From the NCBI GenBank assembly GCA_023475225.1, contig JAMCVK010000042.1, positions 1 through 46,117 on the forward strand: a DNA stretch of 46,117 bases. Reading direction: 5' to 3'. This stretch comes from Chloroflexota bacterium (lineage in GTDB: Bacteria > Chloroflexota > UBA6077 > FW602-bin22 > JAMCVK01). This document shows positions 1 through 46,117 of this stretch, piece by piece. Below the pieces are notes generated by a model. The model did not search any database. It saw only the letters and a program-made list of their open reading frames with translations, and was not told the origin of the DNA. Numbering within the stretch: the first letter of the stretch is position 1; each line of letters opens with the position of its first letter. The position numbers and the translations under genes are program-made.

Positions 1-122
1 CACTCAAAAAGGATGAGAAGCCAGTTTCGCTGCCGAAGGCAACTAAGGCCAGTCCTTGGCGGCCTGCAGCTAATCATCCTTGGCGTAGGCAGGTAATGGT
101 GACAAAATCACTGAACAATTAG
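1..122 (+). CDS. 3' end of a truncated gene, possibly a transposase
   Basis: An open frame enters from the left edge (codons in phase with base 3) and ends at TAG 120-122, giving about 39 C-terminal residues. The tail is basic and proline-rich, with PAANHPWRRQ followed by TKSLNN. A short Pro-rich segment with HPWR is a common ending of several insertion-sequence transposases, so I infer a transposase tail, but no catalytic region is in view. Bases 123-250, between this stop and the end of tsaC, hold nothing I can identify. Confidence 0.4.
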   Translation, partial: LKKDEKPVSLPKATKASPWRPAANHPWRRQVMVTKSLNN

Positions 123-250
123 GGTGAAATTTTCACTGGACAACAACAGGGTTTTCGAACGAAATGAAAAAAGGTCTACGATTTCGCGTTCTGTGAGGCT
201 ATGGTAGTGAAGAACAGGGATTGAGTCTTGTGGGCCACTCTTTATATGCC

Positions 251-901
251 CTACAGAAGCCTGATCTTTCGTCCGACAGCCTCCTCGAGGGCAGCGATAG
301 GTATAGTACCCTGACGGAGAACAATGGGTGGTTCCCGGGTTAGATCCAGGATAGTTGAGGGTGTCCCTTGGGGGCAAGTGCCACCATCCAGGATGAGGGG
401 AATCCTTCTGACCAGTTGGCTGTAAGTCTGGGCTGCTGTAGTCGGGCTGGCCATACCGGAGCGATTGGCGCTGGTCGCGGCTAGTGGTGCCTGGAGGGCG
501 GTGATGAGACGCAAAGCGACCTGGTGGTCTGGAACGCGCACTGCTACCGTTGGTCCTGGTGAAACGGCAGTTGGTACGTTTGGTCTTTTGAGCAGGATAA
601 GAGTCAGACCACCCGGCCAGAAACGCCCGGCTAAGCGCCAGGCGGATTGCGGTACATCTTGAGCCACCAAAGTTATCTCTTCAGCCTTGGCCAGGAGTAG
701 TGGGATAGGTTTGCTCTTCTCCCTCCCCTTAACCCTGTAAATCTGTTCGATGGCCTTGTCCTGATAGCCGTGTGCCCCTAGTCCGTAGACGGTATCCGTG
801 GGGAAGGCGACCAGTCCCCCTGCCTGCAAGATCTCCACTGCCTCCCTTAAGGCTATGGGGTCGTCAACCTTTAGAACCTTTGTGGTTATGTTTCTGCTCA
901 T
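251..901 (-). CDS. tsaC: Threonylcarbamoyl-AMP synthase (TsaC/YwlC type)
   Basis: This cytoplasmic enzyme makes L-threonylcarbamoyladenylate from threonine, bicarbonate and ATP, the first step of t6A modification at position 37 of ANN-decoding tRNAs. The 216-residue product is a single YrdC-like domain. It shows the family's N-terminal AGGLVAFPTDTVYGLG segment (about residues 27-42), the KxR-type KGREKSKPIPLL stretch, and the SANRSG motif near residue 145. It is too short to carry the extra C-terminal domain of Sua5. Its ATG overlaps the stop of prmC by 4 bases, so the two are translationally coupled at the end of the prfA operon. Function is firm from the motifs; the operon is inferred from spacing. 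Confidence 0.93.
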   Translation of the reverse strand: MSRNITTKVLKVDDPIALREAVEILQAGGLVAFPTDTVYGLGAHGYQDKAIEQIYRVKGREKSKPIPLLLAKAEEITLVAQDVPQSAWRLAGRFWPGGLTLILLKRPNVPTAVSPGPTVAVRVPDHQVALRLITALQAPLAATSANRSGMASPTTAAQTYSQLVRRIPLILDGGTCPQGTPSTILDLTREPPIVLRQGTIPIAALEEAVGRKIRLL

Positions 902-1797
902 GTCCGCACGCTAACGATCCGCTCTATGCCGGAGTAGTCCTTGCTTACGGCGATGGTTGCCTTAGGGAAATGACTTTCAGCTAGGCGGATAGTAGCTGAG
1001 GCTTGCCCTGCCCCAATCTCCACGAAGACCATGCCTCCCGCCTTCAGGTAGAGCGGGGCGACGGCAAAAAGGCGACGGTAATGCTCAAGTCCATCTGGTC
1101 CACCGTTCAGGGTGGTGGGTGGTTCAAACGCCCGAATTTCTGTGGGCAGGTTGGACAATTCATCACTTCTGATATAGGGGAGGTTGGCCACGATGATGTT
1201 CACTGGCTCTGGCAAAGGGGCAAGGAGATCGCCGATTAGGAGAGTTACCCGATCAGCCACGTCGTGCTGGTAGCAATTGCGCCTGGCCACGGCGATAGCT
1301 TCTGCGGAATGGTCGATGGCGTAGATGCGGGACGAGGATAAACGGACGGCCAGGCTGACGGCTATCGCCCCGCTACCTGTCCCAACGTCAGCGATGAGGA
1401 GAGGCGTATGGGCGTATTCCTCCCCTGCCACGGTTTCCAACACCTGTTCCACGAGGTGCTCTGTTTCGGGACGGGGGATAAGGACGGAGCGATCAACGTA
1501 GAAGGTCAGTCCATAGAACTCCTTTTCCCCGGTGATGTAGGCGATGGGCTCGTGTCTCAGGCGACGGTCTATCAGCTGGACAGATGCCTGCTGCTCAAGG
1601 GGAGTCAACAGCCGATTCGGCTGACAATATAATTGGGTTCGGCTCAGATGTAAGGCGTGTCTCAACAGGACCTCAGCCTCCAGATAATTATCTGAGGAGA
1701 CGCCGGCCAGTAAATGGGCGGCCCAGCGCACCATCTGCCCGATCGTAGGTGGGGGCTGGGCCCCTTCGGGGAGGATATTGTGGACTGTTGAGGGCAT
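898..1797 (-). CDS. prmC: Release factor glutamine N5-methyltransferase PrmC
   Basis: PrmC methylates the glutamine of the GGQ motif in release factors, using S-adenosylmethionine. The 299-residue protein has an N-terminal helical domain and a Rossmann methyltransferase domain with motif I VGTGSGAIAVSLA near residue 138. The substrate-gripping motif reads NLPYIRSDEL, with Leu where many homologues have NPPY; NLPY is also common in PrmC. An earlier segment, GLTFYVDRSVLIPRPETE, is the usual PrmC signature just before the fold. The ATG directly follows the TGA of prfA, its substrate's gene, the classic prfA-prmC pair. Confidence 0.94.
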   Translation of the reverse strand: MPSTVHNILPEGAQPPPTIGQMVRWAAHLLAGVSSDNYLEAEVLLRHALHLSRTQLYCQPNRLLTPLEQQASVQLIDRRLRHEPIAYITGEKEFYGLTFYVDRSVLIPRPETEHLVEQVLETVAGEEYAHTPLLIADVGTGSGAIAVSLAVRLSSSRIYAIDHSAEAIAVARRNCYQHDVADRVTLLIGDLLAPLPEPVNIIVANLPYIRSDELSNLPTEIRAFEPPTTLNGGPDGLEHYRRLFAVAPLYLKAGGMVFVEIGAGQASATIRLAESHFPKATIAVSKDYSGIERIVSVRT

Positions 1798-2880
1798 TCA
1801 GTCGGTCAACCCCTTCTCTTTCAGCTGTTCGGCTCGATCTGTAGCGATCAGGGTGTCGATCAAATCATCGAGCTCGCCCTCAAGAATGTTCGGCAGACGG
1901 TGTAATGTCAGACCGATGCGATGATCGGTCAAGCGATCCTGAGGGAAATTATAGGTGCGGATCTTCTCGGCGCGATCTCCGCTACCCACTTGCAAACGCC
2001 GCGCCTGGCTCACCTGCTCCATCTTTTTGCGTTGCTCTAAGTCGTAGAGACGTGCCCGCAGCACGGCTAGAGCCTTCAGTTTATTCTTTAACTGAGAACG
2101 TTCATCCTGGCAGGTGACGACCATCCCTGTAGGCAGGTGAGTGATACGGACAGCCGTATTCACCTTGTTGACATTTTGCCCCCCAGCACCCCCAGAACAG
2201 AACGTATCGATGTGGAGCTCATCCGGATCGATCTGGACATCGACCTCCTCTGCCTCAGGCAGCACGGCTATGGTGGCAGTAGAGGTATGGATACGGCCGC
2301 CAGCCTCGGTAACCGGGATGCGCTGTACCCGATGCACGCCGCTCTCGTATTTGAGGCGTGAGTAGGCCCCCTTGCCCTTGATCTCGCAGATAATCTCTTT
2401 GAAGCCGCCCAGACCGGTGGGATTAGCACTGACTATTTCTACATCCCAGCCCTGCCGTTCAGCATAGCGGCTGTACATCCGGAAGAGATCGGCCGCGAAG
2501 AGGGCGGCCTCCTCTCCTCCGGCCCCAGCCCGAATCTCCATAATGATGTCCTTCTCGTCGTTAGGGTCCTTTGGCAGCAGGAGGGTCTTGAGCTCTTCAA
2601 GCAGTTGCATCTGGCGGTTTTTGAGGGTAGACAGCTCCTCCTTGGCCAACTCGATCAATTCCTCATCCAAACCATCATCCAGCATCCCCCTTGTTTCCTC
2701 GAGGCTCTTCGTTGTCACCTTATACTCGCGGTACTTGCTGACCAGTTCCTCGAGGGCTGCCTTCTCCCGACCATGCTTTTGCAGCTGGATGGGTTGGGAG
2801 ATGACCTCAGGCTGGCTCATTAACGTGGTCAATTCGTCGTATTTCTTTTCCAATTCGGCCAGTTGTTCGATTACTGCCAT
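1798..2880 (-). CDS. prfA: Peptide chain release factor 1
   Basis: RF1 recognises UAA and UAG in the ribosomal A site and triggers peptide release. The stop-codon recognition tripeptide is PVT in [16 protein letters not shown], which identifies RF1 rather than RF2 (SPF). The hydrolytic motif is GGQ in [15 protein letters not shown]. From ATG 2880 the protein is 360 residues, the family norm. The open frame continues upstream to 3237, but that extension has no RF1 similarity and overlaps the divergent gene at 2984, so the 2880 start is preferred. A coiled N-terminal domain precedes the catalytic core. It is first gene of the prfA-prmC-tsaC operon. Confidence 0.96.
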
Positions 2881-2919
2881 CTTCCTACTCGCTTCAAAGG
2901 TGAATGGTAATCTATTAAC

Positions 2920-2928
2920 ATTATAACA
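2920..2928 (-). promoter_or_regulatory. Extended -10 promoter for prfA operon
   Basis: On the minus strand the sequence TGTTATAAT forms an extended -10 element (TG-N-TATAAT) at 2928-2920. It would start transcription about 30 bases before the prfA ATG. No convincing -35 hexamer is visible, which is compatible with an extended -10 promoter. Confidence 0.55.
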
Positions 2929-2983
2929 AAAATTTGGGTTTCGCACCTTCCCTAAACAGCTGCGCATGGTGTAAACTAGCCTT

Positions 2984-4051
2984 ATGCAGAGACGAAGTGG
3001 GCCATTGGCCAAGATCCAGACGGCGATAATCCTTCTTGTTCTCCTGTTCGTTATCCTTCTTCTGCCCCTTGGTTGTGGCTCGGGATGGTCTCCGACATCG
3101 CCCCCGCCCGCCGGGACGGGCCTACCGCAGGGACAGCTCAGCATAACTGTCCTCGATGTGGGACAGGGTGATGCTATCTTTGTAAAGTCCCCTTCTGGTC
3201 GGACGATGCTGGTCGACGCCGGTGATAGTCGCGCCATCGCCGAGCGCGTGATTCTGCCCTACCTGGCTCAACATGGTATCGGGAGGTTGGACTACGTCGT
3301 CTTGACCCATCCTCATCAGGACCATGTGGGAGGCATGCCTACTGTTCTTGAACGAATGATGGTGGGAACGGCGGTCTTCACAGGGCAGGTGAGCATCAAC
3401 CAGGCCTATCAAGAATTTCTGAGGCTCGTTCGCGATAAGAAGATCACGGCCCTACGGGCGCGTCAGGGGAAAACACTGGAGCTGGGCCCGGAAGTAAAGG
3501 CTGTCATTCTCAATCCACCTGAAAAGCTATTTGAGGGGGAGAATAACAATTCGGTTGTCTTGCATTTGACTTATGAAGGGATCAGTATCCTCTTGATGGG
3601 CGATGCGGAGAAAGAGGCAGAGGAGAAAATGCTCGCCGAGGGCCTGCTTTCGCCTTGCACTATCTTGAAAGTGGCCCATCACGGTAGTTATAATGCCTCC
3701 AGCGAATCGTTCCTGGCTGCCACGCGGCCGCGTTATGCCCTCATCTCGGTGGGGAAGGATAATAAATACGGGCATCCTCACCGTCAAGCGATAGCTAGAC
3801 TACAGCGCTATGGGGCGTCAATCTACCGCACCGACCAACAGGGCACGCTTACGGTCATTACTGATGGCGCACATGTTACCATTGAGCCAGGGAAAGGGGG
3901 GTCGCGGATGATCAAGGATACCTCGGCCCACTTCCCAGGACAGGCAGGCCGTAAGGAACGGCCAAAATCGGCCTCAAATGAGGGTGAGAGAGAGAAAGGG
4001 TCTGGGACGGCGCATGAGCAAATCTATTGGCGGACTGCGGGGGGTAATTGA
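2984..4051 (+). CDS. Secreted ComEC-like MBL-fold hydrolase, lipoprotein
   Basis: This 355-residue protein has a hydrophobic N-terminus ending in a lipobox (LLPLGC, Cys31), a short Pro/Ser linker, and a metallo-beta-lactamase domain like the C-terminal domain of ComEC. The domain begins [16 protein letters not shown] and carries the metal-binding [10 protein letters not shown] motif (His109-His114), then [11 protein letters not shown] and [10 protein letters not shown]. It lacks the membrane channel and OB domains of full ComEC, so it is one of the stand-alone extracellular members, whose substrate is generally unknown; nuclease activity is possible. There is no clear Shine-Dalgarno site. A weak TAAACT at 2972-2977 would start a leaderless transcript close to the ATG. 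Its 3' end overlaps the DUF3006 gene by 38 bases. Confidence 0.85.
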
Positions 4052-4247
4052 CCGCTTTGAGGAGGGGAAATGGGCTGTCATCGTTCTTGACGATGAGCAG
4101 CAATTGATTTGGCCAGTCAGCCAGCTGCCGCCGGGGGCCAAGGAGGGCTCAGCTATCGTTCTCCGGATAACCGTTGATGATGAGGATACGAAGCGTCGTC
4201 GAGGCAGGACGGAAGAGCTTCTGAAGGATATCTTTACTGAGTCTTGA
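4014..4247 (+). CDS. DUF3006 family small protein
   Basis: From ATG 4014 this is a 77-residue protein containing [20 protein letters not shown], which is the DUF3006 signature, followed by a short beta-rich body and a basic tail. DUF3006 genes often follow genes for stand-alone ComEC-like hydrolases, as here, and may act with them, but their biochemical role is unknown. An alternative ATG at 3978 adds 12 mainly basic residues with no homology, so I prefer 4014. The gene starts inside the upstream coding region in another frame, suggesting translational coupling. Confidence 0.8.
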   Translation: MSKSIGGLRGVIDRFEEGKWAVIVLDDEQQLIWPVSQLPPGAKEGSAIVLRITVDDEDTKRRRGRTEELLKDIFTES

Positions 4248-4264
4248 GAGAGGAGGCCGATCTT

Positions 4265-5077
4265 ATGGACTACATAGCCAGTTTCCGAGAGATGTTTGGT
4301 GCGGAAAAGCCTATCATCGGCATGGTACATTTAGAGCCTCTGCCCGGTTCACCCAGATATGCTGGAAGCCTGGATAAGGTGTTGGAGAGAGCACTAGAGG
4401 AGGCCAGAACCTTGGAAGAGGGTGGGGTGAACAGTGTGCTTATTGAAAACTTCAATGACAATCCCTTCTATCCCGAGACGACGGAGCCAGAGACAGTCGC
4501 CTCCATGACCCTCATCGCTCACGAGATCAGAAAGACTATCTCTCTCCCGATAGGGATAAACGTGCTCAGGAATTCCTGGAAATCGGCCATGGCTATCGCT
4601 TCGGTGATTGGGGGAGGGTTCGTCCGCTTGAATGTCTTTACCGATGCCCTGGTTACTGATCAAGGCGTCATCAGCGGGGCAGCCCACCTGGCGACCAGAT
4701 ATAGAAACTTCTTGGGTGCCCAGGGAGTCAAGATATTTGCTGACCTCTACTCCAAGCACGGTGCTCCTCTTGCCCCCAGGCCCCTCGATGTTGTAGCCAG
4801 GGATATGGCTTATCGCGGGATGGCCGAGGCCATCATCGTGTCTGGACAGGAGACCCCAGATCCCCCACGTCGGGAAGATATCCAGATGGTCAGGAGAGCA
4901 GTCCCTGATCGGCCAATCATCCTTGGCAGTGGGATGACCATCGCCAATGTTGATTTAATGCGTTATGCCGATGGGGCTATCTTCGGCTATGGAGCGAAAA
5001 GAGGGGGAGATATGAGTAATCTGGTGGATTTGGAGCTCACCAGGCAATTTGTGCGTGCCGTGAAAGAGCTGACCTAG
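4265..5077 (+). CDS. BtpA/SgcQ family protein
   Basis: The product (270 residues from ATG 4265) matches the BtpA family, which adopts a TIM-barrel fold related to phosphate-binding aldolase-type enzymes. Recognisable segments are KPIIGMVHLEPLPGSPRY at the N-terminus, the GGVNSVLIENFNDNPF stretch, LPIGINVLRN, and a C-terminal phosphate-site-like ILGSGMTIANVD. BtpA was named for a role in stabilising photosystem I in cyanobacteria, but most homologues are in non-photosynthetic organisms and their reaction is unknown. The start at 4265 is chosen because GAGAGGAGG at 4245-4253 is correctly spaced; an in-frame ATG at 4244 has no such site. Confidence 0.85.
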   Translation: MDYIASFREMFGAEKPIIGMVHLEPLPGSPRYAGSLDKVLERALEEARTLEEGGVNSVLIENFNDNPFYPETTEPETVASMTLIAHEIRKTISLPIGINVLRNSWKSAMAIASVIGGGFVRLNVFTDALVTDQGVISGAAHLATRYRNFLGAQGVKIFADLYSKHGAPLAPRPLDVVARDMAYRGMAEAIIVSGQETPDPPRREDIQMVRRAVPDRPIILGSGMTIANVDLMRYADGAIFGYGAKRGGDMSNLVDLELTRQFVRAVKELT

Positions 5078-5081
5078 TTCC

Positions 5082-5100
5082 TGTCCAAAAAGTGTGGACA
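5082..5100. promoter_or_regulatory. Short inverted repeat, possible operator or weak terminator
   Basis: TGTCCA (5082-5087) and TGGACA (5095-5100) form a perfect 6-bp inverted repeat with a 7-base spacer. It lies between the stop of the BtpA gene and the -10 of the next gene. With no T-run after it, an operator is as likely as a terminator. Confidence 0.3.
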
Positions 5101-5127
5101 ATCGTGGCTTTTGGGAACTCTTTAGAT

Positions 5128-5133
5128 TATAAT
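5128..5133 (+). promoter_or_regulatory. -10 element upstream of VanW-family gene
   Basis: A perfect TATAAT lies at 5128-5133, about 40 bases before the VanW-family start. The -35 position (5105-5110, TGGCTT) matches consensus poorly, so the assignment rests on the -10 and its placement in the only intergenic gap. Confidence 0.45.
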
Positions 5134-5173
5134 TGCGACACATCTTTGTCATCTCTGCTGAGAGTCAGTGCCA

Positions 5174-7036
5174 ATGAATGAGACGAACCACTCCTCCTCT
5201 GGGAAGAACCTTGTTTCAGGTCTAAGTTACGGACCGTTCTCCGTGGTTAGACTGGTGGTGGCCACCATTGCCATCTTTGCCATGGCCACTATCCTTATGT
5301 ATCAATGGACTTATGCTAATCATATTTTCCTGGGGGTTAAGGCCGCTGGACTTGACCTTGGCGGTTACACACGGGAGGAGGCACAAGCTGCCCTCATCGC
5401 CCATTTTGACCGCTACGCCCGCATTCCCATCACCCTTTCCTACGGAGCAAAGCGATGGGAGACGACTCCTGCCGAGCTGGGCTTTCGCTTCGATGTGGAG
5501 CGCACCGTGCAGGATGCTTATAGCGTAGGACGCAGTGGTGATCCACTCAGCCGGCTACTCGCTCAGTTGGATGCTCTGCGCTTCGGGCGCACAGTTATTC
5601 AACCGGCTATTTCCTTCAACAAGATGGCCCAGAAGGCTTATTTAGCCAGCCTGGCCGAACAAATCGATCAGCCGACCATCAACGCTTCACTCACTATCCA
5701 GCCGGACCTCTCTGTAAAGGTGACGCCGGCGCAGGCTGGACGGAAGCTGAACATCGATAAGATGGCCAAGATTATAGAGGAATCACTCCTGTCACTTTCC
5801 CCGCAGAACATAGAACTGGTGGTGGAGGAGAACCCCCCCAGCCTAGTTGAAAGCGACCTCGCAGAGGCGAAAGGTCTGGCTGAGAAGATCCTGTCCACCC
5901 CTCTTCAGCTGCGCTTCCGTAACCAGACCTGGACCATCGAGCGAAAAGAGGTGGCTTCGTGGCTCCTTTTCAGGGAGAGGAAAGAGGACGGCCAAGTGAA
6001 AGGGTTAACGGTAGAGTTGGATGAGATTCGACTTCGGAAACTGGCCGAGAACCTGGCTAAGGAGATCAATCGGGAGCCAGTGGATGCCCGCCTGGCCTTC
6101 AACAAAGGCCGCCTAAGCGTCATCCGCGAGGGGGCTGATGGATTGAGGCTCGATGTGGCGGCGACGGTGAAGGAGATAAAAGCTCAGGCCCCCAGCGACA
6201 ATCATACGCTCGAGTTGCCCGTAACGGTCATCAGGCCCAAGATCGCTTCGGAGGATAAGGATAGGCTGGGGATTAAAGAATTGATCCTGGAGACGAGTAC
6301 CGAGTATGGCTTTCCGGGTGCTCTCGCGGAGCGCAACTACAACATCGAGTTGGCCGCCTCGAGGTTAAATGGCATCGTCCTCGCCCCTGGCGATGTCTTC
6401 TCATTTAACAAAGAGGTCGGTGAGGTAAGCAAGAGGACGGGTTATAAAGTTGGCTACGCCATTACCCAGCAGGATGGCAATGCCATAACGGTTCCCTCCG
6501 AGGGTGGGGGCATATGCCAGGTGGCGACGACGCTCTTTCATACTGTCTTTTGGGCGGGTTACCCGGTCGTCGAGCGCAGTTGGCACTTCTACTGGATACC
6601 GCGTTATGGGTGGCCACCCCATGGCTTGAAGGGACTCGATGCCACCATTGATCAGACCTATGATAAGAATGGCAATCTCGTCTATGCCCTGGATTTTAAG
6701 TTTAAGAACAATACGGGGAATTACGTCCTGGTCCAGTCTTGGACTGATGGCAAGAACTTGGCCTTTGCCTTGTATGGTGTTAAGCCCAACTGGGAGGTTA
6801 GAGTAGAGGAACCGAAGATCGAGAATGTGGTGAAGGCCGACACCAATCTAATCGAACAGCCAGACCCAACGCTGCCGGAAGGCAAGAAAATCTATGTCGA
6901 ACATGCGGAGGACGGCTTCAAGGCGACTATCGTGCGTACTGTGTTGCAGGGTGGCCGGGTCGTTGATAAACACACCTTTGTCAGCGAGTACAGACCTTCG
7001 CGGAATGTGGTGCTGGTGGGAACAAAGAAGCCGTGA
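5174..7036 (+). CDS. VanW family protein with peptidoglycan-binding and G5 domains
   Basis: This is a cell-envelope protein of about 620 residues. One membrane segment (VVRLVVATIAIFAMATILMY) near the N-terminus anchors it, followed by two related ~110-residue repeats of the putative peptidoglycan-binding type (each with a GxxxxT-EA pattern, the first starting GGYTREEAQAAL). The VanW domain comes next (LEFASTEYGFPGAL-like start, then SFNKEVGEVSKRTGYK and GGGICQVATTLFH). The last ~80 residues resemble a G5 domain. The same order is known in YoaR-type proteins; a wall-associated role is inferred, the exact function is unknown. A GTG at 5168 is an alternative start; ATG 5174 is better spaced from GAGAG at 5159-5163. 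Confidence 0.87.
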   Translation: MNETNHSSSGKNLVSGLSYGPFSVVRLVVATIAIFAMATILMYQWTYANHIFLGVKAAGLDLGGYTREEAQAALIAHFDRYARIPITLSYGAKRWETTPAELGFRFDVERTVQDAYSVGRSGDPLSRLLAQLDALRFGRTVIQPAISFNKMAQKAYLASLAEQIDQPTINASLTIQPDLSVKVTPAQAGRKLNIDKMAKIIEESLLSLSPQNIELVVEENPPSLVESDLAEAKGLAEKILSTPLQLRFRNQTWTIERKEVASWLLFRERKEDGQVKGLTVELDEIRLRKLAENLAKEINREPVDARLAFNKGRLSVIREGADGLRLDVAATVKEIKAQAPSDNHTLELPVTVIRPKIASEDKDRLGIKELILETSTEYGFPGALAERNYNIELAASRLNGIVLAPGDVFSFNKEVGEVSKRTGYKVGYAITQQDGNAITVPSEGGGICQVATTLFHTVFWAGYPVVERSWHFYWIPRYGWPPHGLKGLDATIDQTYDKNGNLVYALDFKFKNNTGNYVLVQSWTDGKNLAFALYGVKPNWEVRVEEPKIENVVKADTNLIEQPDPTLPEGKKIYVEHAEDGFKATIVRTVLQGGRVVDKHTFVSEYRPSRNVVLVGTKKP

Positions 7037-7057
7037 AGGATCACTTCTTAGCCAGCG

Positions 7058-7456
7058 CTAATCCCCCTTTTGGCAGAGGATGACCCGCTTACTGCGGTCG
7101 GTGTGATAGGTATAGAGCTTGCTGGCTGTAGTGAGGGTAATTTTGTATCCTGGTGTGATCACCTGGGCATACACCTTCCCCGGCTCAGGGCAGCCGAGGG
7201 CTGTGCTTGGCCAATCGATCTCCTCCACAGTAGCCACCATTACCTGACTGACTGAGAGCCCCAATCTTTTGGATAGATCCTCCTTAGCCAGTTGCACCAG
7301 GGCTTCTGCTCCCGGGGGGATGCTGGCATCTTTGGGTGTTGGCTCTTCAGATTGACCCGCTCCTTGTCCTCCGGATGCGGGGGTTGCGCTGCAACCAAGG
7401 AGCAGTAAGGTTAGACCAAGCAGGGCTATCATTAAGCCACGCACCTCCATCATCAC
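7058..7456 (-). CDS. Small lipoprotein of unknown function
   Basis: The 132-residue product starts with a hydrophobic signal ending in LLLLGCSA, a lipobox, then a Gly/Ser/Glu-rich linker. The folded part contains LVQLAKEDLSKRLGLS and then EEIDWPSTALGCPEPGK, AQVITPGYKI and a C-terminal Cys. That arrangement (amphipathic helix, DWPxxxLGCP, TPGY) recurs in small secreted proteins I associate with Chloroflexota, but I know no function. Three ATGs in a row at 7456-7448 follow a GGAAAGG site; an ATG at 7432 after GGAGGTG is an alternative that would remove the basic N-terminus. It is convergent with the VanW gene. Confidence 0.75.
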   Translation of the reverse strand: MMMEVRGLMIALLGLTLLLLGCSATPASGGQGAGQSEEPTPKDASIPPGAEALVQLAKEDLSKRLGLSVSQVMVATVEEIDWPSTALGCPEPGKVYAQVITPGYKITLTTASKLYTYHTDRSKRVILCQKGD

Positions 7457-7519
7457 CTTTCCTGGATAGATTCACTTTATAGACGCTTGCTGCCCTTGAA
7501 ATGTTCCTTGAAAATAAAA

Positions 7520-7595
7520 TGGTACCCCCTGGGCGACTCGAACGCCCGCACCTGGCTCCGGAGGCCAGCGCTCTATCCACCTGAGCTAAGGGGGC
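7520..7595 (-). tRNA. tRNA-Arg(CCG)
   Basis: The minus strand folds into a complete cloverleaf: acceptor GCCCCCT/AGGGGGT (the first pair is G-U), D arm around GCTCAGGTGGATAGAGC, anticodon stem CTGGC/GCCAG with loop CTCCGGA (anticodon CCG, reading CGG), and T arm GGGCG-TTCGAGT-CGCCC. Discriminator A is followed by an encoded CCA. A run of T and A residues follows the 3' end and may serve as terminator. Confidence 0.96.
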
Positions 7596-7609
7596 CCCTG
7601 CCCACTAAA

Positions 7610-7638
7610 AATATAACATAAGATAGAACAGAACGCAA
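7610..7638 (-). promoter_or_regulatory. Promoter of tRNA-Arg
   Basis: On the minus strand, TTGCGT (7638-7633) and TATATT (7615-7610) are separated by 17 bases, with a TG one base before the -10. Transcription would begin only a few bases before the tRNA. Confidence 0.65.
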
Positions 7639-7671
7639 ACGTGCGGGTGGCAGTTACGTTAGCCCATCGCC

Positions 7672-7700
7672 TTGCCAGGGTGGATAGGGCCTGCTATATT
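7672..7700 (+). promoter_or_regulatory. Sigma70-type promoter for sensor kinase
   Basis: TTGCCA at 7672-7677 and TATATT at 7695-7700 are exactly 17 bases apart, each one mismatch from consensus. The start point would be near 7707, about 80 bases before the kinase ATG. Confidence 0.65.
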
Positions 7701-7787
7701 ATATTACAGATTCAGCACACGTTCAGCCTGGTGTGCAGTACGGAAGTTGGATAGTCTTTAACCTATGTGTTAAGGTGGGAGAGGGCA

Positions 7788-9026
7788 ATGATCGTAGACT
7801 CGCAAGAGAGTGCTGAGCAGCACAAGAGGCTGAGAGAGATCGATTCCCTCCTTCAAGCAACGCAGGCCGTTACCTCCTCTCTTAATCTGCAGGAGATCCT
7901 TCCTGTAATCGCTGAGAAGGCGGCCGAGGCGGTAGGCGCCGGGACGAGCCGTGTCTATCTCCTGAATGAAAGTGCTGGTCGGCTCGAAGCCGCTGCGGCC
8001 TGGGGTGCGGAGACGCACTGGCCTCATTATGAATTCTCCCTCGGCGAGGGAACCATCGGCTGGGTAGCCCAGCACGCCGAACCGTTGCTCATCTCCAACA
8101 CCACACATGATCCCCATTTCGAGGTCAAGTCCTCTCTCTCCCATCTCATCGTCAACACCCTGACCGTCCCTATGCAAACGAGGGGAAAGGTGGTCGGTGT
8201 GCTTCAGGTGGCCAATAAGGATGCAAGCGGTAGTTTCTCAGCTGAGGAGCAACGCATCCTGATGGCCTTTGCTAATCAGGCGGCTATCGCCGTAGAGAAT
8301 GCGCGACTCTTCGAGGAGCTGTCCCGTAACAAAGAGGAGCTGAAACGTAAAGCGGTTCAGCTGCGGCGGCTTCTGGCCAAAACGGTCTCTGTTCAAGAGG
8401 AGGAGCGCAGACGTATAGCCCTTGACTTACATGACGGCGTTACACAGCTGATCCTTGGCGCCCTCTATGAGACGCAAGCGGCGGAGCAGAGCCTTTTCTC
8501 CGGTCCAGAGGTGGCCAGGCAAAGGCTGGCCAGTGCCCGCGCTTTGTTGGATCAATCCCTGGCCGAGATGCGACAGGTTGTATTCGATTTGCGTCCCCCC
8601 TCCCTGGATGAGCTGGGACTCGTGCCCGTTCTACAAAAGTATATGCAAGGTTTTGTTGAGGCTAGCGGCCCTCACTATTGTTTTGAGGTTCGTGGTGCCC
8701 CTCACCGTCTTGCGGTCCCGGCCGAGGTCGCCATATATCGTATCATACAGGAAGCTCTCCACAATGCTCGCAAACATGCCGATGCGACCATTGTCCGTCT
8801 TATCCTCGAATTCGAACCAGAGATGCTACGCATTACGATAGAAGATGACGGTAAAGGCTTTGCCCAAAATAGGGAGATGACCACGTGCAGCGAGCACCTG
8901 GGTCTGGCGGGAATGAAAGAACGGGCGGGGAGCATTGGGGCCGTAGTGGGGATTGATTCAGAGGTCGGCCGCGGCACTAAGATAGTGATCACTATCCCCA
9001 CTGAACGAGCTTGTGCTGGGTCTTAA
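7788..9026 (+). CDS. GAF-domain sensor histidine kinase, NarL-partner type
   Basis: This soluble kinase of 412 residues has an N-terminal GAF domain (from about residue 20 to 180, ending AFANQAAIAVENARLFEEL), a coiled linker, a HisKA_3 dimerisation domain and an HATPase domain. The H-box is RRRIALDLHDGVTQ with the phosphorylated histidine at 215. ATP-binding motifs are EALHNARKHA (N-box), DDGKGF and GLAGMKERA. No membrane segment is present, so the signal is probably cytoplasmic or a small ligand bound by GAF. ATG 7788 is chosen over GTG 7767. The response regulator lies 106 bases downstream. Adjacency suggests this pair may control the catabolic island that follows, which is an inference. 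Confidence 0.92.
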   Translation: MIVDSQESAEQHKRLREIDSLLQATQAVTSSLNLQEILPVIAEKAAEAVGAGTSRVYLLNESAGRLEAAAAWGAETHWPHYEFSLGEGTIGWVAQHAEPLLISNTTHDPHFEVKSSLSHLIVNTLTVPMQTRGKVVGVLQVANKDASGSFSAEEQRILMAFANQAAIAVENARLFEELSRNKEELKRKAVQLRRLLAKTVSVQEEERRRIALDLHDGVTQLILGALYETQAAEQSLFSGPEVARQRLASARALLDQSLAEMRQVVFDLRPPSLDELGLVPVLQKYMQGFVEASGPHYCFEVRGAPHRLAVPAEVAIYRIIQEALHNARKHADATIVRLILEFEPEMLRITIEDDGKGFAQNREMTTCSEHLGLAGMKERAGSIGAVVGIDSEVGRGTKIVITIPTERACAGS

Positions 9027-9064
9027 ATCCCAGACCTCCTAGTGCCGTTACAATCTGGCTTGGT

Positions 9065-9078
9065 TGTCTCTAGAGACA
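9065..9078. promoter_or_regulatory. 14-bp perfect palindrome between kinase and regulator
   Basis: TGTCTCTAGAGACA is a perfect 14-base palindrome in the 106-base gap between the kinase stop and the regulator start. It suits a dimeric DNA-binding protein and could be an autoregulatory site. It has no hairpin loop, so a terminator is unlikely. Confidence 0.35.
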
Positions 9079-9132
9079 GAACTAGCCCTGCTTAGGTCCT
9101 TTTCCTAAGGCTCGCGGAGGAAGCTGATAAAG

Positions 9133-9774
9133 ATGGAAACAATCCGTATCTTAGTGGTAGATGATCACCCGGTCATCCGCCAGGGCTTACGGAGCATGTT
9201 GGCTGGCTATAGTGATATGGAGGTGGTTGGTGAAGCAGAGAATGGGCCGCAGGCGGTGCGCTCCGCCTGCGCCACACAACCAGACGTCATCCTGCTTGAT
9301 ATTCGCCTACCCGGCAGCAATGGTGTTCAGGTAGCCCAGCAACTTCGTCGTTTATGTCCGGAGGCGAAGGTTCTTATCCTAACCACCTATGATGAAGAAG
9401 AGTATCTGTTGGGCGCCTTGCGGGCTGGAGCTCACGGCTATATGTTGAAGAATACGCGCCCTGAGGAGTTAGCCGCGGCCATTCGTGCTATTAATGCCGG
9501 TGAGCGCCTGGTCAGTCCTGGTCTGATCAATGGAGTATTGCAGCGCTTTGAGTCCTTGGCCAAGGAAGCGGCTAAGCACGAGGCCGGCTTGACGGATGCA
9601 GAGATAGAGATATTACAGTGTATGGCCGCTGGTGCTACCAACAAAGAGATCGCCGAAAGACAGTACTGGAGTGAAGCCACCGTCAAACGCAAGACTATCG
9701 ACATCTACCGCAAATTGGGCGTGGCCGATCGTGCTCAGGCGGTGGCTGAGGCGATACGGCGAGGACTTATCTAG
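9133..9774 (+). CDS. NarL/FixJ family response regulator
   Basis: The 213-residue protein has a receiver domain and a C-terminal LuxR-type helix-turn-helix. Receiver signatures are VVDDHP (acidic pair near residues 9-10), the phosphorylated Asp56 in VILLDIRLPG, the TTYDEEEY segment and conserved Lys in MLKNTRPEEL. The HTH reads LTDAEIEILQCMAAGATNKE followed by a basic recognition helix. A GGAGGAAG site precedes the ATG. It is the cognate partner of the kinase just upstream and binds DNA after phosphorylation; its targets are unknown. Confidence 0.94.
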   Translation: METIRILVVDDHPVIRQGLRSMLAGYSDMEVVGEAENGPQAVRSACATQPDVILLDIRLPGSNGVQVAQQLRRLCPEAKVLILTTYDEEEYLLGALRAGAHGYMLKNTRPEELAAAIRAINAGERLVSPGLINGVLQRFESLAKEAAKHEAGLTDAEIEILQCMAAGATNKEIAERQYWSEATVKRKTIDIYRKLGVADRAQAVAEAIRRGLI

Positions 9775-9847
9775 CCTACGTTTCTCCCTCCTCTATAACT
9801 TCCTCTTAATTGAGTCCATTAGGGTCAGGAATTGATACTTTTAGACC

Positions 9848-9876
9848 TTGACCTTGCCTCTGAGAATAAAGATATT
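9848..9876 (+). promoter_or_regulatory. Possible promoter at head of catabolic island
   Basis: TTGACC (9848-9853) and GATATT (9871-9876) are 17 bases apart. It lies in the gap after the response regulator and about 50 bases before the small ORF that opens the island. Confidence 0.42.
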
Positions 9877-9925
9877 AATAGACGTCAATACCTGACGATC
9901 GGCGTCGACGTGGTCATGGGGCGAG

Positions 9926-10090
9926 ATGGACAAGTCCACTGAGGAAGAACTTAAGCCCGCCTACAAGATTCTCCGCCTGGAGCAGCAGCTGGAAGCCTAT
10001 GAAAGGCTGCATAGGGAGGAGATTGAAGCTATCAGAGAGGATCTGCGCGAACTGCGGAAGATGATCCTGCAATCTGATTCGGGTAAATAG
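9926..10090 (+). CDS. 54-residue predicted coiled-coil protein
   Basis: ATG 9926 to TAG 10088-10090 encodes a 54-residue, strongly charged protein, starting MDKSTEEELKPAY. From about residue 15 to 48 hydrophobic residues recur with heptad-like spacing (LRLEQQLEAYERLHREEIE, then IREDLRELRKMI), which predicts one long amphipathic helix or coiled coil. GGGGCGAG precedes the ATG. I do not recognise a family. It sits 60 bases before the corrinoid protein gene and may belong to the same transcript. Codon use is like that of its neighbours, which supports real coding. Confidence 0.55.
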   Translation: MDKSTEEELKPAYKILRLEQQLEAYERLHREEIEAIREDLRELRKMILQSDSGK

Positions 10091-10150
10091 CCCTTAAAGC
10101 CGTTTGTGATGTGCCTTGTGTTCAGGATATGTATATTTTAAGGAGGAGAG

Positions 10151-10819
10151 ATGGTCATTTCAGCTAACGCGATCCTGGCTTCCCTTGCCCAGGCTATCAT
10201 GGATGGAGACGAACAACGCGGGAGGGATCTCGCCCAGCAGGCTTTAGGGGCGGGGTTAAGCCCTAGCAACATCTTTGAGGAGTGCATAACCCCTACCTTG
10301 CAACAGATTGGGGACAAATTTAAGCGACTAGAGATCTTTCTGCCGGAGATGATGCTCTCGGCTGATGTGGTGAAGGGGATCACGCGGGTATTGGAGCCGG
10401 TCATCTTTAAAGAGAAGGGTTCAGTGCCCTCGCAAGGGAAGGTAGTTATTGGAACGGCGCAGGGTGATGTGCACGATATAGGTAAGAATATGGTGGCCAC
10501 GATGCTGGAGGTCAGTGGTTTTAAGGTTTACAACCTGGGAGTGGACGTATCAACGGCTGCCTTCTTAAGCAAGGCGCGGGAAGTGAGGGCTGACATCATT
10601 GCTATTTCCTCGTTGCTCACTACCTCCACCCCCTTTATGAAGGATGTAATCTCCTTCCTGGAGGGGGCTAGGGAAAGGAATGAGTACCGAGTGGTCGTGG
10701 GTGGCGGTCCGGTGACGCGGGAGTGGGCTCAGCGGATCGGGGCTGACGGCTATGGCAAAGATGCCGCTGAGGCGGTGAGCGTGTGTCGTGAATTAGTGGG
10801 AAGCAAGAAGCGAGGGTAA
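10151..10819 (+). CDS. Corrinoid protein of a methyltransferase system (MtmC/MttC type)
   Basis: This 222-residue cytoplasmic protein carries the cobamide cofactor that takes a methyl group from the substrate methyltransferase and passes it on. It has an N-terminal four-helix cap domain and a B12-binding Rossmann domain with GDVHDIGKN, in which His108 is the expected lower cobalt ligand. The GVDVSTAAFLSKAREV, SSLLTTSTPFMK and VGGGPVT segments complete the family pattern. A strong AAGGAGG precedes ATG 10151. The next gene, 9 bases on, encodes an MtmB-like methyltransferase, so the two are presumed partners. It is the only corrinoid protein here and may serve both MtmB-like paralogues. No reductive activator and no methyl-accepting enzyme are encoded in this window. 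Confidence 0.93.
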   Translation: MVISANAILASLAQAIMDGDEQRGRDLAQQALGAGLSPSNIFEECITPTLQQIGDKFKRLEIFLPEMMLSADVVKGITRVLEPVIFKEKGSVPSQGKVVIGTAQGDVHDIGKNMVATMLEVSGFKVYNLGVDVSTAAFLSKAREVRADIIAISSLLTTSTPFMKDVISFLEGARERNEYRVVVGGGPVTREWAQRIGADGYGKDAAEAVSVCRELVGSKKRG

Positions 10820-10828
10820 GGGCCAAAG

Positions 10829-12208
10829 ATGAGAAACTACACGAGATTATTGGATATTCTCGATCGTGTTGAGAATGGACCGATCATCGACGAGACCGAA
10901 TTCGACCGCAAACTGTTGCCGGCTAAGTTAAAGGAACTGCAACGGGAGCTCGACATTCGCTACGACCGGCAGAGCAGTATCCTTCTGGATGATGCCCTGG
11001 CCGATCGCCTCTTCGAGGCCGGTCTGCGCCTGGCCACTGATGTTGGTGTCCTCTGTACCAGCACTGGTCGACGTATCACCTTCACCCGCCAGGAGATCCT
11101 GGATGCCCTGGAATTTGCTCCGCAGGAGCTCATCATTGGCCGGGGGTTGGATCGGTGTACGGTGCGCAAGAGGCAGGTAGAGGATAGGGTTCCCCCCGGT
11201 GTGGTCGGTGGTCCCATCGGGCAAACGTTACCAGAAGAGCTCTTTCTGCCCATAATGCAGAGCTACGCTCAGGAGCCTATTGTCGATACCATCATCAATG
11301 GGACGCTGCTCACAGTCTATAACCGAGAACCCAAGACCCATTCCCCATGGGAGGTGCTGGTTGCCTGGCATGAGGCAGAGCTCTCCAAGACGGCGGTAAA
11401 CCGAGCCGGTCGTCCTGGGCTGGCCATTGGCTGCGTCGAGACTTCTCCCAGTGAAATAGGAGAGATATCAGCCAGCTCCTATGGTGGCTTCAGTCCCTAC
11501 GATTGGCATCAGGTCGCTATGGTTAGTGAGTTGAAGACCAACTATGCCCTTTTGGCCAAGATAGCCCATTTGGTGCGGACAGGTTGTATAATTCACACCT
11601 TTTACAATCCTATCTTTGGCGGCTACGCCGGTGGTGCCGAGGGGGTGGCCATCACGGCCGTAGCCGGGATCATGCTGATGCAGATGGTCTACATGACTAC
11701 CACTCATTCGATCTGTCCCACCCATCCCTTCTTCGAGTCAGATACCGCCCCCGAGATAGTTTGGGCCATCAGCGCGGCGCAGCAGGCCATCAACCGTAAT
11801 ACCCATCTGCTAACCGATGTCCTCGTTTCACCAGTCGGTGGTCCTTGCACCAAGGTTCTTCTTTACGAGACGGCCGTGATCACGGCTGCGATCACCGTAT
11901 CTGGGACAAGTCGCGTTTTCGCTGTCAGATCGACGGCTGGCAAATATCAGGGGTATTCCAGCGGGCTAGAGGCTAGATTCAGTGGCGAAGTCGGGCAGTC
12001 TGTGGCCGGCATGAGCAGACGGGAGGCTGATGAAATAGTGAAGCGACTCATCCCGAAATATGTGGACTACCTGGATAAGGAGCCGAAAGGGAAGCGCTTC
12101 GATGAGGCCTACGATATGCACACGCTCCGGCCAACTCCAGAGTGGCAAAGTATCTATGAGGAGGTGAAAGAAGAGCTAAGAAAGATAGGAATCCCCTTCA
12201 AAAAATAG
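10829..12208 (+). CDS. Pyrrolysine-lacking MtmB-family methyltransferase, copy 1
   Basis: At 459 residues this protein has the length of monomethylamine methyltransferase MtmB (458) and aligns along it: LFEAGLRLATDVGVLCTSTG, VVGGPIGQTLPEELF, VDTIINGTL, AGRPGLAIGCVETSPSEIG, and IFGGYAGGAEG. In Methanosarcina MtmB, as I recall it, the active-site stretch is RPGMGVOGPETSLSAQG with pyrrolysine 202. Here the aligned residue is Gly201 (codon GGC, 11429-11431) followed by Cys. The protein therefore cannot use the pyrrolysine imine chemistry. Non-pyrrolysine members are known for the related MttB family (for example MtgB for glycine betaine), so demethylation of another N-methyl compound is inferred, with the preceding corrinoid protein as methyl acceptor. 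Substrate unknown. Confidence 0.85.
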   Translation: MRNYTRLLDILDRVENGPIIDETEFDRKLLPAKLKELQRELDIRYDRQSSILLDDALADRLFEAGLRLATDVGVLCTSTGRRITFTRQEILDALEFAPQELIIGRGLDRCTVRKRQVEDRVPPGVVGGPIGQTLPEELFLPIMQSYAQEPIVDTIINGTLLTVYNREPKTHSPWEVLVAWHEAELSKTAVNRAGRPGLAIGCVETSPSEIGEISASSYGGFSPYDWHQVAMVSELKTNYALLAKIAHLVRTGCIIHTFYNPIFGGYAGGAEGVAITAVAGIMLMQMVYMTTTHSICPTHPFFESDTAPEIVWAISAAQQAINRNTHLLTDVLVSPVGGPCTKVLLYETAVITAAITVSGTSRVFAVRSTAGKYQGYSSGLEARFSGEVGQSVAGMSRREADEIVKRLIPKYVDYLDKEPKGKRFDEAYDMHTLRPTPEWQSIYEEVKEELRKIGIPFKK

Positions 12209-12254
12209 GCATATACCCTTTCTTCGGCTTGCTAGGGATACCCATCGTGTGGGA

Positions 12255-12298
12255 GTAATAGCCGGGAAGGTGGCATGGCTCCCTCCCCGGCTATTACC
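12255..12298 (+). terminator. Strong hairpin between methyltransferase and binding-protein gene
   Basis: GTAATAGCCGGG (12255-12266) and its exact complement (12287-12298) form a perfect 12-bp stem with a 20-base loop that can pair further. No T-run follows, so partial termination or mRNA stabilisation is more likely than full termination. Confidence 0.5.
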
Positions 12299-12339
12299 CA
12301 AGAGTTAAAGAACGCATTTCAGTGTATGGAGGTGTTCAG

Positions 12340-13413
12340 ATGGGTTCAGGTCTACCTCGATCCTTGCTTGTCCTAGTGGCTTTGATGTTTGTGTTCGCTT
12401 TTACTGCGGCTTGTCAGCCAGCCGCGCCCGCTCCGACCCCGACCTCTCTCGCCGCAGCGGTGCCCCCGTCCCCTTCCCCAACGCCAGCGAAGGCACAGCA
12501 GCTACTTTTTGCCCTTGACTGGGTCGTGTATGGGCGGCATGCAGGTTATTTCGTAGCCCTCGACAAGGGCTTTTACACCGATGCTAACCTGGCTGTCAAC
12601 ATCGTGCGGGGCTACGGTTCGGTTGATGCCATAAAGCGTCTATCGGCCGGGAAGGCCCAGTTCGCCTTTGGCGACATCGGCTCCCTCGTCGTAGCACGAG
12701 CTAATGAGGGGGTCAAGGTGAAGGCTCTGGCCGTCGTCTACGGCAAGGCTGCACACACGCTCTTCTTCTACGAAGACACCGGGATCAAATCACCCAAGGA
12801 CCTGGAGGGAAGGACGATCACTGGCGGAGCTGGGGATGCCATAATGGCCATTTTCCCCGCCTTTGCCAAGGTGAACGGTATAGATGCTAACAAAGTTCAA
12901 TGGAAATTGGTCGACCCGGCCACGAAGACGCCCCTCTTTCTGGCCAGACAGGCGGAGATCATCACTGAATACCTGCCCGCTAAGCCCATTTTAGAGAAGC
13001 TGTCAGCCCCTAAGGGGCTCAAGGTAAAAAGTATGCCCTACTACGACTACGGCCTTCCCTTCTATGGCAATGGCCTCATGGCCACGGAGTCTTTCATAAA
13101 GCAAAATCCTGATGTGACCAGGAGGTTCGTCCAGGCCACGATGAAGGGACTGGCCTACGCCTTTGATCATCCTGATGAGGCCATTGATATCCTGCGGAAG
13201 TATCATCCAGAGGTAGATCCGGAGACGGGAAAAGCCGAGATCGCCATCGTGAAGGAGCTGGCGATGACCGATGAAGCTAAGAAGAGTGGGCTCGGTTACA
13301 TGTCCCCAGCGATGATGAAGGCGACGCGCGATATCATGACTAGCGCTTTCGGACTGAAGACGGAGGTGCCGCTGGATGATCTCTATACCGACGAATTTCT
13401 GAGCAAGAAGTGA
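12340..13413 (+). CDS. NMT1/THI5-type substrate-binding lipoprotein
   Basis: The 357-residue protein begins with a lipoprotein signal (FAFTAAC lipobox) and a Pro/Ala/Thr-rich linker. The domain then follows the NMT1/SsuA-type binding-protein pattern: LLFALDWVVYGRHAGYFVAL, KGFYTDANLAVNIV, FAFGDIGSLVVARANEG and DLEGRTITGGAG. Relatives bind aromatic pyrimidine precursors, riboflavin-like molecules, nitrate or sulfonates; the ligand here is unknown. No NMT1-type permease or ATPase lies nearby, so it is an orphan binding protein that may feed one of the other transporters in the island. ATG 12340 is chosen because GGAGGTG (12328-12334) is correctly spaced; GTG 12322 is not needed. Confidence 0.85.
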   Translation: MGSGLPRSLLVLVALMFVFAFTAACQPAAPAPTPTSLAAAVPPSPSPTPAKAQQLLFALDWVVYGRHAGYFVALDKGFYTDANLAVNIVRGYGSVDAIKRLSAGKAQFAFGDIGSLVVARANEGVKVKALAVVYGKAAHTLFFYEDTGIKSPKDLEGRTITGGAGDAIMAIFPAFAKVNGIDANKVQWKLVDPATKTPLFLARQAEIITEYLPAKPILEKLSAPKGLKVKSMPYYDYGLPFYGNGLMATESFIKQNPDVTRRFVQATMKGLAYAFDHPDEAIDILRKYHPEVDPETGKAEIAIVKELAMTDEAKKSGLGYMSPAMMKATRDIMTSAFGLKTEVPLDDLYTDEFLSKK

Positions 13414-13543
13414 TAGCCTCCGGGCCAGTGGGGCTCACTCTTGAATGGGGGTGAGAGCAAAAGTATTGGTGAGACGAATTGCGAGGGTCGCCACCTCAGT
13501 TACAGGCGAGACAAATACGGTTGACAAGAAAGGAGGAACAAAT

Positions 13544-14617
13544 ATGACTTTCCCCTTGAGGCACAAGAAGGTCTTTGTTGGTCTGGTGACTATCTTGATG
13601 TTGGGGCTGGTCCTTTCGGCCTGCACACCGGCGGCTACACCGACGCCGACCAAAGCAGCTGCCCCCGGCTCCAATATCAAAACGGCTGTAACACCGAATC
13701 CAGCGCCGGTTAAGAAGCCGATCAAGGTGGCCCTGATTCTGACAGGACCGACGACTGACCTTTCCTGGAATGGACAGGCCTACGAAGCCTTGAAGGAGCT
13801 TAAGCAGAAGCTGGGTGTAGAGATCGCCTACTCGGAGAGCATCAGTGATGCCGACGTTGAGCGGGTCCTACGCGAATACGCTAATAGTGGATATAACCTC
13901 ATTATTGCGCACAGCTTTGGCTATGGCGATGCCACCTTCAAGGTAGCCAAGGACTATCCTAAGACAGCGTTCGCTTGGGCTGGTGGGATCAATAAGACGG
14001 CGCCCAACGTAGCCGACTATGATCAACCCTTCTATCAGGCTTATTATCTGGTGGGGATCCTGGCTGGCTATATGAGCAAGACGGGCAAGATTGGGGCTAT
14101 CAGCGGTTTCGATATCCCAGTATGCCACGCCGAGGCGAAGGCCTTCGAGGCTGGGGCGAAGAGCGTCAATCCCAAGGCGCAGCTCTTTGACAACTATGTG
14201 GGTGAGTGGGTAGATCCCAGTAAGCCACGGGAGGTGGCCCTGGGTATGATCGAGAACGGAGTAGATTTCTTCATCGGCTGTGGTGAGGGCCCAATCATCG
14301 GGGCCATAAAGGCTGCGCAGCAGAAGGGGGCTCTAGCTGTTGGCTATGTGGGTGACCAATATTCCATCGCTCCTAACACAGTCGTTACCAGCATGATCTG
14401 GGATCTGTACACCCTCTTCGCCCAGATGACCAAGGATGTGGAGGAGGGGAACTTCAAGGGCGAATACTATAGCTATGGTGTCGCCCAGGGTGCTCTTAAA
14501 CTGGCGCCGTTCCGCAACTTTGAGGACAAGGTTCCGGAGGCGGCGAAGAAGAAGATCGAAGAGGTGCGGCAACAGATCGTCAGCGGAAAGTTCGAGGTAC
14601 CCTATATCCCGAAGTAG
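13544..14617 (+). CDS. BMP-family (nucleoside-type) ABC substrate-binding lipoprotein
   Basis: This 357-residue periplasm-side lipoprotein has a signal ending LGLVLSAC, a Thr/Pro linker and a BMP (PnrA/Med-like) periplasmic-binding domain. Characteristic parts are VALILTGPTTDLSWNGQAY, LIIAHSFGYGDA, TAFAWAGG, YLVGILAGYMSKTGKIGAIS and VGYVGDQYSIAPNTVVTSM. BMP proteins bind nucleosides, purines, autoinducers or riboflavin and work with two-ATPase-domain plus two-permease transporters, which follow directly here. ATG 13544 has AGGAGG seven bases upstream; an in-frame GTG-type start at 13445 lacks one. A strong hairpin after the stop may keep expression of this binding protein above that of the membrane genes. 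Confidence 0.92.
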   Translation: MTFPLRHKKVFVGLVTILMLGLVLSACTPAATPTPTKAAAPGSNIKTAVTPNPAPVKKPIKVALILTGPTTDLSWNGQAYEALKELKQKLGVEIAYSESISDADVERVLREYANSGYNLIIAHSFGYGDATFKVAKDYPKTAFAWAGGINKTAPNVADYDQPFYQAYYLVGILAGYMSKTGKIGAISGFDIPVCHAEAKAFEAGAKSVNPKAQLFDNYVGEWVDPSKPREVALGMIENGVDFFIGCGEGPIIGAIKAAQQKGALAVGYVGDQYSIAPNTVVTSMIWDLYTLFAQMTKDVEEGNFKGEYYSYGVAQGALKLAPFRNFEDKVPEAAKKKIEEVRQQIVSGKFEVPYIPK

Positions 14618-14646
14618 AGGCACTGACCTGCTCGGATAGGGGCTCA

Positions 14647-14680
14647 GCGATGGGGGGGCGACCTTCCACCCCCCCATCGC
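14647..14680 (+). terminator. Hairpin after binding-protein gene
   Basis: GCGATGGGGGGG (14647-14658) pairs perfectly over 12 bp with 14669-14680 around a 10-base loop. No T-run follows. Hairpins between a binding-protein gene and its transporter genes commonly limit read-through or protect the upstream mRNA. Confidence 0.55.
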
Positions 14681-14783
14681 CTGATCAGATTGCTACCAAT
14701 ATGGGTGTTTGGCCAGGGGAGGCGGGATTTCAGCGGTCGAGAAGCATTTCCGAATGCCCTTCTGATAGGAATGAGGAGATAGG

Positions 14784-16328
14784 TTGTCTACAATCGTCCG
14801 GATGACAGGGATCACCGAAGCGTTTCCTGGTGTGCTGGCGAACGATCATATCGATTTCACAGTAGAAGCGGGCGAGGTACATGCTCTCCTCGGCGAAAAT
14901 GGGGCCGGCAAAACTACCTTGATGAACATCCTCTATGGGCTTTATCAACCAGATGAGGGCGAGATATATATTAATGGACAGCGGGTCGTTCTGCATTCAC
15001 CCAAAGATGCTATTAATCTGGGTATGGGCATGGTGCATCAACACTTCATGCTCATCCCTCCCTTCAGCGTAGCTGAGAATATCGTCCTTGCTCTCAAATC
15101 CTCACGTGAACCGTTCCTTGATGATTCAAGTCTGGTGGCGAAGAGGATCAGCGATTTGGCCACCAAATATTGTTTGTCTGTAGACCCAGAGGCCAGGATC
15201 TGGCAACTATCTGTCGGACAACAACAGCGCGTTGAGATCCTTAAGTCCCTCTATCGTGGCGCCCGCCTGCTCATTCTTGATGAGCCTACCGCTGTTTTGA
15301 CACCCCAAGAGGTAAAAGAGCTGCTCCAGGTATTGCGTTCTTTGGTCGCACAGGGTAACTCTGTCATCTTTATCACCCATAAATTGGATGAGGTGATGCA
15401 GGTGAGTGACCGCGTCACTGTCCTGCGTGATGGAAAGGTCGTAGGGACGCTAAAGACGGCGGATGCCAGTAAGCGAGGGCTGGCGCGCATGATGGTCGGA
15501 CGGGAGATGCTCTCTCGCTTGGCCAAGAAACCATTGGAGGCCGGGCCTCTAGTTCTGGAGGTGAAGGACCTCCTCGTTTTGAATGATAAGAGATTACCTG
15601 CTGTGAAGGATGTCAGTTTGACCGTGCGTCGGGGAGAAATTCTGGGTATCGCTGGGGTGGATGGCAACGGGCAGCGGGAGCTTTCGCAAGCAATCACCGG
15701 CCTGCGAGAGGTGGCCAGCGGAAGAATCTATTTCCATGGACAGGACATAACTGGTGGCTCCCCGCAGCACTTTATCGCTCTGGGAGGAGCGCATATCCCT
15801 GAGGATCGCTATGAGATGGGTTTGATTATGGATTTCGATTTGGCTGAGAATGCCATCCTTGGCGTTCTAGATAAGCCCCCTTTTGCTAAAGGGCTATTCC
15901 TTGATCAAAGTGCTATTGAGGAGCATGCCCAGAATCTGATCGTTCAATATGATGTGCGCACACCAAGCATCTCCGTACTGGCCAGAAACCTTTCTGGTGG
16001 AAACGCCCAGAAGCTTCTCCTGGCCCGTGAGCTCTCACGTTCCCCCTCCTTAATCGTGGCTGTCCAGCCCACCCGTGGGCTGGACGTAGGAGCTACGGAA
16101 TACGTTCAACAACAGCTGGTAGAGCATCGTAACCGCGGGGCAGCGGTGCTCCTCATCTCCACGGAGCTCGATGAGATATTGATGCTATCTGATCGAGTGG
16201 CTGTTATGTACGAAGGGGGAATTATGGGCGTCATCTCTTCTGACCACATAGATATTGAGGAGATTGGATTGATGATGGCTGGGGCCAGAAGAGTCTCGAC
16301 TCCTCCGCAGGAAGGGGAACGATGCTGA
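14784..16328 (+). CDS. BMP-type nucleoside ABC transporter, double ATPase subunit
   Basis: This 514-residue protein has two fused ABC domains, as in sugar (RbsA) and nucleoside (YufO/NupA) importers. Domain 1 has Walker A GENGAGKTT, the Q-loop region MVHQHFMLIPPFSV, signature LSVGQQQR and Walker B LLILDEPTA. Domain 2 has the degenerate Walker A GVDGNGQREL usual for this family, signature LSGGNAQK and a Walker-B-like LIVAVQPTRGLDVGA lacking the catalytic Glu. HQHFMLIPPFSVAEN is typical of the BMP-type subfamily. A TTG start at 14784 is supported by GAGGAG a few bases upstream. The last 7 bases overlap the first permease gene. Confidence 0.93.
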   Translation: MSTIVRMTGITEAFPGVLANDHIDFTVEAGEVHALLGENGAGKTTLMNILYGLYQPDEGEIYINGQRVVLHSPKDAINLGMGMVHQHFMLIPPFSVAENIVLALKSSREPFLDDSSLVAKRISDLATKYCLSVDPEARIWQLSVGQQQRVEILKSLYRGARLLILDEPTAVLTPQEVKELLQVLRSLVAQGNSVIFITHKLDEVMQVSDRVTVLRDGKVVGTLKTADASKRGLARMMVGREMLSRLAKKPLEAGPLVLEVKDLLVLNDKRLPAVKDVSLTVRRGEILGIAGVDGNGQRELSQAITGLREVASGRIYFHGQDITGGSPQHFIALGGAHIPEDRYEMGLIMDFDLAENAILGVLDKPPFAKGLFLDQSAIEEHAQNLIVQYDVRTPSISVLARNLSGGNAQKLLLARELSRSPSLIVAVQPTRGLDVGATEYVQQQLVEHRNRGAAVLLISTELDEILMLSDRVAVMYEGGIMGVISSDHIDIEEIGLMMAGARRVSTPPQEGERC

Positions 16329-17377
16329 AGGCGACTCAGTCGAGAGCCGCTCATTTACCGGGCGTCTCATTGCTTAGGGGGCTTTTCTCCCCGCTTATCG
16401 CCATCATTCTAGCCCTGGGCATGGGGGCGTTACTGATCCTGGGGTCAGGGGTGAATCCACTAGCAGCTTACAGGGCTCTCTTTCTGGCTGCTTTTGGTGG
16501 CCCACTGAGCCTGAGCGAGGTATTAGTTAGAACGATACCGCTGCTCTTGATCGGACTTGGCCTGACCATCGCTTTCCGTTGTCGAGTGTGGAATATCGGT
16601 GCGGAGGGACAACTGTATATAGGCGCCCTGGCTGCTACTTGGCTAGCGCTCACCTTCAGCGATATTCCGGGGCTTCTGCTTCTTTTCTTGATGTTTGTGA
16701 TCAGCTTCCTGGCGGGCGCCTTTTGGGGGGCGATTCCCGGCGCGTTGAAAGCTAAGTTTGGAGTGAGCGAAATCATTACCTCACTGATGTTAAATTATGT
16801 TGCCTTTTTCTTTGTCAGTTATCTAGTCCGCGTACCCCTAAAAAATCCCCAGTACTACCTGCCGGAGACGGCTCATATCCCTGAAGCCACCCAGCTACCG
16901 ATTTTGATTCCCAAGAGCTCCCTACATCTGGGCATCGTTGTTCCCTTGCTTTGTGTGCCCCTGGTCTACATCCTGCTCTGGAAAACGGTGCTCGGATACA
17001 AGATTCGAGCGGTAGGCATTAGTCCCCAGGCCGCTCGCTATGCGGGAATCAACGTAGCCAGGTACATCATCTTAGCGATGGTCCTGAGTGGGGGACTGGC
17101 TGGGTTGGCCGGAATGATTGAGGTGGCTGGTGTGCAATATCGCCTGACGGCCTATATCTCATCGCAATATGGCTTCACAGCTATCGTCGTGGCCCTTTTG
17201 GGACGTCTCCATCCTGTTGGTGTTCTCTTCGCCGCTTTCCTTTTCGCGGCGTTGATTGTGGGAGCAGACGCCATGCAGCGCGTGGTTGGGCTCTCTGTGA
17301 ACCTGGTGTATGTTATAGAGGGATTGGTGGTCATCTTCGTTTTGGGGTCTGAGGCCCTCCGTCGGCGAAGGAGATAG
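16322..17377 (+). CDS. BMP-type nucleoside ABC transporter permease 1
   Basis: The 351-residue membrane protein has around nine to ten hydrophobic segments and the BPD_transp_2 pattern of YufP/NupB permeases. Typical parts are the GSGVNPLAAYRALF loop, RCRVWNIGAEGQLYIGALAA, the GVSEIITSLMLNY segment and ISPQAARYAGIN in the coupling region that contacts the ATPase. It begins 7 bases inside the ATPase gene and ends 2 bases before the second permease, so all three are translationally linked. Confidence 0.93.
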   Translation: MLKATQSRAAHLPGVSLLRGLFSPLIAIILALGMGALLILGSGVNPLAAYRALFLAAFGGPLSLSEVLVRTIPLLLIGLGLTIAFRCRVWNIGAEGQLYIGALAATWLALTFSDIPGLLLLFLMFVISFLAGAFWGAIPGALKAKFGVSEIITSLMLNYVAFFFVSYLVRVPLKNPQYYLPETAHIPEATQLPILIPKSSLHLGIVVPLLCVPLVYILLWKTVLGYKIRAVGISPQAARYAGINVARYIILAMVLSGGLAGLAGMIEVAGVQYRLTAYISSQYGFTAIVVALLGRLHPVGVLFAAFLFAALIVGADAMQRVVGLSVNLVYVIEGLVVIFVLGSEALRRRRR

Positions 17378-17379
17378 AT

Positions 17380-18330
17380 ATGGATTGGTCAAAGCTACTC
17401 ACAGAGGCTTTTCTGATAGGGCTGAGCGCCTCGACTATCCGTCTGGCTACGCCGGTGCTGGTCGTTGTTCTGGGGGAGATCTTCGCTGAGTTATCAGGTG
17501 TCCTCAACCTGGGTCTTGAAGGAATGATGCTCATGGGGGCGATCGGTGGCTTCGTTACCACTTATATTACGGGTAATCCTTGGCTGGGGCTGTTGATTGG
17601 CACATTGGCCGGTGGATTGATGGGATTGCTGATGGCCTTTCTGACCGTCACCCTGCGCGTCGATCAGGTGATCAGCGGGATCGCCCTGGTAATTCTTGGA
17701 CAAGGGGTGAGCGGGTTCGTCTTTCGCCGCATATTCGGTGCCTTCAAGGTCCCGCCAGGCATCCAGGGTTTTGAGGTCATCCACGTTCCTATTCTGGATA
17801 GGATCCCTATCCTGGGGCCGGTTCTGCTGGAGCATACCATTCTTGTTTACCTGGTCTTTGCCTTGGTCCCCCTGACCTGGATCGCTCTTAACCGTACCAC
17901 CATCGGACTTAAGTTAAGGGCAGTAGGGGAGCATCCGAGAGCGGCCGATACTGTAGGAATCAACGTCTACCTGGTGCGTTACTCGGCAGTCATCTTTGGA
18001 GGGGTTATGGCTGGATTAGGAGGGGCTATCCTTACGGTGGGGCAGCTTCATTTCTTTGTGGAGAACGTCACTGCCGGGCGTGGTTGGATTGCTATCGCCT
18101 TAGTCATCTTCGCCAAATGGGATCCGTTTCGGGCCCTGGGGGGAGCGCTGCTCTTCGGCTTCGCCGATGCCCTGCAGATGCGCTTACAGGCCCTTGGCTT
18201 CGCCATCCTTCCCTATGAGTTTCTCATAATGGTGCCCTATCTGCTAACTATCCTGGTGTTATTAGGAGCGGTGGGCAGGACGGTGCCACCGGCAGCTCTA
18301 ACTGTCCCTTACGAAAAAGAGCAGGGTTAA
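17380..18330 (+). CDS. BMP-type nucleoside ABC transporter permease 2
   Basis: The second permease (316 residues) is the YufQ/NupC-type partner. It has the family's opening TPVLVVVLGEIFAELSGVL and NLGLEGMMLMGAIGGF, a VDQVISGIALVILGQG segment, and the coupling motif RAVGEHPRAADTVGINV. About eight to nine transmembrane segments are visible. With the binding lipoprotein, the double ATPase and permease 1, it completes one importer. The usual cargo class (nucleosides, purines or flavins) is established for the family; the actual substrate here is not known. Confidence 0.93.
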   Translation: MDWSKLLTEAFLIGLSASTIRLATPVLVVVLGEIFAELSGVLNLGLEGMMLMGAIGGFVTTYITGNPWLGLLIGTLAGGLMGLLMAFLTVTLRVDQVISGIALVILGQGVSGFVFRRIFGAFKVPPGIQGFEVIHVPILDRIPILGPVLLEHTILVYLVFALVPLTWIALNRTTIGLKLRAVGEHPRAADTVGINVYLVRYSAVIFGGVMAGLGGAILTVGQLHFFVENVTAGRGWIAIALVIFAKWDPFRALGGALLFGFADALQMRLQALGFAILPYEFLIMVPYLLTILVLLGAVGRTVPPAALTVPYEKEQG

Positions 18331-18428
18331 GATGAATCAAGCGGCGGTGAAGTATCTTCAATCGAACAGAAGGAAAATGAGGCTCCATTAGCGGTACTAT
18401 CTCTGAAACAGGGATAAGGGGAACTTTA

Positions 18429-18458
18429 CCTAAAAATCATAACAATTTTAGGAGGAGA
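18429..18458 (+). promoter_or_regulatory. Hairpin overlapping the ribosome site of methyltransferase copy 2
   Basis: CCTAAAA (18429-18435) can pair with TTTTAGG (18446-18452), and the right arm runs into the Shine-Dalgarno sequence AGGAGGAG just before GTG 18465. Pairing would partly cover the ribosome site, suggesting possible translational control. Confidence 0.35.
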
Positions 18459-18464
18459 CTAGAC

Positions 18465-19841
18465 GTGAGGAATAATGTGAGGTTGCTCGATGTGCTTGAC
18501 CGAGCGGAGACAGGGCCGGTGATGGACGAAAAGGAGTTCGACCTCAAGATGGTCGCTGGCAAGGTGCCAAGGCTACAGCGGGAGTTCAACATCCATTGGG
18601 ACCGCGTCACCCTGGTCAACACTGATAATGAGCTCGCTGATCGCGCTTTTGAGGCTGGACTGAAGATGGCCGCTGACGTTGGGCTTTACTGCACTGATAC
18701 GGGCAGACGGATTGTGTTTACGCGCGAGGAGCTATTGCGCTATGCCCGCCATGCCCCAATCGAAGTGCCCATCGGTGAGCACCTTGACCGCCACATCGTG
18801 CGGAAACGGGTGCCTGAGGATAAGCATCCACCCACAATCATCGGGGGGCCATTGGGACAAACCTTACCTGAAGACCTCTTTGTGCCCATCATGCATAGCC
18901 ATGCCCTGGAGCCTATCGTGGACACTGTAATCAATGGAACACTTGAGACCTGTTATGGTCGGGACCCCCGCACCCACTCCCCTTGGGAAGTGATGGTCGC
19001 CTGGCGAGAGCTTGAGCTCTGTAAACTAGCGGTCAGCATGGCTGGTCGGCCAGGGATCGCCATCGGTTGTGTAGAGAATGCCCCCAGTGAGATTGGGGAG
19101 ATCTCGGCCTCTTCTTATAGTGGGTTCAGCCAGTATGATTGGCATCAGGTGGCCGTCGTTAGCGAGCTCAAGACCAACTATGCCCTCCTCTCCAAGATTG
19201 CCCATCTGGTGAGAACACAATGCGTTATTCACGGCTTCTATAATGCCATCTATGGGGGTCTCCCCGGTGGCGCGGAGGGTGCAGCTATCAGCACGGTAGC
19301 GGGCATGCTCTTGATTCAAGCGGCCTATATGGCCACCTCCCATGCGATGTGTCCAACCCATCCGTTCAATCTCAACGACACTGGCCCGGAGACGCTCTGG
19401 GCGATGAGCCTAGCGACCCAAGCCCTGGCCGGCCATACAAATCTGATGATCGATGTTTTGACCTCCCCCGTCGGCGGACCAGGCACGAAGACGCTGCTCT
19501 ATGAGTGTGCGGCGGTGGCTGCTATGGGCACCTGCTCTGGAGCGGCGCGACTGATGGGTGTGAGGGCGACCTGTGGCAAGTATAGAGGACATTCTAGCGG
19601 CCTGGAATCCCGCTTTAATGGTGAGGTGGGGCATGCCATAGCTGGTATGAGTAGAGAGCAGGTCAATGAGATCGTCAAACGTACTGTTCCTAAATATATC
19701 AATGACCTACCCCAAGAGCCCAAGGGTAAGGTCTTCCCTGAAGTGTATGATATGCGAACGATGCGACCAAACAGCGAGTGGCAGGGGCTCTATGAGGAGG
19801 TCAAGGAGGAGATGGTCGCGCTCGGAATCCCGCTCGTTTAG
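18465..19841 (+). CDS. Pyrrolysine-lacking MtmB-family methyltransferase, copy 2
   Basis: The 458-residue protein is a paralogue of the product at 10829-12208, roughly 60% identical by eye. The similarity is highest in the core (SEIGEISASSY, YDWHQVA, VSELKTNYALL, KIAHLVRT) and lower in the first 50 residues. The active-site stretch is AGRPGIAIGCVENAPSEIG, with Gly201 (codon GGT at 19065) at the pyrrolysine position of MtmB. Differences from copy 1 around the pocket, such as VENAP for VETSP and NLNDTGPETLW for ESDTAPEIVW, suggest related but different substrates or a heteromeric partner. GTG 18465 follows an AGGAGGAG site. A molybdenum hydroxylase begins 65 bases downstream. Confidence 0.85.
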   Translation: MRNNVRLLDVLDRAETGPVMDEKEFDLKMVAGKVPRLQREFNIHWDRVTLVNTDNELADRAFEAGLKMAADVGLYCTDTGRRIVFTREELLRYARHAPIEVPIGEHLDRHIVRKRVPEDKHPPTIIGGPLGQTLPEDLFVPIMHSHALEPIVDTVINGTLETCYGRDPRTHSPWEVMVAWRELELCKLAVSMAGRPGIAIGCVENAPSEIGEISASSYSGFSQYDWHQVAVVSELKTNYALLSKIAHLVRTQCVIHGFYNAIYGGLPGGAEGAAISTVAGMLLIQAAYMATSHAMCPTHPFNLNDTGPETLWAMSLATQALAGHTNLMIDVLTSPVGGPGTKTLLYECAAVAAMGTCSGAARLMGVRATCGKYRGHSSGLESRFNGEVGHAIAGMSREQVNEIVKRTVPKYINDLPQEPKGKVFPEVYDMRTMRPNSEWQGLYEEVKEEMVALGIPLV

Positions 19842-19906
19842 ATCGTACTTGCCGATCGGGAGGAGTGAACGTCTGGGGTTTTATAGCAATTCGGCGGAGG
19901 AGGACG

Positions 19907-20773
19907 GTGCGCTTCGAATGCCTGGAGCCCCATAGCCTCGAGGAAGCCTTATCGCTGCTTGCTGAGTATGGAGGAAAAGCGAAGCCCCTCGCTGGCGGGA
20001 CCGATCTGCTGGTCGATCTCAAGCTCGGTCGCCTGACTATTCCCTACATCGTCAACCTTAAGCGCATTCCAGGGCTCGGTCGAATCGAGCCTGCAGCTGG
20101 TGGGTTAGGCATAGGTGCCCTCGCCACCGTTGGTGCAGTGGAGATCTTGCCCCTTATCCAGAGGCGCTGGGCTATGCTCGCTCAGGCGGCACACTGCTTG
20201 GGCTCGCCGCAAGTGCGGAACATTGCTACAGTGGCGGGTAACCTTTGCCGCGCCGCACCGTCAGCGGACATGGCTCCTGTCCTCCTCGCCCTGGATGCCA
20301 GCGTTGAGATAGCCAGCCTGTCTGGGAGAAGAGTGGTTCCCTTGGAGAAATTCTTCCGTGGCCCAGGGGCGACGATCCTAGAGCCCCAGGAGCTACTTAC
20401 GGCCATTTATGTGAGTGATCTTCCACCCGGAACAGCGGGCGTCTATCTGAAGCTTGGACCGCGGCGGGCGATGGATCTGGCCATCGTGGGAGTGGCTGCT
20501 CTCCTGAGAGTACAGGAGGGGGTCTGTCGGGGGGTGAGAATAGCCCTGGGGGCTGTTGCTCCCACGCCGCTGTGGGCGCGACGGGCTGAGGAGGTGGTTG
20601 AGGGTCGGTCGCTCGATGATGATGTCCTGGAGATGGCTGGTGAAGTGGCGGCGGAGGAATCCCGTCCCATAAGCGACATTCGTGCCTCTGCCACTTACCG
20701 CCGAGCGATGGTTAAGGTCTTAGTGAAACGGGCGCTCAGCCAAGCCTGGGAATCGGCTCAAATGAAGCTCTAA
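19907..20773 (+). CDS. Molybdenum hydroxylase FAD-binding subunit, set 1
   Basis: This is the medium (CoxM/XdhB-type) subunit of a xanthine dehydrogenase-family enzyme; it passes electrons from the Fe-S clusters to an acceptor through FAD. From GTG 19907 it is 288 residues starting VRFECLEPHSLEEAL, the normal family beginning, and GGAGGAGGA stands just upstream. FAD-contacting motifs are PLAGGTDLLVDLK and TVAGNLCRAAPSADMAP. The C-terminal part has the VRIALGAVAPTP and ISDIRASATYRR segments seen in related subunits. An ATG at 19865 would add 14 unrelated residues. It forms an operon with the two genes after it. Confidence 0.92.
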   Translation: MRFECLEPHSLEEALSLLAEYGGKAKPLAGGTDLLVDLKLGRLTIPYIVNLKRIPGLGRIEPAAGGLGIGALATVGAVEILPLIQRRWAMLAQAAHCLGSPQVRNIATVAGNLCRAAPSADMAPVLLALDASVEIASLSGRRVVPLEKFFRGPGATILEPQELLTAIYVSDLPPGTAGVYLKLGPRRAMDLAIVGVAALLRVQEGVCRGVRIALGAVAPTPLWARRAEEVVEGRSLDDDVLEMAGEVAAEESRPISDIRASATYRRAMVKVLVKRALSQAWESAQMKL

Positions 20774-20825
20774 GTAGAACGGTTGATTATATAGGCTGTT
20801 TTGCCCCTTTTCAGGAGATAACACC

Positions 20826-21311
20826 GTGGCAAAGCAACAAATACGGCTCAAAGTAAATGGTGAAACCTACGAAATCCTCGTCGAACCGTATATCACCCTC
20901 CTGGAAGCCCTTCGGGAGGAGCTCAGACTGACCGGAACGAAGAAAGGCTGTGATCTCGGTGACTGTGGGACCTGCACCGTTCTGCTTGAAGGTAAAGCTG
21001 TAAACTCCTGTTTGGTGCTGGCCATAGATGCCCGAGATAAGGAGGTCACGACGGTGGAGGGGTTGGCCCAGGGGGGAAAGATGCATCCGCTCCAGGAGGC
21101 CTTTATCGAGCACGGCGCGATTCAATGCGGCTATTGTACCCCAGGCATGCTTCTTTCAGCCAAGGCCTTGCTGGATATGAATGAGCATCCAAGTGAGGAA
21201 GAGGTACGCGCGGCCATTGCGGGTAACCTCTGCCGCTGTACAGGCTATGTCCGGATCGTTGAGGCTATCCTGGCTGCCGCTGAATCCTTAGCCAGAAGGG
21301 GGAACGGATAG
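20826..21311 (+). CDS. Molybdenum hydroxylase 2Fe-2S subunit, set 1
   Basis: The 161-residue small subunit (CoxS/XdhC type) carries two [2Fe-2S] clusters. The plant-ferredoxin-like N-terminal cluster is held by Cys residues in KKGCDLGDCGTCTV and a later NSC. The C-terminal helical-domain cluster is held by QCGYCTPGM and NLCRCTGY. The GTG at 20826 follows AGGAG by about ten bases. The stop is one base before the ATG of the large subunit, so the genes are tightly coupled. Confidence 0.95.
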   Translation: MAKQQIRLKVNGETYEILVEPYITLLEALREELRLTGTKKGCDLGDCGTCTVLLEGKAVNSCLVLAIDARDKEVTTVEGLAQGGKMHPLQEAFIEHGAIQCGYCTPGMLLSAKALLDMNEHPSEEEVRAAIAGNLCRCTGYVRIVEAILAAAESLARRGNG

Positions 21312-21312
21312 G

Positions 21313-23598
21313 ATGGAAGGAGCTGTAATCGGCCAGAGTGTGCCTCGTCTTGACTCACCTGCCAAGGCCATAGGAAAGGCAGACTTTACGGCTGATCTGA
21401 GGTTCCAGGGGATGCTGCAGGCCAAGATCCTGGGCAGCAAGCATGCCCACGCTAGAATAAGCCATATTGACACCACTTTGGCGGAGAGGCTGCCTGGTGT
21501 GCAGGCCGTGATTACGGCGAAGGATGCCCCTGCCGTCCGCTATGGGGTCTATCTGAAAGATGAGGTCCTGCTTGCTCGGGAGAAGGTGTGCTATCTAGAA
21601 GAGCCCGTGGCGGCTGTGGCGGCTGTTGATGAGGATTGTGCCAGCGAGGCCCTGGCACTGATCAGGGTCGAATATGAGCCTCTGCCGGCTGTCTTCGATC
21701 CCCTTGAGGCGATGCAGCCTGATGCCGCCCTTATCCACCAGGATTCATCTTCGTATAAGGCCGTATTTCCCTCAGTGAGATATGGCAATGTCTGTATGTA
21801 CACCCGCATCGAACATGGTAACGTGGAGGAAGGCCTTGCTGCTGCTGATCTCATCGTCGAGGATACCTTCTGCACCCAACCGGTCCATCAGTGCTACCTG
21901 GAACCCCACGCTGTAGTAGCCCTGTTCGACGCCTCAGGCAAGTTAACGGTTTGGTCAAGTACTCAACAGGTATTCGTCTCTCAGGCCACCCTAGCGGAGG
22001 TGTTGCAGATACCGATGACTAAGGTTCGGGTCATCAACACCTACCTGGGAGGGGGCTTCGGAGGGAAGTTAAATCCCTGGTTAGAGGGTATCGCGGCCTT
22101 GCTTGCTCGAAAGTCTGCTAGGCCGGTGAAGCTGGTATTCAATCGGCTGGAGGAGTTTATGGCTACCCAGCCGCGCGCTCCTTTTATCATAGAGTTGAAA
22201 ACGGGCGTCAAGCGTGATGGACGGATTGTCGTCAGGGTGGCAAAGATAATCGGTGATGCCGGCGCCTACGCCGATCATGCGCTGGGGGAGACGGCCCAGG
22301 CCGCGGTGCGGGTGCAAGGCCCTTACAAGATTCCGCATATGCGGGCGGAGGGCTTCTGTGTCTATACAAACAAGGTTAACTTCGGCTGTTACCGTGGCTA
22401 TGGTGTTCCCCAGGCCGTCTTCGCCGCAGAATCACAGATGGATATCATCGCTGAACGGTTGGGACTGGATCCGTTGGCATTTCGGGCTATCAATCTGGCT
22501 GAGGATGGCGACCTCCTTCCTTCTGGGGAACGCCTGCGCTGCGTCTCAATCAAAGAGACGATGCAGACAGCCGCCGAACGGGCCGATTGGATGGAGAAGA
22601 GGGTCAACAAAGTGGCTGGTCGGGGCATTGGGATCGGCAACGCCTACACCAACACGGGTATGCTAGCCTCCAGCGTCTTCCTTAGAAGCAATGAAGACGG
22701 AACTTTTCAGATATTCAGCGGCGTTGTGGACATCGGTACTGGGGCAAATACCATCCTCTGCCAAATTGCGGCCGAGGAGTTAGGGGTTCCTCTCGAGGAT
22801 GTGAGCATCGTCTCTGGCGACACAGATATGGCGCCCTATGATCTTGGTTCCATCGCAACCCGTGTAACCTACGATACAGGTAATGCCGTCAGGTTGGCCG
22901 CTATGGACGTCAAGCGCCAGCTCTTCGAGATAGCCGCTAAGCGTTTGGAGGCCAACATCGAGGATCTGGAGATTGGGCACAGGCACATCTACGTCAAGGG
23001 ATCCCCAGATAAAGGAGTGACCGTTGCTGAAATCTGTCAACATGGCCTCTATGTTGAGGGTGGTCCGATCGTCGGCAGGGGTAAATTTCTGGGGGTGCCC
23101 TCTTTTAAGACACAACCCGGCGAGGGTTATCCTCTGGACCCTTATCCCTCGTTCATTTTTGGGACGCATATTGCTGAAGTGGAGGTGGATAAGGATACTG
23201 GGCAGGTGAAAGTGTTGCGCATCGTCGCCGTGCACGACCTTGGCCGGGCCATAAACCCCCTTGCGGCGATGGCCCAGATCGAGGGTGGTATTGGGCAGGG
23301 GCTTGGCTATGTCCTGACTGAGCGGATGATCTTCAATGAGGAAGGCAGGGTCTTAAACCCTACCCTGTTGGACTATAAAGTACCCACAGCTTTGGATATG
23401 CCCCAGATGGAGGTAGTCATCTTAGAGTATCCGGACGAGCTGGCTCCTTTTGGGGCGAAGGGGATCGGCGAGTTGCCCCAAATATGCGCACCAGCGGCTG
23501 TCGCCAACGCTGTGGCCGATGCCATCGGCGTTCGTATCAGGGAACTCCCGCTAACAGCAGAAAAGATCTTGGAAGCCCTGCGACAAGATAGCGTTTAA
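21313..23598 (+). CDS. Molybdenum hydroxylase large (molybdopterin-binding) subunit, set 1
   Basis: The 761-residue large subunit hydroxylates a heterocyclic or aldehyde substrate at the Mo centre. It shows an N-terminal aldehyde oxidase a/b-hammerhead domain (VPRLDSPAKAIGKADFTADL) and Mo-pterin motifs GGGFGGK, CYRGYGVPQ and VDIGTGANTILCQIAAEELG. The C-terminal GAKGIGELPQICAPAA supplies the catalytic base Glu in GxGE. It lacks the AYRCSFR or AYRGAGR active-site loop of CO dehydrogenases, so CO is excluded. Family members oxidise purines, nicotinate or related rings. Context with an amidohydrolase and a purine-class importer favours a purine-like substrate, which is an inference. Confidence 0.92.
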   Translation: MEGAVIGQSVPRLDSPAKAIGKADFTADLRFQGMLQAKILGSKHAHARISHIDTTLAERLPGVQAVITAKDAPAVRYGVYLKDEVLLAREKVCYLEEPVAAVAAVDEDCASEALALIRVEYEPLPAVFDPLEAMQPDAALIHQDSSSYKAVFPSVRYGNVCMYTRIEHGNVEEGLAAADLIVEDTFCTQPVHQCYLEPHAVVALFDASGKLTVWSSTQQVFVSQATLAEVLQIPMTKVRVINTYLGGGFGGKLNPWLEGIAALLARKSARPVKLVFNRLEEFMATQPRAPFIIELKTGVKRDGRIVVRVAKIIGDAGAYADHALGETAQAAVRVQGPYKIPHMRAEGFCVYTNKVNFGCYRGYGVPQAVFAAESQMDIIAERLGLDPLAFRAINLAEDGDLLPSGERLRCVSIKETMQTAAERADWMEKRVNKVAGRGIGIGNAYTNTGMLASSVFLRSNEDGTFQIFSGVVDIGTGANTILCQIAAEELGVPLEDVSIVSGDTDMAPYDLGSIATRVTYDTGNAVRLAAMDVKRQLFEIAAKRLEANIEDLEIGHRHIYVKGSPDKGVTVAEICQHGLYVEGGPIVGRGKFLGVPSFKTQPGEGYPLDPYPSFIFGTHIAEVEVDKDTGQVKVLRIVAVHDLGRAINPLAAMAQIEGGIGQGLGYVLTERMIFNEEGRVLNPTLLDYKVPTALDMPQMEVVILEYPDELAPFGAKGIGELPQICAPAAVANAVADAIGVRIRELPLTAEKILEALRQDSV

Positions 23599-23633
23599 GT
23601 CTTCTTGTAAGAGTGAGCTGAATTCGTTCGTCA

Positions 23634-23639
23634 TATAAT
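23634..23639 (+). promoter_or_regulatory. Possible -10 element in the gap before the ECF genes
   Basis: A TATAAT stands at 23634-23639 in a 236-base gap without genes. The matching -35 is poor. The rest of the gap (23640-23834) is a long potential leader ending in AGGAGG before the next ATG. I looked for purine, cobalamin and TPP riboswitch cores and saw none. Confidence 0.35.
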
Positions 23640-23834
23640 ATATAGCCTTAGAACCCATCCTATTAGGTGGTGGAAACTCGGCCTTCTAGCTCACCTGTGC
23701 GGTCGATCAGGTTTTGAAGGGGATCCAACGGGCTTGTCGGAAGACATTCCAGAGAGGAGGTGTAAAATGCGTTTAGAGGTTAGCGAGCTAGGAGGGTGAG
23801 TGAACTAAATTTTTCAGCGGAATAGGAGGTTGGC

Positions 23835-24392
23835 ATGAAACCGATTCATATCGCTATCATTGCCATCGCGGCGGGGATCAATGGTGTTCTTGACGCTTTC
23901 GGGGTAGTTAGTGCCCAGATCGTGCCTGGCGTGGCCGCCTTCTATCCAGCAGTCGCCTTCCAGATCGCCTTTGGGGCATGGTTTGGGATCTGGGGTGTAC
24001 TTGGTTGCTGGTTGGGTGCCTTCTTCGGAGGGGTAATCAGTGGTATGCCGGTGTTACCGGCGCTGGTGATGAAGTTTGGCGCTGGACTGCAGGCCCTGGT
24101 GGTAGCCCTGGCCTTTCGAGCCTTTAACGTCAACCCGGCGTTGCCCACGAAGAAGGATTGGGTATACTACATTATCTTCGGCGTCGTTGTGGCCCACCTT
24201 TTTGGCGCAACGTGGGGGGTGGGTTCGCTGGCGGCCTTTGGCATCATACCTTGGGGTGTCTTCTGGGTGGCCTGGGTGCCTTGGGTCATCGGCAACATGA
24301 TCGTCGTGGCGATCATTACTACCCCGCTGTTCCTGGGCGTGTCTCGAGTGGTGCTGCGGAGTGCAGCCTACATGAAGGGAATGGTAGCGTAG
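23835..24392 (+). CDS. Predicted ECF transporter S component (substrate-binding membrane protein)
   Basis: This 185-residue protein has about five to six hydrophobic segments and almost no large loops, with many Gly, Ala and Trp residues (FGAWFGIWGVLGCWLGAFFGG, read in two pieces). The size, topology and position directly ahead of EcfT and EcfA genes make it the likely substrate-capturing subunit of an energy-coupling-factor importer. I cannot match it to a characterised S family such as ThiT, RibU, BioY, YkoE or QueT, so the ligand is unknown. TAGGAGG precedes the ATG. Its placement between purine-type catabolic genes suggests it takes up the substrate or a cofactor precursor. Confidence 0.7.
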   Translation: MKPIHIAIIAIAAGINGVLDAFGVVSAQIVPGVAAFYPAVAFQIAFGAWFGIWGVLGCWLGAFFGGVISGMPVLPALVMKFGAGLQALVVALAFRAFNVNPALPTKKDWVYYIIFGVVVAHLFGATWGVGSLAAFGIIPWGVFWVAWVPWVIGNMIVVAIITTPLFLGVSRVVLRSAAYMKGMVA

Positions 24393-24487
24393 ATTTGGCG
24401 GGTCTCCTCCTGCCCTGGTGGGCAGGAAGAGACCCCACTCATTGAGTGGGTGCAAATTAGAAAAAAGGAGAATCAGAAAGTTCATTG

Positions 24488-25294
24488 ATGGCTAGCTCTG
24501 TAAAGACTCTATTCCATTACTCCGCTGGGCAGACGGTGATTCACCGTCTAAATCCTGTCTCCAAGCTGCTTCTTTTGCTTTGCTTTAGCATTAGTGCTTA
24601 TCTCATCGTTAATCCACTTTATAACGTGCCCTTTTTGCTGTCCTCTTTCTTGCTGTTATATCTGGGTAAGGTTCCCAAACGAGTGCTTCAGACGTTCATT
24701 ATCGCTACTTTCTGGATGTGTATGCTGGCGACCCTCACCTTCACTATCTTCGGCGAGGCCCGCTATGGCCCCTCATTGTCCTTGCTGTTTTTTACGGTAT
24801 ACACATCTAATGTGCTCCTTGGTCTCTCCATAAGCGTCAGGTTGGGGGTGATGGCTCTCCTGAGCGCCTTATTCTTCGCTACAACAAATCAGAGGGACCT
24901 GGTGATGGGGCTACGGGCTCTCAAGTTGCCTTACCCTGTTGTTTTTGCTGTGGCTCTTGGCTTTCGCAGCCTGGCCATGTTTGCTACCGACTTTGCTACT
25001 ATCCGGGAAGCCCAGCTATCGCGAGCTCTGGACCCGACAAAGGGTAATGCTATCGAGAAGGCCAGAAAAAATCTAGCTTTCGGTATTCCTCTGGTGGTCC
25101 TGGCCATTAAGCGCATGGAGACGATCGCCAGTGCCATGGAGTGCCGAGCCTTTGGCGCTGGACTACCACGTACTGACTATCACCGCATTAAATATACATT
25201 GACTGATGTACTGGTTATCGCCTCTCTATTGAGCGTCACCATCGCCGTGGCTGTGCTCAGATATGGTTTCGGAATGTTTGGCCTGGGAGTTTGA
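24488..25294 (+). CDS. ECF transporter T component (EcfT/CbiQ family)
   Basis: The 268-residue membrane scaffold has several hydrophobic segments in the first two thirds and the two coupling helices typical of EcfT, each with an Ala-Arg-Gly-like core: EAQLSRALD near residue 180 and AMECRAFGAG near residue 218. These helices contact the two ATPase domains. N-terminal HRLNPVSKLLLLL matches the usual start of the family (DPRTKL-like). A TTG codon sits just before ATG 24488; the ribosome site GGAG is some 17 bases away, so the exact start is uncertain. It ends 3 bases before the ATPase gene. Confidence 0.9.
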   Translation: MASSVKTLFHYSAGQTVIHRLNPVSKLLLLLCFSISAYLIVNPLYNVPFLLSSFLLLYLGKVPKRVLQTFIIATFWMCMLATLTFTIFGEARYGPSLSLLFFTVYTSNVLLGLSISVRLGVMALLSALFFATTNQRDLVMGLRALKLPYPVVFAVALGFRSLAMFATDFATIREAQLSRALDPTKGNAIEKARKNLAFGIPLVVLAIKRMETIASAMECRAFGAGLPRTDYHRIKYTLTDVLVIASLLSVTIAVAVLRYGFGMFGLGV

Positions 25295-25297
25295 AAG

Positions 25298-26956
25298 GTG
25301 ATCGAAGTTAAAGATCTTTGGTGGAAGTATGCAACTGGTGACTGGGCCCTATCAGGGATCGACTTAAAGGTGGAAAAAGGGGAGGTGTTGGCCATCACTG
25401 GGGCATCGGGGGCGGGCAAGACGACCCTGTGCCTCTGTCTCAATGGGCTAATTCCGCACTCTTTCCAAGGAGAATTTCGCGGAGAGGTAAGGGTGGCTGG
25501 GCTGAACACTAAGGATATCTCTCCGGGCAAGCTATCCACTCAGGTGGGCTTCGTCTTCCAGGATCCAGAGAGTCAGTTTCTGACTATGTCTGTGGAGGAT
25601 GAGATCGTCTGGGGTATCGAAAATCTCGGACTGGCTCGCTCTGAGATAGAGCGGAGGATAGATTGGGTGACCGAGATCACTCGCCTGGAGGGGCTGCTTA
25701 CCAGACCTCCCTACGAGCTATCCGGTGGACAGAAACAACGCGTGGCCATCGCCTCCGCCCTGGCTATGAAGCCTGAAGTACTGATTATGGACGAACCTAC
25801 CAGCGAGCTCGATCCTATAGGAAGGCAAGAGGTCTTCGCTGTAATTGCTGAGCTGGAGCGCCAGGGGATGACCATTGTGTTGGTTGAGCATCATATGGAA
25901 GAGGTGGTGAAGGTAGCCGATCGACTCATCCTGATTGAGAGGGGAAGGATCGTCCGCTGTGCCGCTCCGCGTCCCTTCTTCGCCGATCTCGACTTCATCA
26001 AAAGTCGGGGGGTTATGCCCCCTCAGGTAACCGAGGTCTGTCAACACCTCACCCCTGGTCGGATTGCTCTTACTATCGAGGAGGCCCTCCCCGAGCTAGC
26101 AGAGATACAGCTCAAATTGCCTGGAAACGACCATTCCCTGAAGGGCTTTGGGGGTCCAGCTGTTGCTGTGGAAGAGGTCCGCTTCGCTTATCCCGATGGA
26201 TTTGCATCCCTGAGGGGAATCGACTTGACGATAAGAGAGGGAGAATTTCTGGCTATCATTGGACAAAATGGTTCGGGAAAGACAACGCTGGTTAAACACT
26301 TTAACGGCCTGCTAAAGCCTACTAAAGGGGACATTCTGGTGATGAGCCAGAACACAGGCAAGAGAAGCACGGCCGAGCTAGCAAAGATCGTCGGCTATGT
26401 CTTCCAGAATCCGGACCATCAGATATGTAATGAAACGGTGTACAAGGAGGTTTGCTTCGGGCCACAGAACCTGGGCTTGTCGAAGGCAGAGATAGAGGGC
26501 CGCATCGACAAGTCCCTGGCTGAGGTCGGGCTGGTGAACAAGAAGGAGGAGCATCCCTTCTTCCTGAGTAAGGCTGAGCGACAAAGGCTGGCCGTAGCCT
26601 CTGTTCTGGCGATGGAACCCCCAATTTTGATCATCGATGAGCCCACCACCGGTCAGGATGCGCGGCAGAGCCGGGAGATCATGGAGCTCGTGCGGCATCT
26701 GAGAGATACGGGCAGAACCATCGTGGTCATCACCCACGATATGAAGCTAGTGGCGGAGTATTGTCAACGTACTGTGGTTATGGCCAACGGGCGCATCCTC
26801 CTGGATGGTGCTACCCGTCAAGTCTTCTCAGCGATCGATACCCTGAAACAGGCCTACATCGAACCCCCTCAGGTGACCCTTCTCGGCCAAGCCCTGGGTT
26901 TCCCGGGCATCCTAACCGTAGAGGAGTTCCTGAGCCTGGCGGAAGCCCAATCCTGA
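25298..26956 (+). CDS. ECF transporter fused double ATPase
   Basis: This 552-residue protein joins two EcfA-type ABC ATPases in one chain, as in YkoD-like systems. The first half is canonical: Walker A GASGAGKTT, Q-loop VFQDPESQF, signature LSGGQKQR and Walker B LIMDEPTS. The second half has Walker A GQNGSGKTT, VFQNPDHQICN and LIIDEPTT, but its signature is LSKAERQR instead of LSGGQ. One of the two composite ATP sites should therefore be weak or inactive. With the S and T components just upstream it completes a group I ECF importer. The start is GTG 25298. Confidence 0.93.
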   Translation: MIEVKDLWWKYATGDWALSGIDLKVEKGEVLAITGASGAGKTTLCLCLNGLIPHSFQGEFRGEVRVAGLNTKDISPGKLSTQVGFVFQDPESQFLTMSVEDEIVWGIENLGLARSEIERRIDWVTEITRLEGLLTRPPYELSGGQKQRVAIASALAMKPEVLIMDEPTSELDPIGRQEVFAVIAELERQGMTIVLVEHHMEEVVKVADRLILIERGRIVRCAAPRPFFADLDFIKSRGVMPPQVTEVCQHLTPGRIALTIEEALPELAEIQLKLPGNDHSLKGFGGPAVAVEEVRFAYPDGFASLRGIDLTIREGEFLAIIGQNGSGKTTLVKHFNGLLKPTKGDILVMSQNTGKRSTAELAKIVGYVFQNPDHQICNETVYKEVCFGPQNLGLSKAEIEGRIDKSLAEVGLVNKKEEHPFFLSKAERQRLAVASVLAMEPPILIIDEPTTGQDARQSREIMELVRHLRDTGRTIVVITHDMKLVAEYCQRTVVMANGRILLDGATRQVFSAIDTLKQAYIEPPQVTLLGQALGFPGILTVEEFLSLAEAQS

Positions 26957-26981
26957 ATCAAAGAAAAGAAAGGAGTAATCC

Positions 26982-28403
26982 TTGGAAGAGGTCGATCTGC
27001 TCATCGTTGGTGGAACGATCATCACCATGGACCCTCAGCGACGTGTTCTCAGGGAAGGGGCTATAGCCGTCGCTGGCAGCCGCATCATAGCTGTGGGCGA
27101 GGCTGATGAGCATGGGCAGGCCGTATTGATAGGTGAACAGGAGTATAGTGCTCCCAAGGTGATTCGCTGCGTTGGTAAGGCAGTTATCCCAGGCTTGGTC
27201 AATGCCCACACCCATATGTTTCAGGATTTAGGGCGGGGTCTTGGTGATGACCTGGACCTCTGGCCGTGGCTGAGTAAGTTTATGTGGCCCTTCGCTGCGG
27301 CGGTTACCTCGGATGACGCTTACGTAGCTGCCTTGCTTGCCTGCGTCGAGATGATCAAAAGCGGTACCACCTGTGTTTTGGATAACCATTATCAGCCCAC
27401 TGATACGGATACGATCCTGCGCATCGGCGATGCTATGCAAACGGTGGGGATAAGGGGAGTGATCGCTCGTGGGATCAAGGGGAGACAGTCTGCCGTATCT
27501 AAAAAGATGAGGCTATCGGAGGCACTCTTCGTTTATTCTGCTGAGGAGGAGCTGGCCATAACCGAGGAATGTATCCGGGTGGTGAATTTCAGGAAGGGCA
27601 ATATGGTACAGGTATGGCCAGCTCCTCTGAATATCATTTACGTGGACCAACCGCTTGTTGTCGCTTCCTATCAGCTAGCTGAGAAGTACGATGTGGGCTG
27701 TCATACGCACTGTTCTGAGGCTAAAATTGACCCGGATATTTATCTGGAGGAGTATGGACAAAGGCCCATCGAATGGCTCTATGAGGTAGGTCTCCTCTCA
27801 CCGAGGATGAGCATCGCTCACGGCATCTGGCTCTCCGACCGAGAGATCGAATTGGTTGGTAAGACTCACGCCTGCATTGTGTATAACGCCGTCTGCAACG
27901 CTTACATGGCCTCTGGGGTGGCCCGCATACCGGAGCTGGTGCGAGCGGGGGCCACCGTCGCCCTCGGCAGCGATGGACCAGCCAGCAACAATAACGAGGA
28001 TATGTTAGAGGTGCTTAAAACAGCTGTCCTGCTGCAGAAGGTCAGCCGTCTTGATCCCTTGGCCATCTCCGCTGAGCAGGTCTTTGAATTTGCTACCCTG
28101 GGCGGAGCACGGGCCCTTGGGCTGGAGGCGGAGATAGGCTCATTGGAACCCGGCAAGAGGGCCGATATTGTTATTGTGGATTTAGAGCAGCCTCATATTT
28201 CTCCTGTCCATCGTCCCCTCTCTTCCATCGTCTACTGTGCTAACGGCAATGATGTGCTTACGACCATTATCGATGGTGAGATAGTGATGGAGGATAGGGT
28301 GGTGAAGACAGTATCCGAGGCAGATATTGTGCGCGAGGCCCAAAGGAGAGCCGACAGTATTGTTGCTAGAGCCGGGCTAACTCACCTGCGGGCTCGTCCC
28401 TGA
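26982..28403 (+). CDS. Amidohydrolase, SsnA/guanine deaminase-like
   Basis: The 473-residue enzyme belongs to the cytosine deaminase-like amidohydrolases, which hydrolytically remove amino groups or halogens from purines, triazines and related rings. The small beta domain (LLIVGGTIITMDPQ) leads into the metal-binding NAHTHMFQD. Further motifs are HTHCSE, MSIAHGIWLSD and LGSDGPASNN, giving the family's His, His, His, His and Asp ligands, and the C-terminal GSLEPGKRADIVIVD is standard. The closest recognisable groups are SsnA, 8-oxoguanine deaminase and TrzA/AtzA-like enzymes. SsnA occurs beside molybdenum hydroxylases in purine-related clusters of enterobacteria, as here. Start is TTG 26982 with AAGGAG upstream. 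Confidence 0.9.
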   Translation: MEEVDLLIVGGTIITMDPQRRVLREGAIAVAGSRIIAVGEADEHGQAVLIGEQEYSAPKVIRCVGKAVIPGLVNAHTHMFQDLGRGLGDDLDLWPWLSKFMWPFAAAVTSDDAYVAALLACVEMIKSGTTCVLDNHYQPTDTDTILRIGDAMQTVGIRGVIARGIKGRQSAVSKKMRLSEALFVYSAEEELAITEECIRVVNFRKGNMVQVWPAPLNIIYVDQPLVVASYQLAEKYDVGCHTHCSEAKIDPDIYLEEYGQRPIEWLYEVGLLSPRMSIAHGIWLSDREIELVGKTHACIVYNAVCNAYMASGVARIPELVRAGATVALGSDGPASNNNEDMLEVLKTAVLLQKVSRLDPLAISAEQVFEFATLGGARALGLEAEIGSLEPGKRADIVIVDLEQPHISPVHRPLSSIVYCANGNDVLTTIIDGEIVMEDRVVKTVSEADIVREAQRRADSIVARAGLTHLRARP

Positions 28404-28414
28404 AACTATTATGC

Positions 28415-28470
28415 CCCCTTCTCCCGTCCGCCGAAGGCGGACGGGAGAAGGGGTTAGGGGGATAAGGGTA
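28415..28470 (+). repeat. Interspersed hairpin repeat, copy A
   Basis: CCCCTTCTCCCGTCCGCC (28415-28432) and its exact complement (28436-28453) form an 18-bp stem with loop GAA. A purine-rich tail, AGGGGGATAAGGG, ends right before the next gene. The same hairpin and tail occur near 32323-32379, so this is a dispersed repeat rather than a simple terminator. Confidence 0.8.
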
Positions 28471-28472
28471 TC

Positions 28473-29330
28473 ATTTTTGACGTCTTCGTCGCCAGGAGCA
28501 TCACTGAGCTACAATCTTTAATTGACAGGGAGACGCGTCCCATCGCCGGTGGCACCGACCTGATACCAGCTATGCAGCAGGGGCGTGTTTATCTCCTCCG
28601 ACTGATCGATATCAGCCGCCTCAAGGAGTTGCGCTATATTCGCCAGGAGGATGGTCGTATTCGTATCGGTCCACTGACGACTCATGCTGATCTGGAACGA
28701 TCATCCCTGCTCTGGCGTTGTGGTCGGGCCCTGGTTGAGGCGGCCAGCGAGGTGGCCTGTCAGCAGGTGCGCAATCGGGGCACGCTCGGTGGGAATATCG
28801 GCACTGCCTCACCGGCTGCTGACACGGTGCCTGCCCTGGTCGCTTTAGGGGCGGAGGTTACGTTGTGCGGTCGGGATGGGTCCAGGACGCTGGCTATGGA
28901 AGACGTGATGCAGGGACCGGGGAAAACGGCCCTGCGGGACGACGAGTTCATCGCTGAGATCTCCTTCCCTGCCCCACCTCCTGGCTGCGGATTATCCTTT
29001 CTAAAAGTGGGACGGCGTAACGCTATGGCCATCTCAGTGGTAAATGTAGCGGTGGGGCTGACCCTGCGAGACGGCCTCATCGCTGATGTGCGGGTAGCCG
29101 TCGGGGCCGTTGCCCCGACGGTGGTGCGCGCCTTCGCTGTAGAGGATGTGCTTCTGTGGCAGGAACCGAGCGCTCCCTTGTTGGCCACAGCCAGCGAAGC
29201 TGTTGCCACGGAGATCAGTCCTATTTCTGATGTGCGTGCATCAGCCGCTTATCGTCGCTTGGTAACTCCGCTGATGGTGCGCCGGGCACTGGAGCTGTCC
29301 TGGGAGCGAGCGCAAAGGTCCTCCCACTAG
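28473..29330 (+). CDS. Molybdenum hydroxylase FAD-binding subunit, set 2 (no standard start codon)
   Basis: The frame encodes a CoxM-type FAD subunit of about 285 residues. The expected N-terminus FDVFVARSITELQSL and the FAD loop PIAGGTDLIPAM lie upstream of the first ATG (28572), so that ATG is too late. Between the upstream stop TAG (28455-28457) and 28572 no ATG, GTG or TTG occurs in frame. ATC 28470 or ATT 28473 is therefore the likeliest start, preceded by a purine-rich AGGGGGATAAGGG from the repeat. Other motifs are TLGGNIGTASPAADTVP and ISDVRASAAYRR. Either a rare start codon is used or the repeat has displaced the original start. Confidence 0.8.
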   Translation: MFDVFVARSITELQSLIDRETRPIAGGTDLIPAMQQGRVYLLRLIDISRLKELRYIRQEDGRIRIGPLTTHADLERSSLLWRCGRALVEAASEVACQQVRNRGTLGGNIGTASPAADTVPALVALGAEVTLCGRDGSRTLAMEDVMQGPGKTALRDDEFIAEISFPAPPPGCGLSFLKVGRRNAMAISVVNVAVGLTLRDGLIADVRVAVGAVAPTVVRAFAVEDVLLWQEPSAPLLATASEAVATEISPISDVRASAAYRRLVTPLMVRRALELSWERAQRSSH

Positions 29331-29339
29331 AGAAGGACG

Positions 29340-29801
29340 ATGAGCGAGCATGTGATTCGTTTCCGATTGAATGGACAGGACGTAACAATGGCGGTGACTG
29401 GTGATACGACACTTCTCTCTTTATTACGGGAGCAACTCAACCTTACCGGTACGAAAGATGGTTGCGCCGAAGGCGACTGCGGGGCATGCACGGTCATCCT
29501 AGATGGGGAGGCCGTCAAGTCCTGCCTCGTCTTAGCTGTTCAGGTGGATGGCAGTGAGGTGACAACCGTCGAGGGTTTGGCCAGGGATGGGGTCCTGCAT
29601 CGGTTGCAGCAATCGTTCATCGAGGAGGGAGCCATTCAGTGTGGTTATTGTACCCCGGGCATGCTCCTTGCAGCCAAAGCACTTCTGGATCGAGTCGCTT
29701 CCCCTACAGAAGAGGAGATTCGGCGGACCATCGCCGGTAACCTTTGTCGTTGCACCGGCTATCTAAGGATTATCCGTGCCATCCAGGCGGCAGCACAGTG
29801 A
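29340..29801 (+). CDS. Molybdenum hydroxylase 2Fe-2S subunit, set 2
   Basis: The 153-residue small subunit has both cluster motifs: GCAEGDCGACTVILDG with a later Cys, and QCGYCTPGM with NLCRCTGY. It is closely similar to the 20826-21311 product. The ATG is 9 bases after the stop of the FAD subunit. Its stop overlaps a possible GTG (29798) of the large subunit, showing a compact operon. Confidence 0.95.
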   Translation: MSEHVIRFRLNGQDVTMAVTGDTTLLSLLREQLNLTGTKDGCAEGDCGACTVILDGEAVKSCLVLAVQVDGSEVTTVEGLARDGVLHRLQQSFIEEGAIQCGYCTPGMLLAAKALLDRVASPTEEEIRRTIAGNLCRCTGYLRIIRAIQAAAQ

Positions 29802-29830
29802 CCCGCATAGCGTTTGTAGAGGAGAATAAA

Positions 29831-32152
29831 GTGGACACGGCCATCATTGGTCAAAGGGTATGTAGGCTGGAGGGGCGTGATAAGGCCACCGGTGCGGCCG
29901 AATATCCGGCTGATCTCAAGATGGAAGGCCTGCTTTACGGTCGGGCACTGCGTAGTGCCTATCCTCATGCGCGGATCGTCGCTATTGATACGTCTAAGGC
30001 CAAAGACTTGCCTGGTGTACATGCCGTGCTCACTGCGGCCGACATCAGCGGTCCCAACGAGTACGGACTAATCATTCGCGACCAAAGCGTTTTGGCCCGC
30101 GAGAAGGTGCGCTACCTGGGTGATGCTGTGGCTGTAGTCGCCGCCACCAGTCCCACCATAGCCGAGAGGGCGATTGGTCTGATTGATGTTCACTACGAGG
30201 AGCTGCCAGCCGTCTTCGATCCCCTGGAGGCCATGAAACCTGAGGCTCCGCAGATTCATGATAAGGGTAACATTCTCCATCAGGTTCACCTCCAGCGAGG
30301 CGATGTGGCGACTGGCTTCGCCCAGGCGGATCTGATCGTCGAATCCACCTATCGTACCCCCTTCGCTGAACACGCCTATCTCCAACCGGAGGCTGGCTTA
30401 GCCACTATTGACGAGACAGGCAAGGTTACTGTCTATGTGGCTACGCAGTGGACGCATGAAGATCGTCGTCAAATTACCCACGCTCTCGGGCTGTCCCTCG
30501 AGCAGGTAAGGGTTGTCCAGATGACTGTGGGGGGTGCCTTTGGAGGGCGCGAAGACATATCAGTGCAGATACTCCTGGCCCTATTGGCTCTTAAGACTGG
30601 GCGACCGGTAAAGATGGTCTACAGTCGCGCTGAGTCGATCCTGGCTCACACGAAGCGCCATCCGTTCCATATGCGCTATAAGACAGGTGCGACTAAGGAT
30701 GGCCGGTTGATGGCGATGGAGATAGAGTTGATCGCTGATGTGGGAGCGTACGCCTCTACCAGTCCGATAGTGTTAACCACGGCCGTCACCCTGGCTACCG
30801 GGCCCTATTGTGTGGAGAACGTCAAGGTTGATGGCTATGCCGTTTACACGAATAATCCTGTTACGGCTGCTATGCGTGGCTTTGGGTCCAATCAACCGGC
30901 CTTTGCCTCCGAGCAGCAGATGAGTAAGTTAGCGGAGAAGTTAGGCATGGATCCCGTGGAGCTCCGTCATAAGAATCTCTACACCGATGGGGCGATCATG
31001 CACACTGGTCAAGTTCTGCAAGGTGGTGTGGGGGCCCGGGAGACGCTGGAAAAGGCTGTAGCGCTGGCCAAAGAACAGGGGCTGTGGGACCCCCCTCGAT
31101 CTCAGCGAAGGGCTCTTTCTGCGGACATCCCGGAGCATGGGGGATCTGCGCCGCCAAAGCGGCGGGGCGTTGGACTAGCCTGTGGTTTCAAGAATGTAGG
31201 TTACAATCTGGGTTTCCGAGACAAGGCCGGCGCGGTAATCGAGCTCTATTCTGACGGGGCAGTGGTCAAGGTGGGCACGGCTGAGGTGGGGCAAGGCTCC
31301 ACGACCATCCTGGCGCAGATTGCAGCCACGGAGCTGGGATTGCCTCTTGAACGGATTCAGAGGGTGGTGGGTGATACCGATATCACGCCGGATTCGGGCA
31401 GCTCCTCTGCCTCGCGTCAGACCTTCCTCTCTGGAGGGGCGGTTCGTCAGGCGGCGGTGGAGGTCAGGCAGCAGCTACTGCAGAGGGCGGCGGGGATGCT
31501 GGAGGCGGCTGTAGACGATTTGGAGATAAGCGCAGGGCTTGTCTATATTCGGGGTTCCCCAGCCCAATCGCTGTCCTTCTCTGATGTGGTGGCCAGGGTT
31601 CCTTCGCCGGAGGAGGGTGGCGAACCGATGCTGAAAGCTGAGGTGGTCTGGGAGGCTCCTCCTACAACCCCCCTCGATCCTACCGGGGTGAGCAGCACGC
31701 CCAACTTCACCTACGGCTATGGGGCACAGATCGTGGAGGTGGAGGTGGAGGTGGATACGGGGCGAGTAAATCTCCAGCGTGTGGTCGCTGCTCATGATGT
31801 AGGCAAGGCCATCAATCCGACCAATGTAGAGGGACAGATCGAGGGCGGGGTGGTAATGAGTCAGGGATATGCTCTGCTAGAGGAGTTTGTCCTAGAGAAC
31901 GGTGTAACCAGGACCAACAGCCTGGCTACTTATCTTATCCCCACGGCGATGGACGCGCCACGGGAGATCTTGCCCGTCATCGTCGAATATCCTGACCCAT
32001 ACGGGCCATATGGGGTGAAGGGGGTTGGGGAGATGACCATGCTCCCGACGCCGGCGGCCATCACCGCGGCCATACACGATGCCATCGGTGTCTGGATCGA
32101 TGAGTTACCGGTTACCCCCGAGAGAGTATTGAAGACACTGGGTCGGCTTTAG
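29831..32152 (+). CDS. Molybdenum hydroxylase large subunit, set 2
   Basis: From GTG 29831 the product is 773 residues and starts VDTAIIGQRVCRLEGRDKA. GAGGAG lies six bases before this GTG; an earlier GTG at 29798 overlaps the upstream stop and lacks a ribosome site. Mo-pterin motifs are GGAFGGRED, AAMRGFGSNQ and VGTAEVGQGSTTILAQIA, and the C-terminal GVKGVGEMTMLPTPAA holds the catalytic Glu. The substrate-channel motifs differ from set 1 (GGGFGGK, CYRGYG, GAKGIGE), so the two enzymes probably act on different positions or intermediates. It lacks CO dehydrogenase loops. Confidence 0.92.
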   Translation: MDTAIIGQRVCRLEGRDKATGAAEYPADLKMEGLLYGRALRSAYPHARIVAIDTSKAKDLPGVHAVLTAADISGPNEYGLIIRDQSVLAREKVRYLGDAVAVVAATSPTIAERAIGLIDVHYEELPAVFDPLEAMKPEAPQIHDKGNILHQVHLQRGDVATGFAQADLIVESTYRTPFAEHAYLQPEAGLATIDETGKVTVYVATQWTHEDRRQITHALGLSLEQVRVVQMTVGGAFGGREDISVQILLALLALKTGRPVKMVYSRAESILAHTKRHPFHMRYKTGATKDGRLMAMEIELIADVGAYASTSPIVLTTAVTLATGPYCVENVKVDGYAVYTNNPVTAAMRGFGSNQPAFASEQQMSKLAEKLGMDPVELRHKNLYTDGAIMHTGQVLQGGVGARETLEKAVALAKEQGLWDPPRSQRRALSADIPEHGGSAPPKRRGVGLACGFKNVGYNLGFRDKAGAVIELYSDGAVVKVGTAEVGQGSTTILAQIAATELGLPLERIQRVVGDTDITPDSGSSSASRQTFLSGGAVRQAAVEVRQQLLQRAAGMLEAAVDDLEISAGLVYIRGSPAQSLSFSDVVARVPSPEEGGEPMLKAEVVWEAPPTTPLDPTGVSSTPNFTYGYGAQIVEVEVEVDTGRVNLQRVVAAHDVGKAINPTNVEGQIEGGVVMSQGYALLEEFVLENGVTRTNSLATYLIPTAMDAPREILPVIVEYPDPYGPYGVKGVGEMTMLPTPAAITAAIHDAIGVWIDELPVTPERVLKTLGRL

Positions 32153-32220
32153 GAGATTCATTATAGATGTCGAACAAGGGGGGTTCCCAGGGGACGCCGC
32201 CCACCATCCCTGGAGGGTTT

Positions 32221-32380
32221 TAGGGCTCCGCCCTAGCCTCTCTTCCCCCTCTCCCGCAGAATGGGGAGTGCGGAGGGGCAAAGCCCTTCTGCTGGGGTTT
32301 GGGGTATCCCCAACATTCTATTCCCCCTTCTCCTGTCCGCCTTCGGCGGACGGGAGAAGGGGGCAAGGGGGATGAGGGCT
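32221..32380. repeat. Cluster of interspersed repeats in the gap before the membrane protein
   Basis: The 278-base gap 32153-32430 contains no credible gene. It holds a TAGGGC-TCC-GCCCTA hairpin (32221-32235), then a G-rich block starting ATGGGGAGTG at 32261 whose inverted copy lies at 34072-34033. Next is copy B of the hairpin repeat (19-bp stem with one G-T pair, 32323-32341 and 32345-32363) with its purine-rich tail to about 32379. Confidence 0.75.
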
Positions 32381-32430
32381 CCCTTATCAAAAATTGACTG
32401 GAATGGCCTCGAAGGAGTATCATTGCGGCG

Positions 32431-33846
32431 ATGGCGTCGCTTCTCATAGACTGTTGGAGGGAGTTATTGCGCCTGCGTCACTTATTCCTTGTGGCCATCA
32501 TCGCTGCCTATCTTGTCCTCGCCCTGCTCTATGCCCTGAAGATCCCCAAATGGAATGCCCCCGATGAGCCGGCTCATTATAACTACATCCGCTACCTCGC
32601 TGAACACGGTGCCTTCCCTGTTCTTCAGGTGGGGGATTACGACTTCGCCTACCTGGAGAAACTGAAGGCAGCTAAATTCCCGGAGGCAATGCCTGTTGAT
32701 ACCATCCGCTACGAGTCCCACCAGCCTCCGCTCTATTACCTATTGGCTACCCCGCTCTTTCTGACCACGCGTCAGTTGCCCCTCGATCAACAGGTTATCG
32801 TCCTGCGCCTACTCTCGGCCCTGTTTGGGGCGCTTCTCCTGATCACTGCTTACCATATCGTTTCTCGCCTGTTCCCGGCCGATGAGTTACTCCAGGTGGC
32901 CGTGCCTGGTTTTATCGCCTTCATCCCTATGTACATCGCCACGACGGCGGCGATCGATAATGATACTCTGAGCAATCTTATTCTTTCCCTTATTATCCTC
33001 GTTTCGATAATCGCTCTCCAACGAGCGAAATGGACGACCACGGTTGGACTGGAACAAAACGATGAGGGGGAAAGGGGCCAAGCCAATCCATCACCCCTTC
33101 GGTTCTGGCTTAGTCTCGGTCTTCTCATTGGTCTGGGGTTGCTCACCAAACTGACCAGTTACATCGCTCTGCCTCTTGTAGCCTTCGCTGTCTGTTCGGT
33201 TGAATGGCCGTGGCGACCGCTGGGGCGACCGCTGGGACGCATCGTTCAGCGACTGGCTATCGTTTACGGTGCGGCTGCGGTTATTTCCGGTTGGTGGTTT
33301 GTACGGAATGCCCTGGTATATGGAGGACTTGACCTGTTTGGACTGCGACGCCACGATCTAGTGGTCGTTGGCCAGCCTCTGACGGGGCGGTTTGACCTGG
33401 CAGCGGCGAAATATTTTCTGATCGTTTTCTTCCGCAGCTTCTGGGCCCAGTTTGGCTGGATGGGTATCCTCGTTGATGAACGTATCTATCTCCTGCTGGC
33501 GGTGCTGAGCCTTCTGGCTGGGATTGGGCTCCTCCTGTTTGTGCTAAAGATCGTCCAGGTACCGCACTTGCTCACCTCGTTTCAGAAGGTGTCACTTGGA
33601 CTGCTTCTCCTCAGTTTTATCCTCACCTTTGGCGGCGTGTTGCAGTACAACCTGACCTATATTCAGGCGCAGGGGCGGTATCTGTTCCCAGCCATCGTGG
33701 CTATTGGCACCTTCTTCGTGCTGGGGTTGCGCGAACTGCTGGCTGAGGAGCATCGCCCGCTCCTCTTCGGAATTCTCCTTCTCGGTCTCCTTGGACTAGA
33801 TCTGCTTTGTCTCCTTCGCTTTATCGTTCCGGCCTTCGCCTCTTAG
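32431..33846 (+). CDS. Polytopic membrane protein, DUF2142/GT-C glycosyltransferase-like
   Basis: The 471-residue protein has about ten hydrophobic segments. After the first one comes a long outside loop with WNAPDEPAHYNYIRYLAEHG and, further on, ESHQPPLYYLLATPLF. This acidic DEP motif in the first loop followed by HQPPLYY is typical of DUF2142 and related GT-C fold glycosyltransferases, which take sugar from a lipid-linked donor. Donor and acceptor are unknown. AAGGAG lies rather far (about 16 bases) from ATG 32431. The gene stands alone between repeat blocks present in inverted orientation, which suggests a mobile or recombined segment. Confidence 0.8.
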   Translation: MASLLIDCWRELLRLRHLFLVAIIAAYLVLALLYALKIPKWNAPDEPAHYNYIRYLAEHGAFPVLQVGDYDFAYLEKLKAAKFPEAMPVDTIRYESHQPPLYYLLATPLFLTTRQLPLDQQVIVLRLLSALFGALLLITAYHIVSRLFPADELLQVAVPGFIAFIPMYIATTAAIDNDTLSNLILSLIILVSIIALQRAKWTTTVGLEQNDEGERGQANPSPLRFWLSLGLLIGLGLLTKLTSYIALPLVAFAVCSVEWPWRPLGRPLGRIVQRLAIVYGAAAVISGWWFVRNALVYGGLDLFGLRRHDLVVVGQPLTGRFDLAAAKYFLIVFFRSFWAQFGWMGILVDERIYLLLAVLSLLAGIGLLLFVLKIVQVPHLLTSFQKVSLGLLLLSFILTFGGVLQYNLTYIQAQGRYLFPAIVAIGTFFVLGLRELLAEEHRPLLFGILLLGLLGLDLLCLLRFIVPAFAS

Positions 33847-33894
33847 CTGTGAGATTGTTGGACTTTCATAACACCCCCAAACCCTCTTAAGGGG

Positions 33895-34002
33895 GTTCAA
33901 GGTGGCCCTGCGGGCTTTTTTGTGATCTGGGGCACATCCCCAGGCCCCTGCCAAAGGGGCTACGCCCCCTTGGAAACCCCGTTCAAGGTGGCCCTGCGGG
34001 CT
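33895..34002 (+). repeat. 22-bp direct repeats with terminator-like hairpins
   Basis: GTTCAAGGTGGCCCTGCGGG followed by CT is found exactly at 33895-33916 and 33981-34002, 86 bases apart. Each copy contains GCCC-TGC-GGGC. In the first copy this is followed by six Ts (33916-33921), a plausible Rho-independent terminator for the membrane protein gene. Bases 33922-33980 hold further G/C-rich palindromes. No gene is evident in the gap 33847-34146. Confidence 0.75.
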
Positions 34003-34032
34003 ATTTTGTTCTATTAGGGCGATACCTCCTGA

Positions 34033-34072
34033 AACCCCCAGCAGGAGGGCTTCGCCTCTCCGCACTCCCCAT
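34033..34072 (-). repeat. Inverted copy of the 32261 repeat
   Basis: Read on the minus strand from 34072, the sequence starts ATGGGGAGTGCGGAG and continues to GCTGGGG. It matches 32261-32297 on the plus strand with only about three differences. The two copies face each other across the membrane protein gene. Confidence 0.75.
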
Positions 34073-34101
34073 CATGAAAGAGGCTTTTTTATCTCCAAAA
34101 T

Positions 34102-34130
34102 TTGACCCGATTCAGGACTTTGGCTATAAT
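34102..34130 (+). promoter_or_regulatory. Promoter of tRNA-Thr
   Basis: TTGACC (34102-34107) and a perfect TATAAT (34125-34130) are spaced by exactly 17 bases. Transcription would start about ten bases before the tRNA. Confidence 0.82.
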
Positions 34131-34146
34131 TATTATTGGTTTCTGG

Positions 34147-34218
34147 GCCGACGTAGCTCAGTGGCAGAGCAATTGTTTCGTAAACAATCGGTCGTCGGTT
34201 CGAATCCGACCGTCGGCT
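34147..34218 (+). tRNA. tRNA-Thr(CGT)
   Basis: A complete cloverleaf is visible: acceptor GCCGACG/CGTCGGC, D arm GCTC-AGTGGCA-GAGC, anticodon stem ATTGT/ACAAT with loop TTCGTAA (anticodon CGT, reading ACG), and T arm GTCGG-TTCGAAT-CCGAC. The discriminator is T followed by CCC, so CCA is not encoded and must be added by nucleotidyltransferase, unlike the tRNA-Arg in this window. Confidence 0.96.
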
Positions 34219-34236
34219 CCCAGATACGTTTTGTTC

Positions 34237-34255
34237 CGCCTTCGGATCGAAGGCG
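34237..34255 (+). terminator. Hairpin downstream of tRNA-Thr
   Basis: CGCCTTCG (34237-34244) and CGAAGGCG (34248-34255) form a perfect 8-bp stem with loop GAT, 19 bases after the tRNA. It lacks a clear T-run. The remaining bases to 34389 show nothing further that I can support. Confidence 0.4.
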
Positions 34256-34389
34256 ACTATCCTTTGCACATTCTCCCCATCATTTTGAACTACCCATGCT
34301 ACATAGACACAGCGACCAGGTGAGAGCGGCGATAAGTTGAGGAGCTGTGCTGGACCGCTAACGCCGGCGACGCGTATCCCTCTAAAGAG

Positions 34390-35373
34390 GTGATCATCGT
34401 GGCAGGTGGGGAAAGAGAATCGCTGAAACAGAAAACGAATCTCTGGGCCAGGTTCCGCATCACCCCTGTAGTCAAGGGCAGTATACAGCAGGAAATCGTC
34501 GCGCTGGTTGCCTTCACCCTTCTGCTGCTCATCGGTTGGCTGGATTACAGCAGACAGTCACCTGTAACCTTCTGGATACTCTATCTTGTCCCGATTATAG
34601 GTGTGAGTATTTATGGACGATTGCTGCTCGCCGTCTCCTTCACCGTTTTTGCTGCTATCGTCTCCCTGCTGGCTGACCTGCTCTCTACCCCTGATCCGAG
34701 CCTATACATTTATGATTATTGGGAAGCATTCATCCGTTTACTGATCTGGGGCGTCGCTGCCATCGCCATATGCCGCTTAGCTCAAAGCAACAAGGCGCTG
34801 CGTGAATACCAGGAGGCGTTAGAGCAGGAACATCAGAAGGTACATGAATTGGCGCGTACGGATGAGCTAACTGGTCTATTTAACCTTCGCTATCTAAACG
34901 AGCGCATCAATGAGGAGATCGGACGGTCATGCCGCTTTGCTCATCCCTTAGCGGTCTTGATGATCGACGTGGACAACCTCAAGGGTGTTAACGATACCTA
35001 TGGTCATGCTGAGGGTGATCGTCTCCTGAGGGAGATAGCACGGACCTTACGCGCTGCTGTGCGCAGTGTTGATGTCGTGGCCAGGGTCGGCGGCGACGAA
35101 TTCGTGATAATCCTCCCGGAGACAGGGGCGCAGGGGGCCCGGGCTGTTGCTGAGCGCATCCTCGGGCTGGTTAGGGATAGGGTGAAGTTGTTCGATACTA
35201 TTGTGCCCACCGTCAGCATCGGCCTGGCCTCCTATGAGCGGGTGATTCAGAGCGGAGAGGGCTTGATTAAAGCGGCTGATGAGGCCCTGTACCAGGCCAA
35301 GAGGGCCGGTAGAGGGCAATTTCGCGAGGTGAGTATGGTTCAAGAGGTGGGCACAGAAGGCTGTTACGGCTGA
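34390..35373 (+). CDS. Membrane-anchored diguanylate cyclase
   Basis: The 327-residue protein has an N-terminal region with about four membrane segments (IVALVAFTLLLLIGWL, YLVPIIGVSIYGRLLLAVSF and following), a short coiled linker and a C-terminal GGDEF domain. The active motif RVGGDEF is intact with GGDEF at residues 234-238, so it should make cyclic di-GMP from two GTP. An RxxD inhibitory site (RSVD) lies five residues before it, predicting product feedback. The domain ends with ALYQAKRAGRGQF, as usual. The start is GTG 34390 or GTG 34399. It converges on the metallophosphatase gene. Confidence 0.92.
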   Translation: MIIVAGGERESLKQKTNLWARFRITPVVKGSIQQEIVALVAFTLLLLIGWLDYSRQSPVTFWILYLVPIIGVSIYGRLLLAVSFTVFAAIVSLLADLLSTPDPSLYIYDYWEAFIRLLIWGVAAIAICRLAQSNKALREYQEALEQEHQKVHELARTDELTGLFNLRYLNERINEEIGRSCRFAHPLAVLMIDVDNLKGVNDTYGHAEGDRLLREIARTLRAAVRSVDVVARVGGDEFVIILPETGAQGARAVAERILGLVRDRVKLFDTIVPTVSIGLASYERVIQSGEGLIKAADEALYQAKRAGRGQFREVSMVQEVGTEGCYG

Positions 35374-35470
35374 GCAGAGGAGCTCGCCAAATTACTCCAG
35401 ACCGAGTCCTAGGTTGTGCACTATACAGTGCTCCTTCGATATTACTGGGGTTGAAGATCGCTGGGGTGAC

Positions 35471-36391
35471 CTATTCCTTGCGATATGGCTCCAGGAGTTT
35501 GACCATCTCCGGGTCATCGGGGAAGGCCTCGGCTGTCAAGGTGAGCATCTTCCCCTCGTAGTTTGTGACCTTGCCCGCCCCATCTATGTGCAGATGGAGC
35601 ACGCTCAATTGCTCCCCAAATCTACCATCCTGCACCAGGAGCGTTTCAGCGCCCTCCACCTTAGCTGGAGGCTGCGGTAAGCCCAGCATGGCCGAGCCGA
35701 CGATCACGGTGATCCCGGGAACCTCCTTGGCTATCTTCTTATCGAGCTCTGGCCCCAGGTGGGAGAGAAGAATGATGATATTGGTTTCCCGCTTCACCTC
35801 GGCCACATATTCCTTAGCCATGGCCAGGATATCCAGGCTGCTCACCCCGCGGGCCTCGGGGGCGGTGGGAGATGGCCTGGTCAGGTCGGTCAACCCGATG
35901 ATGGCCACCTTGCGTCCGCCTATCCTCATGATCTTGTAAGGTTGAGCGACCAGTTCGTTGGTACCGGTCTTAACGACGTTGGCCGAGAGGAAGGGGAAGG
36001 CGGCTTCCTTGGCCCGAGCCTGCACGACCTCGGGCCCGAGCTGGAAATCTTGATCCCCCAGTGTCATGGCATCGTACTTAAGTAGATTCATGGCCGCGAC
36101 GATGACCCTGCCCTGGGTGCGGTTAGCGATGGGTTGTCCGAGTAGGGTGTTGCCAGCATCGAGGAGCAATACGTTACCACCCTGCGCCCGTTCTTGTCTT
36201 ATCGCGGTGGCCCGCCGGGCCAGACCTCCCTTAGTGACCACTCAGCCGCACGGATCGATATATCCATTGGTATCGCTGCTGTGGATGATGGTTAGCTCGA
36301 TCGGCTGAGGTGGAGTAACACCACTACAACCGCTCAAAGTGGGGATGAGCAAGGATGGCAGGATAGCGGCGATCAGCCAGATGCTTTTCAT
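35471..36391 (-). CDS. Lipoprotein metallophosphatase (UshA-like) with in-frame TGA; candidate selenoprotein
   Basis: From ATG 36391, after TTGGAG, the frame encodes a signal peptide with lipobox LSGC, a linker, then TIIHSSDTNGYIDPCG, an in-frame TGA (36244-36242), and VVTKGGLARRATAIRQ onward. If the TGA is read, the product is 306 residues with selenocysteine 50 in a Cys-Gly-Sec motif. Homologues I recall read PCGC before GGLARRA, so TGA replaces a Cys. Later motifs are LLDAGNTLLGQ, TLGDQDFQLG and LLSHLGPELD of the calcineurin-like UshA family, with degenerate metal ligands (SDTNG, GSAMLG). There is no 5'-nucleotidase C-terminal domain. The alternative is a pseudogene, or a shorter protein from GTG 36241 that would lack the export signal. 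Confidence 0.75.
36208..36222 (-). other. SECIS-like stem-loop after the in-frame TGA
   Basis: On the minus strand, 19 bases after the TGA, TGGCCC-GGC-GGGCCA forms a perfect 6-bp stem with a 3-base loop starting GG. A further GG/CC pair is possible across a small bulge. Bacterial SECIS elements sit just downstream of the UGA inside the coding region, with the apical loop about 16-37 bases away and a G in its first two positions. This hairpin meets both. Confidence 0.5.
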
Positions 36392-36492
36392 AGCGAACTC
36401 CAAAGCTGATAAATTTCTTGGTAGCCTCTGAAAGAGACGAACCTTCCCGGGGGCTATGCAGGGATTTCCCTGTTGGGCTGTCCTCAGTCAGC

Positions 36493-36520
36493 AGTATATC
36501 ACCTCGCCCAGAGCTGTCAA
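36493..36520 (-). promoter_or_regulatory. Promoter of the metallophosphatase gene
   Basis: On the minus strand, a perfect TTGACA (36520-36515) and TATACT (36498-36493) are 16 bases apart. The predicted leader is about 95 bases and contains a CAGGGA/TCCCTG inverted repeat. A near-consensus promoter argues against the gene being a decayed remnant. Confidence 0.75.
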
Positions 36521-36585
36521 GGTTGCAGGGGAGAAGGGCTGAGTGTGAGCTATGGCACCTTTACGCTCGGGGTAGGAATCCCCTG

Positions 36586-39477
36586 TCAGGCGGTTTTGGT
36601 GATCAGTTCCCGCTCTGGCAGAAGGCGACGGAGGAACTGCCCGGTGTACGAATGGGGCATCGCGGCGACCTCTTCCGGCGTCCCCTCCGCAATGACCCAG
36701 CCGCCAGCCTCACCGCCCTCCGGTCCCAGGTCGATGATCCAATCGGCGGTCTTAATCACATCGAGGTTATGCTCGATGACAAGCACACTATTACCGGCAT
36801 CGACGAGACGCTCTAAGACTTGAAGGAGCTTCTCTACGTCGGCGAAATGAAGGCCGGTCGTCGGCTCATCCAAGATATACAAGGTGCGGCCTGTGGCACG
36901 CCGGGAGAGTTCTGTAGACAATTTCACACGCTGCGCCTCGCCACCGGAGAGGGTGGTGGCTGGCTGACCCAGTCTGATGTAACCTAGTCCCACATTGCTC
37001 AGGGTGGCCAGCTTGTTCTGGATGACAGGGATGTGCTCAAAAGACTTCAAGGCCTCATCCACCGTCATCTCTAACACATCAGCGATCGATTTGCCCTTAT
37101 AGCGAATCTCCAAGGCCTCTCGGTTGTAACGCTTACCCTTACAAACCTCACAGGGCACATAGACATCGGGCAGGAACTGCATCTCTATTTGGATGATTCC
37201 CTCTCCCTGGCAGGCCTCGCAGCGGCCCCCTTTTACGTTGAAGGAGAACCGCCCCGGTTGATAACCGCGCATCCTCGCCTCTGGCACAGCGGCAAAGAGT
37301 TCGCGGATGGGCGTAAATACCCCCGTATAGGTGGCTGGATTCGAGCGTGGCGTGCGTCCGATGGGGGATTGATCGATGTTGACCACCTTATCCAGGTTCT
37401 CCAGTCCAATAACACCATCGTGATCGCCAGGCTTATCCCTGGCACGATAGAGTATTTGAGCCAGGCGTTTGTACAGGATATCATCGACGAGGGTACTTTT
37501 GCCGGAACCGGAGACGCCAGTGACACAGACGAACTTGCCCAAGGGGATATGGACGTCAACGTTCTTCAGGTTATGTTCTCTTGCCCCCTTGATGATCAGT
37601 TTTTTGCCGTTGCCGCTGCGACGTCGTGGAGGCACGGCTATCTTCCGTTCGCCACGCAGATATTGACCGGTGATGGAACGTGGGCAGTTCATTATGTCCT
37701 GGAGTGTACCAGCGGCTACGACCTCGCCACCGTGTTCGCCGGCGCCGGGTCCAATATCGATGATGTAGTCAGACGAGCGGATCGTTTCCTCATCGTGTTC
37801 GATCACCAGTACTGTATTCCCAATATCGCGCAGGCGCTTCAATGTATTGATGAGGCGTCGGTTATCGCGTTGGTGAAGCCCGATGCTGGGCTCATCCAGG
37901 ATGTAGAGTACGCCCATCAAACTGCTGCCGATCTGTGTGGCTAAACGAATACGCTGGGCCTCTCCACCGGAAAGCGTCCCAGCCGCCCGGTCGATGGTGA
38001 GGTACTCCAGCCCGACGTCCAGTAGGAAGCCGAGGCGAGCGCGAATCTCCTTGATGACCTGCTTGGCGATGAGGCGCTCTCGTTCACTCAGTTGGGGCTC
38101 GAGGGTCTCAAACCAGCGCATCGCCTCGGTCACCGATAGGCGCGTGACGTCCACAATCGATTTGCCGGCGATGGTCACAGCGAGGCTCTCGGGCTTCAAG
38201 CGGGCGCCATTGCAGGCTGGACAGGGGCGCCCAGACATATAGCGCTCGATCTCGCTGCGGATATAGTCGGAATCCGTCTCCCGATAACGGCGTTCAAGGT
38301 TGGGGATGACCCCTTCAAAGGTCGTCTCGTACTCGTGCATCCGGCCATACCTGTTCTCGTGTCTGAGTCTGATAGTTGTTCCTCTGGAGCCATACAGTAA
38401 AATGTTCAGCTGCTCCTGGCTGAGGTTCTTCGCCGGAACGTGCATCGAGAAGCCGTAATGTCGGGCAACTGCCCCCAGCATGTGGGCGAAGTAAGTGTTG
38501 TTGGCGCTAGCTCTGCTCCAGGGTTGAATAGCTCCCTCCGCTAGCGTCAGTTCCTTGTTAGGAATGACCAGTTCGGGATCGATCTCCATAGTTATGCCCA
38601 GGCCGGTGCAGGTCCGACAAGCACCGTGTGGGCTATTGAAGGAGAAGGTGCGTGGGGCGATCTCGCCCAGGCTAATCCCGCAATGGACACAGGCGAAATG
38701 CTCCGAGAAGAGCAGTTCTGGCCCATCGATGATGGAGATAAGTACGACGCCGCCTCCCAGTTTAAGGGCTGTCTCCACTGAATCGGCCAGGCGGCCGGTA
38801 TCAGGATTGACCCCTCGCCCGTTCTCATCCTCGGCGGTCTTCCTGATAACGAGACGGTCCACAACCACATCGATGGTATGTTTCTTATTCTTATCCATCT
38901 CGATCTCCTCACTGATGTCGTAGATGCGGCCATCTATTCGCACGCGCACGTAGCCGCTCTTGCGGACATCCTCGAGGACCTGCTGGTGTTCACCTTTGCG
39001 GTCACGGACAAGGGGGGCCATGATCATAATGCGGCTGCCCTCTGACAGTCCAAGGATGGTATCAACGATCTGTTGCACCGTCTGTTGGCTGATCTCACGC
39101 CCGCACTTGGGGCAGTGGGGATGTCCGACACGGGCAAATAACAGGCGTAGATAATCATAGGTCTCGGTCACCGTGCCCACCGTTGAGCGAGGGTTATGAC
39201 TGACACCCTTTTGGTCGATGGAGATGGCCGGAGATAGCCCCTCGATATAGTCAACGTCGGGCTTCTCCATCTGTCCCAAGAACTGGCGGGCGTAGGCTGA
39301 TAACGATTCCACATAGCGTCGCTGTCCCTCAGCGTAGATGGTGTCAAAGGCCAGGCTTGATTTCCCCGAGCCGGAGAGCCCTGTGATGACGACGAATTTA
39401 TCGCGAGGGATAACGACGTCGATATTCTTCAGATTATGCTCTCGTGCCCCGTGAACGATGATCTTATCTTGAGGCAT
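36586..39477 (-). CDS. uvrA: Excinuclease ABC subunit A
   Basis: UvrA finds bulky DNA lesions and loads UvrB in nucleotide excision repair. The 963-residue protein has two ABC ATPase modules with Walker [10 protein letters not shown] and GVSGSGKST, signatures [11 protein letters not shown] and [11 protein letters not shown], and Walker [11 protein letters not shown] and [10 protein letters not shown]. Zinc-binding Cys pairs are seen in CVHCG/CRTCTG and CEACQG/CEVCKG. Length is normal. It starts 6 bases after the uvrB stop, so the two are co-transcribed; uvrC is not in the window. Confidence 0.97.
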
Positions 39478-39483
39478 AGTCCC

Positions 39484-41454
39484 CTATACCAGACTCTTTC
39501 GTAGCTCGATGATTTGATCCCGTAAGAGTGCTGCCCGCTCAAATTCGAGGTCTCTGGCGGCACTCTTCATTTGCGCTTCGAGGTCTTTGATCAAGCGTGC
39601 CAGCTCGTCTCGTGGGATCTCTCCGCCGGTGGCATACGTGGCGCGGCTCTCGGCCACGGCCTTGACGCGGTCGGTGATGTCCCTGATTGCCTTCCTGATG
39701 CCGACTGGTGTGATGCCGTGTCGCTCGTTGTACTCCATCTGGACCTTGCGGCGGCGGTAGGTTTCCTCGATCGCTCGCCGCATGGAATCGGTCACTACAT
39801 CAGCGTACATAATTACATGTCCATCAATGTGGCGGGCCGCTCGTCCAATGGTTTGGATCAGGGCACTCTCCGAACGCAGGTAACCCTCCTTATCAGCGTC
39901 GAGGATGGCTATCAGAGAGACCTCTGGGAGGTCCAACCCTTCGCGCAGCAGGTTGATGCCAACGACGACATCATAGACGCCTAACCGCAGGTCGCGCAGG
40001 ATCTCCACCCGTTCCAGGGTCTCGATCTCAGAGTGGAGATAGTGTACCTTTATGCCCATCTCCCGCAGATACTCGGCCAGGGCCTCGGCCATCCGTTTGG
40101 TCAGCGTTGTGATCAGGGCCCTCTCGCCTCGATTCACCCGCTTGTTGATTTCGCTGAGAAGGTCGTCGATCTGTCCCTGGGTTGGCTTGACCTCGATGCT
40201 GGGGTCAATCACGCCGGTGGGACGAATCAGCTGCTCGACCACTTGCTGGCTGTGTTCCAGTTCATAAGGTCCTGGCGTAGCCGATACATAGATCACCTGG
40301 TTGATATGCCGCTCAAACTCAGGGAAGGTCAGGGGGCGGTTATCCAAAGCGGAGGGCAAGCGAAAGCCATACTCAACGAGAACCTCTTTTCGCGAGCGGT
40401 CGCCGTGATACATCCCTCGCACCTGGGGGAGCGACATGTGTGATTCATCGATGAACATAAGGAAGTCATCGGGGAAATAATCCAGTAACGTCCATGGACG
40501 GCTGCCTGGGGGGCGTCGAGCAAGGTGACGGGAGTAGTTCTCAATACCAGCGCAGATGCCCGTTTCCCGTAGCATCTCCAGGTCGAACTCAGTCCGTTGC
40601 TTGAGACGAGCTGCTTCCAGGAGCTTACCCTGGCTTTCCAGCCATTGTACCCGTTCGGCGAGCTCCTGCTCAATATCGGTCATGGCGGCCAGCAGCTTCT
40701 CTCGCGGGGTTACGAAGTGCTTGGCCGGATAGATGACCACCTGTGTTCGCTCGGCCAAAATCTCGCCAGTGAGTGGGTCGATCTCCACGATGCGCTCGAT
40801 CTCATCCCCCCAAAACTCGACACGAACGGCCAGCTCCTCGTAGGCTGGGCGGATCTCCAGGGTATCGCCGCGCACGCGGAACTTGCCCCGGGTGAAGTTG
40901 ATATCATTGCGCTCATAATGGATATCGGTGAGGAAGCGCAGGATTTTGTCCCGATTGCGCCTCTCGCCTTTGGTCAGGGTTATGGTGGTCAAGTTATACT
41001 CTTCTGGTGGTCCGAGGCTGTAGATGCAGGAGACGGAGGCAACGATAACCACATCGCGGCGGGTGAAGAGGGCCCGTGTTGCGGCGTGTCGTAGGCGATC
41101 AATCTCGTCATTCATTGACGAGTCCTTCTCAATATAGGTATCGGTGCGTGGGATGTAGGCCTCTGGTTGATAGTAGTCATAGTAGGAGACAAAGTATTCG
41201 GCGGCATTTTCGGGCAGAAATTCCTTAAACTCGGTGTAGAGTTGGGCGGCCAAAGTCTTATTGTGGGCCAGGACCAGGGTCGGGCGTTGCACTTGGGCAA
41301 TGACATTGGCCATAGTGAAGGTTTTGCCTGAGCCTGTCACCCCCAGGAGAGTTTGGTCCTTGTAGCCACGTCTTAGTCCGTCCACCAGATTGGCGATGGC
41401 TTCCGGTTGATCACCGGTGGGCTTAAAATCAGAAACGATTTTGAGCTCTGGCAC
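39484..41454 (-). CDS. uvrB: Excinuclease ABC subunit B
   Basis: UvrB is the helicase-like lesion verifier that UvrA loads and that recruits UvrC. The 656-residue protein has Walker [14 protein letters not shown], the beta-hairpin region [20 protein letters not shown], the DEAD-like FIDESHMS box, helicase motifs [14 protein letters not shown] and QTIGRAARH, and a C-terminal UVR coiled motif ([18 protein letters not shown]). Length is typical. It is the first gene of a uvrB-uvrA operon. Confidence 0.97.
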
Positions 41455-41505
41455 AGTTGCCCCCAGCGCTTTTTGCGATTAAAATGGCTAATTGGGCTTC
41501 TTTTT

Positions 41506-41511
41506 ATTATA
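41506..41511 (-). promoter_or_regulatory. -10 element of the uvrBA promoter
   Basis: On the minus strand a perfect TATAAT occupies 41511-41506. A TACACA 17 bases upstream (41534-41529) matches four of six -35 positions. It lies in the divergent gap between uvrB and the aldolase gene. Confidence 0.55.
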
Positions 41512-41558
41512 CCCCAATAACCCATTTTTGTGTAGTATCAGGGGGTGCGAAAAACGAG

Positions 41559-42584
41559 ATGATCGACCTGCGGAGTGATACAGTTACCCTACCCACAGCG
41601 GCCATGCGTGAGGCGATGTATCGGGCCGAACTGGGGGATGATGTCTTTGGTGAGGATCCTACCGTTAATCGCTTAGAGGAGATGGCCGCTGCTATGATGG
41701 GCAAGGAGCGAGCCCTCCTGGTGACCAGTGGGACGATGGGCAATCTGGTGGGAGTGCTCTCACATTGCCAACGTGGCGATGAGATCATCGTCGGCGACCA
41801 ATCCCATGTCCTTCATTATGAGGTAGGGGGCTGCGCGGCCCTAGGTGGACTTTTGTTGCGTGCTCTACCCAATGTCAACGGTGGACTCGATGCGGCGATG
41901 GTGGAAGCGGCCATCCGTGGACTGGACATCCACGCTCCCCGTACAGCTCTGCTCTGTCTGGAGAATACGCATAATCGTTGTGGGGGAGCTGTCCTCACTG
42001 TAGGACAAACGCGAGAGCTCTGCGGCGTGGCCAAGCGGCACGGCCTAATGGTCCATTTGGATGGCGCCCGCATCTTCAATGCGGCAGTCTACCTGGGTGT
42101 ACCGACCGAGAATCTTGTGGCTGAGGTAGATTCAGTTACCTTCTGTCTCTCTAAGGGGCTGGCCGCTCCTGTGGGCTCCCTCCTCTGTGGAACCGAGGAG
42201 TACATCCAACGCGCTCGCAAATACCGCAAGATGGTCGGTGGAGGTATGCGTCAGGCTGGGATTATCGCTGCGGCCGGCATCGTGGCCCTGGAACAGATGA
42301 TCGACCGTCTGGCTGAGGATCATCAAAATGCCCGACTGTTGGCCGAGGGCTTGGCCGAGATAGAAGGGATTTCGCTCGATCCGACCACCGTCCAAACGAA
42401 CATCATCGCCTTCCACATAACCGAGAGGATTACGGTAGCCGACCTTCTGACCCGCCTGGCTGCTGAGGGGGTGAGGGGTGTGCCCTTTGGTCCCCAAAGG
42501 GTCAGATTTGTCACCCATTATGGAATCACTGTAAAGCACGTTCAACAGGCCATCATGGCTGTGCGGCGGGTCTTAAAGGCGTGA
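41559..42584 (+). CDS. ltaE: Low-specificity L-threonine aldolase
   Basis: This PLP enzyme cleaves threonine or allo-threonine to glycine and acetaldehyde. The 341-residue product begins MIDLRSDTVTLPT, the family's hallmark N-terminus, and contains GDDVFGEDPTVNRLE, LVTSGTMGNLVG and HLDGARIFNAA. The Schiff-base lysine is Lys199 in FCLSKGLAAPVGS. An upstream in-frame start at 41457 adds 34 unrelated residues and would overlap promoter signals, so ATG 41559, with AGGGGGTG some ten bases upstream, is preferred. Confidence 0.93.
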   Translation: MIDLRSDTVTLPTAAMREAMYRAELGDDVFGEDPTVNRLEEMAAAMMGKERALLVTSGTMGNLVGVLSHCQRGDEIIVGDQSHVLHYEVGGCAALGGLLLRALPNVNGGLDAAMVEAAIRGLDIHAPRTALLCLENTHNRCGGAVLTVGQTRELCGVAKRHGLMVHLDGARIFNAAVYLGVPTENLVAEVDSVTFCLSKGLAAPVGSLLCGTEEYIQRARKYRKMVGGGMRQAGIIAAAGIVALEQMIDRLAEDHQNARLLAEGLAEIEGISLDPTTVQTNIIAFHITERITVADLLTRLAAEGVRGVPFGPQRVRFVTHYGITVKHVQQAIMAVRRVLKA

Positions 42585-42744
42585 CGCATCACCGCTTGGG
42601 CAGCAGAGCCCAGTGGACCTATACAGCCCCTTATTTATAGCTGACGTGGAAGCCAGGCTCTTTGATACTACTTTGTGGACTGGGCAACTGCGTCTGCTGT
42701 TCGGCCGTGTGGGTCACGCTCACAGGGGTAGATGAGACCTGGGT

Positions 42745-44343
42745 CTAGGAACCCAGCGAAATAGGCACTCCATATTTAGGAACGACTATGGAGATGCCGG
42801 CTCCCCTAACCTTTTGCTGAAAGTACTTTATGCCACGTTCTTCGGTGTGGATAGGTATCAGAATAACCGGCCTGATCTCGTTGATTAGCTCCACCAGGCT
42901 CTGTCCGTCAGCGTGGCCAGAGGCATGCAGACCTCGCTCCCCCTGTGGTACCTCCCAGTGAAGCTCTTCCAAAGGCAGACCTGCATGGCGCATGCTGAAG
43001 TATTCTACCCAGGCCCGCAGACGTCGGAAGTCCATCTGGATCTCCTCGTCGAAGGCTTCGTGAGAAGAGTACAGGTATAGGCTTCCGCGGTGAGGTCGCA
43101 ACGTTGGCAGGTCATTAATGTCGTAGAAACTGAAGCAGAGGATATATTGATCCTGCTGTGCGTGTATCTGGGCGGGGGTAACCAGCCGGTGCTGGCACTC
43201 CTGCCGAATGTTCTTCTCCCACCGTTCGATGGTGAGCTTGGGCTCTTCGTAAACATGGATATTACTAGCCTCGCTGACCGAAGGAATAGCAGGGTCTATC
43301 AGGTGAGCTGTTTTTAAGAGGTAGGCATCCTTAGGCAGCACTACGAGAGCCCGTCCTGTCTCCCGAGCGATCTGTGCAAAGATCCGCAGCCTTTCGATGT
43401 TCCGCGGACCAAAGTCAGCCGCAACCAAACCTCGGGCCTGATGCACCTCGTCAAGGGCACGTTCTAACACGTCTTGCTCAGTATAGTTCGGGTCTCCCTC
43501 CCGCTCCAGGTCTGCTCGAGTGCCTTCACACAGGAGAGCCAGTGGCTTGAGTGCCCTCAACTCCTCAGCAAAGTGATGACTCAATTGCCCTTTTGTGCCG
43601 TGAAGCCGGATATCTCCGCTGTAGGCTACCCAGCCAGCGGAGGTCCTTACGGCGAAGGCCGAGGCTCCTGGGATGGAGTGGTCGACCGAAAAGCAGCGCA
43701 CCTCCAGCCCAGCGATATCCGTGGCGGGCTGGAGGTCGATAGAGGTCAAGGCTCTGCTACCTGGTGTCTCCACCCAGAAGGCGTGGGCTTCGGGTGAGAG
43801 GCTGGAGTGCTCGAACACTCGAAAAAGCCGCTGCTGAGCGGGTATCCTTCTTTCAGCCTGGATGAGGGCCCCGATTCGTTGCTTGGGGATTGTGTAGACT
43901 ACCTCGCTCTCGAAATCGCTGCGTCCGCTGTCCTGGATGGCTTTAGCGATAAAGGCTGTCATAGCGCTAGTGTACACAGGCACGTCCTCACGTACAAAAG
44001 AGAGATAGCCCGTGTGGTCCAGATGAGCGTGGGAAAGCAACACGCCGTGGATTTGGACATCTTGTAGGTCCCGAAACCCGGCTGATCCTTGAATGTTATC
44101 CCAGAGATCTGGCACTGCCTGCTCCAGGTCCGCGCGGTAGAGACCACGCAAGGGTGGCAGCAGTCCCATGGTCAATGGGTCCAGCAGGCCAAACCCTGGG
44201 CGTGGCTTCAGGTACTCTTCGTAGAAGCGGCCTCGTTCGTGGAAGGGAATCCCGAAATCGAAGAATATTCTGACCTCCCCATCTTCCAGGAGGAACTGGT
44301 TGCCCCCAATCTGGCCGACGCCGCCATAGCAAGTCAGTTTCAT
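42745..44343 (-). CDS. RNase J-like beta-CASP metallo-hydrolase
   Basis: The 532-residue cytoplasmic protein has an MBL domain with a beta-CASP insertion. It opens MKLTCYGGVGQIGGNQFLLE, shows the metal motif SHAHLDHTG (His105-His110), the AYSGDIRLHG motif, and a C-terminal HASGHADGQSLVELINEI followed by PIHTEE, as in RNase J and CPSF-type nucleases. It is divergent from housekeeping RNase J, with an extra ~50-residue segment between the first strands and HxHxDH. RNA processing or decay is the family-based expectation. Its ATG overlaps the stop of the RHS fragment. The convergent gap 42585-42744 shows no feature. Confidence 0.85.
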   Translation of the reverse strand: MKLTCYGGVGQIGGNQFLLEDGEVRIFFDFGIPFHERGRFYEEYLKPRPGFGLLDPLTMGLLPPLRGLYRADLEQAVPDLWDNIQGSAGFRDLQDVQIHGVLLSHAHLDHTGYLSFVREDVPVYTSAMTAFIAKAIQDSGRSDFESEVVYTIPKQRIGALIQAERRIPAQQRLFRVFEHSSLSPEAHAFWVETPGSRALTSIDLQPATDIAGLEVRCFSVDHSIPGASAFAVRTSAGWVAYSGDIRLHGTKGQLSHHFAEELRALKPLALLCEGTRADLEREGDPNYTEQDVLERALDEVHQARGLVAADFGPRNIERLRIFAQIARETGRALVVLPKDAYLLKTAHLIDPAIPSVSEASNIHVYEEPKLTIERWEKNIRQECQHRLVTPAQIHAQQDQYILCFSFYDINDLPTLRPHRGSLYLYSSHEAFDEEIQMDFRRLRAWVEYFSMRHAGLPLEELHWEVPQGERGLHASGHADGQSLVELINEIRPVILIPIHTEERGIKYFQQKVRGAGISIVVPKYGVPISLGS

Positions 44344-44480
44344 GCTAAGATCTCACGCTGCACCACTGACAATGCCTGCCCAAAGTAGTCAGTCACGATG
44401 TAGTATACCACGCCATTGTGCACCAGGGCCATAAGCCCCTCCAGGGCATAATAGTACTTGGTTACCACCTCAGAACGATG
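44340..44480 (-). pseudogene. RHS core fragment
   Basis: The minus-strand frame from the stop before 44480 to TGA 44342-44340 reads, near its middle, VVTKYYYALEGLMALVHNG then VVYYIVTDYFGQALSVV. This resembles the conserved RHS core (KYYYAG-QRIA-R-NG-LYYL--DHLGS). It is only about 46 codons, with no ribosome site and a truncated core, so it is a remnant of a displaced RHS gene rather than a working one. It lies between the candidate immunity gene and the RNase J-like gene. Confidence 0.65.
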
Positions 44481-44498
44481 CTATTGGGCTGACCACAT

Positions 44499-45206
44499 CT
44501 AGTCCAGGAACCTGAACGTGCGCACCATCCGCTCGAAGGCCTCCAGGTAGTGGTCGTAGTCCTCCCCAGCCGCACCGTACTCCAACTCGTAGACATGGGT
44601 GCCATGAAGGGCCAGAATGATGCTCCCCCTTACCGTCACCTTCGGACCTCCGTGAAGGCCGCCGGGGACGACATGAGAATACTCGAAGGTCCTGGCTATA
44701 TGCCCATCAAGGGGAACCGTACCCTCACGATACAGCTGCTCATACTCGAAGTCCTTGGATAGCTCGATATCCTCCTTGATGAAGCTCCTCTCCCTCTCTA
44801 TGTACCACTCCAGGGAGGCATAGCTGTCACCCTGGTTCCCCAGGGCATACGCCGTCACCCAAAGACCGGCGCTCCGGGTATCGCTGGGATTCCTCGGCCC
44901 GAAGGCGCACATCACCCAGTACTTGGTCATCCCCTTGCCCGGGATATCGGCTTCCCTCGCCGCTGTATTTATCTCCCAGTTGCGAGGGTATTCAAAGGAG
45001 AAGGACGGCCAACCCCGAGGGGACTGGAAGAGGGTATATCCCTGAATGCCACGGATTTCAAAGAGGGATCTCCCCACACCAGTGTAGCGCGCATAGAGTT
45101 TGATCCAGTCCAAGGAGATGTAGATAAGCAATCCAGTAAGGCCCATCGCCAGGATGAGCGTGAGAAGGCAAAAGCGCCATCTCCACAGCCATCCATCTTT
45201 CCTCAC
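44499..45206 (-). CDS. Membrane-anchored protein, candidate RHS immunity protein
   Basis: From GTG 45206 (AGGGGG seven bases upstream; a TTG at 45239 is an alternative) the product is 235 residues. One membrane helix (FCLLTLILAMGLTGLLIYI) is followed by a mainly beta outside domain with WPSFSFEYPRNWEI, a run resembling PsbP-like lipid or ligand-binding folds, and an C-terminal AFERMVRTFRFLD. It lies 52 bases after the RHS toxin-like gene, the standard place for an immunity gene. Immunity is inferred from position only; it could also be an unrelated PsbP-like surface protein. Confidence 0.65.
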   Translation of the reverse strand: MRKDGWLWRWRFCLLTLILAMGLTGLLIYISLDWIKLYARYTGVGRSLFEIRGIQGYTLFQSPRGWPSFSFEYPRNWEINTAAREADIPGKGMTKYWVMCAFGPRNPSDTRSAGLWVTAYALGNQGDSYASLEWYIERERSFIKEDIELSKDFEYEQLYREGTVPLDGHIARTFEYSHVVPGGLHGGPKVTVRGSIILALHGTHVYELEYGAAGEDYDHYLEAFERMVRTFRFLD

Positions 45207-45258
45207 AGTATGCCCCCTAACCCCCGCTGGAGGATGCAAGGATGCTCAGCCAGGCACA

Positions 45259-46117
45259 CTACCATCTCAGCCACCACATCGTACGCTGGATCGCCTCGAT
45301 CAATGCCCCCTCGCCTCTGTCCACCCGTTTCGCCCACCAGTCCTGATCATGGAAGTCGCGTTTCTTCAACTCACCCCACACAGCCCGCCCAACCTTGAAG
45401 GCACCCATCTCCTCAGCGATCGAATCTGGTGGGATAAACCAGATGGCCCGCCCGCTCTGGACATCAACGTGCACCGCCTCGTGCGCCAGCAGGGCGGCCA
45501 GGGCTTCGACGGGCGTACCACCTGCCCACCCCGCGTACAGTGGGTCGATCTCGATGTCGGTGCCACCCCTTGTCCAGGCTGAGGCGTTGCCAAAGGGGTC
45601 ACCAAACCGTATGGTGGTGCCTCGTTGATGAAGCAAAGCGGCCTGGCCAGAGCCCATCTTGGAGCGGATCAGCATAGACAGTGCTGCGGAGATGAACAGC
45701 CTCTCGGGAAGAGAGCCCTTGGCCCCGCCGAATATCCCCTCAGAGGGGCTCCAGCCATAGCCCCTGGCCATCCCATAGGCCTTCCAATCCTCCTCCGTCC
45801 AGGCACCCCCAGGTCCAGAGCCGGGATTGCGCAGGGAGAACTCCCGATCTCGCCGGTCCTCCTCAGTGGGATAGCGCCCGTGGATGAGACGAAACTCCTC
45901 CGCCCAAGGGTCAGGATCCCACGGGTAGTGGCCGGTTGGGTCGGAATACTTGACAGGGTTGTTATATCCGTAACTATAGCGGTTCAGGCTCTGCGGGTTC
46001 TTGTAGTCGGGCACGATCGTATCCGCACTGAGGAAGCGCCCCAGGCTGGGGTCATAGGCCCTTGAGCCGTACCAGTAGAAACTGCTCAGCTCGTCCCAGG
46101 TCTGAGCGGTATAGGCC
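45259..46117 (-). CDS. RHS repeat protein with C-terminal HExxH domain (5' truncated by window)
   Basis: The open frame runs off the right edge. The first visible part is the end of an RHS core (YGSRAYDPSLGRFLSADTIV, then NPQSLNRYSYGYNNPV and the hinge DPTGHYPWDP), the usual border before a variable toxin tip. The tip of about 230 residues contains ALLAHEAVHVDV, an HExxH zinc-peptidase motif (45469-45483), followed by AEEMGAFKVG, which could supply a third ligand. RHS proteins deliver C-terminal toxins between cells, so a protease toxin is inferred; the tip matches no family I know. A small membrane protein gene follows. Confidence 0.85.
   Translation of the reverse strand, partial: AYTAQTWDELSSFYWYGSRAYDPSLGRFLSADTIVPDYKNPQSLNRYSYGYNNPVKYSDPTGHYPWDPDPWAEEFRLIHGRYPTEEDRRDREFSLRNPGSGPGGAWTEEDWKAYGMARGYGWSPSEGIFGGAKGSLPERLFISAALSMLIRSKMGSGQAALLHQRGTTIRFGDPFGNASAWTRGGTDIEIDPLYAGWAGGTPVEALAALLAHEAVHVDVQSGRAIWFIPPDSIAEEMGAFKVGRAVWGELKKRDFHDQDWWAKRVDRGEGALIEAIQRTMWWLRW

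What the first reader, a model, noticed from the sequence alone, without database searches (positions are those of the whole stretch)
35471..36391. In-frame TGA in a Cys-Gly-TGA motif: candidate new selenoprotein
A near-consensus promoter, a ribosome site, an ATG and a lipoprotein signal lead in frame into one TGA, after which the metallophosphatase domain continues without interruption. The TGA falls where homologues, as I recall them, have the second Cys of CGC (PCGC then GGLARRA). Single TGA at a conserved Cys is the classic pattern of selenocysteine, and I know of no selenoprotein described in this family.
Basis: partly seen in the sequence, partly recalled or inferred. Interest (0 to 1): 0.8.

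Follow-up and report, generated by a model that had tools for sequence, protein, structure and literature searches.

The report
Metal-free UshA-like selenoprotein in Chloroflexota
This gene really does use a UGA codon for the rare amino acid selenocysteine, but the UshA-like selenoprotein family was already known; what looks new is a large Chloroflexota branch in which the old phosphatase domain has lost its metal-binding residues and kept a Cys-x-Sec site instead.

Summary
On the minus strand, ATG 36391 to TAG 35471 encodes a 306-aa lipoprotein interrupted once by TGA (36244-36242) in PCG-TGA. TGA at the same codon recurs in about 75 homologous loci, in about 56 of 396 genomes of one related class. 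A SECIS-like hairpin sits 22-31 nt after the UGA. Its two stem pairs made only of silent codon positions covary: Watson-Crick in 64/68 and 65/68 genes, against 50.7 and 40.3 by shuffling. Perfect 6-bp stems occur in 51/65 genes against 3.0 expected from codon usage. The genome has selA, selB and tRNA-Sec. selD was not found, although 14 of 14 other carrier genomes checked have it.

The novelty claim fails. UshA-like (COG0737) CxU selenoproteins were listed in 2008, and NCBIfam holds NF041198 'UshA-like (seleno)protein'.

What seems new is this branch: single-domain (~300 aa), never over the NF041198 cut-off, and without the metallophosphatase metal ligands (Asn-His pair 0/74; first His 2/74; last two His 3/74 and 1/74). 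Non-Sec relatives keep these in 26-28 of 30. It is therefore probably not a phosphatase but an extracytoplasmic protein using Cys-Gly-Sec for redox or chalcogen chemistry. That function is inferred.

The parts
36493..36520 (-). sigma-70-like promoter TTGACA-16-TATACT (11 of 12, with TG upstream of the -10)
   Evidence: consensus match only
36398..36401 (-). GGAG ribosome-binding site, 6 nt before the ATG
   Evidence: sequence
35471..36391 (-). UshA-like single-domain selenoprotein gene (306 codons plus TAG, one in-frame TGA)
36326..36391 (-). lipoprotein signal peptide, lipobox LSGC with Cys22 at 36328-36326
   Evidence: sequence; the lipobox also occurs in most relatives
36248..36250 (-). Cys48 codon, resolving-Cys candidate of the C-G-U motif
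   Evidence: PCGU in 67 of 77 loci
36242..36244 (-). UGA codon for selenocysteine (Sec50)
   Evidence: TGA at this codon in about 75 homologous loci
36208..36222 (-). apical stem-loop of the bacterial SECIS element, UGGCCC-GGC-GGGCCA; loop 36216-36214, 25 nt after the UGA
   Evidence: silent-position covariation; 51/65 perfect stems against 3.0 expected
36206..36226 (-). extended SECIS helix: two outer G-C pairs across a 2-nt bulge (UC)
   Evidence: sequence; outer pairs less consistent (47-53 of 68)

Best explanation
The gene encodes an exported lipoprotein with selenocysteine at residue 50, inserted at UGA by SelB, tRNA-Sec and a SECIS hairpin lying within the codons for L-A-R-R-A (shown by sequence and comparative evidence). 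It belongs to a Chloroflexota branch of the UshA-like selenoproteins. That branch keeps only the N-terminal calcineurin-like domain and has lost most of the two-metal ligands, including the Asn-His pair in every member, so it is very unlikely to be a 5'-nucleotidase (shown as residue loss; loss of activity is inferred). The Cys-Gly-Sec motif sits directly after the first strand, beside the former metal-ligand loop. The most likely mechanism is that the Sec selenol and Cys48 cycle between reduced and selenenylsulfide forms in the old active-site pocket. They would reduce or transfer a small extracytoplasmic oxidised or sulfur/selenium substrate on the cell surface (inferred, about 50%).
For: TGA at the same codon in about 75 loci from about 59 genomes, in proteins 30-51% identical to this one. 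SECIS: pairs 9-21 and 12-18, made only of third codon positions, are Watson-Crick in 64/68 and 65/68, against shuffled 50.7 and 40.3 (0 of 5000 shuffles reach the observed value); non-Sec homologues with the same peptide motif show 1/7 and 3/7. Perfect 6-bp stems 51/65 against 3.0 expected. The loop starts with G in every gene, 22-31 nt after UGA. selA 589 bits, selB 371 bits, tRNA-Sec 72 bits over its cut-off with anticodon TCA. Sec-ushA lies convergent to and within about 50 bp of selA in three genomes. The Sec clade plus one Cys member is one clade (UFB 99). Ligand loss: H38 2/74, N117 0/74, H118 0/74, H243 3/74, H245 1/74, against 26-28 of 30 in non-Sec relatives. Fold: AF2 pLDDT 85.9 from a 7-row alignment; Foldseek best hit is 5'-nucleotidase 2z1a.
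Against: No SelD over the cut-off in this 96.85%-complete assembly; the best hit is a ThiL/HypE-like paralogue. 14 of 14 other carrier genomes checked have SelD, so incompleteness is the likely reason. The formate dehydrogenase alpha genes found in this genome have no TGA, so Sec use is not confirmed by a second gene here. The single-sequence minimum-energy fold is not better than shuffles. Redox function rests on a CxU motif alone. D36 (72/74) and H220 (43/74) are often kept, so some residual metal binding is not excluded.
Confidence: 0.82

Rival explanations
1. The TGA is a sequencing error or a nonsense mutation in a decaying gene.
For: A single assembly of metagenome type (50 contigs); SelD missing.
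Against: The same codon is TGA in about 75 independent loci in other genomes, with a covarying SECIS and otherwise open frames.
Confidence: 0.02
2. TGA is a true stop here, and a shorter cytoplasmic protein starts at GTG 36241.
For: A standard-code ORF of 256 aa begins at GTG 36241, directly after the TGA.
Against: It would lose the lipoprotein signal, the first strand and the conserved PC motif; relatives do not keep a start codon there; the hairpin is conserved at silent positions.
Confidence: 0.03
3. It is a selenoprotein that keeps phosphoesterase or sulfur-ester hydrolase chemistry (UshA- or SoxB-like), with Sec as a metal ligand or nucleophile rather than a redox residue.
For: SoxB is the second-best NCBIfam family for the window protein and matches 28/28 members; D36 is kept in 72/74 and H220 in 43/74; the motif lies at the former metal site.
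Against: N117 and H118 are absent in all 74, and the first and last His are almost always lost; a CxU spacing suits a selenenylsulfide.
Confidence: 0.2
4. UGA is reassigned to another amino acid in this genome, not to Sec.
For: None beyond the open frame.
Against: TGA ends neighbouring genes (e.g. stop at 35371-35373); selA, selB and tRNA-Sec are present.
Confidence: 0.01

Closest known systems
NCBIfam NF041198 UshA_like_PCGU, 'UshA-like (seleno)protein' (COG0737, CxU; PMC2398784, PMC13188914)
   Same: Matches 28/28 branch members tested and scores best of all families for the window protein; PCGU motif followed by GG-ARRA.
   Different: Members match only about the first 277 of 519 profile positions; those whose scores were shown lie between 130 and 180 bits against the 275-bit cut-off, and 0 of 400 Chloroflexota genomes are over it. 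Whether the model's own members keep metal ligands was not testable here.
NCBIfam NF049981 UshA-like (seleno)protein family 2 (CxxU)
   Same: Similar single-domain length (262 positions); a few branch members have CxxU (L023 CNTU, L106 CGVU, L132 CGGU, L137 CSTU).
   Different: This protein scores 52.8 against a cut-off of 140; most members are CxU.
5'-nucleotidase/UshA/CD73 (PDB 2z1a, 1ush, 4h1y)
   Same: Same N-terminal fold (Foldseek E 2e-25, query TM 0.77; sequence E 1e-30).
   Different: No C-terminal substrate domain; two-metal ligands lost; Sec and Cys at the site instead.
SoxB thiosulfohydrolase
   Same: Second-best NCBIfam family for the window protein (134.8 bits); GG-AR motif region aligned.
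   Different: Far below its 550-bit cut-off; SoxB is a dimanganese enzyme (from general knowledge), and that site is absent here.

Membership tests
Bacterial selenoprotein gene | In-frame UGA at a codon conserved in homologues | tested here: met
   About 75 loci with TGA at the same codon
Bacterial selenoprotein gene | SECIS hairpin just downstream, loop containing G | tested here: met
   loop 25 nt after UGA in the window, range 22-31
Bacterial selenoprotein gene | SelA, SelB and tRNA-Sec in the genome | tested here: met
Bacterial selenoprotein gene | SelD in the genome | tested here: inconclusive
   Not found in G000; present in 14/14 other carriers checked
Bacterial selenoprotein gene | Selenium found in the protein | not testable with these tools
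   Needs 75Se labelling or mass spectrometry
NF041198 UshA-like (seleno)protein | Score over the curated cut-off of 275 bits | tested here: not met
   180 bits, profile positions 9-273 of 519
NF041198 UshA-like (seleno)protein | PCG[U/C] motif at the family position | tested here: met
   (PCGU in 67 of 77)
NF049981 UshA-like family 2 | Score over the cut-off of 140 bits | tested here: not met
   52.8 bits
UshA/5'-nucleotidase enzyme | Two-metal ligands (D36, H38, D85, N117, H118, H220, H243, H245 in CD73-type numbering) | tested here: not met
   Only D36 and H220 kept in this protein; 0-4 of 8 across the branch, 5-8 of 8 in non-Sec relatives
UshA/5'-nucleotidase enzyme | C-terminal substrate-binding domain | tested here: not met
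   ORF ends after the N-terminal domain; NF041198 match ends at position 273 of 519

The most novel reading that the evidence does not exclude
A large, essentially Sec-only clade in which a calcineurin-like metallophosphatase domain has been converted into a metal-free selenol redox or chalcogen-transfer protein on the cell surface, with some paralogues carrying two Sec (UGU or UU) that could form a diselenide.
Probability: 0.4. Interest if true: 0.75.

Novelty: new variant of a known kind. Interest (0 to 1): 0.5.

Why it matters
Most bacterial selenoproteins are thiol-fold oxidoreductases or molybdenum enzymes. This branch puts Cys-x-Sec into a hydrolase fold whose metal site has been erased. 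It is widespread in one class (about 14% of sampled genomes), often in several copies per genome, and almost never replaced by Cys, which suggests chemistry that sulfur cannot easily do. Curated models miss it, because they need a longer protein, so automatic annotation is likely to truncate these genes at the UGA or start them after it.

Tried and rejected
The SECIS was not obvious from minimum-energy folding of single sequences (z about +1); covariation at silent positions gave the answer. My candidate SelD (C15) was rejected as a ThiL/HypE-like paralogue, since other carriers have both it and a true SelD. L138 (KRGU, no hairpin, genome without selA over the cut-off) was left out of the ligand and codon tallies as probably not Sec. 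Pfam gave no match. A viral-contig scan with the broad alignment could not be run because too little of it was conserved. A plasmid search listed only ordinary 5'-nucleotidases and SoxB, or unannotated matches, among its best rows. The selA association in the class is modest: 52/56 carriers against 263/340 others, Fisher p 0.007, because most genomes of the class have selA. The carrier count of 56 is from the matches printed. The pair-count tool was called with a structure of the wrong length and replaced by my own script. Genuine NF041198 members from other phyla could not be reached, so whether metal loss is general to the known family is open.

Full report
WHAT IS THERE. The ORF is on the minus strand, window 36391 to 35471. 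Translated with TGA as Sec it gives 306 residues: a lipoprotein signal (LSGC), then IELTIIHSSDTNGYIDPCG-U-VVTKGGLARRAT, ending at TAG. A strong sigma-70-like promoter lies at 36520-36493 and a GGAG lies 6 nt before the ATG. The neighbouring GGDEF gene ends in TGA, so TGA is a stop in this organism. The gene follows uvrB and uvrA on the same strand. uvrB also lies near the homologous gene in four other loci (L097, L142, L144, L146).

IS IT SELENOCYSTEINE? Four independent lines agree. First, recurrence. Searches of related genomes and of genome contigs returned about 75 loci with exactly this TGA, 30-51% identical to the window protein. The commonest motif is PCGU (67 of 77 loci). Second, the SECIS. 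About 25 nt after the UGA lies UGGCCC-GGC-GGGCCA, inside the codons for L-A-R-R-A-T. Because the peptide constrains the sequence, I tested only pairs whose two bases are both third codon positions. Pair 9-21 is Watson-Crick in 64 of 68 genes (shuffle mean 50.7) and pair 12-18 in 65 of 68 (shuffle mean 40.3), with G-C, A-U, U-A and C-G versions at 9-21 and C-G, U-A and G-C versions at 12-18; no shuffle of 5000 reaches either. Relatedness among the sequences is not removed by these shuffles. Six non-Sec homologues with a GG-x-[AS]-RR motif, plus the one Cys member, together show 1/7 and 3/7. A perfect 6-bp stem is present in 51 of 65 genes, where resampling synonymous codons at local usage gives 3.0. 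Third, machinery: selA (589 bits), selB next to it (371 bits) and tRNA-Sec (72 bits, anticodon TCA) are in this genome. Fourth, in three genomes (G400, G456, G428) the homologous gene lies convergent to selA with 35-50 bp between them (coordinates).

THE WEAK POINT. No SelD reaches the cut-off in this genome. Fourteen of fourteen other carriers checked have it, and there selD itself contains a TGA. With 96.85% completeness and 50 contigs I read this as a gap in the assembly, but it is not shown. The formate dehydrogenase alpha genes of this genome carry no TGA.

WHAT KIND OF PROTEIN. NCBIfam's best match is NF041198 'UshA-like (seleno)protein' (180 bits against a cut-off of 275), covering positions 9-273 of 519; SoxB comes second. 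All 28 diverse members scanned match NF041198, and none of 400 Chloroflexota genomes has a match over its cut-off. The AlphaFold model (pLDDT 85.9, 7 rows) matches the N-terminal domain of 5'-nucleotidases (2z1a, E 2.4e-25). So this is the first half of a known selenoprotein family, standing alone.

THE METAL SITE IS GONE. Aligned to CD73/UshA-type proteins (for the pairwise alignment, for the tally), the branch keeps D36 (72/74) but has H38 in 2/74, D85 in 28/74, N117 in 0/74, H118 in 0/74, H220 in 43/74, H243 in 3/74 and H245 in 1/74. Thirty non-Sec homologues, mostly full-length and mostly from the same phylum, keep 26-30 of 30 at each. No branch member keeps more than 4 of 8 ligands; no non-Sec relative keeps fewer than 5. 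The GOS paper remarked that UshA-like, with SelD and FdhA, lacked the conserved Cys-based redox motif of the other major families, although it tabulated CxU (PMC2398784).

EVOLUTION. In a maximum-likelihood tree of 105 proteins, the Sec proteins and one Cys protein (L114, CAC motif) form one group (UFB 99, SH-aLRT 87) apart from the non-Sec 5'-nucleotidases. L114 sits inside it, most simply a Sec-to-Cys loss; its genome has no selA over the cut-off, and its hairpin is broken at pair 9-21, though the same genome still carries one Sec copy (L117).

MECHANISM (inferred). Cys48-Gly-Sec50 follows directly on the first strand and the loop that carried the first metal ligands. With the metals gone, the simplest use is a Cys/Sec pair working in the former active-site pocket on the outer face of the membrane. 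Whether the substrate is a peroxide, a disulfide or a sulfur/selenium species cannot be told; the SoxB resemblance makes sulfur species worth testing first.

NOVELTY. The branch described here (single-domain, without metal ligands, almost Sec-only, in about 56 of 396 sampled genomes of one class) appears undescribed in the literature I could search, but I could not compare it with the metal ligands of genuine NF041198 members. The class is probably Anaerolineae, inferred because contig lengths of two carriers equal those of L045 and L046, titled Chloroflexi and Anaerolineae.

Noticed in passing
L136:2873-4063 (G505 contig C35) and L134 (G505 contig C41): Paralogues with two in-frame TGAs: L136 reads TNUGUG (both positions of the CxC motif are Sec codons), L134 reads GGUU (adjacent TGAs). 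One hairpin follows each pair; possible diselenide variants.
   Followed up: partly
L114:2937-3962 (G401 contig C217): The one Cys-containing member of the branch (PCAC); hairpin broken at pair 9-21; its genome lacks selA over the cut-off yet carries another copy with TGA and an intact hairpin (L117).
   Followed up: partly
L142:1-2570 (G445 contig C109): uvrB next to the Sec gene appears to be interrupted by an intein-like insertion right after the Walker A region (GATATGKS|LDGQEPLFL...).
   Followed up: no
G400 C4:6886-9199, G456 C120:23622-25935, G428 C12:3001-5311: selA and the UshA-like selenoprotein gene are convergent neighbours in this genus.
   Followed up: partly
window 10151-12208 and 18465-19841: A corrinoid-protein-like gene and two trimethylamine-methyltransferase-like (MttB/COG5598-type) genes without an in-frame stop, near xanthine-dehydrogenase-like genes and a BmpA-like nucleoside ABC transporter; recognised by eye only.
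   Followed up: no
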